NCBI GenBank assembly: GCA_026388335.1
Contig: JAPLJZ010000258.1
Span: 1-46,792, forward strand
Direction: 5' to 3'
DNA: 46,792 bases
Origin: Deltaproteobacteria bacterium
Lineage (GTDB): Bacteria > Desulfobacterota > Syntrophia > Syntrophales > UBA8958
Every line of letters begins with the position of its first letter. Positions within the stretch are counted from its first letter, which is position 1. The notes under the pieces are model-generated. The model was not told where the DNA came from, made no database searches, and worked only from the letters and a program-made list of their open reading frames with translations. Positions 1 to 46,792 of this stretch are shown in pieces. Made by a program: the position numbers and the translations under genes.

Positions 1-8
1 GACTTATT

Positions 9-37
9 TTGACACTGACTATCAAATCAAGTATAGT
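9..37 (+). promoter_or_regulatory. Sigma70-type promoter of the crotonase gene
   Basis: A -35 hexamer TTGACA (9-14) and a -10 hexamer TATAGT (32-37) are separated by exactly 17 bases. Transcription would start near 44, leaving a leader of about 100 nt before the start codon at 148. This is read directly from sequence and has not been tested. Confidence 0.65.
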
Positions 38-127
38 TTGTAACAAATGAACGATAAATGGTTTGTAACACGTAATTTATATTCAATTAACTATACGTAT
101 TTTATTTAATATTACTTTTATGTAACA
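36..127. promoter_or_regulatory. Repeated TGTAACA operator-like sites
   Basis: GTTTGTAACA occurs twice as a direct repeat (36-45 and 61-70). The core TGTAACA recurs at 121-127. The first copy is part of the interrupted palindrome TTTGT-A-ACAAA and overlaps the -10 hexamer, so a bound protein there would block transcription. The 25-bp spacing of the first two copies places them on roughly similar helix faces. The regulator is not identified. Confidence 0.4.
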
Positions 128-147
128 ATATGGAGGTTAGATAAGTT

Positions 148-888
148 ATGGATTACGTGACGATCCGCACAGACCAATCCCACGCAGGCATCGGCATTCT
201 TACCCTCAACCGCCCCGATAAGCGCAACGCTATTTCCATTCAAATGCGCCGGGAAATCTCGGCCTGCCTGAAGTCATGGAAGGATGATCCAGCCGTCCGG
301 ATTCTCGTTCTGACCGGCGCGGGCAGTACCTTCACCGCCGGTTTCGACCTCAGCGAATTCAATAAGCCCGGACTACTACATGAACTCTATCAGACATCCT
401 CCGAGTATCACCGGGACATCTGGTATTTTCCCAAACCAACGATCGCCGTCATTAATGGCCCGGCCCTGGCGGGGGGCTTCGACCTGGTCAAGCTCTGCGA
501 CATCCGCATTTGCTCCGATGGGGCCAGATTTGGACACCCGGAAATCAAATTCGGCGCCCCTACCCTCTTTACACCCCTCAAGTGGATTGTTGGCGCCGGG
601 CTGGCAAGGGAATTATGCCTCTCCGGACGCATTATCGACGCTGTGGAAGCTTATCGTATCGGACTGATAAATGAGCTGGTGGAAGAAAGCAAACTGCTGG
701 ATCGTGCCTTGGAGATCGCCATAAAAATCATGGAGGCCCCTCAGTACGCCCTGGAACAGACCAAACATTTCTTTCTCGACAACGCCGACCGGGGATTCGA
801 GGAATCATTCTCCATTGAACATGACAAGGGTTTTCAGGAATTCCTCCTGAAACGGGCAGCGGAGGCCCTTCAGAAATCAACGATCTAA
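148..888 (+). CDS. Enoyl-CoA hydratase/isomerase (crotonase) family protein
   Basis: A 246-residue crotonase, close to the family's usual 255-260. It would hydrate or isomerise an acyl-CoA in the cytoplasm, for example in beta-oxidation or an anaerobic aromatic/alicyclic pathway. The oxyanion-hole regions are visible as GSTFTAGFDL (residues 59-68) and NGPALAGGFDL (103-113). Of the two catalytic glutamates of classical hydratases, the second is kept (E132 in GHPEI) but the first is replaced by aspartate (D112 in GGFDL), so the reaction may differ from simple hydration. The start is supported by GGAGG at 132-136 and the upstream promoter. The gene stands alone, convergent with the next gene. 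The substrate cannot be read from sequence. Confidence 0.85.
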   Translation: MDYVTIRTDQSHAGIGILTLNRPDKRNAISIQMRREISACLKSWKDDPAVRILVLTGAGSTFTAGFDLSEFNKPGLLHELYQTSSEYHRDIWYFPKPTIAVINGPALAGGFDLVKLCDIRICSDGARFGHPEIKFGAPTLFTPLKWIVGAGLARELCLSGRIIDAVEAYRIGLINELVEESKLLDRALEIAIKIMEAPQYALEQTKHFFLDNADRGFEESFSIEHDKGFQEFLLKRAAEALQKSTI

Positions 889-949
889 ATGGTCAAACTA
901 CTTTTACTGGACGGCGAGAGAAGGATTTTTCCCAGGAGCTCGATTATTG

Positions 950-2404
950 TTATGATATTGACAAAATGTCACGCATCGCACTTTCAATCTGTCGTCTCTT
1001 CGTCTCCATGGCGTCATCCCGTCCGGCTATGGGTAAAAGGGCAATCCAGGAGCCATATGCCGGCGGTGCCTGCCCCTGGATGAAAAATTCCAGCAGAGAA
1101 AATTCATAATAGACCCTGCGGACGGAAAAGAGAGGATCATCGCCATAGATAAGGCGGGCCATGGCCCGGGCCAGATCACACACCTTAAGAACCCAGTCCA
1201 TGGCCATTCCCGTATAGGATTCAAAATAGTAAACACCCCCTGATTCCCTCCACTTGCCATCCTTCTCCAGTTCTTCTTGCACGGGCGTTCCCGGGAAAGG
1301 GATCAGGCATTCCGTATAGGCGATTTCCGCTCCGTTTTCGAAGAGTTCTTTGGCCAAACGGATTGTTTTCAGCATTGTTTCGACAGTGTCCCATGGACCG
1401 AAAAGGATGAAGCTGACTACGGGCATGAGGTTCTGCTCGATGCAGTAGGATACGCCTCGCTTCAGGTCTTCCGTTGCCATTCCCTTTCCGTAGCGGTCCA
1501 ATATTTCTTGAGCCCCCGATTCTGCCCCCACATAGACAGCCTTGAATCCCGCCTCGCTCAGCCACTGTGCCATGACCGGCTGGCGGCAGAAATCGTCTAT
1601 CCGCCCCTGGACATAGAATTCGGCGCCCTGAGCCAGCCCTTCCTGAATCATCATACCGCAGATTTCCCGGACGCGCCGGGGATGGAAGGTAAAATTATCA
1701 TCGGTGAACATGATCCGTTTCGCCCCGGCTGACCGCAAGGCCCGAATCTCCGTCAAAATCTTCGCCAGTGCTTCCTGACGGACTATCCCCTGATAGAGAC
1801 TCTGAATCGAACAGAAACGACAGTTGTGGTAACATCCACGGCTGGAAGACAGGCTGCGGGTTCGGTAGCAAGAGTTGTCCAGAAGCTGGAAAGCCGGCGG
1901 CGGCATGTCTCCTAAATCCTTCAGCAGGGGCCGGTCAGGATTACACACAATACGATGATCCCTGCGGTAACTAATTCCGGAGATTTTTTCTAAGGAAGGC
2001 ATCGCAAAATTACTCCTCATAAGCTCCCGGAGGGCTTCTTCCCCTTCGCCCCGGACGACCACATCCACCTCTTCATATTCCCTGAGAATCTCCTCGTGAA
2101 GTACGGTGGCGTGGATACCCCCCAGGACAGTCCTGATGGGGGGATGGATTTTTTTTGCCGTCCGGCATGCCGATAGGGTAGCGGCGATACTGCCGGAGAG
2201 TGTGGTGACGCCCATGATCAGGGGTTTTCCCCCTTTCAGGGCACCAATCAAAAGGGCATGGGCTTCCTCCTCGGGACCGATATCCATATCAACAATAGAT
2301 ACGGTAAGTCCGTCTGCAAGGAGAGGCGCTGCCAGGCATTCCAGGCTGAGGGGTGATACTTCCGAAGCGCCGTTAAAGCGCGGATTGACGAGCAGGACGT
2401 CCAT
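950..2404 (-). CDS. B12-binding-domain radical SAM protein
   Basis: A 484-residue protein. The N-terminal ~150 residues resemble a cobalamin-binding Rossmann domain (DVLLVNPRF at the start, GGIHAT near 95). A radical SAM domain follows, with the 4Fe-4S motif RGCYHNCRFC (C191, C195, C198). The classical DxHxxG B12 motif is not evident, as in many members of this group. Family members carry out methylations, cyclisations or ring contractions in lipid or natural-product pathways, often hopanoid or bacteriochlorophyll related. No partner gene is adjacent, so the substrate is unknown. It reads toward the crotonase gene, with 61 bp between the two stops. Confidence 0.85.
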   Translation of the reverse strand: MDVLLVNPRFNGASEVSPLSLECLAAPLLADGLTVSIVDMDIGPEEEAHALLIGALKGGKPLIMGVTTLSGSIAATLSACRTAKKIHPPIRTVLGGIHATVLHEEILREYEEVDVVVRGEGEEALRELMRSNFAMPSLEKISGISYRRDHRIVCNPDRPLLKDLGDMPPPAFQLLDNSCYRTRSLSSSRGCYHNCRFCSIQSLYQGIVRQEALAKILTEIRALRSAGAKRIMFTDDNFTFHPRRVREICGMMIQEGLAQGAEFYVQGRIDDFCRQPVMAQWLSEAGFKAVYVGAESGAQEILDRYGKGMATEDLKRGVSYCIEQNLMPVVSFILFGPWDTVETMLKTIRLAKELFENGAEIAYTECLIPFPGTPVQEELEKDGKWRESGGVYYFESYTGMAMDWVLKVCDLARAMARLIYGDDPLFSVRRVYYEFSLLEFFIQGQAPPAYGSWIALLPIAGRDDAMETKRRQIESAMRDILSIS

Positions 2405-2453
2405 AATAAATCCCTAATGATCTCATGCGAACGGTAATAATTTCGCAAACACC

Positions 2454-2479
2454 GTCACCCCGGCGAAAGCCGGGGTGAC
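2454..2479. repeat. REP-like perfect hairpin with GAAA loop
   Basis: An 11-bp perfect stem (GTCACCCCGGC / GCCGGGGTGAC) closed by a GAAA tetraloop lies between the start of the radical SAM gene and the end of the ligase gene. It has no adjacent T-run, so it is not a typical terminator. It resembles dispersed REP palindromes. Only one copy was seen in this window. Confidence 0.5.
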
Positions 2480-2500
2480 TAAAAGCGGCAGTAAAACCAA

Positions 2501-2536
2501 GGGGCTGGCTTTGTTTATAGAAAACAAGCCAGCCCC
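2501..2536 (-). terminator. Terminator-like hairpin after the acyl-CoA ligase gene
   Basis: An 11-bp stem (GGGGCTGGCTT at 2501-2511, AAGCCAGCCCC at 2526-2536) with an AT-rich loop. On the minus strand it is followed by TTGGTTTTA. It lies about 60 bp past the ligase stop codon, where a Rho-independent terminator would be expected. The T-tract is imperfect. Confidence 0.55.
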
Positions 2537-2543
2537 CCGAAAT

Positions 2544-2603
2544 GATTTGAATCCCAGAATCTAACGATCCTTGGTTTGAACCCCAGAATATTTAGCGGTC
2601 CTT
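2544..2603 (-). repeat. Imperfect tandem duplication of the ligase gene's 3' end
   Basis: Segments 2573-2603 and 2544-2572 are imperfect tandem copies of about 30 bp, both beginning AAGGAYCG on the minus strand. The first copy contains the last codons and stop of the ligase gene; the second lies just beyond it. This looks like a local slippage duplication of the gene end. Confidence 0.5.
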
Positions 2604-4238
2604 GAATGTAACCCGCATTTCCCGCTTCAGGATCTTGCCCGTCGGTGTCTTGGGCAGAGCGTCCACAAAGAAAACCTTCTTTGGGCATTTGAAGGTTGCC
2701 AGTTCGTTACGGCAGTGGGCGATGAGCTCCTTATCGGTCATCGTCTCTCCCGGTTTCAGGACGACAATGGCTGTCACCAACTCCACCCACTTGGGATCGG
2801 GGAGACCAATGACCGCCACTTCCTGGACCCGCTTATCCAGATAGATCGCATCTTCCACCTCTCGGGTCGGAACGTTTTCGCCACCCGTCTTGATCATATC
2901 CTTCTTCCGGTCCGCAACGGTGATGTAGCGGTCCGCATCCATGACGCCGATGTCCCCGGAATGGAACCAGCCGCCCTTCATGGCCTCATCGGTCTTCTCC
3001 GGCTCCTTGAAATACATGATCAGGGCATGGGGGCCCTTCCCGCAGATCTCACCGGGAATGTCCTGTTTGCCGATCGGTGTCCCCGCGTCGTCTTCGAGGC
3101 GGCTCTCCATGTTCAGACCGCCCAATCCCGCAGAACCAAGCTTGGCAAGGGCGTCCTTGGCCTTGAGGATCGTGTGATAGGGCGCCAGTTCCGTCTGGCC
3201 GTAGTAGTTGTATATCTTCACGCCGGGCAGGCGTTCCATCATCTCCTTTAGGATCTCCAACGGCATGATTGAAGCCCCGTAGTAAGCTTTCTTGAGGCTG
3301 GACAGATCCTGCTTGCTGAATTCCGGATTACGGAGCATGCCGATCCAGACCGTGGGGGGGGCAAAGAACATCGTCGCCTTGTAAATGGCGATGTTCTTCA
3401 GGATCTGACCGATATCGGGCATCATCAGGACATTCGTCCCTCCCACCCAGAAGACGGGGTTCATAAATACATCCCGTTGGGCGCAGTGATAGATAGGCAG
3501 GGCGTTGATGTTGATGTCGTCTTCATCGTACTGACCATCCACGATCGTTCCCATATACTGGGCCATAAGGGCCTGGTTGCTGATGATGACACCCTTGGGC
3601 AGGGCTTCCGTGCCGCTGGTGTAGGTCATCTGGCAGGGATCCTCGATGTGGAGAAGCGTATCCGGCTCCGTAGTGGGATATTTTCCGCACCAGTCGTCGA
3701 AATTCAGGAAACGGTCGCTGACCGGGGGCTGTCCCGCCACCTGGTCGGACCAGATCCAGGTCTTCACCGTCGGCACATCGTCGAGGACGTCCTTCACCAG
3801 GTCAAACAGGGCATCTTCAACAATGAATACCTTGCTCTCGGAATGATTGATGCAATAGGAAATGTCCTTTCCCCGGAGCAGATAATTGATGGCCAGATAA
3901 ATCGCCCCGATCTTGCAGCAGGCCATCCAGATCAGGACATGATGGATCGTGTTGTGGGCCAGGATCGCCACGCGATCGTACTTCTGAACCCCCAGATCCC
4001 GGAGCGCATTGGCGACGCGGTTGCATTCCACCTCCAACTGGGCATAGGTTAGGGTTTTGTCCTTATAGATGATGGCCACTTTGTCGGGGTAGTGGTAGGC
4101 GCTCCGGCGAATCATATCGGCGATGACCCAACGATTCACCTTGTTGTACCGGTTCATGAGGTATTCAAGATTCTCTTTATTGATAACAGTATAGCGCTTC
4201 TTTTCTTCTTCCGTTAACGGGGTCAAAATGTTTCCCAT
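2592..4238 (-). CDS. AMP-forming acyl-CoA synthetase (ANL superfamily)
   Basis: A 548-residue ligase that would activate a carboxylic acid to its CoA thioester with ATP. The phosphate-binding loop YTSGTEALPKG (206-216) has Glu where most members have Thr or Ser followed by Gly. The GWFHSGDIG block, the hinge region DRKKDMIKTGGENV and the C-terminal PKTPTGK with the adenylation lysine (about K535) are intact. Length is normal for fatty- or aromatic-acid CoA ligases. The start has a strong GGAGGAG site. It probably feeds acids to the acyl-CoA enzymes nearby. Substrate range is unknown. Confidence 0.9.
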   Translation of the reverse strand: MGNILTPLTEEEKKRYTVINKENLEYLMNRYNKVNRWVIADMIRRSAYHYPDKVAIIYKDKTLTYAQLEVECNRVANALRDLGVQKYDRVAILAHNTIHHVLIWMACCKIGAIYLAINYLLRGKDISYCINHSESKVFIVEDALFDLVKDVLDDVPTVKTWIWSDQVAGQPPVSDRFLNFDDWCGKYPTTEPDTLLHIEDPCQMTYTSGTEALPKGVIISNQALMAQYMGTIVDGQYDEDDININALPIYHCAQRDVFMNPVFWVGGTNVLMMPDIGQILKNIAIYKATMFFAPPTVWIGMLRNPEFSKQDLSSLKKAYYGASIMPLEILKEMMERLPGVKIYNYYGQTELAPYHTILKAKDALAKLGSAGLGGLNMESRLEDDAGTPIGKQDIPGEICGKGPHALIMYFKEPEKTDEAMKGGWFHSGDIGVMDADRYITVADRKKDMIKTGGENVPTREVEDAIYLDKRVQEVAVIGLPDPKWVELVTAIVVLKPGETMTDKELIAHCRNELATFKCPKKVFFVDALPKTPTGKILKREMRVTFKDR

Positions 4239-4343
4239 GTATCTCTCCTCCTTTTTACCTTCACATCAATGTTAATCCGTGATCCAACTCAGAACCATGA
4301 CAATCCTTTTTATGGTTTCCTCGGCCCCTTTTCACCTCCCTTC

Positions 4344-6923
4344 CTACCCCTCAGGGGCGACCCAGCGGCGGATCATCTCAAAGAGCTTTTCCCGCTTGAT
4401 GGGTTTGGTCATATAATCGTTCATTCCTCTGCTCAGGCATTGTTCCCGCTCCGTCACCATGGCGTGGGCCGTAAGGGCAACAATAGGTACTGATTTCGGC
4501 GCAGCGCCGTTTTCTGCCGATCCTCGTATCCCTTCCAGTGCCCTGATCGCTTCTGTAGCCCCATAGCCATCCATCTCCGGCATCTGGATATCCATCAGGA
4601 TGAGATCATACCGTTCGGGCGCCTGCCGGTATGCCTCGACCGCCTCCCGGCCGTTCCCCGCTATTTCGATATTGTAACCCGCTTTTGTCAGAATGCGCTT
4701 CATCAGGAGCTGATTGTCGGGGTTGTCTTCCACAAGGAGAATCAGCACCTCCTGCTTGAGATTGGAACTTACCGATTGTTCGGTAACAAGGATTTCAGAT
4801 TCGTCAACCCCCGCATGTTCCCTTTCTCCGATAATCCTCCCGAGAACGTCGATGAGGGTCTTGCGGCGAACGGGTTTGCGGAGATAAGCGTTGAACCCGG
4901 CCTCCTGGAAGCGGCGGAGCATCCCTTCTGTTGAAGATGAAAACGCGAGAAGCGGGATTCGTGGAATTTTCTCCTCCAAATGACGAATAAGCCGGGCCGT
5001 TTCGTAACCGTCCATGCCCGGCATCTGAATGTCGATGATGGCAAGTTCAAAAGGTTTGCCTTCCGCAGCGGCGCGCAGGATCGTCGCTTCGACATCGGTG
5101 GATTTACTGAGGAGGGTGGCAACCATCCCCTGCCGTCGCAGCAGGTGTCCCAAGATATCGAGATTGGCAGGGTGATCATCAACGACCAGAACCCTTTTCC
5201 CTTGGAGGGATGCAAACAGAACCGGCTCTTCCCTGGGCGCTGTCGCCCCCTCGCAGGCTACGGTAAAATGAAAAACGCTGCCCCGGCCCGGTTCACTTTC
5301 CGCCCAAAGACTTCCGTTCATCATGCTTGCCAGTTCGCGGCTGATGGACAATCCCAACCCCGTTCCGCCGTATCGTCGTGTTGACTCTCCCTGAACCTGC
5401 TGAAAGGAACCAAAAATAAATTCGAGCTTGTCGATCGGGATTCCGATGCCCGTATCCCGGACTTTAATATGTAACCTGACCCGATCATCTTCTCCACCAT
5501 CCACACCAAGATCGACGCCGATTTCTCCTGCTTCGGTAAACTTGACGGCGTTTCCCAGCAGATTGAGGAGCACCTGCCGAAAACGAGCGGGATCTCCCTT
5601 GATCCGGGCCGGCGTCTCATCGGCGATACGGCAGAATAGTTCCACGGGTTTACCGGCAAGGCGGGGCTGAATCAGGTCGCATACTTCGTAAATCATCAAT
5701 TCCGGATCAAAATCTACCATTTCCAAGTGCAAGTGACTGGTTTCAATCTTCGAAAGATCCAGAATATCATCAATGAGGGACAGGAGGACGTCGCCGCTGC
5801 GTTTGATGGTCCGCAGATAATCGGCTTGGTCATGGTTCAGGGTCGTATCGAGAAGGATGTCCGTGAAACCGATAATGCTGTTCATCGGCGTGCGAATTTC
5901 ATGACTCATATTGGCCAAAAATTGACCTTTTGCCACATTCGCCGCTTGGGCGGCAACGGCCAACTGATTGACTCGCTCCAGAGAATCCTGCAACTGGCGG
6001 TTCTTTTCTTCCAGGTTTTCGTTGACCCGGCGCAGTTCCTCTTCCGCCTGTTTGCGGTGGGTAATATCCCGGAGGCAGGCAAGATCCGCCGTTCCCCCCC
6101 GAAAAGGAATGTTGGTCCCGATACCCTCCACCCAAAGCGATCTGCCATCCCTGGTTATGAGTCGATATTCCTCAACGGTTCCCTCCTGCCCGGCTTGACT
6201 CGTCTTTTCCATATTCTGCGCCGCCTTCATCAGACTGTCAGGATGAAGAAATTCCGCCATGTACCTGCCTAAAGCTTCTTCGGGAGAATCCATGCCCATT
6301 ATGCGGGCCATGGCCTGGTTTCCGAAAAGGATGGCGCCGTCCCAACCGATGATGATGACGGGATCGAGCATGCGGTCCACAAGGGTGCGGAAAAGTCCCT
6401 CGCTTTCCCGCAGGGCTTCCTCCATTTTCCTTCGTTCGGTGATATCGCGAGCGACACAACGGATCCCCGTAATCTCGTCCCCATCGCGGAGCAGGTGGAC
6501 ATTCTGACCGATCCAGTTTTCGCGGCCGTCTTTGGTGATCATCGGAAATTCGTGGTAGATGTTGGGGATTTTTTTCAGGAACTGGCGACCCGTAACCTTC
6601 CAGACCTGCTCTCGATAATCCGGTTTAACGAGGACCTCAAAGTGCATCCCGATCAACTCCGCTATCGAATATCCGCTGAGCCTAACTCCCGCACTGTTGA
6701 CGTAGCGGCAATAGCCCACGGTATCCAATTCAAAGATGACCTCGTCTATGGACTCAACTATCTGGCGATAGGAATCCTCTTTAAGCCAGCATTCCCGACC
6801 GATCGCATCCTGTTCCTGCATGCCAGAAATCGTTCCCCATGGTAATAATGGTCTAATAATATTTATCAATGCCAAAAAGAGAACTCCCCTTAAACAAAGA
6901 CGCCTCCCCATCACGGCGATCAT
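4344..6923 (-). CDS. Hybrid sensor histidine kinase: PAS-PAS-HisKA-HATPase-REC-REC
   Basis: An 859-residue two-component kinase. In order: a possible short hydrophobic N-terminus (11-29), PAS 1 (about 50-165), PAS 2 (about 175-290), a coiled linker, HisKA with the phospho-acceptor H341 in MSHEIRTPMN, and an ATPase domain with N458, DTGIGIP (490-496) and GGTGLGLSI. Two receiver domains follow, with phospho-acceptors D631 and D778 and conserved lysines K683 and K840. It should run a multistep phosphorelay. No HPt domain is fused, so an external HPt or partner is implied. The start is uncertain: the upstream ATG has a weak ribosome site, and Met35 (MQEQDA) could start a fully soluble form. It is divergent from the HD-GYP gene. 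Confidence 0.9.
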   Translation of the reverse strand: MIAVMGRRLCLRGVLFLALINIIRPLLPWGTISGMQEQDAIGRECWLKEDSYRQIVESIDEVIFELDTVGYCRYVNSAGVRLSGYSIAELIGMHFEVLVKPDYREQVWKVTGRQFLKKIPNIYHEFPMITKDGRENWIGQNVHLLRDGDEITGIRCVARDITERRKMEEALRESEGLFRTLVDRMLDPVIIIGWDGAILFGNQAMARIMGMDSPEEALGRYMAEFLHPDSLMKAAQNMEKTSQAGQEGTVEEYRLITRDGRSLWVEGIGTNIPFRGGTADLACLRDITHRKQAEEELRRVNENLEEKNRQLQDSLERVNQLAVAAQAANVAKGQFLANMSHEIRTPMNSIIGFTDILLDTTLNHDQADYLRTIKRSGDVLLSLIDDILDLSKIETSHLHLEMVDFDPELMIYEVCDLIQPRLAGKPVELFCRIADETPARIKGDPARFRQVLLNLLGNAVKFTEAGEIGVDLGVDGGEDDRVRLHIKVRDTGIGIPIDKLEFIFGSFQQVQGESTRRYGGTGLGLSISRELASMMNGSLWAESEPGRGSVFHFTVACEGATAPREEPVLFASLQGKRVLVVDDHPANLDILGHLLRRQGMVATLLSKSTDVEATILRAAAEGKPFELAIIDIQMPGMDGYETARLIRHLEEKIPRIPLLAFSSSTEGMLRRFQEAGFNAYLRKPVRRKTLIDVLGRIIGEREHAGVDESEILVTEQSVSSNLKQEVLILLVEDNPDNQLLMKRILTKAGYNIEIAGNGREAVEAYRQAPERYDLILMDIQMPEMDGYGATEAIRALEGIRGSAENGAAPKSVPIVALTAHAMVTEREQCLSRGMNDYMTKPIKREKLFEMIRRWVAPEG

Positions 6924-7219
6924 TTACCGACATGGCGATAAAAAAGAAGAGTATTTGATTTGACTTGATAACTGATATTCTATGAGCTGTCAAATATGAA
7001 ATATAAGAAAGCAACCTTAAAACGCTAGTGAGCGCTACCTGTAAAAACTATTGTTCTTCGTTTCCAACCCGTAATCAATGTTGGCATTCCCTTAGCAATT
7101 TTGATATGGATATAAAACAATTGATATTTGGAGCTTTAGGGAGAAACCAGTATCCTCGACTCAAAACATTACGGGCGCCAATGATTTTGTGGTGACGTTA
7201 TCTAAAGCGGAATTCGCCG
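6924..7219. other. Divergent intergenic region
   Basis: This 296-bp AT-rich gap separates the histidine kinase and the HD-GYP gene, so it must hold both promoters. A spaced inverted repeat ATTTGAC (6958-6964) / GTCAAAT (6989-6995) is visible. No convincing -35/-10 pair was found for either direction. Confidence 0.35.
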
Positions 7220-8830
7220 ATGTCTTTTTTTCGTTCATTAACCCAAGAAAAGTCGAAGAAGATATTTCTGATATCTTTTTTTATATCCTCCCTGTTTCCC
7301 GTCCTGATTGTTATTGTCGCCGGATATTACTACTTGCTCCCGATCCTCGATGCAGATGATATCGATAAATTGAGGGAAGTTTTCGCTTATGGTGTGATGG
7401 TACTCCTCTTCTTTCCCCTCTTGACCTTCTTTCTTATGTTCAGGTGGTTCAGCTTCCTGGAAAGGGTCACGGCCGAAATCACGATGAAGACTATGGAGGT
7501 CAGTGCGGGAAAAAAAGAATTTGCGGGGCAGAATCTGCAAGTCGACGATATTTATCTGTCCGACATACAGAGTAAATACCCGCGAGGGAACGAAGAAAAT
7601 GAAATACAAAGTATCGTCCGTTCCTTCAACGAGATATTCCATACTGCGGCAGATCAGATCGAGGAGCGAAACCGCATCAAGGAGATTCTTGCCGGGCTGA
7701 TCGCCATGGCATCGGACCTGACCTCAGAGCTGGATTTTGATCGCCTCTTTCCCTTGATCATCGGCAAGGTTACAGATGCCATGGCGGCTGAACGCACCAG
7801 CCTTTATGTGGTTGATTGGGAAAAGCGTGAAATTTGGACGAGAGTCGCCCAGGGCATCGGGCAGATACGCCTTCCTCTGGGCGAGGGCATCAGCGGTCGC
7901 GTTGCCGAGTCCGGGGAGATGATCAATGTGGTCGACGCCTGGGAGTTACCCTACTTCAATCGGACCTATGACGAGACGAACAATTTCCGAACTCGCTCCG
8001 TCTTATGTATACCCATCAGAGGTCGTCGCGTACGCCATATCGGGGTGCTTCAGGTCATCAATAAAAGGAGAAAACATCTTTTTGATCATGATGATGAAAT
8101 ACTTATTAAAGGTTTGGTGTCCCAGGTCGGGATCGCCCTTGAAAATTCCCTGCTTGTCGATGAGCTGAAGTTATCCTTTGAAAGATCCATCAGTTCCCTC
8201 TCCGCCATAGTGGACGCGAAGCATCCTTTCACGGCAGGCCACTCAGAGAGGGTTACGGAATATTCCCTGCTTATGGCCGGAGAATTGGGGCTCAGCCAAG
8301 ACCAATGTGAAATGCTAAGGTATGCTTCCCTGCTCCATGACATTGGCAAAATTGGCATCCGCGACGAGATCCTCACTAAAAACGGCGCCTTCACTCCCGA
8401 CGAGTTTAAGGAGATGCAGCTCCATCCTGTCAAGACGAAGGTCATCCTTGAAAAGTTCCATTTTCCCGAACATCTCCGGAGGGTTCCTGAAATCGCCAGT
8501 TGCCACCACGAAAGGATCAATGGCAAAGGGTATCCGGCGGGCCTCCAAGGTGATGAAATCCCCCTGGAATCAAAAATCATGGCCGTTGCCGATGTCTTTG
8601 ACGCCCTGACATCGAAACGGGACTATCCCAAGTACGCCTTTGGCGAGATTCTAAAGGATGATCGTATGCCCATAAACAAGGTGATTGCCATTTTACAGGG
8701 CGATTCGGGGAGTCATTTCGATCCCGTTGTCGTTGATACATTTCAACGATGCCTGAAAAAGGCGCTTCTCCGATACCGGGGCGAGCACTTCCCCCCGGAA
8801 TATGTTGATGAATTTTTACAGCATTGTTGA
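7220..8830 (+). CDS. Membrane GAF/HD-GYP protein, probable c-di-GMP phosphodiesterase
   Basis: A 536-residue inner-membrane signalling protein. Two membrane segments (about 15-43 and 57-80) are followed by a HAMP-like linker, a GAF domain (about 165-310) and an HD-GYP domain (about 320-510). The HD pair is H373-D374 in LLHDIGKIGI. The HHE...GYP signature is complete (CHHERINGKGYP, 428-439), so hydrolysis of c-di-GMP is likely. GAF domains often bind small ligands. The next two small genes follow on the same strand with little space and may be cotranscribed. The ribosome site before the ATG is weak. Confidence 0.88.
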   Translation: MSFFRSLTQEKSKKIFLISFFISSLFPVLIVIVAGYYYLLPILDADDIDKLREVFAYGVMVLLFFPLLTFFLMFRWFSFLERVTAEITMKTMEVSAGKKEFAGQNLQVDDIYLSDIQSKYPRGNEENEIQSIVRSFNEIFHTAADQIEERNRIKEILAGLIAMASDLTSELDFDRLFPLIIGKVTDAMAAERTSLYVVDWEKREIWTRVAQGIGQIRLPLGEGISGRVAESGEMINVVDAWELPYFNRTYDETNNFRTRSVLCIPIRGRRVRHIGVLQVINKRRKHLFDHDDEILIKGLVSQVGIALENSLLVDELKLSFERSISSLSAIVDAKHPFTAGHSERVTEYSLLMAGELGLSQDQCEMLRYASLLHDIGKIGIRDEILTKNGAFTPDEFKEMQLHPVKTKVILEKFHFPEHLRRVPEIASCHHERINGKGYPAGLQGDEIPLESKIMAVADVFDALTSKRDYPKYAFGEILKDDRMPINKVIAILQGDSGSHFDPVVVDTFQRCLKKALLRYRGEHFPPEYVDEFLQHC

Positions 8831-8846
8831 CATATTAGGGAGCCTC

Positions 8847-8957
8847 ATGAATTACAGGTTCATTATTGTTTTTTCGACCTTCCTGATCTGTTTGGTATTA
8901 GCAGTTGTCGTGAATGTCATCTACGGAATAGACGAGGAATTGATAAATGATCAATAA
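8847..8957 (+). CDS. Small single-pass membrane protein (36 aa)
   Basis: A 36-codon frame with ATG at 8847, preceded by AGGGAG at 8837-8842. It encodes a hydrophobic segment (about residues 5-27) ending in GIDEELINDQ. It starts 16 bp after the HD-GYP stop and overlaps the start of the following secreted protein by 11 bp, suggesting translational coupling. No family was recognised. It could be a membrane peptide that acts with the HD-GYP protein or the downstream protein. The composition and coupling support a real gene. Confidence 0.55.
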   Translation: MNYRFIIVFSTFLICLVLAVVVNVIYGIDEELINDQ

Positions 8958-9741
8958 GAAGTTTGTATTAATGCTTATTGTTGTATCTTTAACCATGGTT
9001 TGTTTCGTACCTCACTCAATAGCCCGAGAGAAAGGATCAAATACCTTCACCAGCCCTACACTGGGTGCGAAGTTTGTCCTCATCCCCGCCGGTACTTTTA
9101 TGATGGGTTCTCCCAGCGACGAGCCGGGGCGGGATAGCGACGAGAGCCCCCAGCACCAGGTAACAATCAGCCGTCCTTTTTACATGCAGACAACTGAGGT
9201 GACCCAGGGGCAGTGGAAGCGGGTGATGGGGAGCAATCCTTCGCATTTCAGCAATTGTGGTGACGACTGCCCGGTGGAGCAGGTGTCCTGGGAGGATGTA
9301 CAAGGTTTCATCAAGAAGCTCAACAGTATGGAGGGGACGGACAAATACCGTCTGCCCACGGAGGCACAGTGGGAGTATGCGGCCCGAGCGGGGACAACGA
9401 CGAGGTTTCATGCGGGGAATAGCGATGATGATTTATCGCGTGCCGGTTGGTTAAGAGCCAATTCCGGATCGAAGACGCACCAGGTGGGGCAGAAGACATC
9501 CAGTTCCTGGGGCTTGTACGACATGCACGGCAACGTCTATGAGTGGGTGCAGGACTGGTTCCGTTTATATTCTGCCAACAGTTTGACGGACCCGGCAGGA
9601 CCATCATCGGGCTCGAAGCGTGTGCGTCGTGGCGGTTCCTGGAGCAGCATTGCCAGGTTCTGCCGGTCAGCGAATCGCGACTACTTCGGCCCGGGTCAAC
9701 GTAGCGGCCTCCTCGGCTTTCGCCTTCTCAGGACACAGTAG
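8947..9741 (+). CDS. Secreted SUMF1/formylglycine-generating-enzyme-like protein
   Basis: A 264-residue protein with a signal peptide (MINKKFVLMLIVVSLTMVCF..., cleavage near residue 26). The rest is one FGE-sulfatase (SUMF1) fold: AGTFMMGS (48-55), RLPTEAQWEYAARAG, GNVYEWVQDW and a C-terminal GFRLL. In true formylglycine-generating enzymes two nearby cysteines near the C-terminus do the chemistry. Here only one is at the matching place (C239 in RFCRSANR) and the other is serine, so sulfatase activation is unlikely. The fold is commonly reused for ligand or glycan binding. It probably acts in the periplasm or on the surface, and is coupled to the membrane peptide before it. Confidence 0.85.
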   Translation: MINKKFVLMLIVVSLTMVCFVPHSIAREKGSNTFTSPTLGAKFVLIPAGTFMMGSPSDEPGRDSDESPQHQVTISRPFYMQTTEVTQGQWKRVMGSNPSHFSNCGDDCPVEQVSWEDVQGFIKKLNSMEGTDKYRLPTEAQWEYAARAGTTTRFHAGNSDDDLSRAGWLRANSGSKTHQVGQKTSSSWGLYDMHGNVYEWVQDWFRLYSANSLTDPAGPSSGSKRVRRGGSWSSIARFCRSANRDYFGPGQRSGLLGFRLLRTQ

Positions 9742-9787
9742 CCCTTTGTTTTTTATCAATCCAGATTGTCCGTTATCAGACAATGGA

Positions 9788-10030
9788 TTATCTGGTCAGC
9801 ATGCTCACACAGACCATACCCAAATACAGCGTCGAGAATCCAAGTATGGACCAACAGAATAAATCAACCCACTTCTCGCCCTTCAGGATCTGCCGATCCC
9901 AAGCAGTGCCTACAACGAGATGCTTGATTTTCCCGGTCAGATTGATCTTCCTCGGGATGATCATGGAAATCCGATCACCAATATGAATCGGTATCGTCAA
10001 TTCGTGTGCTCTCAATATTCTGACTGTCAT
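9788..10030 (-). CDS. Hypothetical small membrane-anchored protein (80 aa)
   Basis: An 80-residue frame with AAGGA six bases before its ATG. The N-terminal ~55 residues are polar with beta-like pattern (IPIHIGDRISMIIPRKINLTGK). The C-terminus has one probable membrane segment (DLFCWSILGFSTLYLGMVCVSML). It lies 79 bp downstream of the LexA gene on the same strand and may be part of its transcript. No family was recognised. The good ribosome site and plausible composition support a gene. Confidence 0.5.
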   Translation of the reverse strand: MTVRILRAHELTIPIHIGDRISMIIPRKINLTGKIKHLVVGTAWDRQILKGEKWVDLFCWSILGFSTLYLGMVCVSMLTR

Positions 10031-10109
10031 ATTTGATCCTTACTGTAGAATGTACTTGTTTCAATAATTATATCGACAAAATATTCCGTTACCTTTAAAA
10101 ATCTCTTCC

Positions 10110-10697
10110 TTACAGATGATATTTCCTGATCACAGCAGTCACAACGCCTCCTATCCTGAGTTCCGTTCTGGCTATGATGTCAGGATACTTCTGGTTCGCT
10201 GCTTCCAGAACAATCTGCTTCCCCTTCTTATGGAAATATTTCATCGTCCAATCGCCATCCACTTCAGCAATGACAATGTCGCCGGTTTTGGGATCTTTTC
10301 CCTTTTCAATGATTACCAGATCCCCTTCCATGATACCTGCACCGATCATGGAATCGCCGCTGACCTTCAGAAGGAAAGATGACTCAGGTTTTGTTATCAG
10401 ATACTCATCAATGGACATGATGTCGCAGAGCACTTCTTCAGCGGGAGAAGGGAATCCGGCAGCAACTTCTCCAACCAAAGGAATCCCGAATGCTATCCTA
10501 GTGAGCCTGATATGATTTGTTTCATCTTTCTCAATAACGCCTTTCTGGATGAGTTTATTGATCCAGAAATGAACGACGCTTTTTGATTTCACACCAAAAA
10601 TATCTATCATCTCAGCATAGGTGGGCATCCTTCTTTTATCTCTGAAGAAAGTCGCTATGGATCTTTCAATACTCTGAATGGATCTCTTCTCTTTCAT
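10110..10697 (-). CDS. lexA: LexA-type SOS repressor with S24 self-cleavage domain
   Basis: A 195-residue LexA-like repressor. The N-terminal winged helix (about 5-65) matches LexA's pattern. Then come the Ala-Gly cleavage site (A80-G81 in EVAAGFPSP) and the catalytic dyad S116 (SGDSM) and K153 (WTMKYF), at nearly the same spacing as in E. coli LexA. The protein should repress SOS genes and cleave itself when RecA is activated. The start is placed at ATG 10697 because GGAGG lies four bases upstream; a 12-residue longer form from a TTG is unlikely, since that TTG belongs to a TTGACA hexamer. The operator sits just upstream. A second LexA or another S24 repressor elsewhere in the genome is possible. 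Confidence 0.82.
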   Translation of the reverse strand: MKEKRSIQSIERSIATFFRDKRRMPTYAEMIDIFGVKSKSVVHFWINKLIQKGVIEKDETNHIRLTRIAFGIPLVGEVAAGFPSPAEEVLCDIMSIDEYLITKPESSFLLKVSGDSMIGAGIMEGDLVIIEKGKDPKTGDIVIAEVDGDWTMKYFHKKGKQIVLEAANQKYPDIIARTELRIGGVVTAVIRKYHL

Positions 10698-10711
10698 GGT
10701 TCCTCCATAAC

Positions 10712-10733
10712 AGAACGATCGTTCTATTGTCAA
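10712..10733 (-). promoter_or_regulatory. LexA-box-like palindrome and -35 hexamer of lexA
   Basis: A 14-bp perfect palindrome AGAACGATCGTTCT (10712-10725) fits the GAAC-N4-GTTC LexA box known from Gram-positive bacteria. On the minus strand a TTGACA hexamer (10728-10733) lies directly before it. A repressor bound there would cover the core promoter, so autoregulation is likely. The -10 is weak (TATGGA). Confidence 0.6.
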
Positions 10734-10817
10734 GAAGTTTTTTCTATTGCTTCATGACCAGTGCATGATAAGCTATGCTAAATTTGTATTACCATCTGGT
10801 TTAGTGTGAGTGATTGA

Positions 10818-11150
10818 ATGGCAATGACTTCTGTTAACAACCTTTTTTCTGATATCCCTCCAGAATTCGAGGAGGAGCTATTTGAGGCAATCCTTGGAAG
10901 AGAAACTTTCCGGATAGAAAGAATCGTATCTCATGGCCATTGTTCACCGGAAGGCTTCTGGTATGATCAGTATGAACATGAATGGGTTATTCTCCTCAAG
11001 GGAAGCGCCGTTCTTCGTTTTGAAGATCAATCTAAAAACATTATGATGAGCCCTGGCGATTACATCCATATTGAAAAACATCAAAAACATCGCGTGGAGT
11101 GGACAGATCCTGAGCAGGAGACCATCTGGCTTGCTGTCCATTATTCATAA
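10818..11150 (+). CDS. Small cupin-domain protein
   Basis: A 110-residue single-domain cupin. The first cupin motif region is QYEHEWVILLKGSA and the second PGDYIHIEKHQKHRV, giving histidine and glutamate residues suited to binding one metal ion. Such stand-alone cupins may be dioxygenases, isomerases or simple metal/sugar-binding proteins; no substrate can be assigned. The second ATG two codons in is an alternative start. The next gene starts 12 bp after the stop, so they are probably cotranscribed. It is divergent from lexA, sharing an ~85-bp promoter region. Confidence 0.75.
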   Translation: MAMTSVNNLFSDIPPEFEEELFEAILGRETFRIERIVSHGHCSPEGFWYDQYEHEWVILLKGSAVLRFEDQSKNIMMSPGDYIHIEKHQKHRVEWTDPEQETIWLAVHYS

Positions 11151-11162
11151 CGAGGATGTTCC

Positions 11163-11411
11163 ATGATCTCTGAAGATCAAGAAGCTTGCACATATGTTCA
11201 TCCTGATAACAACGTCCTCTTGAAGTTGGCTAAAGCAAAAATGCCATTTGGAAAATATGCAGGCTGTCTTCTTGTGGATCTTCCAGAACCATATGTCATC
11301 TGGTTTTCCCAGAAAGGCTTTCCTCAGGGCGAGCTGGGTGACCTGCTTAGGACAGTTTATGAAATAAAAATCAATGGCCTGGAATATCTTTTCAGGCCAC
11401 TTAAAGATTGA
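11163..11411 (+). CDS. DUF3820 family protein
   Basis: An 82-residue protein matching DUF3820 by its MPFGKYAG...L.DLPEPYVIWFSQKGFPQGELGDLL pattern. The family is small, widespread and of unknown biochemical role, sometimes described as quorum-sensing-regulated virulence-factor-like or linked to nucleases. The ribosome site is GAGGA about 8 bases before the ATG. It lies between the cupin and S4-domain genes as part of a likely three-gene unit. Confidence 0.75.
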   Translation: MISEDQEACTYVHPDNNVLLKLAKAKMPFGKYAGCLLVDLPEPYVIWFSQKGFPQGELGDLLRTVYEIKINGLEYLFRPLKD

Positions 11412-11468
11412 CGCTCTCGGATGGATTTGTTTTATTAAGAACATATCAAGATATGGGAAGGTAACCTT

Positions 11469-11675
11469 TTGGAAAAATTTGCATTATCCGGAGACTACAT
11501 TGAGCTTAATAAACTTCTAAAGGCATCAGGCCTGTGCGATACAGGTGGTATTGCAAAATATGCCATTAAAAATGGACGTGTCGCCGTCGATGGAGAAGTT
11601 GAATACAGAAAAGGATGCAAAATCAGGCATGGTCAAAAAGTTGAATTTGATAGCCACATGATCGAAGTCAATTGA
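11469..11675 (+). CDS. S4-domain RNA-binding protein, YbcJ-like
   Basis: A 68-residue protein made almost entirely of one S4 RNA-binding fold: LNKLLKASGLCDTGGIAKYAIKNGRVAVDGEVEYRKGCKI fits the YbcJ/RlbA-like family. It probably binds structured RNA such as ribosomal RNA. It starts at TTG, supported by GGAAGGT about 8 bases upstream. A strong terminator follows, ending the cupin-DUF3820-S4 unit. Confidence 0.75.
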   Translation: MEKFALSGDYIELNKLLKASGLCDTGGIAKYAIKNGRVAVDGEVEYRKGCKIRHGQKVEFDSHMIEVN

Positions 11676-11692
11676 TCCGTTAGCGGGGTAAT

Positions 11693-11718
11693 CATTTGCT
11701 AAGGCAAATGCTGTTTTT
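11693..11718 (+). terminator. Rho-independent terminator after the S4 gene
   Basis: A perfect 7-bp stem CATTTGC-TAAG-GCAAATG (11693-11710) is followed by CTGTTTTT. It lies 18 bp after the S4 gene stop and between convergent genes. Confidence 0.65.
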
Positions 11719-11754
11719 GATAGCCTCCGTTTCATGCCAGCCGGCAGGGTCGAT

Positions 11755-12210
11755 TTACCTATGCTTTCTTGCCTCAAGGGCAGCAATATAGATGGATCGA
11801 TTCTCTTCAATATACTCCGGAGACAAAGTCATCCCGTGGGTGTAAGGGATCCCATTTTTATCGACTGTCACGAAGGTTACCATGCCCGTGACTGAGGGTG
11901 TGTCATCCTTCCCGTTCACAAAGACCTTGGCGTCAACGGTAAGGCTTTTCTCCCCCAGGTGGGCAATCCGGGACTTGATCTCGATGATATCGCCGGTTGT
12001 TGACGACTTGAGGAAATTCATCCCGTGAATGCGGGCGCAGACAATGTCCTCCGGCTTTCTCAACAGGTCGATAGCAGAAATAAGACAAGCCTCCACGAGC
12101 CACTCGGCCATCCTGCCTGCAAACAGGGTCCCGTGATGATTGAGATCTTCCGATTTGATGATCCGGGAAATCAGTATTTCCCGGATCTCTTTTTTTTCTT
12201 CCGTTGACAT
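11755..12210 (-). CDS. Acyl-CoA thioesterase (hotdog fold, YciA/BFIT type)
   Basis: A 151-residue hotdog thioesterase. The helix-adjacent motif DLNHHGTLFAGRMAEW (22-37) contains the conserved Asn and His-Gly typical of acyl-CoA hydrolases of this class. It would hydrolyse acyl-CoA to free acid and CoA, for example to relieve CoA trapping. The ribosome site is GGAAGG. It is 12 bp downstream of the SDR gene and probably in one operon with it. Confidence 0.85.
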   Translation of the reverse strand: MSTEEKKEIREILISRIIKSEDLNHHGTLFAGRMAEWLVEACLISAIDLLRKPEDIVCARIHGMNFLKSSTTGDIIEIKSRIAHLGEKSLTVDAKVFVNGKDDTPSVTGMVTFVTVDKNGIPYTHGMTLSPEYIEENRSIYIAALEARKHR

Positions 12211-12222
12211 GACAGGTCCTTC

Positions 12223-13017
12223 CTACCCTCTCGAACCGAGGCGAAGTCCGCCGTGGATAAAGAAGACATCCCCGGACAAGGCCTCATTACGATAAAGCTC
12301 TCCTACCAGGGAGGCCACCTCTTCCGGTTCTATCAACCTGCCGATGGGTACATCCGATAATATCTTATCGAGGGCCTTCTGATCCATCCGTTTGACCATT
12401 GCCGTGCCGACATAACCGGGGGCCACGGCGACGCAACGGATCCGGTCGGACAGGCCACGTCTGAGGAACTCCGCCGTGATCACCTTGGGCATTACGGACA
12501 TGGCGGCCTTGGACGAGGAATAATTGATCTGACCCGCCGTCCCCAGGGAACCCGTCGAGGAAACGAGACAGATCAGTCCCTTGCAGTTGTTATTGATCAT
12601 CCGCTCCGCACATTCCCGGACAGTAAGAAAAACCCCGGTCAGATTAATATCAATAACCGCCTTGAACTGGTCAAGAGACATCTTTCTGTTCACCTTGCCT
12701 GTTTCCTTGCTCGTGGCCACCAGCAGTCCGTCCTTGATGATGCCGGCAAAAGGCGCAACCAGGTTGATCTGACCAAAGCGTTCAATAGCTGTATCGGCAA
12801 GGAGGGCATTGTCCTCCTCTTTTGTCACGTCACAGACCACGGTCGCTACTTCGCCACCTAATTCTTTCAATTGGGTTTCCGCACCATCCAGAAAAGACTG
12901 GGCGATATCGGCAATCACCACCTTGCCGCCATTTTTTACCCAGTATTTCGCGATTTCCAGCCCGATTCCACCACCGCCACCGGTAATGACGGCTACTGAT
13001 CCCTTAATCTCCAGCAT
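12223..13017 (-). CDS. Short-chain dehydrogenase/reductase
   Basis: A 264-residue classical SDR. The nucleotide-binding glycine motif TGGGGGIG is at 12-19, with an acidic residue after beta-2 (VIADI) favouring NAD(H). The catalytic set is S153/S154, Y166 and K170 (YSSSK). It likely oxidises a hydroxyacyl-CoA or reduces a ketone. The downstream thioesterase and upstream CoA-transferase pair suggest an acyl-CoA pathway. Insertions around 100-115 (ATSKETGKVNRKMS) are longer than in typical FabG. Confidence 0.85.
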   Translation of the reverse strand: MLEIKGSVAVITGGGGGIGLEIAKYWVKNGGKVVIADIAQSFLDGAETQLKELGGEVATVVCDVTKEEDNALLADTAIERFGQINLVAPFAGIIKDGLLVATSKETGKVNRKMSLDQFKAVIDINLTGVFLTVRECAERMINNNCKGLICLVSSTGSLGTAGQINYSSSKAAMSVMPKVITAEFLRRGLSDRIRCVAVAPGYVGTAMVKRMDQKALDKILSDVPIGRLIEPEEVASLVGELYRNEALSGDVFFIHGGLRLGSRG

Positions 13018-13066
13018 ATTCTTTCTCCTTTTATTCAGGGGACAAGTTTAGGTCCCTGAGGGCTGG

Positions 13067-13091
13067 GGACACCATTGAATGGTGTCCCCTT
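13067..13091. repeat. Perfect 11-bp inverted repeat
   Basis: GGGGACACCAT / ATGGTGTCCCC is separated by TGA, between the SDR start and the CoA-transferase stop. Without a T-run this is more likely a REP-type palindrome or an operator than a terminator. It is followed 28 bp later by a true terminator hairpin. Confidence 0.45.
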
Positions 13092-13118
13092 GCATGTTCC
13101 CGCTCTTTGCCAAGTCAA

Positions 13119-13145
13119 AAAGGGAGGGGCTTTCGCCCCTCCCGC
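13119..13145 (-). terminator. Rho-independent terminator of the CoA-transferase operon
   Basis: On the minus strand the stem GGGAGGGGC-GAAA-GCCCCTCCC (13124-13145) is followed by TTTTTGA. It lies 20 bp after the second CoA-transferase stop. This is a canonical terminator separating the two CoA-transferases from the SDR/thioesterase unit. Confidence 0.85.
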
Positions 13146-13165
13146 CCGGTTCAAATCGGATCGTA

Positions 13166-14515
13166 TCAAATGATCCCTTTTCCCGACAGTTCCTGGAGTT
13201 TCACCGGGCCATACCCCATGTATTTCAGATAGACAAAACCGTTGTCATAACCCACGGGGCGGCATACCCACTTGGTCCGGGGCGGCGTTTCCGTGGCCTT
13301 CCACTGAGATTGGGCGCAGACGATGGAGCCATAAACAGGGTCCTGCACCGGTGTAAAAACGCCGCGATCCCGCCATACTTCATCGCGCATCGCCTTATCC
13401 GGGGAAACAATCTCAGCGATGACGGGCGTGATTGGCGCGAGCCGGCCCGTTTTGGCGTATTCCACGGACTTCATGGTTAGTTCCTGGCTTGTGTACTTCT
13501 CCGTTTCCGGATTGATCATGGCCTGATACTTGAGCTGCCAGTCCTTTTTCATGAAAGGGGCCAGGGTCGTCCACTGCTCGGCCCCCCATTCATCATACTT
13601 GCCGATGATATCCACGAAGGCCTTCCACATCTCGAGTCGGAGCCCCCCCAGAAAGACGCCGCCGTCCTTGGTGGGATAGAATCCATAGAGCCACAGGGCC
13701 GTGTCGAGGTTGCCAAAGCGTTCATTCAGGACTCCCTGATCGGAGTACCAATGGAGGGCGTAATCGTGGAGCCGTTCGTAGGCCTCCGGCGTGGCGATGT
13801 CAATCGCCTGCCCTTCCCCGGTCACTCCCCGATAATAGACGGCGGAGAGTATCCCCATGGCTCCAAAGGTTCCGGAAGCCGCCCAGGCGATCCAGGGACC
13901 CGCTTTGGTAGGGACGGCATAGGGCATCTCGTCATAGGTCTTGCCCTCGGGAAGGATTTCCCCAGTTCCGTACTGGATTCCCGAACGGGCCTGACTGACA
14001 TTGTCGTAATCATACTGTTTTCTTGCACTCTCCGGTCCGAACTGCCCATACCCTGAAATGGAGGTATAGATCAATCGCGGATTGATCTTGGCGAGTTCCT
14101 CGTAGCCGATCCCCCAGGCATCCATGACCCCGGCGGGGTAGGTTTCAATAAGAACATCGGCGGCCCCGACGAGGCACTTGAGGATCTCCCGGCCCTCTTC
14201 CTTGTCGAGGTCCAGGGTAACATGGTACTTGTTCCGGCCTTCCTGCAGGTAAGCCAGGCCGGTGCCCCGATGCATGACGCCATTGGGAGAGTAGGTCCGA
14301 ACCAGATCGCCCCCCGGCGGCTCAATGCGAATCGTCTCCGCTCCCAGTTCGGCAAGGAGGGATGAACAGAAACATCCGGCCATGCTCCGGGAGCTCAAAT
14401 CCAATACAACCAAATCATCCAGGGCCTCCGGCTTCTCGAAATTCTTCGCCGGATCGTCAAGAGACCGGACATGATCGGCCCATTCCGCCCATTTTGGTCT
14501 TTTATTTTCTGTCAT
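13166..14515 (-). CDS. CaiB/BaiF family CoA-transferase (class III), second subunit of a pair
   Basis: A 449-residue class III CoA-transferase, somewhat longer than the usual ~400. It has the N-terminal VLDLSSRSMAGCFCSSLLAELGAE region and the Tyr-Asp block YDNVSQARSG, in which D171 aligns with the catalytic Asp that forms the mixed anhydride. The enzyme moves CoA between carboxylic acids without using ATP. It starts 6 bp after the stop of another CaiB/BaiF gene. Paired genes of this type form two-subunit enzymes such as benzylsuccinate CoA-transferase (BbsEF), so a heteromer is likely. The true substrate is unknown. Confidence 0.88.
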   Translation of the reverse strand: MTENKRPKWAEWADHVRSLDDPAKNFEKPEALDDLVVLDLSSRSMAGCFCSSLLAELGAETIRIEPPGGDLVRTYSPNGVMHRGTGLAYLQEGRNKYHVTLDLDKEEGREILKCLVGAADVLIETYPAGVMDAWGIGYEELAKINPRLIYTSISGYGQFGPESARKQYDYDNVSQARSGIQYGTGEILPEGKTYDEMPYAVPTKAGPWIAWAASGTFGAMGILSAVYYRGVTGEGQAIDIATPEAYERLHDYALHWYSDQGVLNERFGNLDTALWLYGFYPTKDGGVFLGGLRLEMWKAFVDIIGKYDEWGAEQWTTLAPFMKKDWQLKYQAMINPETEKYTSQELTMKSVEYAKTGRLAPITPVIAEIVSPDKAMRDEVWRDRGVFTPVQDPVYGSIVCAQSQWKATETPPRTKWVCRPVGYDNGFVYLKYMGYGPVKLQELSGKGII

Positions 14516-14521
14516 AGCGCC

Positions 14522-15850
14522 TCACCTCCTCAAGATTGCGCCCGATTGTCCATCCCAATCAGACGGGGGACGACGCCCCTGTGCGTCCTTCCATTTACCG
14601 AGGACCCCATGCAGATAAAGTTCTTCTATCTGCGCCTGGTTCCGGCCCAGAAGCTTCGCCATGATAAAATCATTGTCGAAACCGACCGGCCTGACCGACC
14701 AGCGGTGCTTCGGAGGCGTCTTGGACATCATGATCGGGAGTTCATGATCCGTGTACTTTCCATAGAGGGGATCATCAAGGTCCTTTACGAACCCCCGGGC
14801 ACGGCGCTGGGGATCTTCGCACATATCACGGGAATTGTGGAGGCGGGTCGCGGCAAAACCACTCTGTTTGCCCAGTTCTTCGATTTCACCGGCCGTTTTC
14901 GTACGTGCCCAATCGGCGATGATCTTCAGGATCGCCAAGGCGTTTTCCGTTTCGAGTCGATTGGTGTGCTCCTTGAAGCGCGGATCGTCGGCCAATTCCG
15001 ACTTTCCCATAGCCTTGCACAGCCCCTTGAATTCATCCGGGGCCGGGGCCGCCAAGGCGACAAACAGCTCGTCCTTGCAGAGGAAGGTATCGGCGGGACA
15101 GATACACTGATCGCGGTTGCCTGACGGTTCCACACCATTACCCGTCATTTGCTGATAAGGCCAGACCCAGCCCATGGCGCGCATGATGTTCTCGGTCTGA
15201 GACATCTCGATGAACTGCCCCTTCCCTGTTTTCTTCTTGTGATGCAAGGCCGCCAGAACCGCCACTTCCCCCATCATGGCCCCGAAGACGTCACAGATCC
15301 AGACGCTCTGTTTCATAGGCGGGCGCTTGGGGAAACTGGACATCCAGGCATATCCGGAGAGGGCCTGCGCGGCGCCGTCGTTGGAAGGCCGGTCCTGCTC
15401 CGCATACGTGCCCCACTGACCGAAGCCGTTCTTCTCGATATAGATGATGCCGGGATTGACTTTCTTGATGTCCTCGTAACCGATGTTCCAGCGGTTAGTG
15501 ACCGCGGGACGGAGGTTGAATTCGATAATATCCGATTTGGCGGCCAATTCCTTGAAGATCTGCTGGCCCCAGTCGATATGCAGATCCAGGGCCATGTAGT
15601 GTTTCGAGGTATTGATGTGCATGAACATGGGACCCTGTTCTTTGTAGAACCAGCCGAAGGGATTCAGCGAACGGGTTACGTCGCCCATAGGGGGGAGCTC
15701 GATCTTGATCACCTCGGCCCCCAGGGCGGCCATAAATGAAGGTCCTGCCGGTCCGAAAAGCAGCGTGCAGACCTCAAGGACCCGCACCCCCTTCAAAGGG
15801 CCGGGTCTTGAATTCTTGTTTTTTACATAATCTTTGAAGACATCTGGCAT
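14522..15850 (-). CDS. CaiB/BaiF family CoA-transferase (class III), first subunit of a pair
   Basis: A 442-residue class III CoA-transferase. The candidate catalytic aspartate is D158 in RPSNDGAAQALSG. It is clearly related to, but not a close copy of, its partner 6 bp downstream. It is the first gene of a two-gene operon with its own promoter (15885-15914) and a terminator after the second gene. The ribosome site is GGAGGG. By analogy with BbsE/BbsF it may transfer CoA from succinyl-CoA to a dicarboxylic acid, an inference only. Confidence 0.88.
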   Translation of the reverse strand: MPDVFKDYVKNKNSRPGPLKGVRVLEVCTLLFGPAGPSFMAALGAEVIKIELPPMGDVTRSLNPFGWFYKEQGPMFMHINTSKHYMALDLHIDWGQQIFKELAAKSDIIEFNLRPAVTNRWNIGYEDIKKVNPGIIYIEKNGFGQWGTYAEQDRPSNDGAAQALSGYAWMSSFPKRPPMKQSVWICDVFGAMMGEVAVLAALHHKKKTGKGQFIEMSQTENIMRAMGWVWPYQQMTGNGVEPSGNRDQCICPADTFLCKDELFVALAAPAPDEFKGLCKAMGKSELADDPRFKEHTNRLETENALAILKIIADWARTKTAGEIEELGKQSGFAATRLHNSRDMCEDPQRRARGFVKDLDDPLYGKYTDHELPIMMSKTPPKHRWSVRPVGFDNDFIMAKLLGRNQAQIEELYLHGVLGKWKDAQGRRPPSDWDGQSGAILRR

Positions 15851-15884
15851 AAGGTTCCCTCCTTTAAACCGTGAATCAAAAATG

Positions 15885-15914
15885 ATTATGGTGCATGCTT
15901 GTACTCCTTGTCAA
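15885..15914 (-). promoter_or_regulatory. Sigma70-type promoter of the CoA-transferase operon
   Basis: On the minus strand a TTGACA -35 (15909-15914) and a CATAAT -10 (15885-15890) are separated by 18 bases. The -10 lies about 35 bp before the start codon at 15850. Confidence 0.6.
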
Positions 15915-16108
15915 ACGCCTGATATTCACCCCCCCCTTCCAATTTAGATTTTTTTTAACATGATGTCATCCATGAAGCAAGATATTTCATTTCGCCGCTG
16001 TTATCCTCATGGCGCTGGTCCGGATGACAAATCGCAAGGGGGTCAAGGCGCCGGTGCACTGATCTTCTATTCAAATGGGGAGGAAGGCCAGACAGAAAAA
16101 GCTTCCGG

Positions 16109-17026
16109 TCACCCGTTTAGTCGCTCATTGAATTCATCAACAGTGAAACTGTATTCCTGAGTACCGTAGGACTCGACGGCGAAGGAAGCGCATACGCTAC
16201 CCATCCTGGCGCATTGCTCAATGTCCTTACCCTGAACCAGACCGCTGATCAGGCCGCCCCGGTAAGAATCGCCTGCACCCGTCGGGTCCTCAACCTTTCT
16301 TGCCTTGACGGGGGAAATGTCAATTTCACTATCCAGTGTGGAAACCCGGGAACCAAACTCTCCCCGGGTGGTAATGATCGTCCTGGCCATCTTCAGTAGA
16401 GCTCCCTTGTTCAAACCGGTCTTGCTAATAATCAGGTCCAGCTCGTAATCATTGACGATGAGGATTCCGCACCCATCTATGGCCTGGACCAGTTCTTTTG
16501 CGTCCCACATGGGCAGAGACTGTCCGGGATCAAAGATATAATTGATTCCCCTGACTTTACAAGTATGCGGGTAAGTAATCATGTCTTCAAGATTGCCGGG
16601 AGAGACAATAATAATGGTTTCTTTGGGATGGAATTTATCGAAGTCCAATGCAGATGGATATTTCATGGCCCCGGGGTTGAATCCGGTGATCTGGTTGTCG
16701 GCCTGGTCGGTGGTAATATAGGCGCCCGCCGTGAATTCATCGGCGATAATTTTAATATTTTCCGTAGAGATCCCGTTCTTTGCCAACCATGCGAAGTACC
16801 TTTCATAATCATGGCCGATTGTGGAAGAGATGATGGGCTTTTCACCCATCAGGGTTAGCGAATAGGCAATATTTCCCGCAGTGCCGCCGTATTTTTCCTT
16901 CATGCCGTTTACCTGGAAACAGACGTTTAAAACATGAATTTTATCAGGCAGGATGTGATCAGAGAAGTGTCCTGGGAAATCCATAATTCTGTCATATGCA
17001 AGTGATCCGGAAACAATAATGTTCAT
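16109..17026 (-). CDS. PfkB-family carbohydrate/nucleoside kinase (adenosine-kinase-like)
   Basis: A 305-residue ribokinase-fold kinase. The N-terminal substrate-binding GGTAGNIAYSL and the C-terminal catalytic DPTGAGDSYRGG motif with its anion hole and base aspartate are intact. The overall pattern (GSLAYDRIMDFPG at the start) is seen in proteins annotated as adenosine or sugar kinases. It would phosphorylate a sugar or nucleoside with ATP. A nearby adenine deaminase fits purine salvage, but the two genes are not in one operon. Confidence 0.82.
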   Translation of the reverse strand: MNIIVSGSLAYDRIMDFPGHFSDHILPDKIHVLNVCFQVNGMKEKYGGTAGNIAYSLTLMGEKPIISSTIGHDYERYFAWLAKNGISTENIKIIADEFTAGAYITTDQADNQITGFNPGAMKYPSALDFDKFHPKETIIIVSPGNLEDMITYPHTCKVRGINYIFDPGQSLPMWDAKELVQAIDGCGILIVNDYELDLIISKTGLNKGALLKMARTIITTRGEFGSRVSTLDSEIDISPVKARKVEDPTGAGDSYRGGLISGLVQGKDIEQCARMGSVCASFAVESYGTQEYSFTVDEFNERLNG

Positions 17027-17055
17027 AGCTAAAATCCTTTCAATGCTGTCTTAGA

Positions 17056-17079
17056 TACCCCGTAGCTTGCTGCGGGGTA
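17056..17079. repeat. Inverted repeat upstream of the PfkB gene
   Basis: A 24-base sequence with arms TACCCCGTAGC and GCTGCGGGGTA (one wobble) lies about 30 bp upstream of the kinase start. No T-run adjoins it. It could be a dispersed palindrome or an operator. Confidence 0.35.
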
Positions 17080-17213
17080 GTTCATTACTGATTTTAGATT
17101 CTATGTCAAGAAGATGTAATATGGTTATACCCCTTTTCTTTGCTTGACTCACAACGATTCATTCCTTAGAGTCCTGCCATGAAGAAACTTTCCTATCAAA
17201 GGATAATTGAAAC

Positions 17214-17651
17214 ATGATTCATCAACCTTTTCTTTTTGAAGAAAACATCTGGATCGCCAAGGGAGTATACATGGACGATCAGGGGCGGTATCATCCCGTG
17301 GAGGGGGAAACAAAGATAACCCATGCGGACGGGTTGTGGATCAATGATTTCCGTATGACCCTGCAGGGGGATAATGCGGTGGAAGATAAAACCCGCTACG
17401 AGATTGTCCCCATGGAACGCGGGCAGGAACTGACGTCCTGGGTCTCCGAAAACCCGGCCCTGGGAAAAATGATGGGGAAGTTCATCATCGTCGATGATTC
17501 TATCATCTCCATATTCACTTCTGAAAACGGCGCCCTCCAGGGTACGGAATGCCTGCGCCTCATTGATGACGACCTCTATTCCAACCGGGGATGCCTTTTA
17601 AGGGGAGACAAGAAAATTTCTTCCTGGGCGGTGGAACTCCGCAAAATATAG
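17214..17651 (+). CDS. Hypothetical protein, possible calycin-like fold
   Basis: A 145-residue soluble protein without signal peptide or membrane segment. It has alternating hydrophobic strands (IWIAKGVYMD, ETKITHADGLWINDFRMTLQG, RGCLLRGDKKISSWAVELRK) compatible with a small beta barrel. No motif or family was recognised. AAAGGA lies 11 bases upstream of the ATG. It is divergent from the PfkB gene and convergent with adenine deaminase. Confidence 0.7.
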   Translation: MIHQPFLFEENIWIAKGVYMDDQGRYHPVEGETKITHADGLWINDFRMTLQGDNAVEDKTRYEIVPMERGQELTSWVSENPALGKMMGKFIIVDDSIISIFTSENGALQGTECLRLIDDDLYSNRGCLLRGDKKISSWAVELRKI

Positions 17652-17696
17652 ACTGTATTTTTCTGATCAGCGCCTGGAAATTACAGATTGTCTTTA

Positions 17697-19427
17697 CTAA
17701 TCCACAAACAGCGGTACGAAGTCGAATTTATTGACATCCACGAGTCCCCTGTCCGTCATCTTGAGTTCGGGAATCACCGGCAGGGCCAGGAAGGAAAGAT
17801 GCATGAAGGGCTCACGCAATTGACACCCCAATTGCTGAGCTTCATGGCGGATACTCTCCCAGCCCCGGCCAATCTCCGCGAGGGGGCGGTCGGACATCAG
17901 ACCGGCGATCGGCAGGGCCAAACGGGCCGTTATCTCACCGCCACAGGCAATAGCCAGACCTCCCTTCATCGCTTCTACCTCCCTGGCCGCTGCATACATG
18001 TCTGCATCTGAACACCCAACACAGATGATGTTGTGGGAGTCATGAGCGACCGAGGTTGCCAGTGCCCCTTTCTTCAGTTGGAATCCCCTGACAAGGCCCA
18101 GAGAGATATTGCCTGTCCCCCGATGGCGCTCGATCACGGCAATTTTTAAGATATCCCGCTTTGTGTCCTGAATAACCTGGCCATCCCGGACGGACGCCTC
18201 AAGGATGGCAGCCCCCGTCAGAATCTGGTCCGGGATGAGATCGATGACGCGTACCCGCCTTCCCGATGCCGGGATCACAAAAGCACTTTTGCCATAAGGT
18301 TTGACATGCATGGATGTGACATCGGCAGGCAGGACGCTCGCCGGGATATGTGCAATCAGCTTACCATGATCGACGACCTGCCGGCCGTCTTTAAAAACAG
18401 CTTCTACCCTTACCGGATTGAGAGAAGAAAGGAGGACCAGATCGGCGCGATAGCCGGGGGCCACGGCGCCGTAATCCCGGAAGCCAAAATACCGGGCCGT
18501 ATTGATGGTGACCATGGCGATGGCCCAGAGCGGATCCAGTCCCTGAGCAATGGCCAGACTCATAACCGCATCCAGATGGCCATGGCGCATGATGTCGTGG
18601 GGATGGAGATCGTCCGTCACCAGGCTGCATTGCCGAAGCGTCATGGTATTGACCAGGGGAAGGAGGGCGGAGAGGTTCTTGGCCTGGGTCCCTTCGCGGA
18701 TCATGATCTGCATGCCTTTATGAAGTTTTTCTCTTGCCTCCGCCAGCCCGGTGCATTCGTGGTCGGAACGGATACCGGCGCTGATATAGGCGTTAAGAGC
18801 TTTCCCCGACAACAGGGGGGCGTGGCCGTCCTTGATGCGATCACAGAAAGCGGCGATCTTGTCCAGAACCCCGGGATCACAGAAGGTTACTCCGGGAAAG
18901 TTCATCATTTCCGCCAGGCCCAGGACACGTTTTTCCTGCTTGAAACCCTCCAGGTCTTCCGTCTCCAGACATGCCCCTGATGTTTCCAGATGGGTAGCGG
19001 GGACGCAGGAGGGTGCCATCAGATAGAAATCAAGGGGGAGCCCCTCGGTCTCCTCAAGAATATACCGAAGCCCCCTGGTCCCCAAGACATTGGCGATTTC
19101 ATGAGGATCAGCGACAATTGCCGTTGTCCCGTGGGGGAGAACCGCCCTGGCCAATTCCCGCGGTGAAAGCATGGAGCTTTCAATATGGAAATGACCGTCC
19201 ATGAATCCGGGAGCGACATGATATTTTGACGCATCCACGAGATGAGGACCGTCGTACTCCCCCAAACCAACGATTATCCCATCGAAGATGGCCACATCCG
19301 TCCTGACGATCTCGCCGGAGAAAAGATCCGCAACCAGGCCGTTTTTGAGGATCAGATCCGGAGATATTTCCCCTTTCGCCGCCTTAATTCGAGCCGTCAG
19401 TTTCTTTACCGTATCCGGCAAAATCAT
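17697..19427 (-). CDS. ade: Adenine deaminase
   Basis: A 576-residue amidohydrolase matching the Ade family in length and layout. The metal-binding HxH is in PGFMDGHFHIESSMLSP (near residue 75). The later block SLVTDDLHPHDIMRHGHLD is typical of adenine deaminase, as are the C-terminal AHDSHNIICVGCSDADM and GGEI segments. It converts adenine to hypoxanthine and ammonia in purine salvage. GGAGG lies 7 bases before the ATG. It lies 36 bp downstream of the K+ channel gene on the same strand. Confidence 0.93.
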   Translation of the reverse strand: MILPDTVKKLTARIKAAKGEISPDLILKNGLVADLFSGEIVRTDVAIFDGIIVGLGEYDGPHLVDASKYHVAPGFMDGHFHIESSMLSPRELARAVLPHGTTAIVADPHEIANVLGTRGLRYILEETEGLPLDFYLMAPSCVPATHLETSGACLETEDLEGFKQEKRVLGLAEMMNFPGVTFCDPGVLDKIAAFCDRIKDGHAPLLSGKALNAYISAGIRSDHECTGLAEAREKLHKGMQIMIREGTQAKNLSALLPLVNTMTLRQCSLVTDDLHPHDIMRHGHLDAVMSLAIAQGLDPLWAIAMVTINTARYFGFRDYGAVAPGYRADLVLLSSLNPVRVEAVFKDGRQVVDHGKLIAHIPASVLPADVTSMHVKPYGKSAFVIPASGRRVRVIDLIPDQILTGAAILEASVRDGQVIQDTKRDILKIAVIERHRGTGNISLGLVRGFQLKKGALATSVAHDSHNIICVGCSDADMYAAAREVEAMKGGLAIACGGEITARLALPIAGLMSDRPLAEIGRGWESIRHEAQQLGCQLREPFMHLSFLALPVIPELKMTDRGLVDVNKFDFVPLFVD

Positions 19428-19463
19428 TAAAGCGCCTCCTTACTCCTCATGGCCTGTCAGGCG

Positions 19464-20456
19464 CTAACCAACACAGACTTTGGTAAACCGCATGACATTG
19501 TCGTCTTCGCCGAGAGCGATGAGTTTATCACCACTTTCTATGAGATAAGAGGCGGCGGGATTGAAGACCATTTTACCGGAGTCTTTTTTCACCGCGACAA
19601 TGATCAGGCCATAGTTCTGCCTGATTTCCGATTCTTCCAGGGTCTTGCCCGCCACCACCGAACCGTCGCAGACAGTTACTTCCGCCATTCTCAGCTCCAA
19701 GCTCTGCCGTCTGGTCGTAATTTCAATGAAGTCAAGCATCGCCGGCCTCAGGATGGCCATGGCCATCCTCATGCCTCCGAGGGTATAGGGCGATATGACC
19801 CGGTCCGCCCCCGCTCTCAGCAAGCGGTGTTCCGACTGTTCTTCCTCGGAGCGGGAGAGGACGAACACGTCGGGATTCAGTTCCTTGGCCGTCAAAATCA
19901 CATAGAGATTCTCCGCATCCGAAGGCAGGACACAGACAATCCCCTTGGCCCGTTTGATCCCTGCTTCGATGAGAGACTTGTCGCTCGTAGAGTCGCCATG
20001 ACAGCAAAGAAATCCTTCGTCCTCAATTTTTTGGATAACCTCGGGATTTTTTTCGATGACCACAAAAGGGACCTTTTCCGCCGCCAGCTCCCGACAAATC
20101 AGGAACCCGATTCTTCCGCAACCGCAGATGATGTAATGATTTTTCATTCTCTTGATAATCCTTTTCAGCTTTCCTTTCCCCATGATGGCCCGCAGGCGCC
20201 CTTCGACAATGGTTTCCGCAACGAGACTGGCGGTATAAAACATCGTCCCCACACCGGCAATGATCAAGAAGATGGTAAACACCATGCCGCCGGTGCTACG
20301 GGCATAGTAATCACCGTAACCCACGGTGGAGATGGTCACGACGGTCAGGTAGAGGGACTCGAAAATACTAAACCCTTCCAAAAAATGGTAACCTGTGGTG
20401 CCGATCATAACCGTCAGGAACAGCATGGCAAAGGCAATACCCAATTTCTTGTTCAT
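19464..20456 (-). CDS. Two-TM potassium channel with RCK (TrkA-N/TrkA-C) domains
   Basis: A 330-residue MthK/Kch-like channel. There are two membrane helices (about 5-24 and 58-82) flanking a pore loop with the K+ selectivity filter TVGYGD (44-49). A cytoplasmic RCK Rossmann domain follows (CGCGRIG, 111-117) and a TrkA-C domain at the end. It would be a ligand-gated K+ channel in the inner membrane. Its start overlaps the stop of the patatin gene by one base (TGATG), which indicates translational coupling. Confidence 0.92.
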   Translation of the reverse strand: MNKKLGIAFAMLFLTVMIGTTGYHFLEGFSIFESLYLTVVTISTVGYGDYYARSTGGMVFTIFLIIAGVGTMFYTASLVAETIVEGRLRAIMGKGKLKRIIKRMKNHYIICGCGRIGFLICRELAAEKVPFVVIEKNPEVIQKIEDEGFLCCHGDSTSDKSLIEAGIKRAKGIVCVLPSDAENLYVILTAKELNPDVFVLSRSEEEQSEHRLLRAGADRVISPYTLGGMRMAMAILRPAMLDFIEITTRRQSLELRMAEVTVCDGSVVAGKTLEESEIRQNYGLIIVAVKKDSGKMVFNPAASYLIESGDKLIALGEDDNVMRFTKVCVG

Positions 20457-21448
20457 CAGGCTCCTATGGCATCGTGCAGGATTGGCAAAATCAACTCGAC
20501 GGCTTTCCGTCCTGCCCCGATTGCTTCTTCGGCGCGGTTGAACTCAAGGAGGCCGATATGTGCAAGACGGGGCAGGATCAGGACATCCGGGGGATCCGTA
20601 GCCAGGCGGTGCTTCGTGATCTGATCCTGCATGATATAGACGGATGTGGCAATGACCTCAAAGAGCGTCGGCCCCTTGCTGGGTTGGTTCTGGGCAAAAC
20701 GCTTGAAGATCGACAATTGTCCCGACTTGAGCTTACCGTTAAAAAATGAGGCGAGCAGATTAGGAAGGTACTGGCCATTACCCTCCCTTCCCTTTCCTTC
20801 CTGGCACGGCGCTGCCTCCTTGCTCTCGGACCGATTGAAACTTCGGCCCATAATATCGTTATTGAGATCGACAGCCAGGACAATATCAGCGCCCATGTTC
20901 CGGCAAAGGGACACGGGCACGGGGTTGATGAGCCCGCCATCGACAAACCATCCTCCCTGACGCTGAAAAGGGGTCAATATCCCGGGCATGGACATGCTCG
21001 CCCGAATGGCATCCATCAGGGAGCCCTCCCTTATCCAGACCTCCCGACCGGATTTGAGATTCGTCGTTACTGCGGCAAAGGGCATGGGGAGGTCCTCGAT
21101 ATTGGAATCGGAAATCTTTTCCCGAAAATACCTGGTCAGTTTATCCCCTTCAATGAGACCCGAGCGCGGGAGCCTGACATCCATGAAACCGAGAATATCG
21201 GCCCAGGTCAAACCACGAACCCATTCGTCCATCACATCAATAAAACCTGCGGCATAGGCCCCGGCCACCATGGCCCCCATGGACGTCCCACAGACCAGAT
21301 CGATGTGGATGCCTGCCTCCTGCAGGCCCCTGATGACGCCTATATGCGACCAGCCTCGGGCGGAACCACTGCCCAGAGCGAGGCCAATTTTTTTTGGAGC
21401 AGGAGTGCTGGTTAAAGGATCTTTTCTCGGGCTCCCCGTTTTTCTCAT
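20456..21448 (-). CDS. Patatin-like phospholipase (RssA/NTE type)
   Basis: A 330-residue patatin-fold acyl hydrolase. The oxyanion motif is GSGSARG (26-32), the nucleophile S56 lies in GTSMG and the second dyad residue D170 in FVDGG, so it should be active. Such proteins release fatty acids from phospholipids and are cytoplasmic or membrane associated. The N-terminus has a basic 20-residue extension with no clear signal. It is translationally coupled to the downstream K+ channel, perhaps linking lipid state and ion flux. AAAGGAG is about 12 bases upstream of the ATG. Confidence 0.88.
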   Translation of the reverse strand: MRKTGSPRKDPLTSTPAPKKIGLALGSGSARGWSHIGVIRGLQEAGIHIDLVCGTSMGAMVAGAYAAGFIDVMDEWVRGLTWADILGFMDVRLPRSGLIEGDKLTRYFREKISDSNIEDLPMPFAAVTTNLKSGREVWIREGSLMDAIRASMSMPGILTPFQRQGGWFVDGGLINPVPVSLCRNMGADIVLAVDLNNDIMGRSFNRSESKEAAPCQEGKGREGNGQYLPNLLASFFNGKLKSGQLSIFKRFAQNQPSKGPTLFEVIATSVYIMQDQITKHRLATDPPDVLILPRLAHIGLLEFNRAEEAIGAGRKAVELILPILHDAIGA

Positions 21449-21520
21449 TTATGTAATTCTCCTTTGACGGCGGAACCTAACATAATAAAAAGGATATGGA
21501 AAGGCGAGTTTTTATATCCG

Positions 21521-21550
21521 TTGACAGGGACAATGACACTAAGATATATC
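21521..21550 (+). promoter_or_regulatory. Sigma70-type promoter of the HtrA gene
   Basis: TTGACA (21521-21526) and TATATC (21545-21550) are 18 bases apart. The start point would fall near 21557, about 30 bp before the ATG at 21586. It lies inside the longer open frame, which argues for the shorter start. Confidence 0.6.
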
Positions 21551-21585
21551 TTAGCGGTAATTTTAGGAATTTTAGGAGGTCGATC

Positions 21586-23031
21586 ATGGGATCATGCAGG
21601 ACAAAAAGTAAATATTGGTTATGTATCGCTATTTCAACTATCTTGTGCATTTTCCTGGCGGCGCTGGGGGTTGGCTTGACAGTCGTCGATGCTCGCACAC
21701 CCGGCAAGGATAGTGGAAAACCGTTTTCCTTCGCTGATTTAGCGGAAAAATGGAGTCCGACCGTCGTGAACATCAGCGCCACCCAGACCATCAAATCCAG
21801 TCGTGGCTTCTCTGGAAATATACCTCGCGGCAACTTTGGCAATGACGACTTCTTCCAACGTTTCTTCGGGGATATTCCGGAAAGAGAATCCAGGCAAAAC
21901 AGCCTTGGATCCGGTTTTATCATCTCCAGTGATGGATATATTTTCACTAATAACCATGTGGTAGCCAAAGCTGACAAGATCAAGGTCAAGCTTTCCAACG
22001 GCAGAGAATACGATGCCGAAGTGAAGGGCAAAGATCCCAATACCGATCTTGCCCTCATCAAGATAAAGCCCGATGGGGACCTTCCCTGTGTTAAGTTCGG
22101 TGATTCGGACAAGTTGCGTGTCGGCGACTGGGTTTTCGCCATCGGCAATCCTTTCGGTCTCGACCATACGGTTACCGCCGGGATCGTCAGCGCCAAGGGC
22201 CGGGTTATCGGCGCCGGTCCCTATGACAACTTCATTCAGACCGACGCCTCGATAAATCCAGGCAACAGCGGCGGCCCCCTCTTCAACGTCGACGGTGAGG
22301 TGGTTGGCATAAACACGGCCATCGCTGCTCAGGGCCAGGGAATCGGCTTTGCCGTCCCTATTAACCTCGCCAAAGATGTACTCAAGGATCTGAAAGCTAA
22401 AGGATACGTAACCCGGGGCTGGCTGGGGCTTTCCATTCAGGACATTACGCCGGACATATTAGAAAACATGAAACTAAAAGATCGTCAGGGCGCCCTGGTC
22501 GGCCAGGTCTTCCCGGGCGATCCTGCGGATAAGGGCGGAATCAAGACGGGCGACATTATTATCGCCATCGCCGGCAGGCCGGTTCAGGATACCCATGAGT
22601 TGCTCAGGATCGTCGCCGCCCTGCCCGTGGGGAAGAAAGTTGTGGTCCGGATCGTCCGCGATGGACAGGAAAAAAATCTCGATGTCGTCACCGGTGAAAG
22701 AAAAGACTTGCGGGAAATAGCTACAAGCGGCAAACTTGTCGATCAAATGGGAATGACGCTACAGGAAATCACACCGGAAATGGCCCGGAACCTGGGGCTA
22801 TCGGAAAAGGGCGGTATCGTGATCACCCGGGTCAATCCGAATTCCCCCGCCGACGAGGCTGGACTGAAAGCCGGAGATATTATCCTTAATGTCAATCGCA
22901 TCAGGATACAGGTGATGAAGGATCTCACGGACGAACTTGCCCGGAGCGGTAAACAGGAAACCATAATGCTCCTGATCAAACGTGAGGAGGCTACCCTGTT
23001 TGTAACTATCCGCAGGGGAAGTAATAAATAA
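21586..23031 (+). CDS. htrA: HtrA/DegP-type periplasmic serine protease (Do family)
   Basis: A 481-residue protease-chaperone with an N-terminal signal or anchor segment (about 11-34), a trypsin-like domain and two PDZ domains (about 270-360 and 375-475). The triad is H124 (TNNHVV), D154 (TDLALI) and S228 (GNSGGPL). It would degrade or refold damaged envelope proteins. The frame extends 30 codons upstream, but AGGAGG lies six bases before this ATG and a promoter lies between, so the shorter start is preferred. The GGDEF gene begins 2 bp after the stop. Confidence 0.93.
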   Translation: MGSCRTKSKYWLCIAISTILCIFLAALGVGLTVVDARTPGKDSGKPFSFADLAEKWSPTVVNISATQTIKSSRGFSGNIPRGNFGNDDFFQRFFGDIPERESRQNSLGSGFIISSDGYIFTNNHVVAKADKIKVKLSNGREYDAEVKGKDPNTDLALIKIKPDGDLPCVKFGDSDKLRVGDWVFAIGNPFGLDHTVTAGIVSAKGRVIGAGPYDNFIQTDASINPGNSGGPLFNVDGEVVGINTAIAAQGQGIGFAVPINLAKDVLKDLKAKGYVTRGWLGLSIQDITPDILENMKLKDRQGALVGQVFPGDPADKGGIKTGDIIIAIAGRPVQDTHELLRIVAALPVGKKVVVRIVRDGQEKNLDVVTGERKDLREIATSGKLVDQMGMTLQEITPEMARNLGLSEKGGIVITRVNPNSPADEAGLKAGDIILNVNRIRIQVMKDLTDELARSGKQETIMLLIKREEATLFVTIRRGSNK

Positions 23032-23033
23032 AT

Positions 23034-24062
23034 ATGGAAGCGCTTATCAATCAAAAGATCGAAGACGAGATTATTAGCCTCGGTTTTGCGGCTCGCTTAA
23101 TCATGTCCAACCTCGATCGGGAGCTGATTATTCAACGGGCGTCCGAAAGCTTGGGTGATTTCGGCAAAAGCGACAACATTGGGATTTTTCTTCTGGACCA
23201 AGAAGGGCAGCTACTCTGTGCGGGAGGGCTCATCGGTAACGTCGGCTTGACCAGTTTCTTTACGGTGGAGTTGAAAAACACATCTTTTGAACAGCGTCTG
23301 GCCGATAAATATCCAGACTATTTCCCTCTTGAATATATCAATGGCGTTCCCGTACCCAGCGCCGGGAAAGGGATCGAGAACCGCAGATGCCTGTGCGCAC
23401 CGTTGATTGCAACAAATAACCAGGCTATTGGCATGGTGACCTTCGATTACGCTGCCGATTTTTCCCTTTCACCCCTGATGATGCAATCCCTGCTCCTGCT
23501 GCTTACCATTGTGGCCGTTGCGCTGGAAACGACCCGTCTATTTCAGTTGGCCGTTTATGACGGCCTAACGGGACTCTATATTCGCCGTTATTTTGACCTG
23601 CGTCTGACGGAAGAGGAAAACCGTATCAAACGATACGGCGGCAAATTAGCCATCCTGATGATGGATATCGATCATTTTAAGGGTGTAAATGACCGATACG
23701 GACACCAACAGGGTGATGAGGTCCTCCGTGACATTGCGGACATCACAAAAGTATCGGTCAGACAGGCCCTCGACTCGCCTTGCCGATATGGAGGGGATGA
23801 ATTTGTCGTGATTATGCCCGATACTGATTTGCCAGGCGCCCTGAGCCTGGCCGAACGTATCCGGGAGAGCGTTCAGAACCATATCATGGAGGGACCGGAA
23901 GGCGATTTCAACGTCACCCTGAGCGGCGGTATTGCCTTCATGGATCAACAGGTCCTTATTCCGAGAATAGAATTGCTTAAAAAGGCCGACAGTGCCCTCT
24001 ATCGGGCCAAAGAAAACGGGCGCAACCAAATACAGGTCTGGCAGGAGGACAGGCAAGGTTAA
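23034..24062 (+). CDS. GAF-GGDEF protein, probable diguanylate cyclase
   Basis: A 342-residue cytoplasmic protein with an N-terminal GAF-like sensor (about 20-165) and a GGDEF domain (about 175-335). The active-site loop RYGGDEF is intact (251-257), so synthesis of c-di-GMP is likely. The inhibitory I-site is degenerate: the position of its arginine seven or so residues before the loop is Gln (QALD), so product inhibition may be weak. It starts 2 bp after htrA, with GGGGAAG in the end of htrA as ribosome site, linking envelope stress with c-di-GMP signalling. Confidence 0.9.
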   Translation: MEALINQKIEDEIISLGFAARLIMSNLDRELIIQRASESLGDFGKSDNIGIFLLDQEGQLLCAGGLIGNVGLTSFFTVELKNTSFEQRLADKYPDYFPLEYINGVPVPSAGKGIENRRCLCAPLIATNNQAIGMVTFDYAADFSLSPLMMQSLLLLLTIVAVALETTRLFQLAVYDGLTGLYIRRYFDLRLTEEENRIKRYGGKLAILMMDIDHFKGVNDRYGHQQGDEVLRDIADITKVSVRQALDSPCRYGGDEFVVIMPDTDLPGALSLAERIRESVQNHIMEGPEGDFNVTLSGGIAFMDQQVLIPRIELLKKADSALYRAKENGRNQIQVWQEDRQG

Positions 24063-24078
24063 CCAGTATATCACGGCA

Positions 24079-24234
24079 ATGATGAATCTATCCTCCCAAT
24101 TAACATGGGGACTGGCCCTGATTTTTTTCAATAGAGAAGCCTCCCTTCCCTCGGCAGTGTGTTCCATTTTCCTGATTTTTTTTATTATCTGGATGGATTA
24201 CCGGCAGAAAAGAACCAAACCTGTGATCGTTTAA
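24079..24234 (+). CDS. Possible small membrane protein (51 aa)
   Basis: An open frame of 51 codons in the gap between the GGDEF and ligase genes. It has one strong hydrophobic stretch (AVCSIFLIFFIIWM) followed by a basic tail (YRQKRTKP). No good ribosome site is seen, although coupling to the preceding gene (stop 16 bp upstream) is possible. No family was recognised. Confidence 0.3.
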   Translation: MMNLSSQLTWGLALIFFNREASLPSAVCSIFLIFFIIWMDYRQKRTKPVIV

Positions 24235-24258
24235 AACTATCAAGAGGAGGGCCTGGCC

Positions 24259-25890
24259 ATGATGGATTATCCGCTGCTGCTGAGGACATTGCTGCTACGG
24301 GGGGCAAAGTATTTCCCCAAAAAGGAGATCGTCTCTGTCTTTCCGGGCGAAATCTTTCGTTATACCTACGCTGACTACTACCGGCGGACCTGTCAGTTAG
24401 CTCACGCCCTCGCCTCATTGGGAATCAAAAAGGGGGATCGGGTCGCCAGTCTCGCCTTGAACAACCATCGGCATCTGGAGTTGTATTTCGGCGTGCCCTG
24501 CATGGGAACAACACTGCACACGGTCAACTTTCGCCTGCCCTCACATCATCTGGCCTATGTCCTCAACCATGCGGAAGACGAGGTCCTGTTCATTGACGAG
24601 GACCTCCTTTTTTTCGTCGAACTGGTGAAGGATCAGCTAAAGACGGTCAAACATTTCGTGATCATGAACCAGAGCGGCGTGATGCCCCAGACCTCCCTTG
24701 CCCCGGTTTATCTCTATGATGAATGGATCGCCCGGTTTCCGGACCACTATGATTTCCCCGAGGATCTGAGTGAATGGGACCCGGCCCTGCTCTGCTACAC
24801 GTCAGCAACCACGGGGGACCCGAAAGGGGTAGTCTACTCCCACCGGGGAATTATGCTCCATACCTACGCGGCGGGACTTACTCTGCACGCTACGGAGGAG
24901 GACTGCATGCTCCATGTCGTGCCCATGTTCCATGCCAATGCCTGGGGTATTCCCTTCCTGGCTGTGGGATTGGGATGCAAGCAGATCCTGCCGGGACGGG
25001 AGGTCATCAATATGGAGGTCCTGTGCCGTATCATCGCGGCAGAGAAAGTCACCTTCACCTGCGGCGTCCCGACGATCTGGATGATGCTTTTCGATTACCT
25101 GGAGAAGGGAGGATGGCATGATTTTTCTACTCTCAAGGGAATCGCCTCCGGCGGTTCCGCCCTGCCCCGCCATCTTCTGGAACAATTCAACGAGAAATAC
25201 GGCTTCCCCATCATCCAGGCTTACGGCATGACGGAAACCTCGCCCCTGGCCCTGGCGGCCATTCCCAAGAGCTACATGGCCGACTGGTCAGCGGCAGAAA
25301 AGTACCATGTCAAGGATAGTGCGGGACTCCTCGTCATGGGATTGGAAATGAAGATCGTCGATCATGCGGATAAGGAAGTTGTTCCGGACGGCAAACACTG
25401 GGGAGAGATCATCCTGCGGGGTCCCTGGATTGCCGGGGAATATGATCGCGATCCGGAACGCACGGCGGCGGCTTTTGCGGGCGGCTGGCTCCATACCGGG
25501 GATGTGGGCGCCATTGACGAGGAGGGCTACGTCCGCCTCGTGGACAGGACCAAAGATCTTATCAAAAGCGGGGGAGAATGGATTTCCTCCGTGGATCTGG
25601 AAAACGCCATTATGGCCCACCCCCGGGTGGCGGAAGCGGCTGTCATCGGTGTCGCCCATCCCAAGTGGCAGGAAAGACCGCTGGGCTGTGTGGTCCTCAA
25701 GCCCGGCGAAACTGTGACGAATGAGGAGTTGAAGGACTTTTTGAAAGACAAGGTCCGGGCAGCTTGGTGGATTCCCGACGAGTTCGTCGTTCTCGATCAG
25801 ATTCCCAAGACCAGCGTGGGCAAGTTCAACAAGAAGGAACTTCGGGAGATGGTTGCCGACGGACGCATTAAAATCCCTTGCCAACCATGA
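24259..25890 (+). CDS. AMP-forming fatty-acyl-CoA synthetase (FadD-like/ACSVL)
   Basis: A 543-residue ANL ligase. The P-loop YTSATTGDPKG (180-190), the YGMTETSP block (about 317-324), GGWLHTGDVG and C-terminal PKTSVGK with the adenylation lysine (about K522) are all canonical. It is much closer in pattern to medium/long-chain fatty-acid CoA ligases than the ligase at 2592-4238. It would activate fatty acids at the cost of ATP to AMP. GGAGGG lies 8 bases before the ATG; a second ATG follows at once. It stands alone or with the small frame before it. Confidence 0.92.
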   Translation: MMDYPLLLRTLLLRGAKYFPKKEIVSVFPGEIFRYTYADYYRRTCQLAHALASLGIKKGDRVASLALNNHRHLELYFGVPCMGTTLHTVNFRLPSHHLAYVLNHAEDEVLFIDEDLLFFVELVKDQLKTVKHFVIMNQSGVMPQTSLAPVYLYDEWIARFPDHYDFPEDLSEWDPALLCYTSATTGDPKGVVYSHRGIMLHTYAAGLTLHATEEDCMLHVVPMFHANAWGIPFLAVGLGCKQILPGREVINMEVLCRIIAAEKVTFTCGVPTIWMMLFDYLEKGGWHDFSTLKGIASGGSALPRHLLEQFNEKYGFPIIQAYGMTETSPLALAAIPKSYMADWSAAEKYHVKDSAGLLVMGLEMKIVDHADKEVVPDGKHWGEIILRGPWIAGEYDRDPERTAAAFAGGWLHTGDVGAIDEEGYVRLVDRTKDLIKSGGEWISSVDLENAIMAHPRVAEAAVIGVAHPKWQERPLGCVVLKPGETVTNEELKDFLKDKVRAAWWIPDEFVVLDQIPKTSVGKFNKKELREMVADGRIKIPCQP

Positions 25891-25946
25891 GATTAGTTGT
25901 TAGTTTAACATGCAAAATCCAACTTGAATAAGAAAGGAGTCATCTC

Positions 25947-26540
25947 ATGGTCATTATTTTCCCCGAACTACCCTATGGGAAGGATGTTCTGGCGCCCTAT
26001 ATCAGCGCCACAACCCTTGAATTCCACCACGGTAAACATCACAAGACCTATGTTGACAATGCCAACAAGCTGCTGGCGGGAACGGAGCTGGAAAATGCTT
26101 CTCCGGAAGACATCATCCGGAAAGTGGCTGGCGATCCGGCCAAGATCGGCATTTTCAACAATGTAGCCCAGGCCTGGAACCATTCCTTTTATTGGCAAGG
26201 CATCAAGCCCAACGGCGGAGGACTTCCGACCGGCGCGATTGCCGGAAAAATCAACGCCGCCTGGGGCGCATATGAAAAATTTGTGGAAGAGCTTAAAAAC
26301 GCCGGCCTCACCCAGTTTGGAAGCGGCTGGGCCTGGCTTGTTCTTGACCAGGGAGCCCTCAAGATCGTCAAGACCGCCAATGCCGATAATCCCTTGACCA
26401 AGAACATGAAACCCCTTTTGACCATCGACGTCTGGGAGCACGCCTATTATCTCGACTACCAGAATCGTCGCGCCGATTATTTAGTTGCGTTCATTGACAA
26501 ATTGATCAACTGGGATTTCGTCAACGCAAACCTGGGCTGA
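25947..26540 (+). CDS. sodB: Iron superoxide dismutase
   Basis: A 197-residue Fe/Mn-type dismutase. The metal ligands are H27, H79 (AWNHSFYW), D161 and H165 (DVWEHAYY). The AQ before AWNH and the GSGWAWLV segment are typical of the iron form. It removes superoxide in the cytoplasm, expected in an anaerobe that meets oxygen. GGAG precedes the ATG by about 7 bases. It stands as its own unit. Confidence 0.93.
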   Translation: MVIIFPELPYGKDVLAPYISATTLEFHHGKHHKTYVDNANKLLAGTELENASPEDIIRKVAGDPAKIGIFNNVAQAWNHSFYWQGIKPNGGGLPTGAIAGKINAAWGAYEKFVEELKNAGLTQFGSGWAWLVLDQGALKIVKTANADNPLTKNMKPLLTIDVWEHAYYLDYQNRRADYLVAFIDKLINWDFVNANLG

Positions 26541-26620
26541 CAATGTTAGAAGGACGGGGTTAGGCCTTGGAATTAAGTGTTATACTAAATTTTGAGGCTT
26601 TGACCCCCAATATTTGCATT

Positions 26621-27310
26621 ATGAGCGAAAAACCGAAGCCTCATTACCTTGAGCACCGGCAACGCCTTAAGAACAAATACCTCGCCTCCGGTCTGGAAGG
26701 TTTTCATGATTACGAAATCATGGAGTTGCTCCTCACCTACGGTATACCGCAGAAAGACGTCAAGGAACCGGCCAAGGATCTTCTCAAGCGGTTCGGCGGC
26801 CTGAAGGGGGTTATTGACGCCGACATCGAGGAGCTGCAGCAGGTCAAGGGCATCGGTTCTCACACCGCCATTCTGATCAAACTTGTCAAGGATATCGGTT
26901 CATTCTACCTGTTGCAGAAGGCGCAGGACCGGCCTCAGGTCTCCTGCACTGCCGAACTGCTCAATTTCTGCAAGACTTCCATGGGGGCACTGAAGGACGA
27001 GGAGTTCCGGGTTTGTTACCTCGACGCCCAGAACAAGATCATAACCTTTGAAACAATCCAGGAAGGCGTCGTCAACCAGGCCGTTGTCTATCCTCGTAAG
27101 GTCCTGGAAAAGGCCCTTCAGTGCAAGGCCTCTGCTATCATTCTGGTTCACAATCATCCCTCCGGCCATGTCCGGCCGTCGGATGCAGATATCCGCCTTA
27201 CCAAGACGATCCAAGAAACAGCACGTACACTGGATATCCTCGTGCACGATCACATCATCATCGGGGAAAACCGTTTTTTCAGTTTCCGGGAAGAAGGCCT
27301 GATGACCTGA
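26621..27310 (+). CDS. radC: RadC-like JAB/MPN domain protein (DUF2466)
   Basis: A 229-residue RadC homologue. An N-terminal helix-hairpin-helix region (LQQVKGIGSHTAILIKL) precedes the JAMM domain with its metal motif HNHPSG...PSDAD. Members are linked with DNA repair or mobile DNA, but their biochemical role is unsettled. An upstream TTG at 26567 would add 18 residues and has a better ribosome-like site (AAGGACGGGG); the ATG is chosen because family homology begins there. So the start is uncertain. Confidence 0.88.
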   Translation: MSEKPKPHYLEHRQRLKNKYLASGLEGFHDYEIMELLLTYGIPQKDVKEPAKDLLKRFGGLKGVIDADIEELQQVKGIGSHTAILIKLVKDIGSFYLLQKAQDRPQVSCTAELLNFCKTSMGALKDEEFRVCYLDAQNKIITFETIQEGVVNQAVVYPRKVLEKALQCKASAIILVHNHPSGHVRPSDADIRLTKTIQETARTLDILVHDHIIIGENRFFSFREEGLMT

Positions 27311-27348
27311 GGGTCCGGCCTAAAAGGGGACGGGGGTATTTCTTTCAT

Positions 27349-27392
27349 AAAAAAGGATCATCCCCGAGCTATGGTCAGCCCCGGGATGATCC
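27349..27392 (-). terminator. Rho-independent terminator of the HU gene
   Basis: On the minus strand the 10-bp stem GGATCATCCC / GGGATGATCC (27355-27392) is followed by TTTTTT (27354-27349). It lies about 40 bp after the HU gene stop, between convergent genes. Confidence 0.8.
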
Positions 27393-27432
27393 CCGATAGT
27401 TATTCAGATGACCGGTCAGAAATTGAGGCAGG

Positions 27433-27714
27433 TTATTTCTGCTGATCGACCTTTTCCTTCAACTCTTTGCCCACCTTGAAAAAGGGAAGCTTCTTGGGAG
27501 ATACTTTAATATTCTTTCCCGTCTTCGGATTTCTTCCCGTATAGGCTTCATAATCACGGACAACAAAGCTTCCCAGGCCGCGAATTTCAATTCGTCCACC
27601 CTTTTTCAATTCTCCGGTAAAACCTTTGAAGATAAGATTGACAACTTCCACGGCCTTCTTCTCAGTAATATTTTCTTTCCTGCTTACTGCCTCAATCAAT
27701 CCAGACTTATTCAT
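27433..27714 (-). CDS. HU/IHF family DNA-binding protein
   Basis: A 93-residue nucleoid protein with the standard HU fold and the signature GRIEIRGLGSFVVRDYEAYTGRNPKTG (about 40-66), including the proline of the DNA-intercalating arm. It bends DNA and helps in replication, recombination and regulation. It has its own terminator and is separated from rluB by 99 bp of AT-rich DNA that may hold its promoter. Confidence 0.93.
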   Translation of the reverse strand: MNKSGLIEAVSRKENITEKKAVEVVNLIFKGFTGELKKGGRIEIRGLGSFVVRDYEAYTGRNPKTGKNIKVSPKKLPFFKVGKELKEKVDQQK

Positions 27715-27813
27715 ACCTTCCTCCTAGAAAATTGCGAAAGACAAGTGTCATTCCAAATAACGTGATAATATAGCTTACTTTTTGGCCGACTATTATTTAT
27801 TTTATTGCGAATG

Positions 27814-28602
27814 TCAAGATATTTTTGAATTTTTTTTAGTACTTCTCGAATCTTTCGGCGGCAGGCATGCGGCTACCTCCTGTGGAGACAGAAAGCGGCT
27901 CTGGCCTTCCTCCAGACCTTGCAGCGTTAATTCTCCAATAGCGGTGCGGATGAGACGAATGACAGGAAGCTCTAAATACTCAAAAACTCTCCTGAGGATA
28001 CGGTTTCGCCCCTCCCTGATTGTGATGTCTATCCAGCAGCTCTTGTCATTCATTCTCCCGACCTGAAAGCGAAGCGGCCGGAATGGACCATCTTCCAAAT
28101 CAAAGCCTTTCTCCAGGCGTCGTATCTCTGACGATGTAATATTGCCTTTGACCTTGACCAGGTAGGTCTTTTGCTGAAGAAAACGGGGATGCTGAAGACT
28201 AAAGGCCCAATCACCGTCATTGGTAAACAGCAGCAGCCCCTCGGAGTCGTAATCAAGCCTGCCGACAGGGAAAACCCTTCCTGCTTCCTCTGGAAGCAGC
28301 TTCGTGACAACAGGTCTTCCCTCCGGATCTTTCATGGTGGTCACATACCCCCGGGGCTTGTTCAGCATGAGGTAGACCTTCTCAGGCTGGGGACCGATCA
28401 ATCGTCCATCCACGCGGATCTCGTCGTCTCGATGAACCCTGACCCCCATCTCTTTGATGACGTGGTCATTGACCATCACCCTTCCCTGACGGATCATCTC
28501 TTCCGCCGCCCGGCGGGAGGCAATCCCCGCCCCGGCCAGAACCTTCTGTAATCGCTCCCCCGGTAAGGACCCCTTCCCCAAGATTTTTTCTCCCATAGTC
28601 AT
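27814..28602 (-). CDS. rluB: Ribosomal large-subunit pseudouridine synthase RluB-like
   Basis: A 262-residue RsuA/RluB-family enzyme. An N-terminal S4 RNA-binding domain (about 16-62) precedes the synthase domain with the catalytic aspartate D117 in GRLDYDSEGLLL. It would convert a specific uridine of 23S rRNA (position 2605 in E. coli) to pseudouridine. It is the last gene of a trpS-scpA-scpB-rluB operon, a frequent order in Firmicutes and Deltaproteobacteria. The C-terminal tail is lysine- and serine-rich. Confidence 0.9.
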   Translation of the reverse strand: MTMGEKILGKGSLPGERLQKVLAGAGIASRRAAEEMIRQGRVMVNDHVIKEMGVRVHRDDEIRVDGRLIGPQPEKVYLMLNKPRGYVTTMKDPEGRPVVTKLLPEEAGRVFPVGRLDYDSEGLLLFTNDGDWAFSLQHPRFLQQKTYLVKVKGNITSSEIRRLEKGFDLEDGPFRPLRFQVGRMNDKSCWIDITIREGRNRILRRVFEYLELPVIRLIRTAIGELTLQGLEEGQSRFLSPQEVAACLPPKDSRSTKKNSKIS

Positions 28603-28630
28603 TTCTGATAACCTCGCAACAAGAAAGCCG

Positions 28631-29158
28631 TCATTTTGTTAAATCCTTCAGTTCTCCCATGGTCGGCAATTCAGACAGATCCTTCAGACTGAAGACCTCC
28701 AGAAATTTCCTGGTCGTCCCATAAATCATGGGCTTTCCCGGCACATCCTTCCTGCCCACCATCCGGACAAGCTTCCTTTCCAGGAGGGTTCGCAGGGGAC
28801 GGGAAACATCTACACCCCGTAGCCGCTCCACCTCCGCCTTGACGACTGGCTGCCGGTAGGCAATGATCGCAAGGGTTTCCAAGGCAGCAGTTGTGAGCGC
28901 AGCCGATCGGATTCCTTTCAGTTTTGCGATCCACGCCGACAATTCCGGTCTGGTCCGGAATTGATACCCCCCGGCTACCTCCTGGAGATAAAAACCACCG
29001 TGCCGCAAGCCGTATTCGCTCATCAGTTCGTTAAGATGGGCCGTGATATCCTGGCGGTTGAGATTTCTCTCCTGAAAGATCTCGACGACTTTATCAATTG
29101 TCAGTGGCGTTTCCGAAGCAAAAATCAACCCTTCGATTACGGCCTTGGTTTCATCCAT
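28631..29158 (-). CDS. scpB: Segregation and condensation protein B
   Basis: A 175-residue ScpB with two winged-helix domains; the ALETLAIIAYRQPVVKAEVERLRGVD segment is characteristic. It forms a complex with ScpA and SMC that condenses and separates chromosomes. The start overlaps the scpA stop by 8 bases, so the two are translated together in a fixed ratio. Confidence 0.93.
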   Translation of the reverse strand: MDETKAVIEGLIFASETPLTIDKVVEIFQERNLNRQDITAHLNELMSEYGLRHGGFYLQEVAGGYQFRTRPELSAWIAKLKGIRSAALTTAALETLAIIAYRQPVVKAEVERLRGVDVSRPLRTLLERKLVRMVGRKDVPGKPMIYGTTRKFLEVFSLKDLSELPTMGELKDLTK

Positions 29159-29885
29159 GCTCTTCCTCTACAGCTACAGCCAAAAACAGGCGGATCACCC
29201 CGAAAGGTCCCGCCTGACAGATGCGAATCATCCGCTGCTTGACCAGTTCCAGCAAGGCCATGAAGGTATAGATGATCAGACGCCGCTCCGGCTTACCGTT
29301 CAGGAGCTCTGTAAAAGTCAGCGATTGACGCTCCCGCAATTGATCCATAATCTCATTGATCCGGTCCGCGAGGGAAGTCCGATCCAGGTCAATTTCCATC
29401 AGTTCCGGTTGCCCCAGATTGCCGAGAACCTGCCGGAAGGCATCCACCAGTTCAAACAGTCCGATTTCCAGCCACGCCTGATTATCATCATCGCCCGGCG
29501 GCGGCTCCGCCGGAGCGGCACCCCTTATGAAGACGTCCCTTTCGAGAACCTCCCGCGCCTGTAGTGACTGGGAGGCATTCTTGAACTCCTGATATTCCAG
29601 AAGTTGCTGCACCAGCTCCTGACGGGGATCGGCCTCCTCTTCCCCCTCCTCAGACATCTCTGGCAACAACAGCTTCGATTTGATATGAACCAGGGTCGCC
29701 GCCAGGACGAGATATTCACCCGCCAGATCAAGATTCAACGTCTTGAGAATATTTATATACTCAAGATATTGTTTCGTAATCAGGGCGATGGGGATGTTGT
29801 AGATATCAAGTTCGTTCTTCTTGATCAGATACAGCAGCAGATCCAGGGGACCTTCGAAGATATCGAGCTTGACCTCATAATCCAT
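29151..29885 (-). CDS. scpA: Segregation and condensation protein A
   Basis: A 244-residue kleisin. The N-terminal motif FEGPLDLLLYLIKKNELDIYNIPI is diagnostic. It links SMC heads with ScpB. The start overlaps the trpS stop by 11 bases, giving tight coupling with tryptophanyl-tRNA synthetase. Confidence 0.95.
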   Translation of the reverse strand: MDYEVKLDIFEGPLDLLLYLIKKNELDIYNIPIALITKQYLEYINILKTLNLDLAGEYLVLAATLVHIKSKLLLPEMSEEGEEEADPRQELVQQLLEYQEFKNASQSLQAREVLERDVFIRGAAPAEPPPGDDDNQAWLEIGLFELVDAFRQVLGNLGQPELMEIDLDRTSLADRINEIMDQLRERQSLTFTELLNGKPERRLIIYTFMALLELVKQRMIRICQAGPFGVIRLFLAVAVEEEHG

Positions 29886-30876
29886 AACTGATTTTCATGG
29901 CCACCCGAACCTCGTCCATCGTCTTCCTCGCCACCGCTGTGGCCCGAATATCACCGTCGGCGATAATGTCCCTGACTTCCTGGAGATGATTTCGATAATA
30001 GGCCTGCCGTTCATGAATGAGGTTCATTCCGTTTTGAATGTTCGTTCCGAGGATTTTTTTACAATCCGTACAGCCAATCCCTGCACTTCGGCACTGCCCT
30101 GCGAGCTCCCCTGTTTTTTCCGGGGCCGTATATAGCTCGTGAAGGGTGAAGACGTTGCACAATTCGGGACGTCCCGGGTCTTTGCGGCGTTGCCGCTGGG
30201 GGTCGGTAAACATGGCGGCTACCTTCTGCTTCAAAACATCCCCCGTATCGCTCATGAAGATCGAATTATCATAGGACTTGCTCATTTTACGGCCGTCGAT
30301 CCCCAATAGCTTCGGCACCTGCGTCAGCAATGGCTCCGGGGCGGGGAATATCTCCCGGTAAAGAAAATTGAAGCGCCGGGCGATCTCCCGGGTCAGCTCG
30401 ATATGGGGCACCTGATCAACCCCCACGGGCACGCCATAGGCCTTGTACATGATAATATCCGCCGCCTGGAGGACCGGATAGCCCAGGAAGCCAAAATTGG
30501 AAAGATCCTTGCTGGTCAACTCCTCCTTCATCTCCTTGTAGGTCGGGTTTCTTTCCAGCCAGGACAGGGGTGTAATCATGGTAAGAAGGAGAAACAGCTC
30601 GGCGTGCTCCTTGATGTTCGACTGGATGAAAAGGGTGCTTTTTGCCGGGTCCAGACCGACGCTCAGCCAGTCAATGACCATATCTATAATGTTATCGCCG
30701 ATCTCTCCCGTCTCGGCATAATCGCTCGTCAGGGCGTGCCAGTCGGCGACGAAATAAAAACACTCGTAGGCGCCGTCGTTCTGAAGATCCACCCAATTCT
30801 TGAGAGCTCCGTGCAAATGTCCTAAATGCAGCTTACCTGTCGGCCTCATACCGCTCACAATTCTCTTCAGTGCCAC
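29875..30876 (-). CDS. trpS: Tryptophanyl-tRNA synthetase
   Basis: A 333-residue class I aminoacyl-tRNA synthetase. HLGH (17-20) and KMSKS (197-201) form the ATP site. It charges tRNA-Trp. The start is placed at GTG 30876 because GGAGG lies four bases upstream and homologues begin at KRIVSGMRPTGKLHLG; the longer frame from 30927 would add 17 unrelated residues. It is the first gene of the trpS-scpA-scpB-rluB operon. A REP-type transposase unit sits only 75 bp upstream and may affect the promoter. Confidence 0.94.
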   Translation of the reverse strand: MALKRIVSGMRPTGKLHLGHLHGALKNWVDLQNDGAYECFYFVADWHALTSDYAETGEIGDNIIDMVIDWLSVGLDPAKSTLFIQSNIKEHAELFLLLTMITPLSWLERNPTYKEMKEELTSKDLSNFGFLGYPVLQAADIIMYKAYGVPVGVDQVPHIELTREIARRFNFLYREIFPAPEPLLTQVPKLLGIDGRKMSKSYDNSIFMSDTGDVLKQKVAAMFTDPQRQRRKDPGRPELCNVFTLHELYTAPEKTGELAGQCRSAGIGCTDCKKILGTNIQNGMNLIHERQAYYRNHLQEVRDIIADGDIRATAVARKTMDEVRVAMKISYGL

Positions 30877-30951
30877 TGAACCTCCGCAAAACGTGTTAAT
30901 GTGCCCGCTGCATAACAGAAAGACCATCCCCTGTCAAGACACACCGGGGCT

Positions 30952-31964
30952 AACCGGGGTCAGACTTACATATTGACATTCGACGATGATTCTGCTAACC
31001 TTCTTTCATGGCAAGAAAAACAAGGATAGAATTCAAGGATGCCCTCTACCATGTCATAACTCGTGGCAATCAGACGCAAATTGTCTTTCAAAATAGCGAT
31101 GATTTCTCTCAGTACCTTACTATATTGTCAGCCTACAAGGAGCGGTATGAGTTCATTCTCCACTCCTATGTTCTGATGAGTAATCATGTACATATATTGA
31201 TCGAAACGCCAAAAGTCCCTCTTTCAAAGATTATGCAGGGCATCAACCAAAGCTATACCATGTATTTCAACAGAAAGTACGGTACGGTCGGACATCTGTT
31301 TCAGGGCAGGTATAAAGCGATTCTCTGCGATCGTGATCGATACCAGCTGAGTCTGGTGAAATATATCCACCTGAATCCGGTAAGAGCCGGAATAGTTGAG
31401 GCGCCTGAAGAATATCGCTGGAGCAGCCATCAATCTTATTTGCTACCTGACGACAAAACAGGCATTGTCGACACAGAATCGGTTTTAGGGATGTTTTCAG
31501 AAGATAAGGGCGCAGCAAATTGCCTTTATATAGCTTTTATGGGAGCGGACGTTTCAATTCCAAGGGAAGACGTTTACCGTACCGTTGAGCAAAGGATATT
31601 GGGTGACGAGCATTTTGTCGAGAAGGTGCGTAGAGAGAGTAATGTGAAGGTTCAAACAATGAGGCGCGACCGGGAATATACATTAGACGAAATCGCCGGT
31701 GCGATAGAAGGAGTCTATGGGATCTCGCTTGAAGAGATACGGTCAATCAGCAAATCAAGCAGGCTTTCCAAAGGGAAGAAAATGATGAGCCTTGTTGCCC
31801 ATGAATACGGATATAAGGGCAAGGAGATAGCGGAATTCATCAATAAAGACCCGGTTGTCGTAACGCGGCATCTTAAAGAGATAGTGGCTTCAGAAAAAGA
31901 AATTGAAGGAGTGGTGATCGCTCTTAAGAAGAGTAAATGTCAATAAATAAGTCTGACCCCGGTT
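30952..31964 (+). mobile_element. REP-associated Y1 transposase unit with 29-bp inverted ends
   Basis: The transposase gene is bounded by inverted repeats at 30952-30980 and 31936-31964 that match in 27 of 29 positions and begin AACCGGGGTCAGACTTA at the outer edge. The right end includes the transposase stop codon and touches the last bases of the mltA stop codon. Its ends are preserved, so it may be a recent or still mobile unit of about 1.0 kb, inserted between trpS and mltA. Confidence 0.8.
31008..31946 (+). CDS. IS200-like Y1 (RAYT) transposase with DnaA-C-like domain
   Basis: A 312-residue HUH-type single-strand transposase. The catalytic HxH is H60-x-H62 in SNHVHILIE, and the nucleophile is probably Y83 in NQSYTMYFN; GHLFQGRYK and YIHLNPVRAG are typical. 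The C-terminal ~80 residues (YTLDEIAGAIEGVYGISLEEI...VVTRHLKEI) resemble the DnaA C-terminal helix-turn-helix, a known extra DNA-binding domain of some members. It should mobilise or maintain REP-type palindromes. The gene is intact. Confidence 0.92.
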   Translation: MARKTRIEFKDALYHVITRGNQTQIVFQNSDDFSQYLTILSAYKERYEFILHSYVLMSNHVHILIETPKVPLSKIMQGINQSYTMYFNRKYGTVGHLFQGRYKAILCDRDRYQLSLVKYIHLNPVRAGIVEAPEEYRWSSHQSYLLPDDKTGIVDTESVLGMFSEDKGAANCLYIAFMGADVSIPREDVYRTVEQRILGDEHFVEKVRRESNVKVQTMRRDREYTLDEIAGAIEGVYGISLEEIRSISKSSRLSKGKKMMSLVAHEYGYKGKEIAEFINKDPVVVTRHLKEIVASEKEIEGVVIALKKSKCQ

Positions 31965-33180
31965 ATTTCTTCTTTACCAAAAAATACAGTTCCCCGCTCT
32001 CCTTCATGGCCCCGGCGGTCCTTTCCGCCGTCTCGCCGGTGCCGCAGAAAAGATCCACCCTCCCCGGACCTTTAATCGCGGCGCCCGTGTCGTGGTTCAG
32101 GACGAAGCGGGAAAAGGACTGCCAGGATGAGATCCTTCCCTGCTCGTCAAAAACAGGCTTCCGTGTTTTGATCAAGGCCATGGCCCCTCTTGGATAAATA
32201 TCGAGATCGGTGGCGATGGACCTTCCCGCCACCAGGGGTAGATTCAAGGCCCCCAGGGGACCTTCCGTGGCAATCCGGAAGAAGACATATCGTTCGTTGT
32301 AATTCATCAGTTCCTGGCGCTCCTCAGGATGATCGAGAAGAAACTTTTTCATCTGTTCGTAAGACTTTCCGTTATCCTGTAAAAGTCCCTTTTCGACCAT
32401 CATGCCGGTCAACCCCCGGAATGGCCATCCGTTGGACTGGGCATAGGTCACATGAAGCAAGCGGCCTTTGGGAAGCCTGATTTTCCCGGATCCCTGAATA
32501 TGGAGTAAAAAGAGGGCAACCGGATCATCGACCCAGGCGATCTCCAGTCCCCTGCCGGCGAGAACACCGTTCTCATCAATTTCCCGGCGGCTGAAATGGG
32601 GAACCACCTCCCCATCATGTAATCGTCCCACAAACTTATCACGGCCATCTTGACCATCAGAACGATCCACAGGCACGACCACTGTTTCGTCGGGGGTTTT
32701 GTATAGTGGATAACGAAAACGATCCGTTTTGGTCCGTGATCCCTCCAAAATCGGCTCAAAATACCCTGTAACAAGCACGTTGCCCTCAGCTCCGGCTCCG
32801 GCCGTACCTGCCGCCGCTCTGACAAAAATAAATTCATCCCTGATCTTCTGCTCTACCTCCTCCGGCATCATATCTCGCCTCATGATCTTCAGGAATTGTT
32901 CCAGTCCGTCGATCATTTCCCGGGAAGAGTAGCATTGATCCCGCAAACAGTAAGACCCTTTAGAGCCGACTTTTTCATAATACTGAATGCTCAGGGCAAC
33001 GGCTTTTTCCAGGGAATCAAGATCGAGGTCATCCATCTGTCCCGCATCCTCGACGGAAGCAAAAGGGGACTGGCCGCCCCGGGATTCCGCACGGGGCATT
33101 TCCGAAATGGGCGCGCATTCGGCAAGAAAAAAAGCCGGAAACAAAATCAGGAAGATGATGATCCTTTCCCGTACTTTCAT
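31963..33180 (-). CDS. mltA: Membrane-bound lytic murein transglycosylase A
   Basis: A 405-residue MltA with an N-terminal hydrophobic signal, the MltA insert domain (YFEPILEGSRT..., IQGSGKIRLP) and a C-terminal 3D domain with catalytic aspartates (LNHDTGAAIKGPGRVDLFCG). It cleaves peptidoglycan to anhydro-muropeptides at the outer membrane. The lipobox-like site is FFLAEC, with Glu before Cys, which is unusual, so lipidation is uncertain. It overlaps the preceding acetyltransferase gene by 4 bases (ATGA). Confidence 0.92.
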   Translation of the reverse strand: MKVRERIIIFLILFPAFFLAECAPISEMPRAESRGGQSPFASVEDAGQMDDLDLDSLEKAVALSIQYYEKVGSKGSYCLRDQCYSSREMIDGLEQFLKIMRRDMMPEEVEQKIRDEFIFVRAAAGTAGAGAEGNVLVTGYFEPILEGSRTKTDRFRYPLYKTPDETVVVPVDRSDGQDGRDKFVGRLHDGEVVPHFSRREIDENGVLAGRGLEIAWVDDPVALFLLHIQGSGKIRLPKGRLLHVTYAQSNGWPFRGLTGMMVEKGLLQDNGKSYEQMKKFLLDHPEERQELMNYNERYVFFRIATEGPLGALNLPLVAGRSIATDLDIYPRGAMALIKTRKPVFDEQGRISSWQSFSRFVLNHDTGAAIKGPGRVDLFCGTGETAERTAGAMKESGELYFLVKKK

Positions 33181-33635
33181 AATTCGATGATCATCGCTAT
33201 TTCATCACAGTAGTCAGGATACTTCGAACAACGAAAGCAGTCGGTCCATATCTTTTCCGACAGAGAGGAACGGTCCACGACATGGAACCCCACATGTTGA
33301 AAAAATTCCTTTTTATAAGTCAGCGTAAAAATTCGAAATAGTTCCAGGGTTATCGCCTCGGATATGCAGGCCTCAACGAGGATTCTGCCGATGCCCCGAC
33401 GGCGGTAGGCTTCATCGACGTAAAGGGAGCGGACCTCGGCCAGGTTCTCCCAAATAATGCTCATGGCGCAAACCCCCGTGATCAGTTGCTCCTGTTCATC
33501 ATAATAGACAAAAAAGTCGCGGAGACTGCCGTAGATGTCCATCAGGGACCGGGGAAGGATCTCCTCCTTACTGGCAGAGACATTTATCATCTTATGAATT
33601 ATTTTAACGTCGCCAACTTTGGCTTTTCTCAACAT
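33177..33635 (-). CDS. argA: GNAT acetyltransferase, short ArgA-type (N-acetylglutamate synthase-like)
   Basis: A 152-residue GNAT protein. The acetyl-CoA loop is RRRGIGRILVEA (about 78-89). The conserved RSLYVDE, LTYKKEFFQHVGF and the C-terminal DCFRCSKYPDYCDEIAM with its cysteine cluster match the short ArgA family found in Deltaproteobacteria, which makes N-acetylglutamate for arginine synthesis. AAAGGAG precedes the ATG. It overlaps recN by 7 bases and mltA by 4. No arginine genes are adjacent. Confidence 0.78.
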   Translation of the reverse strand: MLRKAKVGDVKIIHKMINVSASKEEILPRSLMDIYGSLRDFFVYYDEQEQLITGVCAMSIIWENLAEVRSLYVDEAYRRRGIGRILVEACISEAITLELFRIFTLTYKKEFFQHVGFHVVDRSSLSEKIWTDCFRCSKYPDYCDEIAMIIEL

Positions 33636-35317
33636 GATTCACTCCTTTGCGCCATCATGAGCATCTCCCGGGCATGCCTTCTCGTTGTATCCGTCATTTC
33701 CAGGCCACTGAGCATCCGGGTAATCTCTTCAATCCGCTCTTCTTCCGATAGCACCTGAATCATCGTCAGGGTCCTGTCCTCGGCAACAGTTTTCGTCACC
33801 AGATAATGACGGTCTCCGAAGCAGGCAATCTGGGGAAGATGGGTGATGCAGAGGACCTGATGGCGCCCGGCAACATCCTTTATCTTTTTTCCTACAATCT
33901 CCGCCGTGGCGCCGCCGATGCCGCTGTCCACCTCATCAAATACCATGGTCCCCACGGAACCTGTCCGGGCCAGCACATGCTTCATGGCCAGAATCACCCG
34001 CGACAATTCACCACCGGAGGCCACGCGCTGAAGGGGCTTGGGTACTTCTCCCGGATTCGCCGAAAGATGGAACTCAATCCGGTCTATCCCTTTGGACGTA
34101 AAGGAATCCTCCTTTTTATCCTCTTCCTTGAAGACCACCTCGAAGACCGCCGCTTTCATCCTCAGGGCATGAATTTCTCTCTCGATATCCTTCTTTAAAC
34201 GCCGGGCGGCGGCATGTCGAGCCACGGACAGCTCCCGGGCCTTTTTCTCCATATCCTTATAAACATCCTTCGTGGTTACGTCTATCTCTTCAAGGGCCTC
34301 CCCAATGGAAACAATACTTTTAAGCTCTCCCTCCATGTCCATTTTTTTCTTTATTACCTCAGCGAGGGTGGGACCATGTTTCCGCTTCAATTTGTGGATG
34401 AGTTCCATCCGGTCTTCAATGTGTTCCAGGCGCCCGCCGTCGAAAGACAATTCCCCGGCATAATCCCGCAGGACATAGGCGGCATCTTCCAGGCGGTAGT
34501 AGCTGTCATCCAGGTCCGTTTCCTTGATCTTCAGCCGGGCATCAATCTTTTTAATGTCTCCAACGGCAGCGATGACACTTTTCAGCTCTTCGAGGAGGGA
34601 CCGCTCCCGACCATAAAGGATGTCATGGGCTGCCGTTGCACGTTCCATGAGTTTCTGGACGTTCATGAGAACCGTCTTTTCCTCGGCCAGGATAACGTCT
34701 TCTTCCGGCAGGAGTTCCCCTTCCTCAATTTCCCGAATCTGAAAACGAAGGAAGTCTTCCCGTTCTTCCCGCCGCCGGTTGGCGTCCTCCAGGGAGCGAC
34801 GCTTCTCCTTCAGGGATTGAAAGCGGCCATAGAGATCCTCGTAATCGCCCCTTAAACCCAGATGCTCGCCAAAGGCATCAAGGATGTCGATATGGTTCTC
34901 TTCCTTCAACAGGAGCTGATGCTCATGCTGTCCACAGATATTGATCAGAGATTCACCCAGTTCGGCCAGCATGGCGAGGTTGGCAAGATTTCCGTTGATG
35001 TACACCCGGTTCTTTCCCGAGCGGGAGATGACCCGCCGCACCAGGAGATCCTCATTCCCACCCATTCCCCAGGCAGCGAGTTTATCCCGCAGTCCGTCCC
35101 CATCTTGAAGATGAAACAGGGCTTCTACGGTCGCCGTGTCCTCAGCGGAACGTATCATATCGATCGACGCCCGATCCCCCAGCAAGAGACTGACCGCCCC
35201 CATGATGATGGACTTACCCGCCCCGGTCTCTCCCGTAAGGATATTGAGCCCCCCACTGAACGTTACATTCAATGCATCGATGATGGCAAAATTCCGGATG
35301 GTAAGTTCGGCTAACAT
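33629..35317 (-). CDS. recN: DNA repair protein RecN
   Basis: A 562-residue SMC-like ATPase. Walker A GETGAGKS (about 28-35), two long coiled-coil arms (about 150-370), signature VASGGELSRV and Walker B DEVDSGIGG are present. It helps double-strand break repair by recombination. recN is often under LexA control, but no GAAC-N4-GTTC box was seen just upstream of this gene. Confidence 0.95.
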   Translation of the reverse strand: MLAELTIRNFAIIDALNVTFSGGLNILTGETGAGKSIIMGAVSLLLGDRASIDMIRSAEDTATVEALFHLQDGDGLRDKLAAWGMGGNEDLLVRRVISRSGKNRVYINGNLANLAMLAELGESLINICGQHEHQLLLKEENHIDILDAFGEHLGLRGDYEDLYGRFQSLKEKRRSLEDANRRREEREDFLRFQIREIEEGELLPEEDVILAEEKTVLMNVQKLMERATAAHDILYGRERSLLEELKSVIAAVGDIKKIDARLKIKETDLDDSYYRLEDAAYVLRDYAGELSFDGGRLEHIEDRMELIHKLKRKHGPTLAEVIKKKMDMEGELKSIVSIGEALEEIDVTTKDVYKDMEKKARELSVARHAAARRLKKDIEREIHALRMKAAVFEVVFKEEDKKEDSFTSKGIDRIEFHLSANPGEVPKPLQRVASGGELSRVILAMKHVLARTGSVGTMVFDEVDSGIGGATAEIVGKKIKDVAGRHQVLCITHLPQIACFGDRHYLVTKTVAEDRTLTMIQVLSEEERIEEITRMLSGLEMTDTTRRHAREMLMMAQRSESC

Positions 35318-35383
35318 CGCTATTTGTCCTCAGTGAAATTAAATGTCACTTTTCTGATAACCCGTGCGCTGCCCATGCCGGCT

Positions 35384-36262
35384 TCAGACGGTCCGGTTCA
35401 AACCCGCCGGCAATCCGCCCCAGCCAAGTTTGGAACGGAGGATTTCTAAGTAATCGCGGTGGGGTGAGGCGACCAGGAGCGTCACATAATGCGATCTCTG
35501 GATCGTCATGACATCCCCCGATTTAAGGGTATGGAAAACCTGCCCATCCAGGGTCACCGTGGCCCCTTGTTCCTTGGACCAGATTATCACCCGGATAGCT
35601 GCCTCGCCGGGGAGGATCACCGGCCGGTTCGTCAGGGTATGGGGGCAGATGGGATTGATGATTATGGAATCATGCTGGGGAAAAACGATCGGCCCTCCTG
35701 CGGAGAGGGAATAGGCCGTCGATCCCGTGGGGGTGGAAACAATGAGCCCATCTGCCTTGAAGGTATTGAGGTATTTGCCATCCACCTCTGTTTCCATCTC
35801 TACAATCCGGGAAAGGTTCCCGCGATTGATAACAGCGTCGTTAAGAACGGTCCGCTTTTTTACGACCGTCCCTTCGCTTTCCACCGTAACATCCAGCATC
35901 ATTCGTTTCTCGGTCAGAAAACCTTGCTGTAGGAAGATCTCAAAGGCATCGATCATCTCGTTAAGGTTGACTTCCGTCAGATAACCGAACGCCCCCAAAT
36001 TAATTCCCACAATCGGTACATTAAATTCCCTTACCGCCCGGGCCGTTCTGAGCATGGTGCCATCGCCGCCGAAGACGGCGATTATGTCCACCATCGCCGC
36101 CAGCTGTTTCCGGTCATATCCGGGACCGGCGCTGATGGCCTCGGCAATACCCTTGTCCAGATAGACCTCCAGACCTCGTTCCAGGCACCAGGTCCTGAGC
36201 CTCTGCGTATAGTCCCCGGCCTTTTCCTTGGCTGTATTGGCAACAATCCCGACTTTTTTCAC
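35384..36262 (-). CDS. nadK: NAD kinase
   Basis: A 292-residue ATP-NAD kinase. The GGDGT motif (65-69) with catalytic Asp and the later glycine-rich GLIVSTPTGSTAYSLSAGGPI segment are diagnostic. It makes NADP from NAD. It starts at a GTG that overlaps the upstream oxidoreductase stop by four bases (GTGA). It lies 66 bp before recN, a frequent neighbour in bacteria. Confidence 0.95.
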   Translation of the reverse strand: MKKVGIVANTAKEKAGDYTQRLRTWCLERGLEVYLDKGIAEAISAGPGYDRKQLAAMVDIIAVFGGDGTMLRTARAVREFNVPIVGINLGAFGYLTEVNLNEMIDAFEIFLQQGFLTEKRMMLDVTVESEGTVVKKRTVLNDAVINRGNLSRIVEMETEVDGKYLNTFKADGLIVSTPTGSTAYSLSAGGPIVFPQHDSIIINPICPHTLTNRPVILPGEAAIRVIIWSKEQGATVTLDGQVFHTLKSGDVMTIQRSHYVTLLVASPHRDYLEILRSKLGWGGLPAGLNRTV

Positions 36263-37206
36263 CTGAAAACACCCCCCCGAAGGATATTTTCACAATCCCG
36301 GGCGATATCAAGGACCAACGCCCCTGCCGAGGGGAGATCCCTGATCGCCCCCACCGCCTGTCCAATCTGAAGTTCCCCTTCCTCCAGATCGCCGTCAAAC
36401 ATGCCGATTTTTGTCCTTTTCTCTCCGATAATCCGGAGGAGCTCTTCTTCCGTTGCCCCTTGCTTCTCCGCCTCGAATACTCTTTCAAACCAAGTGTTCT
36501 TGATGACCCGGGCCGGTATGAGTTTCCGAAGGATGAGAAAGGTATCCGTCGGGGAAGCATGGAGCATGGCCTTCTTGAAATGATCATGGGCGCTCGACTC
36601 TATGGTCGCCGCAAAGCGGGTGCCGATCTGGACTCCCTCCGCACCCATCGCCAGGGCCGCAGCCATCCCACGGCCATCGTAAATCCCTCCGGCAGCAATC
36701 ACGGGAATCTTCACGGCATCCACCGCCTGGGGAACAAGGACCATAGTCGTCAGTTCATCCCGACCGTTATGCCCTCCGGCCTCAAATCCTTCCACGACCA
36801 CGGCGTCTACCCCCGCTTCCTCGCACTTGACGGCAAGATCGGGCGTCGCCGTTACATGCGCCACCTTGATCCCCTGTTCTTTTAAGCGGTGCGTATATTT
36901 TTTGGGACTGCCGCCGGAGGTAAAGACAATCTTCACCCCTTCTTCAAGGATGATGGAAACCATCTCTTCAGCATACTGGAAAAAGATGGGCAGATTCACC
37001 CCCCAGGCACCTTGAGGATCTTCTTTTTTTATCTTGCGGATATGCTCCCGCAGCAGTTCCGGCATCATGGAACCGGCGCCGATGAGGCCGACGGCCCCCG
37101 CTTTCGCTACTGCCGCGGCAAGGCGCCACCCGCTGACCCAGATCATTCCCCCCTGGATGATGGGATATTTTACACCGAAAAGGTCCGTTATTCTCGTTCT
37201 GATCAT
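36259..37206 (-). CDS. Nitronate monooxygenase / FabK-like FMN oxidoreductase
   Basis: A 315-residue TIM-barrel flavoprotein. The N-terminal YPIIQGGMIWVS, central EGFEAGGHNGRDE and C-terminal AAGGIYDGRGMAAALAMGAEGVQIGTRF blocks fit the family. The His of GGHNG suits nitronate monooxygenase. Enoyl-ACP reductase FabK is the other possibility; the two are hard to separate by eye. It is flanked by a four-base overlap with the CDO-like gene upstream and with nadK downstream. Confidence 0.85.
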   Translation of the reverse strand: MIRTRITDLFGVKYPIIQGGMIWVSGWRLAAAVAKAGAVGLIGAGSMMPELLREHIRKIKKEDPQGAWGVNLPIFFQYAEEMVSIILEEGVKIVFTSGGSPKKYTHRLKEQGIKVAHVTATPDLAVKCEEAGVDAVVVEGFEAGGHNGRDELTTMVLVPQAVDAVKIPVIAAGGIYDGRGMAAALAMGAEGVQIGTRFAATIESSAHDHFKKAMLHASPTDTFLILRKLIPARVIKNTWFERVFEAEKQGATEEELLRIIGEKRTKIGMFDGDLEEGELQIGQAVGAIRDLPSAGALVLDIARDCENILRGGVFR

Positions 37207-37937
37207 GGAGCCCTCCTTTTCGAAGCGGTTATCGCCGTTTCGTATTCTTCTTTGACATAATCGGGCAAAGTATTGACAAGGGCGCCTTTCAGAATATCCT
37301 CCCCCGAGCCCATCGCCCCGATAGTCCTGACCATCAGTACCTCTTTGTAAGTTCTGGGAGGATAGACCCGTTTCACCGTTTTTCTTTCCCGATCAAAGAA
37401 CTGAAGATAGCCCCGGCGCACCGTCCGCCCATAGACATTTAGAGTAACGGCTATTTCTCCGGAAATGTTTTCCATCTGATGAATACCTGCATTCAGGGGG
37501 AGAACGCAAGTAATTTCCCCTGGCTTCAAGACCTTCGCAACCGCTTCCTCAAGTTCCGCATAACCCGCCATGGCACCGTCATCCCGCCGCCGGAATTTAA
37601 CTTCTTTGATGTCATTGATGAAGCTCGCTACGATCCCCCAAGATCCGTGGTCGTGAATCGTATCCACGGAAAAAGGCTCCCAGATATAGGCCAGGACGAG
37701 AAAAGATTGGTCGGGGCTTCGGTAAAGGGTCAATTCGTTTGGCCAGAGGGTCGGCTGCTGCTGTTTCAGCCAGGATCTCTCGATTAATGCCTCCTTCACA
37801 AAGTCCCGGAACCAGAGATCCGAGGAAATGAGCTCCTGAACGATGGGAATTCCTTTTTCGAGAGTTACGGAAATATCCTCGTTCTTTTCTGTCAGTTCCT
37901 GAAAACGGTGACAAAAAATTTCAAAATCCTTTTGCAT
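37203..37937 (-). CDS. Cysteine-dioxygenase-like cupin protein
   Basis: A 244-residue double-stranded beta-helix protein of the CDO-like group. Metal ligands are suggested by TIHDHGSWG (HxH) and a later LNAGIHQMEN histidine. These iron enzymes oxidise thiols or other small molecules with oxygen, but many members have unknown substrates, and an oxygenase is notable in a seemingly anaerobic genome. GAGGAG precedes the ATG. It starts a tight run with the FMN oxidoreductase and nadK. Confidence 0.72.
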   Translation of the reverse strand: MQKDFEIFCHRFQELTEKNEDISVTLEKGIPIVQELISSDLWFRDFVKEALIERSWLKQQQPTLWPNELTLYRSPDQSFLVLAYIWEPFSVDTIHDHGSWGIVASFINDIKEVKFRRRDDGAMAGYAELEEAVAKVLKPGEITCVLPLNAGIHQMENISGEIAVTLNVYGRTVRRGYLQFFDRERKTVKRVYPPRTYKEVLMVRTIGAMGSGEDILKGALVNTLPDYVKEEYETAITASKRRAP

Positions 37938-37967
37938 TGATAAAACTCCTCGGATTTTACATCGCCC

Positions 37968-38798
37968 CTACCGGGGCTCCCTGACGCCATACCGCCGTAA
38001 GTGCTGCCAGGAACGGTAAGCCGGATCATGGGGGTCGGCTGTCAGGGCTTCCTTTTCCCGGAGATATTTTTTTACGATCCCCGGTTGTTTGTATAGTTTT
38101 CGATCCCGTCCGATGGGGCAGACCTTGGTGCAGATCCCGCAGGGATAGGTCCGGCTTTTCGTCAATTCTTCCGCCATTTCGAGACAAGCCGGTTTATCAT
38201 AATCACCGATGAGGCAATCGTCACGAACCCGGAGCGCGTCCTTGGGACAACACTTCGCACAGGCCTCGCATTTTATGCAAAGGTCTTTTTCCATAAGGGG
38301 ATCCGGAGGCAAAGCCAGGGCAGTAAATACTGACACAAATCGGACCCGGGGGCCGAATTCCGGGGTCAGCAGGCAGTGGCTTAGTCCGATATTGCCAAGT
38401 CCCGCGTATTTCGCCGCCATGACATGGCCAAAGGGAGCGCCAGGCCATTTTCTGAAAGCCTTGAGGCTGTTGTAGCCGTCACGGCTGAAAAACATGGCGG
38501 CATGGCCGAGACGGTTCAGATACCGGGTGGTATCATAGGCTAGGGCATCCAGTTTTATGTTGACCGTTTTGTACAATTCCATGTGGAGGACGGACGGTGT
38601 CGTCTCCACAATCGGCAATGGCATGCCCATCCCCATAACGATGACGGTGCGGGCAGGCTTCCAGATAGCCTGGGGACGAAAGTCATCAGGCACAATCCCT
38701 TCCGTGACCCATCGCTCCACCGGTGCAAAACCCACCAGATCGGCCCCCGCCTCCCGGCAGAATATTTTTATATTTTTACTAAGATCTTGAATTTCCAC
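37968..38798 (-). CDS. 4Fe-4S double-cluster oxidoreductase, QueG-like without corrin function shown
   Basis: A 276-residue protein with a C-terminal pair of 4Fe-4S motifs (CIKCEACAKCCP and CGICTKVCPIG, about residues 173-228). The N-terminal part resembles the region seen in epoxyqueuosine reductases and reductive-dehalogenase-like proteins (ADLVGFAPVERW). It is shorter than QueG (about 350-380) and lacks its C-terminal HEAT-like part, so it is more likely a stand-alone electron-transfer reductase. It starts at GTG, 8 bp after hicB, on the same strand. Confidence 0.75.
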   Translation of the reverse strand: MEIQDLSKNIKIFCREAGADLVGFAPVERWVTEGIVPDDFRPQAIWKPARTVIVMGMGMPLPIVETTPSVLHMELYKTVNIKLDALAYDTTRYLNRLGHAAMFFSRDGYNSLKAFRKWPGAPFGHVMAAKYAGLGNIGLSHCLLTPEFGPRVRFVSVFTALALPPDPLMEKDLCIKCEACAKCCPKDALRVRDDCLIGDYDKPACLEMAEELTKSRTYPCGICTKVCPIGRDRKLYKQPGIVKKYLREKEALTADPHDPAYRSWQHLRRYGVREPR

Positions 38799-38806
38799 AA
38801 TATGCC

Positions 38807-39154
38807 TCAGATGTGAACCTCGGAAACGGCCCGCTGCAGAACGCTTTTTACATAAGCATTCAATGTCATGCCTTCATCAAGGGCATTCACGACCAAGTGC
38901 TTATGGAGCTCGGGATCAAGACGGATGTTGAACGTGCCCTTGAAGGGTTTTTCGGGTTCCCTGCCTTCTTCGACGCACATATCGAGATAATCATCAACTC
39001 CATCCCGGAAATCCTTCACAAGATCGTCAACTGTCTTTCCCTCATAGGCGATGTGAGCCTTTTTCATCCCCATAACGCGACCGTAGAAAAGCATATCATC
39101 TTGATCGAATTGAACATTCCCGGTGTACCCTTTATGCTGCAAAATATTTTTCAT
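38807..39154 (-). CDS. hicB: HicB-type antitoxin
   Basis: A 115-residue HicB with a partly degraded RNase-H-like N-terminal domain (YTGNVQFDQDDMLFYGRVMGMKKAHIAYEGKTVDDLVKDFRDGVDDYLDMC) and a C-terminal ribbon-helix-helix DNA-binding part (FNIRLDPELHKHLVVNALDEGMTLNAYVKSVL). It binds HicA and represses the operon. Its start overlaps the hicA stop by four bases (ATGA). Confidence 0.92.
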   Translation of the reverse strand: MKNILQHKGYTGNVQFDQDDMLFYGRVMGMKKAHIAYEGKTVDDLVKDFRDGVDDYLDMCVEEGREPEKPFKGTFNIRLDPELHKHLVVNALDEGMTLNAYVKSVLQRAVSEVHI

Positions 39155-39405
39155 GGTGCAACTCCTATGTCTGTCAAAAATCCCCGTATCGTCTCTACCG
39201 CGCCTTTCGATATTATCTTTCCCGGGTGCGGTGCATGAACATGAAGACTGTAATCACGGCACTTGAACCTTACACGAGACCCCTTGCCCTCTTTCATGAT
39301 GGCACCGATCCCCATAAGCAGCGAAACGGTTTCCTGCCAAGGAATATCTGATCTTGTAGGCTTCTCAAAGATCATGGCCAGGGTCTTTTTCTGTTTGGCG
39401 CTCAT
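39151..39405 (-). CDS. hicA: HicA-type mRNA interferase toxin
   Basis: An 84-residue HicA. The double-stranded-RNA-binding-like fold includes the conserved histidine region DYSLHVHAPHPGKIISKG. It would cleave mRNA when free of HicB. The open frame extends 67 codons upstream, but that part covers a large hairpin and a terminator. The start at 39405 (MSAKQKKTL) matches normal HicA length and has a weak AGAG site. The toxin-first order is standard for hicAB. Confidence 0.85.
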   Translation of the reverse strand: MSAKQKKTLAMIFEKPTRSDIPWQETVSLLMGIGAIMKEGKGSRVRFKCRDYSLHVHAPHPGKIISKGAVETIRGFLTDIGVAP

Positions 39406-39424
39406 GGATCTCTTATGCCAGAAA

Positions 39425-39468
39425 GGATTACAAAATGCAAACTGATTTGTAGTTGCATTCTGTAATCC
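39425..39468 (-). promoter_or_regulatory. Large inverted repeat just upstream of hicA
   Basis: Arms 39425-39440 and 39453-39468 are complementary over 16 positions except for one A/C pair, which is a G-U wobble in minus-strand RNA. The repeat ends 19 bp before the hicA ATG. It may be the HicB operator, an RNA hairpin that limits toxin translation, or both. Confidence 0.5.
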
Positions 39469-39528
39469 TGAGCCACCATAACTCATTGAATGGCGCTCGC
39501 GCACCACGCTCCATGCCTGGCGCACCAA

Positions 39529-39558
39529 GAAAAAACCCGCTATTTCTAGCGGGTTTTG
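39529..39558. terminator. Bidirectional terminator-like hairpin
   Basis: ACCCGCTA-TTTC-TAGCGGGT (39535-39554) is flanked by an A-run on the left and TTTT on the right, so it can stop transcripts from both sides. It sits at the probable left edge of the accessory region. Confidence 0.65.
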
Positions 39559-39559
39559 T

Positions 39560-39579
39560 ACTTCTTTGGACTTCCTTGG
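39560..39579. repeat. Tandem 10-mer beside the terminator (possible attachment-site-like)
   Basis: ACTTCTTTGG and ACTTCCTTGG follow each other directly. Short tandem units next to a terminator hairpin are often seen at integration junctions of islands, but no integrase or matching second copy was found in the window. Confidence 0.3.
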
Positions 39580-39825
39580 ATTGTCATCTGGGGCGGGGTC
39601 TATCAAATAGAACTTCTATCTATACGTAATACTTAAATCATTAAACTGCACAATTTCCAGCCAGCCCCCAAACACGCCCCCATATTCCAAGCTCTACCCG
39701 TTATTTTGATAAAACGCTTCTCCTAAATATTCACGTTAGACGAATGGAGTCAATAAAAAAAGCGGGTGCTGCAATGAAAAAACAACGTGTCGGCTAGCCT
39801 GCGCTCCGCAGATACAAAGCTTCAG

Positions 39826-40098
39826 TTAAACTGATCGAGTCAGGTCACTGAATTCCGGCAGCAAGGTACTGCACACCCAAAACTTATTTCCGTTTCTATA
39901 AATCTCCGAAAAATTCTTAAATTCGCCTTTGACATACCTCGTAGGAAGGTGTAGCTGTTGCCTCGGAATCTGTATAATGCAGTACGCTTTGAATGCGCCG
40001 TCAAGGGCTTTTGTGCAGTCCCAGATATCATGAAGCTCCTTCAGGAGGTTACGGCCTAAATGAAAAATAGTTTGACTTCTTTTTCTTTTTCTGTTAGG
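39826..40098 (-). pseudogene. Coding remnant without start codon (90 codons)
   Basis: A frame of 90 codons open from just after a TAG at 40099-40101 to a TAA at 39826-39828. Its conceptual product looks protein-like (for example KAYCIIQIPRQQLHLPTRY and GEFKNFSEIYRNGNKFW) but holds no Met, Val-GTG or Leu-TTG start. It is probably the C-terminal remnant of a gene whose 5' part was lost when the abiF locus arrived. An unusual ATT start cannot be excluded. No family was recognised. Confidence 0.4.
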
Positions 40099-40100
40099 CT
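40072..40100 (+). promoter_or_regulatory. Promoter of the abiF leader RNA
   Basis: TTGACT (40072-40077) and TAGGCT (40095-40100) are separated by exactly 17 T-rich bases. The predicted start is near 40107, about 87 nt before the abiF ATG. This is the only good promoter upstream of abiF. Confidence 0.55.
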
Positions 40101-40106
40101 ACCCTA

Positions 40107-40220
40107 CAATTCGTTGAACAACACCTGCCACGCCTCTACGGGCTTCGGTCCGAAATGCGCACCCAGGCGGGTTACTTATACGGGGGCTTGGTGATGGAAT
40201 ATACCAAGCCCCCTCTTTTT
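40107..40220 (+). ncRNA. Putative abiF-associated structured RNA (antitoxin/partner candidate)
   Basis: About 114 nt between a promoter and a terminator-like hairpin. Visible structure: a CGGGC-TTCG-GTCCG hairpin with a cUUCGg tetraloop (40139-40152), enclosed by CCTGCC (40124-40129) pairing with GGCGGG (40166-40171), then the terminal stem-loop (40182-40213) with a T-run. Conserved structured RNAs upstream of abiF genes are known as a class (the abiF RNA motif). Whether this sequence fits that model could not be tested here. Ends are estimates. Confidence 0.5.
40182..40220 (+). terminator. Terminator-like hairpin enclosing the abiF start codon
   Basis: A perfect 11-bp stem GGGGGCTTGGT (40182-40192) / ACCAAGCCCCC (40203-40213) closes a 10-nt loop that contains the abiF ATG (40194-40196). 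TCTTTTT follows. The G-run that would serve as ribosome site is inside the stem. It can therefore both end the leader RNA and hide the start of abiF. Confidence 0.7.
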
Positions 40221-41099
40221 ATTGACCAGCAAATTGACCTGCTCATGTCGCGTGGCATGAGGATCGACAATAGAGATCGCGCCGCAAGATACCTTAGTCA
40301 TATCAATTATTACCGTTTCCGTGCTTATTGGCTTCCTTTTGAAGAAAAATCAGACCAGACTGAACATCAATTCAAGGCGGGAACAACTTTTGACGATGCT
40401 CTGAAACTTTACCTTTTCGATCGGAAACTCCGCCTGCTGGTCATGGAGGCGATTGAACGTGTTGAAATATCTTTCCGGACAAGGTTTGCTCATGAGTTAT
40501 CTCTTAAATACGGGAGCCATGTCCATCTCGATTCCGGTCTTTTCAAACGATCTGACATATATCATCAACATATTGAAAGCCTGAAAGTAGAAATCAAGCG
40601 AAGCCAGGAGACTTTCATTGAGCATTACCGGGTAACCTATGACGATCCAGAACTGCCACCTATATGGGCAGTCTGCGAGGTTATGACCTTTGGACAGCTT
40701 TCCATGTGGTTTAAAAATCTGAAACGACGTTCCGATCGTAATGCAATTGCTCGCATCTATGGCATCGATGAAACCATTCTCGGGTCGTTCATGCATCACC
40801 TGACGCATATCCGCAATCTATCGGCCCATCATAGTCGACTCTGGAATCGCAGAATTGTCTTTACCATGACGATCCCTACACTCCCTACTGATCTTGCCAT
40901 GCAGTTCAATCCTACAGCAGGCCGCAACATCTACAACACCTTTATCATGTTAGGATACCTCCTGAAACTTATTAGTCCTGGTACATCCTGGGTTGCCCGA
41001 ATGAGACATCTCATTGAGGAGTACGTGCCGGACAAGTCGGCAGCGATGGGATTTCCCGAAGGTTGGCGTGATCTACCATTGTGGAAGGATGGCAAATAA
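40194..41099 (+). CDS. abiF: AbiF/AbiD-type (Abi_2) HEPN abortive-infection protein
   Basis: A 301-residue Abi_2-family protein. The N-terminal IDQQIDLLMSRGMRIDNRDRAARYLSHINYYRFRAYW pattern is diagnostic. The C-terminal HEPN motif RNLSAHHSRLWNRR contains R-x4-H (R207, H212), expected for RNA cleavage. A second R-x4-H (RTRFAH, R95-H100) lies in the first half. Such proteins stop phage growth by damaging host RNA and have been proposed as relatives of Cas13. The ATG at 40194 is preferred over one 13 codons upstream because homologues begin near it. Translation is likely controlled by the hairpin around the start. The gene is intact and ends at 41099. Confidence 0.85.
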   Translation: MEYTKPPLFIDQQIDLLMSRGMRIDNRDRAARYLSHINYYRFRAYWLPFEEKSDQTEHQFKAGTTFDDALKLYLFDRKLRLLVMEAIERVEISFRTRFAHELSLKYGSHVHLDSGLFKRSDIYHQHIESLKVEIKRSQETFIEHYRVTYDDPELPPIWAVCEVMTFGQLSMWFKNLKRRSDRNAIARIYGIDETILGSFMHHLTHIRNLSAHHSRLWNRRIVFTMTIPTLPTDLAMQFNPTAGRNIYNTFIMLGYLLKLISPGTSWVARMRHLIEEYVPDKSAAMGFPEGWRDLPLWKDGK

Positions 41100-41479
41100 C
41101 GCAGAAACCATACCATTGCCGACGGGGAACTGCACGGAACGCTTTCGGTGCGAACCACAAGCAGTTGACCGGTTAGGAGTAGATGACAGGTGGTATCGGG
41201 GTTCGGCGCAGGCAATGTTCTGCTGAACCGCTTCAAATACAAGTCCTCACATAGATAAATTTGGCCAGCCAATGAATCCCATTGGAAAGCGCGCATACAT
41301 CTGAAAGCCAATTTCTCCCTTTTGGAGTAGATCCGCTCCTTCCTTGTCGTAGATTGAAATTTTCGTAGAAACAGTAGATTTGAAATGAAAATCGTGATAG
41401 TGGAACCATAAAAATAAGGCTGTAAATAGTTCCATCCTGTATGCAATGCTGGAGGAAGATATGGATTGCCTGACAAATG
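41100..41479. other. Non-coding or decayed stretch after abiF
   Basis: No supported gene. A short plus frame overlaps the abiF stop (to 41226) and a 62-codon minus frame (41247-41435) ends in QMYARFPMGFIGWPNLSM; neither has a good ribosome site or a recognised family. The stretch may be decayed DNA. Confidence 0.4.
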
Positions 41480-41509
41480 CCCCGTTTCTTACAAAGAGCG
41501 GGGTTTTTT
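41480..41509 (+). terminator. Rho-independent terminator
   Basis: CCCCG (41480-41484) pairs with CGGGG (41499-41503), extended by weaker pairs around a small loop, and is followed by TTTTTT. Its right arm is the start of repeat copy A. Confidence 0.6.
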
Positions 41510-41565
41510 ATTGAAGATTAGGAAGCCGCAGAGGATTTTGTACCGATCCATAAAACGCCATGATA
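41496..41565 (+). repeat. Cassette-boundary repeat, copy A
   Basis: A ~68-bp segment starting GAGCGGGGTTTTT and containing AGAGGATTTT and TGATA-type blocks. It is similar over its length to 43606-43673. It begins in a terminator and ends about 135 bp before the next gene. Confidence 0.55.
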
Positions 41566-41699
41566 AAAAAAAGTTCGTCCGCAAGTGTAAGATACAATGA
41601 TGTTTATGATCGAAATTTTATAATGTCCGTCAGCGTCTTATCCGACAAATATTTTATACGGGTACATATAAACCTTGCTATGCGCAGGGAGGCTAATTT

Positions 41700-42224
41700 A
41701 TGAAATGGCCCAGGAAAAAGGTGAGAGAAAATTTCGAAATACAGGGCTTTATCAAAGAATACAAAAGACTGCCTCATGGGAGGAGCTTTGTCGTTGAAGA
41801 AGAGGAAGAAAACCCTGACAGAATCGTCAGAGACATCGATACAAATGAGAAATTCGGAATCGAACTTACATCGGTCTACTTGAATGATAGGAGTGTGCCA
41901 GATAGTCATATGAACGAAGAAGGCTCCTTAATTCCTTTCAATCAATTTGAGATTGAACAATATGAAAAAAGAATATTGGCTAGTATCGTCGATAAAGTCT
42001 GTAAAGCTAGGCATCATTACAAACAAGAGTTCCCCCTCATCTTGTCAGTCTATGTGAACGAATACATCTCTCTACATATGAAGCTTGAATACTGGAAATC
42101 CTTTGCATCGCGATATAATCTTCTGTTTGATTGCTTTACACCATTTGATGAGATCGTTTTCTGGCCACTACCTAGTCCTGATAGAAATCAGCCTCTGGTA
42201 ATCTCTGTAAGGATAGTAAAATGA
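41700..42224 (+). CDS. Hypothetical protein, possible PD-(D/E)xK-like nuclease fold
   Basis: A 174-residue soluble protein. The segment PDRIVRDIDTNEKFGIELTSVYL resembles the acidic core of restriction-endonuclease-like folds (Asp, then E-x-T in a strand), but the match is by eye only. The N-terminus is basic. GGGAGG precedes the ATG by 7 bases, so translation is well supported. It is followed by a HEPN-motif protein within 100 bp, suggesting a two-gene defence module between repeat copies A and B. Confidence 0.7.
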   Translation: MKWPRKKVRENFEIQGFIKEYKRLPHGRSFVVEEEEENPDRIVRDIDTNEKFGIELTSVYLNDRSVPDSHMNEEGSLIPFNQFEIEQYEKRILASIVDKVCKARHHYKQEFPLILSVYVNEYISLHMKLEYWKSFASRYNLLFDCFTPFDEIVFWPLPSPDRNQPLVISVRIVK

Positions 42225-42247
42225 TAATCAACAATATATAACGAATA

Positions 42248-42288
42248 AGGATAGATTGTGCGAGCGAAGCGAGCCACGATCTTATCCT
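42248..42288. repeat. Imperfect inverted repeat between the two module genes
   Basis: AGGATAGATTGTG (42248-42260) pairs imperfectly with the segment ending CTTATCCT at 42288, around a GC-rich centre containing two GCGAGC-like units. It may be an mRNA hairpin or a dispersed element. Confidence 0.35.
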
Positions 42289-42322
42289 GTAAACAAACTC
42301 TTTCAGTGGATCGCAAAAAGAT

Positions 42323-43585
42323 GTGCCCATTGAAGAGCGACGTAAGCCCAAGATGAAAGTCACTGGTTTTGATAGGCATTCATGCGTGGATATTCTTGAA
42401 CGAGTAAAAAGAAAAATCTTTGACTTTCAAGCGGCTCGTGAGCGCCAACCTCTGAATATTGAAAAGTCAGCGGGTCCTTTTCGGTATGAATACATATCTG
42501 TCAGTCACGTTTTAGGTGCTAAGCTGCCAGATGGTTCACCAGACCCGTTTCAGATTGCCCATTTCCCCAACATGAATGCAAAAGCCTATCTCACTCACAA
42601 TTGGGACGAACCGTACTTTCATATCGATCGGGCTAATTCATATGGAACACTCCTGTTGACGGGTCTGGTCGGCATCAAGCGTTTCAAGAAGCTGTCCCGC
42701 TACGTAAATCGATTCCTTCAATGGATTTTTGGACCCGAGTGGGCCTTTATGCGGAACTTGGAATCTCAGTCAGTGAGAATTAGGGAACAGCGGCTCAAGG
42801 AGCATTCTGGTCCGGGCTGTTGCCTCGTTTATCGCGCACGTGGTCGCGTCGATCAGCCTATGGATCTGAGTGCGTCTCGGAGATATGGTGAGATTGGTGT
42901 CGCTTTGGATGCATTCGATGGATCTGTGGTTAGGAAAGAACATGAGTTAAATGTGCGAAATGTCACAACAGCTATGTCTGTCGCTATGACTGACACAAAT
43001 GGATCACCCGAGATTCGGTTTCTCGCCGACAATGTTCACCTTCTCAGCAAAGATGAACTAGTGATTTATGTGCGTACCATGAAAATGAGGGCAGGTGGCA
43101 TAGTTGTTACAATTATGCCATCTGGTAAATTTGTCGCCACTGTCGAAAGCTACACTGCCGGACTCAGCGCAGATAGTAAGCTCTCTTCGGCGGCTTCTTT
43201 ATTCGCATTGTCCCAACATAAATCCAATGACAACTTACGCTCATTTATTGCATCTTGGTCTGCTTTCGAACTATTGATATTTAACCTTGAGAAGAAATTT
43301 AGAGACGTATTTCAAAAACTTATGCGGTCAAATGATGTGGCTCTGCCTGCTTGGGACAAGGATTTGAGCGTCACTGACATCGGAGATTACCGCTTGAGAG
43401 ACAGATTCTATGCAGTTGCCTGTACAACTAATCTTGCCGAAGCTGAAGCCGACACGAAAATATTCAATAACCTTAACGCAAAACGAAATGACTACTATCA
43501 TCGATTTGAGATCGAGGATACAGAACTTCCGACTCATGATGTTCAGTCACTTTTTCGGAAGTACCTAAAAATTGTACTATCTTAG
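42323..43585 (+). CDS. Hypothetical protein with C-terminal HEPN-like R-x4-H motif
   Basis: A 420-residue soluble protein with no recognised N-terminal domain. The C-terminal ~130 residues are helical (SFIASWSAFELLIFNLEKKF...) and contain RNDYYH (R388-H393), the R-x4-H motif typical of HEPN ribonucleases. The spacing between the helix FELLIF and the motif suits a HEPN fold. The start is a GTG with poor ribosome site; ATG at 42353 is an alternative. With the preceding gene it forms a likely defence or toxin module. The HEPN call is by motif only. Confidence 0.65.
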   Translation: MPIEERRKPKMKVTGFDRHSCVDILERVKRKIFDFQAARERQPLNIEKSAGPFRYEYISVSHVLGAKLPDGSPDPFQIAHFPNMNAKAYLTHNWDEPYFHIDRANSYGTLLLTGLVGIKRFKKLSRYVNRFLQWIFGPEWAFMRNLESQSVRIREQRLKEHSGPGCCLVYRARGRVDQPMDLSASRRYGEIGVALDAFDGSVVRKEHELNVRNVTTAMSVAMTDTNGSPEIRFLADNVHLLSKDELVIYVRTMKMRAGGIVVTIMPSGKFVATVESYTAGLSADSKLSSAASLFALSQHKSNDNLRSFIASWSAFELLIFNLEKKFRDVFQKLMRSNDVALPAWDKDLSVTDIGDYRLRDRFYAVACTTNLAEAEADTKIFNNLNAKRNDYYHRFEIEDTELPTHDVQSLFRKYLKIVLS

Positions 43586-43605
43586 TCATAGTGGGCTTGA
43601 TGAAT

Positions 43606-43673
43606 GAGCGGGGTTTTTATTATTAAATAGTGGTTCGTAGAGGATTTTATACTGATCCATATAGACATTGATA
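43606..43673 (+). repeat. Cassette-boundary repeat, copy B
   Basis: The second copy of the ~68-bp repeat, sharing GAGCGGGGTTTTT, AGAGGATTTT, GATCCATA and TTGATA-type blocks with copy A. It lies after the HEPN-motif gene and just before the next gene. Confidence 0.55.
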
Positions 43674-43702
43674 GACGGCCACAGGGGGTGGTCTTGGGAC
43701 AA

Positions 43703-44551
43703 ATGAACAAACCAAGCAAGTGGATGATCGTACACAACCTCAAGCTCGGGGTCCTCTTCCTCGGTCTAATCGGTGTGGCGATTGCACTGCAGTTTCTAGG
43801 CAACGAAGGTCTTTCCTCACTTGGATCTAACCTCGTCGCCGAATTCATTGGTGCAGCGGTGACTATTTATGGAGTTGATTACCTAATCAAGCGCCGTGAG
43901 GAAAGGCGCTTACTCCCGGTCAGAGCAGCCTCGTACGAGGATGTTCGAATAATGACCCACTGGGCATTAGATCTCTGGAAGAGCGCCTACATCAACTCGG
44001 TCGGCGACTCATCACCGAAGAACTGGGCCGAACTCTTCTCAGAGGATACCATAAAGAAAATTCAGATGTCACTTGATATTACTAAGCCCGCCAACGTAAT
44101 TCCTGCAGAGCCATGGAGCACTTATTTCGATCGGGAGATGGAGAAGATTCATACTCACGCCGAGAAAGTATTGGAACGGCACGCGGTGATCCTTGACCCA
44201 GAAATACATGGCGCTGTTTACACCCTCGTTTATTACAACCATCACAAGATTTCAGACTTGATCGCTTTTGATAAACAACTCGGCATACCGAGGCCAACCT
44301 GCCTAGGCAGCTACGTCCCAATCATCCGCAATTGGTTTGATGCAGTACTGACAATGCAAACTTGGACTATAGCTGCTCACCAAAAGCTAACGTGCAGTGG
44401 CATTGTTAATATCCATAGCCCCTACACCTTCAGTCCACTTGAGGAAAAAGCTCTTCCACCTGCCAGATTTGATGATGGGGCTTTAGATTCGCAGTTACAA
44501 CATTTCTCGCAATGGCAAAACCAACGGGCAGTTGCACGCAAGGCCGTCTAA
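43703..44551 (+). CDS. Hypothetical two-TM membrane protein
   Basis: A 282-residue protein. Two N-terminal membrane segments (about 10-32 and 44-62) are followed by a long cytoplasmic part rich in helices (RREERRLLPVRAASYEDVRIMTHWALDLW...). Two TM helices plus a soluble effector-like part is a pattern seen in some phage-defence proteins, but no domain was recognised. A GTG 15 bases upstream (43688) is an alternative start. Its stop codon coincides with the edge of a group II intron remnant, so its C-terminus could be altered. Confidence 0.65.
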   Translation: MNKPSKWMIVHNLKLGVLFLGLIGVAIALQFLGNEGLSSLGSNLVAEFIGAAVTIYGVDYLIKRREERRLLPVRAASYEDVRIMTHWALDLWKSAYINSVGDSSPKNWAELFSEDTIKKIQMSLDITKPANVIPAEPWSTYFDREMEKIHTHAEKVLERHAVILDPEIHGAVYTLVYYNHHKISDLIAFDKQLGIPRPTCLGSYVPIIRNWFDAVLTMQTWTIAAHQKLTCSGIVNIHSPYTFSPLEEKALPPARFDDGALDSQLQHFSQWQNQRAVARKAV

Positions 44552-44622
44552 TCGGGTAGCCGGGAGTTATCTCCCCCAAACCCCACACCATTCGGCATGC
44601 GGGTCCGCACCGGGCGGTTTAT
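44551..44622 (-). mobile_element. Decayed 3' end of a group II intron
   Basis: On the minus strand this stretch resembles domains V-VI of bacterial group II introns: a stem starting AACCGCCCGGTGCGG with its return arm CGCATGCCG...GGTG, then a small GGGAG-CTCCC hairpin (44562-44575), and an end in CTACCCGAT. Two C/A mismatches in the domain V stem suggest it has decayed. No reverse transcriptase gene is present. Confidence 0.5.
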
Positions 44623-44691
44623 AAAATTTTGGAATCATAACATAGTATAACATAAGTATCACATCTTTCAAAATTAGGGAGGATATACTGA

Positions 44692-46068
44692 GTGAACATC
44701 GATGACATTACCGCTATCATGGAGAATAGATACTCTATTGATTGTGTCCAAATGATGTTAGAACCACAGTTAGCCGGTACTGTTGGGAAGGCTCATCGGG
44801 GGATGGGATTTATAAGTCAGGATCCAGATGGTTCTTTTTCATTAAAAATGTATTGCATCGGCGATATTTCGCCACAGGATGTTTTCGCCCGATCATTCGA
44901 CTGGAAGGCAGGAGAGCTTATTCATGAAGATTACTACTATAAGCTCACGGCCAGCGATATACGTGGCCGTCAATGGGAAGCGAAATGGATTATACCAGAT
45001 ATTAGCTTAGGGCCAGAGCCCCAAAGGTACATAGTCGGCGGGAACATAGGAGAATTCTCCCATTCAACTGACTTATCTCATGTTTCTGCGTACTATGCGG
45101 GCATCTATATTCCCGGAAACATTAGTATCCCTTGTGGTATGGGTTCAGCTATAGAGAAAATGGTAAACGGTCAACAACGCTCATTATCGACGAACCTTAA
45201 CATAGCGAAATTTTCTGCTTGTAATATTGACTTTGAGATCGAAAAAAATGTCAACTGGCTTATAATAAATGTACAATCGAACGCACCAATTAACGACGCG
45301 CTGTTGGTACGGATAATTGAATCACTGCAGTTCGTGTTGGCTAAGTCTTTATCGTGGTCAATTATTGAGTTGATTCATGATAAAACAATTAAGGTTAGGA
45401 TTAGGCCTTGCCTAAGAAATGATAATAAATCGAGGATTGAACCACCCATTCAATTTCAGTCAGTTGATCCCTCGAACAAAGTATGGACTCTGTTTGGTAA
45501 ATTTCTGAATCACACAAAACAGTATGATAAATTATTATGGCACCCTATATTTCGTTGGATTCGTGCGGTCATCGAATCTGGATATTCATTAGATGCTGAA
45601 TCATTGATGCTTTCCGTTGCAATAGAAGGGCTAATAAGAGAGAGATTCAATAACCTTGATTATAGGAATGCAGAGCTGCAAAGTCAGATTAATAAAGCAA
45701 GATGTGTGATAACGAGATCAGAATTAGAACCTGATTTTAAAAACAGGATTTTTAGCCTGTTGGGAAATATGCTGAAACCAAGGGCAAAGGACTCTTTGCA
45801 TATCTTAAAAGATCAGAACTTGTTAGACGTCAGGCTGTTAGAGGAATACAGTAAATTAAGAAATAGCTCTGCACATGGAGAGCTAGCCGATTCGTCGAAG
45901 TTTCAGGTGCACTTGGATAGATGTGCAGCAGTACTGGTCTTGTTCTATCATCTAGTATTTATAGCCATAAATTATAGTGGCCCTTACACTGACTACAGCT
46001 CTCGAAATTACCCCGAAAAGGGATTTACTATAGATACAGTATTGTCACAGCCAAGTAGTCAGCCATAA
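44692..46068 (+). CDS. ApeA-like HEPN protein (candidate anti-phage)
   Basis: A 458-residue protein starting at GTG with GGGAGG about 9 bases upstream. The N-terminal ~260 residues are beta-rich. The C-terminal helical part (SVAIEGLIRERF..., LLDVRLLEEYSKLRNSSAHGEL) contains R390-x4-H395, the HEPN catalytic motif. This split, a beta-rich N-terminal half and a C-terminal HEPN, is seen in the ApeA anti-phage family, though length and identity could not be checked. AT-rich codon use differs from the core genes, consistent with transfer. Confidence 0.65.
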   Translation: MNIDDITAIMENRYSIDCVQMMLEPQLAGTVGKAHRGMGFISQDPDGSFSLKMYCIGDISPQDVFARSFDWKAGELIHEDYYYKLTASDIRGRQWEAKWIIPDISLGPEPQRYIVGGNIGEFSHSTDLSHVSAYYAGIYIPGNISIPCGMGSAIEKMVNGQQRSLSTNLNIAKFSACNIDFEIEKNVNWLIINVQSNAPINDALLVRIIESLQFVLAKSLSWSIIELIHDKTIKVRIRPCLRNDNKSRIEPPIQFQSVDPSNKVWTLFGKFLNHTKQYDKLLWHPIFRWIRAVIESGYSLDAESLMLSVAIEGLIRERFNNLDYRNAELQSQINKARCVITRSELEPDFKNRIFSLLGNMLKPRAKDSLHILKDQNLLDVRLLEEYSKLRNSSAHGELADSSKFQVHLDRCAAVLVLFYHLVFIAINYSGPYTDYSSRNYPEKGFTIDTVLSQPSSQP

Positions 46069-46458
46069 AAGGTATAACATTGCTAATATTCATATTGAAT
46101 GACGGTATATCCTCTGCTTCAGTCGTTAATCCTCAATTTATCTATCCATTCAAAACGTTTGTTTGTAGAACCCCATGTCAGACGCATGCCATTTTTTAGG
46201 AATTGTCATCACGCACTTGCAAATACAAATGCGTAGGTCATATTTTCTGGTCATCCCATTGAATCCGGATTGAAACAGTCAAATAAGGAACGGCTTAATT
46301 TCTGACTGAAGGGGGCATTTGTGTCTTCCCGCCTGCCTGTTAATCGCCACTTGAAAGATTACAAAAAAACTGATACGTTCCCAACTATATTTTATCACCT
46401 CACGAAATCTGTTGTGTCGGTAAAGAGTTACAAGCTGTGAAAGACCGAAAAAAAATAA
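46069..46458. other. Gene-free AT-rich stretch
   Basis: No supported coding frame, terminator or repeat was seen in these 390 bases. The minus-strand frame here runs antisense to the radical SAM fragment and looks spurious. The stretch may hold the promoter of that fragment. Confidence 0.35.
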
Positions 46459-46581
46459 ATGATGATTAAAAATCATGACGAAGCACCCGTTGATCGCGAG
46501 TTTTATTTTCAGTGGCATATCACGGAGCGCTGCAACCGGCGATGCAAACACTGCTACCACACATCTTATGACTTGGAGTGA
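46459..46581 (+). pseudogene. Radical SAM gene truncated by an IS insertion
   Basis: A 40-codon fragment with the radical SAM cluster motif ITERCNRRCKHCYH (CxxxCxxC) and a typical short lead (REFYFQWH). The frame stops at a TGA that is formed at the edge of the IS3-family element, so the gene is cut after the cluster motif. It was probably a peptide-modifying or SPASM-type enzyme. The rest should lie beyond the element, outside the window. Confidence 0.65.
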
Positions 46582-46792
46582 ACCCCTTTGGTTGCACAGA
46601 TCAGGGCCAAACAATTAGAGTATCCTGACAGGGGTTTTGGGTTAAGGTCAACATTTTTTCATACTCACAGGGAGGCTGATAGCCTATAGAGGAATGCAAC
46701 CGCTTCCGGTTATACACATCCTCGATGAAATATGGAATTCTTTTTTGAACATCTTCCATAGTTCGGTATTCCCAGAGCTGAACCTCCTCTGA
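46579..46792 (-). mobile_element. IS3-family insertion sequence, 3' end (partial)
   Basis: The element starts at or near TGAACCCCTTTGGTTGC (46579) and continues past the window's right end. Only the transposase 3' end and the outer terminal repeat side are visible. Confidence 0.6.
46601..46792 (-). CDS. IS3-family transposase OrfB, C-terminal end (partial)
   Basis: The last 63 codons of an integrase-core transposase. The segments LWEYRTMEDVQKRIPYFIED and VYNRKRLHSSIGYQPPCEYE are the classical C-terminal signature of IS3-family OrfB (the last acidic residue of the DDE triad lies upstream of or at this edge). The reading frame is open to the window's edge and stops at 46601-46603. It inserts DNA by copy-and-paste. 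The insertion disrupts the radical SAM gene to its left. Confidence 0.88.
   Translation of the reverse strand, partial: SEEVQLWEYRTMEDVQKRIPYFIEDVYNRKRLHSSIGYQPPCEYEKMLTLTQNPCQDTLIVWP

Follow-up and report, generated by a model that had tools for sequence, protein, structure and literature searches.

How does a toxin gene keep pace with the RNA that would restrain its product when the gene's own start codon lies inside a terminator-like hairpin? The question is raised by a predicted abiF locus on a contig of a Deltaproteobacteria bacterium, analysed here over its full 46,792 nucleotides (the window), whose features are collected in Table 1. The reading of this DNA from sequence only had proposed an AbiF HEPN protein, and homology bears it out: the product matches Pfam Abi_2 (PF07751) with 199.2 bits, over a curated cut-off of 25.6, and the PDB entry 8vz6, an "Abi family protein", with a phmmer E value of 3.5e-50. 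NCBIfam returned no match for seven proteins, AbiF included. We take R207-NLSA-H212 to be the HEPN R-x4-H motif and, judging by homology, assign the gene to the Abi_2/AbiF HEPN proteins as an AbiF-type phage-defence toxin. The lactococcal AbiD1 presumably belongs to Abi_2 as well. Beside abiF lies a second toxin-antitoxin pair, HicB- and HicA-like genes on the minus strand (38807-39154 and 39151-39399; Pfam 68.9 and 32.2 bits). Three uncharacterised plus-strand genes stand downstream (42323-43585, 43688-44551 and 44692-46068), which gave no matches with Pfam (E 0.001), PADLOC or NCBIfam; the outer two contain R-N-x3-H stretches that look HEPN-like by eye.

Upstream of the gene, a structured leader with a cUUCGg hairpin and a closing stem had been noticed and assigned to the abiF RNAs. 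Both elements are present in the predicted fold, and the assignment is upheld by an independent model, R1, built from 40 relatives with the window left out of training. The covariance check nevertheless came out divided: R1 matches the leader with 55.2 bits (E 4e-12), whereas Rfam RF03085 reaches 30.7 bits at 40124-40172, under its gathering cut-off of 37, and in a stricter genome search over 155 genomes of the window's order RF03085 gave 2 matches, the window's own genome not among them. Of the 10 pairs in the model, 8 have changed on both sides among the 40 relatives aligned for R1. For the leader (40108-40225) the predicted folding energy is -43.4 kcal/mol (z -3.66), which none of 200 shuffles equalled. 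R1 finds an abiF RNA in 110 of 119 AbiF loci searched (97/99 and 13/20), and in 70/79 of the loci outside training; the nine without an R1 match are L013, L088, L106, L107, L109, L113, L118, L120 and L121. Another R1 match in the window, at 39524-39562 on the minus strand (20.9 bits), coincides with an ordinary terminator-like repeat and was rejected.

Several features of the RNA in other loci deserve record. Family-wide, GGGUUACUUUUUU is frequent at its 3' end, UAC separating the stem from the U-run (for example in L016, L034 and L041). At L037 (2961-3020) and L114 (2473-2541) the first abiF RNA is followed 1 to 1.5 kb further downstream by a second, perhaps belonging to a neighbouring second system. 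In L061 the abiF RNA at 1356-1424, the only one that R1 reported, is followed before the gene by what appears by eye to be a second abiF-like stem, resembling the RCd22 double motif. Short abiF pieces keep an upstream abiF RNA in L008 (1809-1868, minus strand, 62.6 bits; same genus) and L009 (1701-1768, minus strand, 63.6 bits; same order), and the RNA may therefore outlast the toxin gene.

The promoter first proposed for the leader, TTGACT-N17-TAGGCT, finds no support. The letters exist, yet they give 8/12 consensus matches, with 3/6 for TAGGCT, the scan did not report them and the spacing seen in the family disagrees. When 91 loci are aligned at the RNA's AACA, the -10 element sits at -13..-7; the window equivalent is TACAAT, 27 nt from TTGACT, and a TATAAT with the same spacing occurs in L016. 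No clear -35 element was seen in the window at the family position of this profile. If TACAAT is the -10 box, the transcript would probably start near 40116-40117.

Table 1. Features of the abiF locus, in window coordinates
Feature	Position	Strand	Details
TTGACT-N17-TAGGCT of the sequence-only reading	40072..40100	+	hexamers at 40072-40077 and 40095-40100; probably not a promoter
Probable -10 box TACAAT	40105..40110	+	from the profile of 91 loci anchored on the RNA's AACA
abiF RNA, predicted RNA antitoxin	40115..40183	+	own model R1, 55.2 bits, E 4e-12
Closing stem P1 and inner parts	40123..40172	+	ACCTGCC 40123-40129 with GGCGGGT 40166-40172; from folds
Inner stem CGC/GCG	40131-40133/40157-40159	+	predicted fold
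cUUCGg hairpin	40139-40152	+	40139-40143 with 40148-40152; predicted fold
P1 tract TACTTATAC	40173..40181	+	decayed counterpart of the family tract TACTTTTTT; at most 4 T in 8 nt
Hairpin over start codon	40182..40213	+	arms 40182-40192 and 40203-40213, loop 40193-40202; G-rich ribosome site in 5' arm
U-tract TCTTTTTATT	40214..40223	+	end of codon P7 and codons L8 F9 I10
abiF coding sequence	40194..41099	+	301 aa; Pfam Abi_2 9.6e-59, PADLOC AbiD 9.7e-79, PDB 8vz6
HEPN motif R207-N-L-S-A-H212	40812..40829	+	R207, N208, A211 and H212 invariant in 6 aligned homologues

Between the RNA and the gene, the sequence-only reading had described a perfect 11-bp hairpin with the ATG in its 10-nt loop, the G-rich ribosome site in its stem and a T-rich tail, and a repeat search and folds confirm every part of this description. 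The arms are an 11-nt inverted repeat, 100% complementary and separated by 10 nt, and the ATG occupies 40194-40196. Folding the leader gives the G-run 40182-40186 a pairing probability of 0.997-1.0 and leaves the start codon mostly unpaired (0.11-0.22). The 3' arm and the U-tract are coding sequence, the arm consisting of K-P-P-L codons. At aligned residue 9 of AbiF, Phe occurs in the window alone (1/91 loci; Ser or Thr in 77/91), and its TTT codon makes the U-run that follows the hairpin. A GC-rich hairpin followed by a T-run, the form of an intrinsic terminator, is thus found over the start, and with its tail it is the sole terminator-like site that the scan reported between 39558 and 41323 on the plus strand. 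Across 223,293 bases of this genome (the window and 19 other stretches; 397 ORFs at least 100 aa long, 1128 candidate starts), a terminator-like hairpin covers only two candidate starts, GTG 40191 and ATG 40194, both of this gene. A possible complement between RNA core and coding sequence (TGCCACGC/GCGTGGCA), an 8-nt match in 2/11 members of the window's clade and 0/74 other loci (85 of 92 loci have the motif), was dropped as chance.

Relatives were drawn from genomes of the window's phylum and of the groups of loci L017 and L024, from 80 genome contigs, from 14 viral contigs and from four plasmids. The genome-contig loci are the 80 best-scoring among at least 574 relatives, with distant AbiFs under-sampled, and the plasmids are four of 424 matching plasmid records. 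A viral scan with the single protein gave no relative, and an alignment scan returned 14. A blastn search of plasmids with the leader matched 5 records over the RNA part, the hairpin not being covered. Start regions were mapped in 117 loci; the main comparison comprises 92, window included, after removal of 20 (unclear P1, unclear start, or the near-copies L110, L111 and L021) and of 5 with spacers over 60. In a tree of 91 proteins (L081 was too short), the window belongs to a clade of 11 members, supported at 98/88. Within it, L017 and L019 (Holophagaceae) group with L137 and L138, from genomes of the same order; L024 (Nitrospinota) groups with L139 and L140 of the same phylum; and L083 (Desulforhabdus), L003 (same order as the window) and L016 group with the window.

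A hairpin enclosing the start codon is present in 10 of the 11 clade members, L016 having only a weak one. Counted by script from single folds, a method that leans towards each fold, the longest pair runs (G-T included) are 13 in L140, 12 in the window with one G-T, 11 in L024, 10 in L017, L019 and L137, 9 in L138, 8 with a bulge in L139, 6 in L083 and 5 in L003. The start codons vary among ATG, GTG and TTG, with the 13-bp hairpin of L140 lying over TTG and the 11-bp hairpin of L024 over GTG. The pairing is kept over differing letters: the third position of the Pro6 codon forms G:C in 5 members and C:G in 4, and that of codon 4 forms four pair types. When the spacers were shuffled, p was 0.002 for the window, 0.003 for L140, 0.008 for L024, 0.013 for L017, 0.017 for L138, 0.039 for L137, 0.068 for L019, 0.29 for L016, 0.61 for L139, 0.70 for L083 and 1.0 for L003. 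Two programs missed hairpins of this kind: RNAalifold did not propose the start hairpin on the clade alignment, probably because MAFFT had shifted the spacer, and the terminator scan did not report that of L024, probably owing to its loop limit.

If the start hairpin ends the RNA, what becomes of the RNA's usual end? Soon after P1, 79/92 loci carry a T-rich tract (at least 6 of 8 bases T), and we infer that P1 and this tract form the terminator in relatives. A best T count of 4 or fewer, as in the window, occurs in 4/92 loci, the window included, and tracts with 5 or fewer T in 8 are concentrated in the clade (6/11 vs 7/81 elsewhere; Fisher p 0.0008). By a score of the d'Aubenton Carafa type, the start hairpin exceeds 0 in 4/92 loci, all of them in the clade: the window (26.6), L024 (26.3), L140 (19.6) and L137 (1.4). 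By the same formula, P1 and its tail score -29 in the window, and P1 and its tract exceed 0 in just 22/92 loci; their loops are too long for the scan to see. In rank tests that ignore kinship, a weak P1 tail goes with strong hairpin energy in the clade (rho 0.73, p 0.011), and T count and stem score show no clear link (rho -0.50, p 0.11). Over the 92 loci, again ignoring kinship, stem score and T count give rho -0.27 (p 0.010) and strong against weak stems p 0.0006; hairpin energy and P1 tail show no clear family-wide trend (p 0.25-0.27).

We consider it probable that the ratio-setting terminator has been moved onto the toxin's start codon, in a system where an AbiF toxin is held by its own abiF RNA antitoxin; our confidence goes no higher because the terminator role of P1 in relatives scores weakly. 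Transcription would begin near 40116-40117 and yield the abiF RNA. Most of it would stop in the T-tract 40214-40223, after the hairpin enclosing the start codon, and the resulting RNA of about 105 nt would bind and silence AbiF. Occasional read-through would produce toxin mRNA in which this hairpin also sequesters the ribosome site and start codon, and since terminator and mask coincide, a single element would reduce toxin synthesis at two steps. A further effect of the hairpin would be to deny ribosomes access to the plentiful short RNA, on which a start codon would otherwise stand with no stop to follow. During phage attack the toxin would be released. Both roles of the hairpin, ending the RNA and masking the start, had been anticipated from the sequence; its recurrence in the clade with compensatory changes favours them, as predicted functions at this locus. 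The companion proposal, that the leader is a separate antitoxin RNA with read-through into the gene, extends to this locus by homology from a relative for which passages of PMC12373285 describe it by experiment.

Could the hairpin be a by-product, a G-rich ribosome site that naturally pairs with conserved Pro-Pro codons and has no selected function? Family-wide selection for a start hairpin was not found: in 104 of 113 loci (9 without a clear start were left out) the mean energy z is -0.17, and p falls below 0.05 for the stem in 7/104 and for the energy in 11/104. Synonymous recoding gives the window only modest values (p 0.043-0.073 for the stem, 0.099 for the U-tract); among the other clade stems, L024 and L140 reach 0.013-0.015, L137 0.035 and L017 0.057, and six lie above 0.1. 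A swap test, pitting spacers against relatives' codons, yields p 1.5e-4 for the clade (1e-4 with U letters) and, within lineages, 0.04 when the stem score is used and 0.0006 when energy is used. It was discounted, because of 30 control sets, each made of 11 other loci drawn at random, 16 also gave p below 0.05 (least 0.001), and this unspecificity also suits a by-product. Pairing nevertheless reaches past the ribosome site and the Pro codons in L140 and the window, with double changes, strong stems cluster in one clade (9/11 members with a stem score of at least 18 vs 15/81 loci elsewhere, p 6e-5), and there is the trade-off with the P1 tract; we find a by-product improbable. Rather unlikely, in our judgement, is a hairpin confined to masking the ribosome site and start codon, with the antitoxin RNA ending after P1 or by processing. 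The Holophagaceae group would fit such an arrangement, since its hairpins are strong but its U-tracts poor (tail scores 2.5-2.9 vs 4.2 in the window), and in three of its four members four or five T still follow the UAC of P1; in abiD1, too, the terminator is distinct from the ribosome-site hairpin, which lowers translation, as described in passages of PMC2661086. The window, L024 and L140 argue the other way, with decayed P1 tracts and start hairpins that score far better as terminators.

A switch has also to be weighed, in which P1 is opened early on by the hairpin's 5' arm, which pairs with the core of the abiF RNA, and forms again once the 3' arm has been transcribed; RNA-bound AbiF would then favour termination, a negative feedback. 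Adding the spacer abolishes predicted P1 in 8/11 clade members, the window included, against 6/81 others, and the 3' arm restores it in 7 of those 8. Shuffled spacers fold equally well, however, with p below 0.05 in 0/11 clade members, which means that G-richness alone explains the pairing of 5' arm and core, and we give the switch little credence. Within the preferred reading, that of a terminator moved onto the start codon, the initiating ribosome (or a phage protein, compare Orf1 on abiD1) might act as an antiterminator at the nascent ribosome site, blocking the hairpin before its 3' arm is made. This addition is doubtful; if true, the start of translation would be what permits the toxin gene to be transcribed, the first codons of the toxin would be the terminator of its own antidote, and part of the clade would have traded the RNA's end signal for the hairpin.

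The closest arrangement of parts is that of AbiFCd-RCd22 from a Clostridioides difficile prophage, for which the passages cited report by experiment that most transcripts stop before abiF, that read-through gives the mRNA and that the RNA neutralises the toxin (PMC12373285). As described there, it resembles the predicted window locus in its Abi_2/AbiF protein, upstream abiF-motif RNA, one promoter, Rho-independent terminator and read-through mRNA; it has two abiF motifs, whereas R1 finds one before the window gene, and its terminator comes before a ribosome site and ATG that stand apart from it, whereas the window hairpin encloses the start codon (PMC12373285). Its ATG is given as 168 nt from the transcript start and its full-length RNA as 132 nt (PMC12373285). 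AbiF-AbiFr (PbAbiF, PDB 8vz6), held in the passages cited to be ancestral to Cas13 (PMC12737573, PMC12373285, PMC12804078), resembles the window in its homologous toxin and abiF-type RNA. By analogy, the nearest functional precedent is lactococcal abiD1. The cited portions of its description report a leader terminator with read-through and a stem-loop that masks the ribosome site, translation being raised by the phage Orf1 protein or by cold; they mention no RNA antitoxin, and terminator and masking hairpin are two neighbouring structures, which in the window would be one (PMC2661086). In the cplR leader of C. difficile, transcription stops prematurely at the start codon, and the terminator hairpin also hides the ribosome site, in an antibiotic-resistance gene under uORF control and, as far as the cited passages go, with no RNA antitoxin (PMC10201436). 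Given this precedent, as excerpted, a terminator that hides the ribosome site at a start is not new in principle.

To our knowledge the toxins of the type III systems ToxIN, CptIN and TenpIN are unrelated to AbiF. According to the passages cited, these systems join an RNA antitoxin, a Rho-independent terminator and a toxin in one operon, as predicted for the window locus; their antitoxin is a tandem repeat and their terminator precedes the toxin gene (PMC5086642). In the window, R1 finds one abiF RNA before the gene. The type III order of RNA, terminator and toxin is present in the window, with a candidate terminator that overlaps the toxin gene and a weak candidate promoter.

Pairing of RNA and toxin, and a terminator as ratio-setter, are already known; the novelty seems to lie only in fusing them with the start codon. 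The literature searched contained no description of an AbiF terminator enclosing the start codon, and an earlier notice in Weinberg 2017 or Zilberzwige-Tal 2025 is possible. Within that literature, what appears new is a start-codon terminator used by an RNA-antitoxin system and recurring across phyla in one AbiF clade. A single small element may thus set both the ratio of RNA to toxin and the translation of the toxin. One hairpin with both roles, ending the antitoxin RNA and concealing the start of the toxin, would be a compact, testable control point, where small shifts in ribosome loading or polymerase speed would alter RNA supply and toxin synthesis together. It would tie recent work on abiF RNAs to what was found earlier for abiD1, where translation from a masked start region is switched on by a phage protein, and it would be a case of a coding sequence, the Lys-Pro-Pro-Leu beginning of AbiF, doubling as an RNA terminator.
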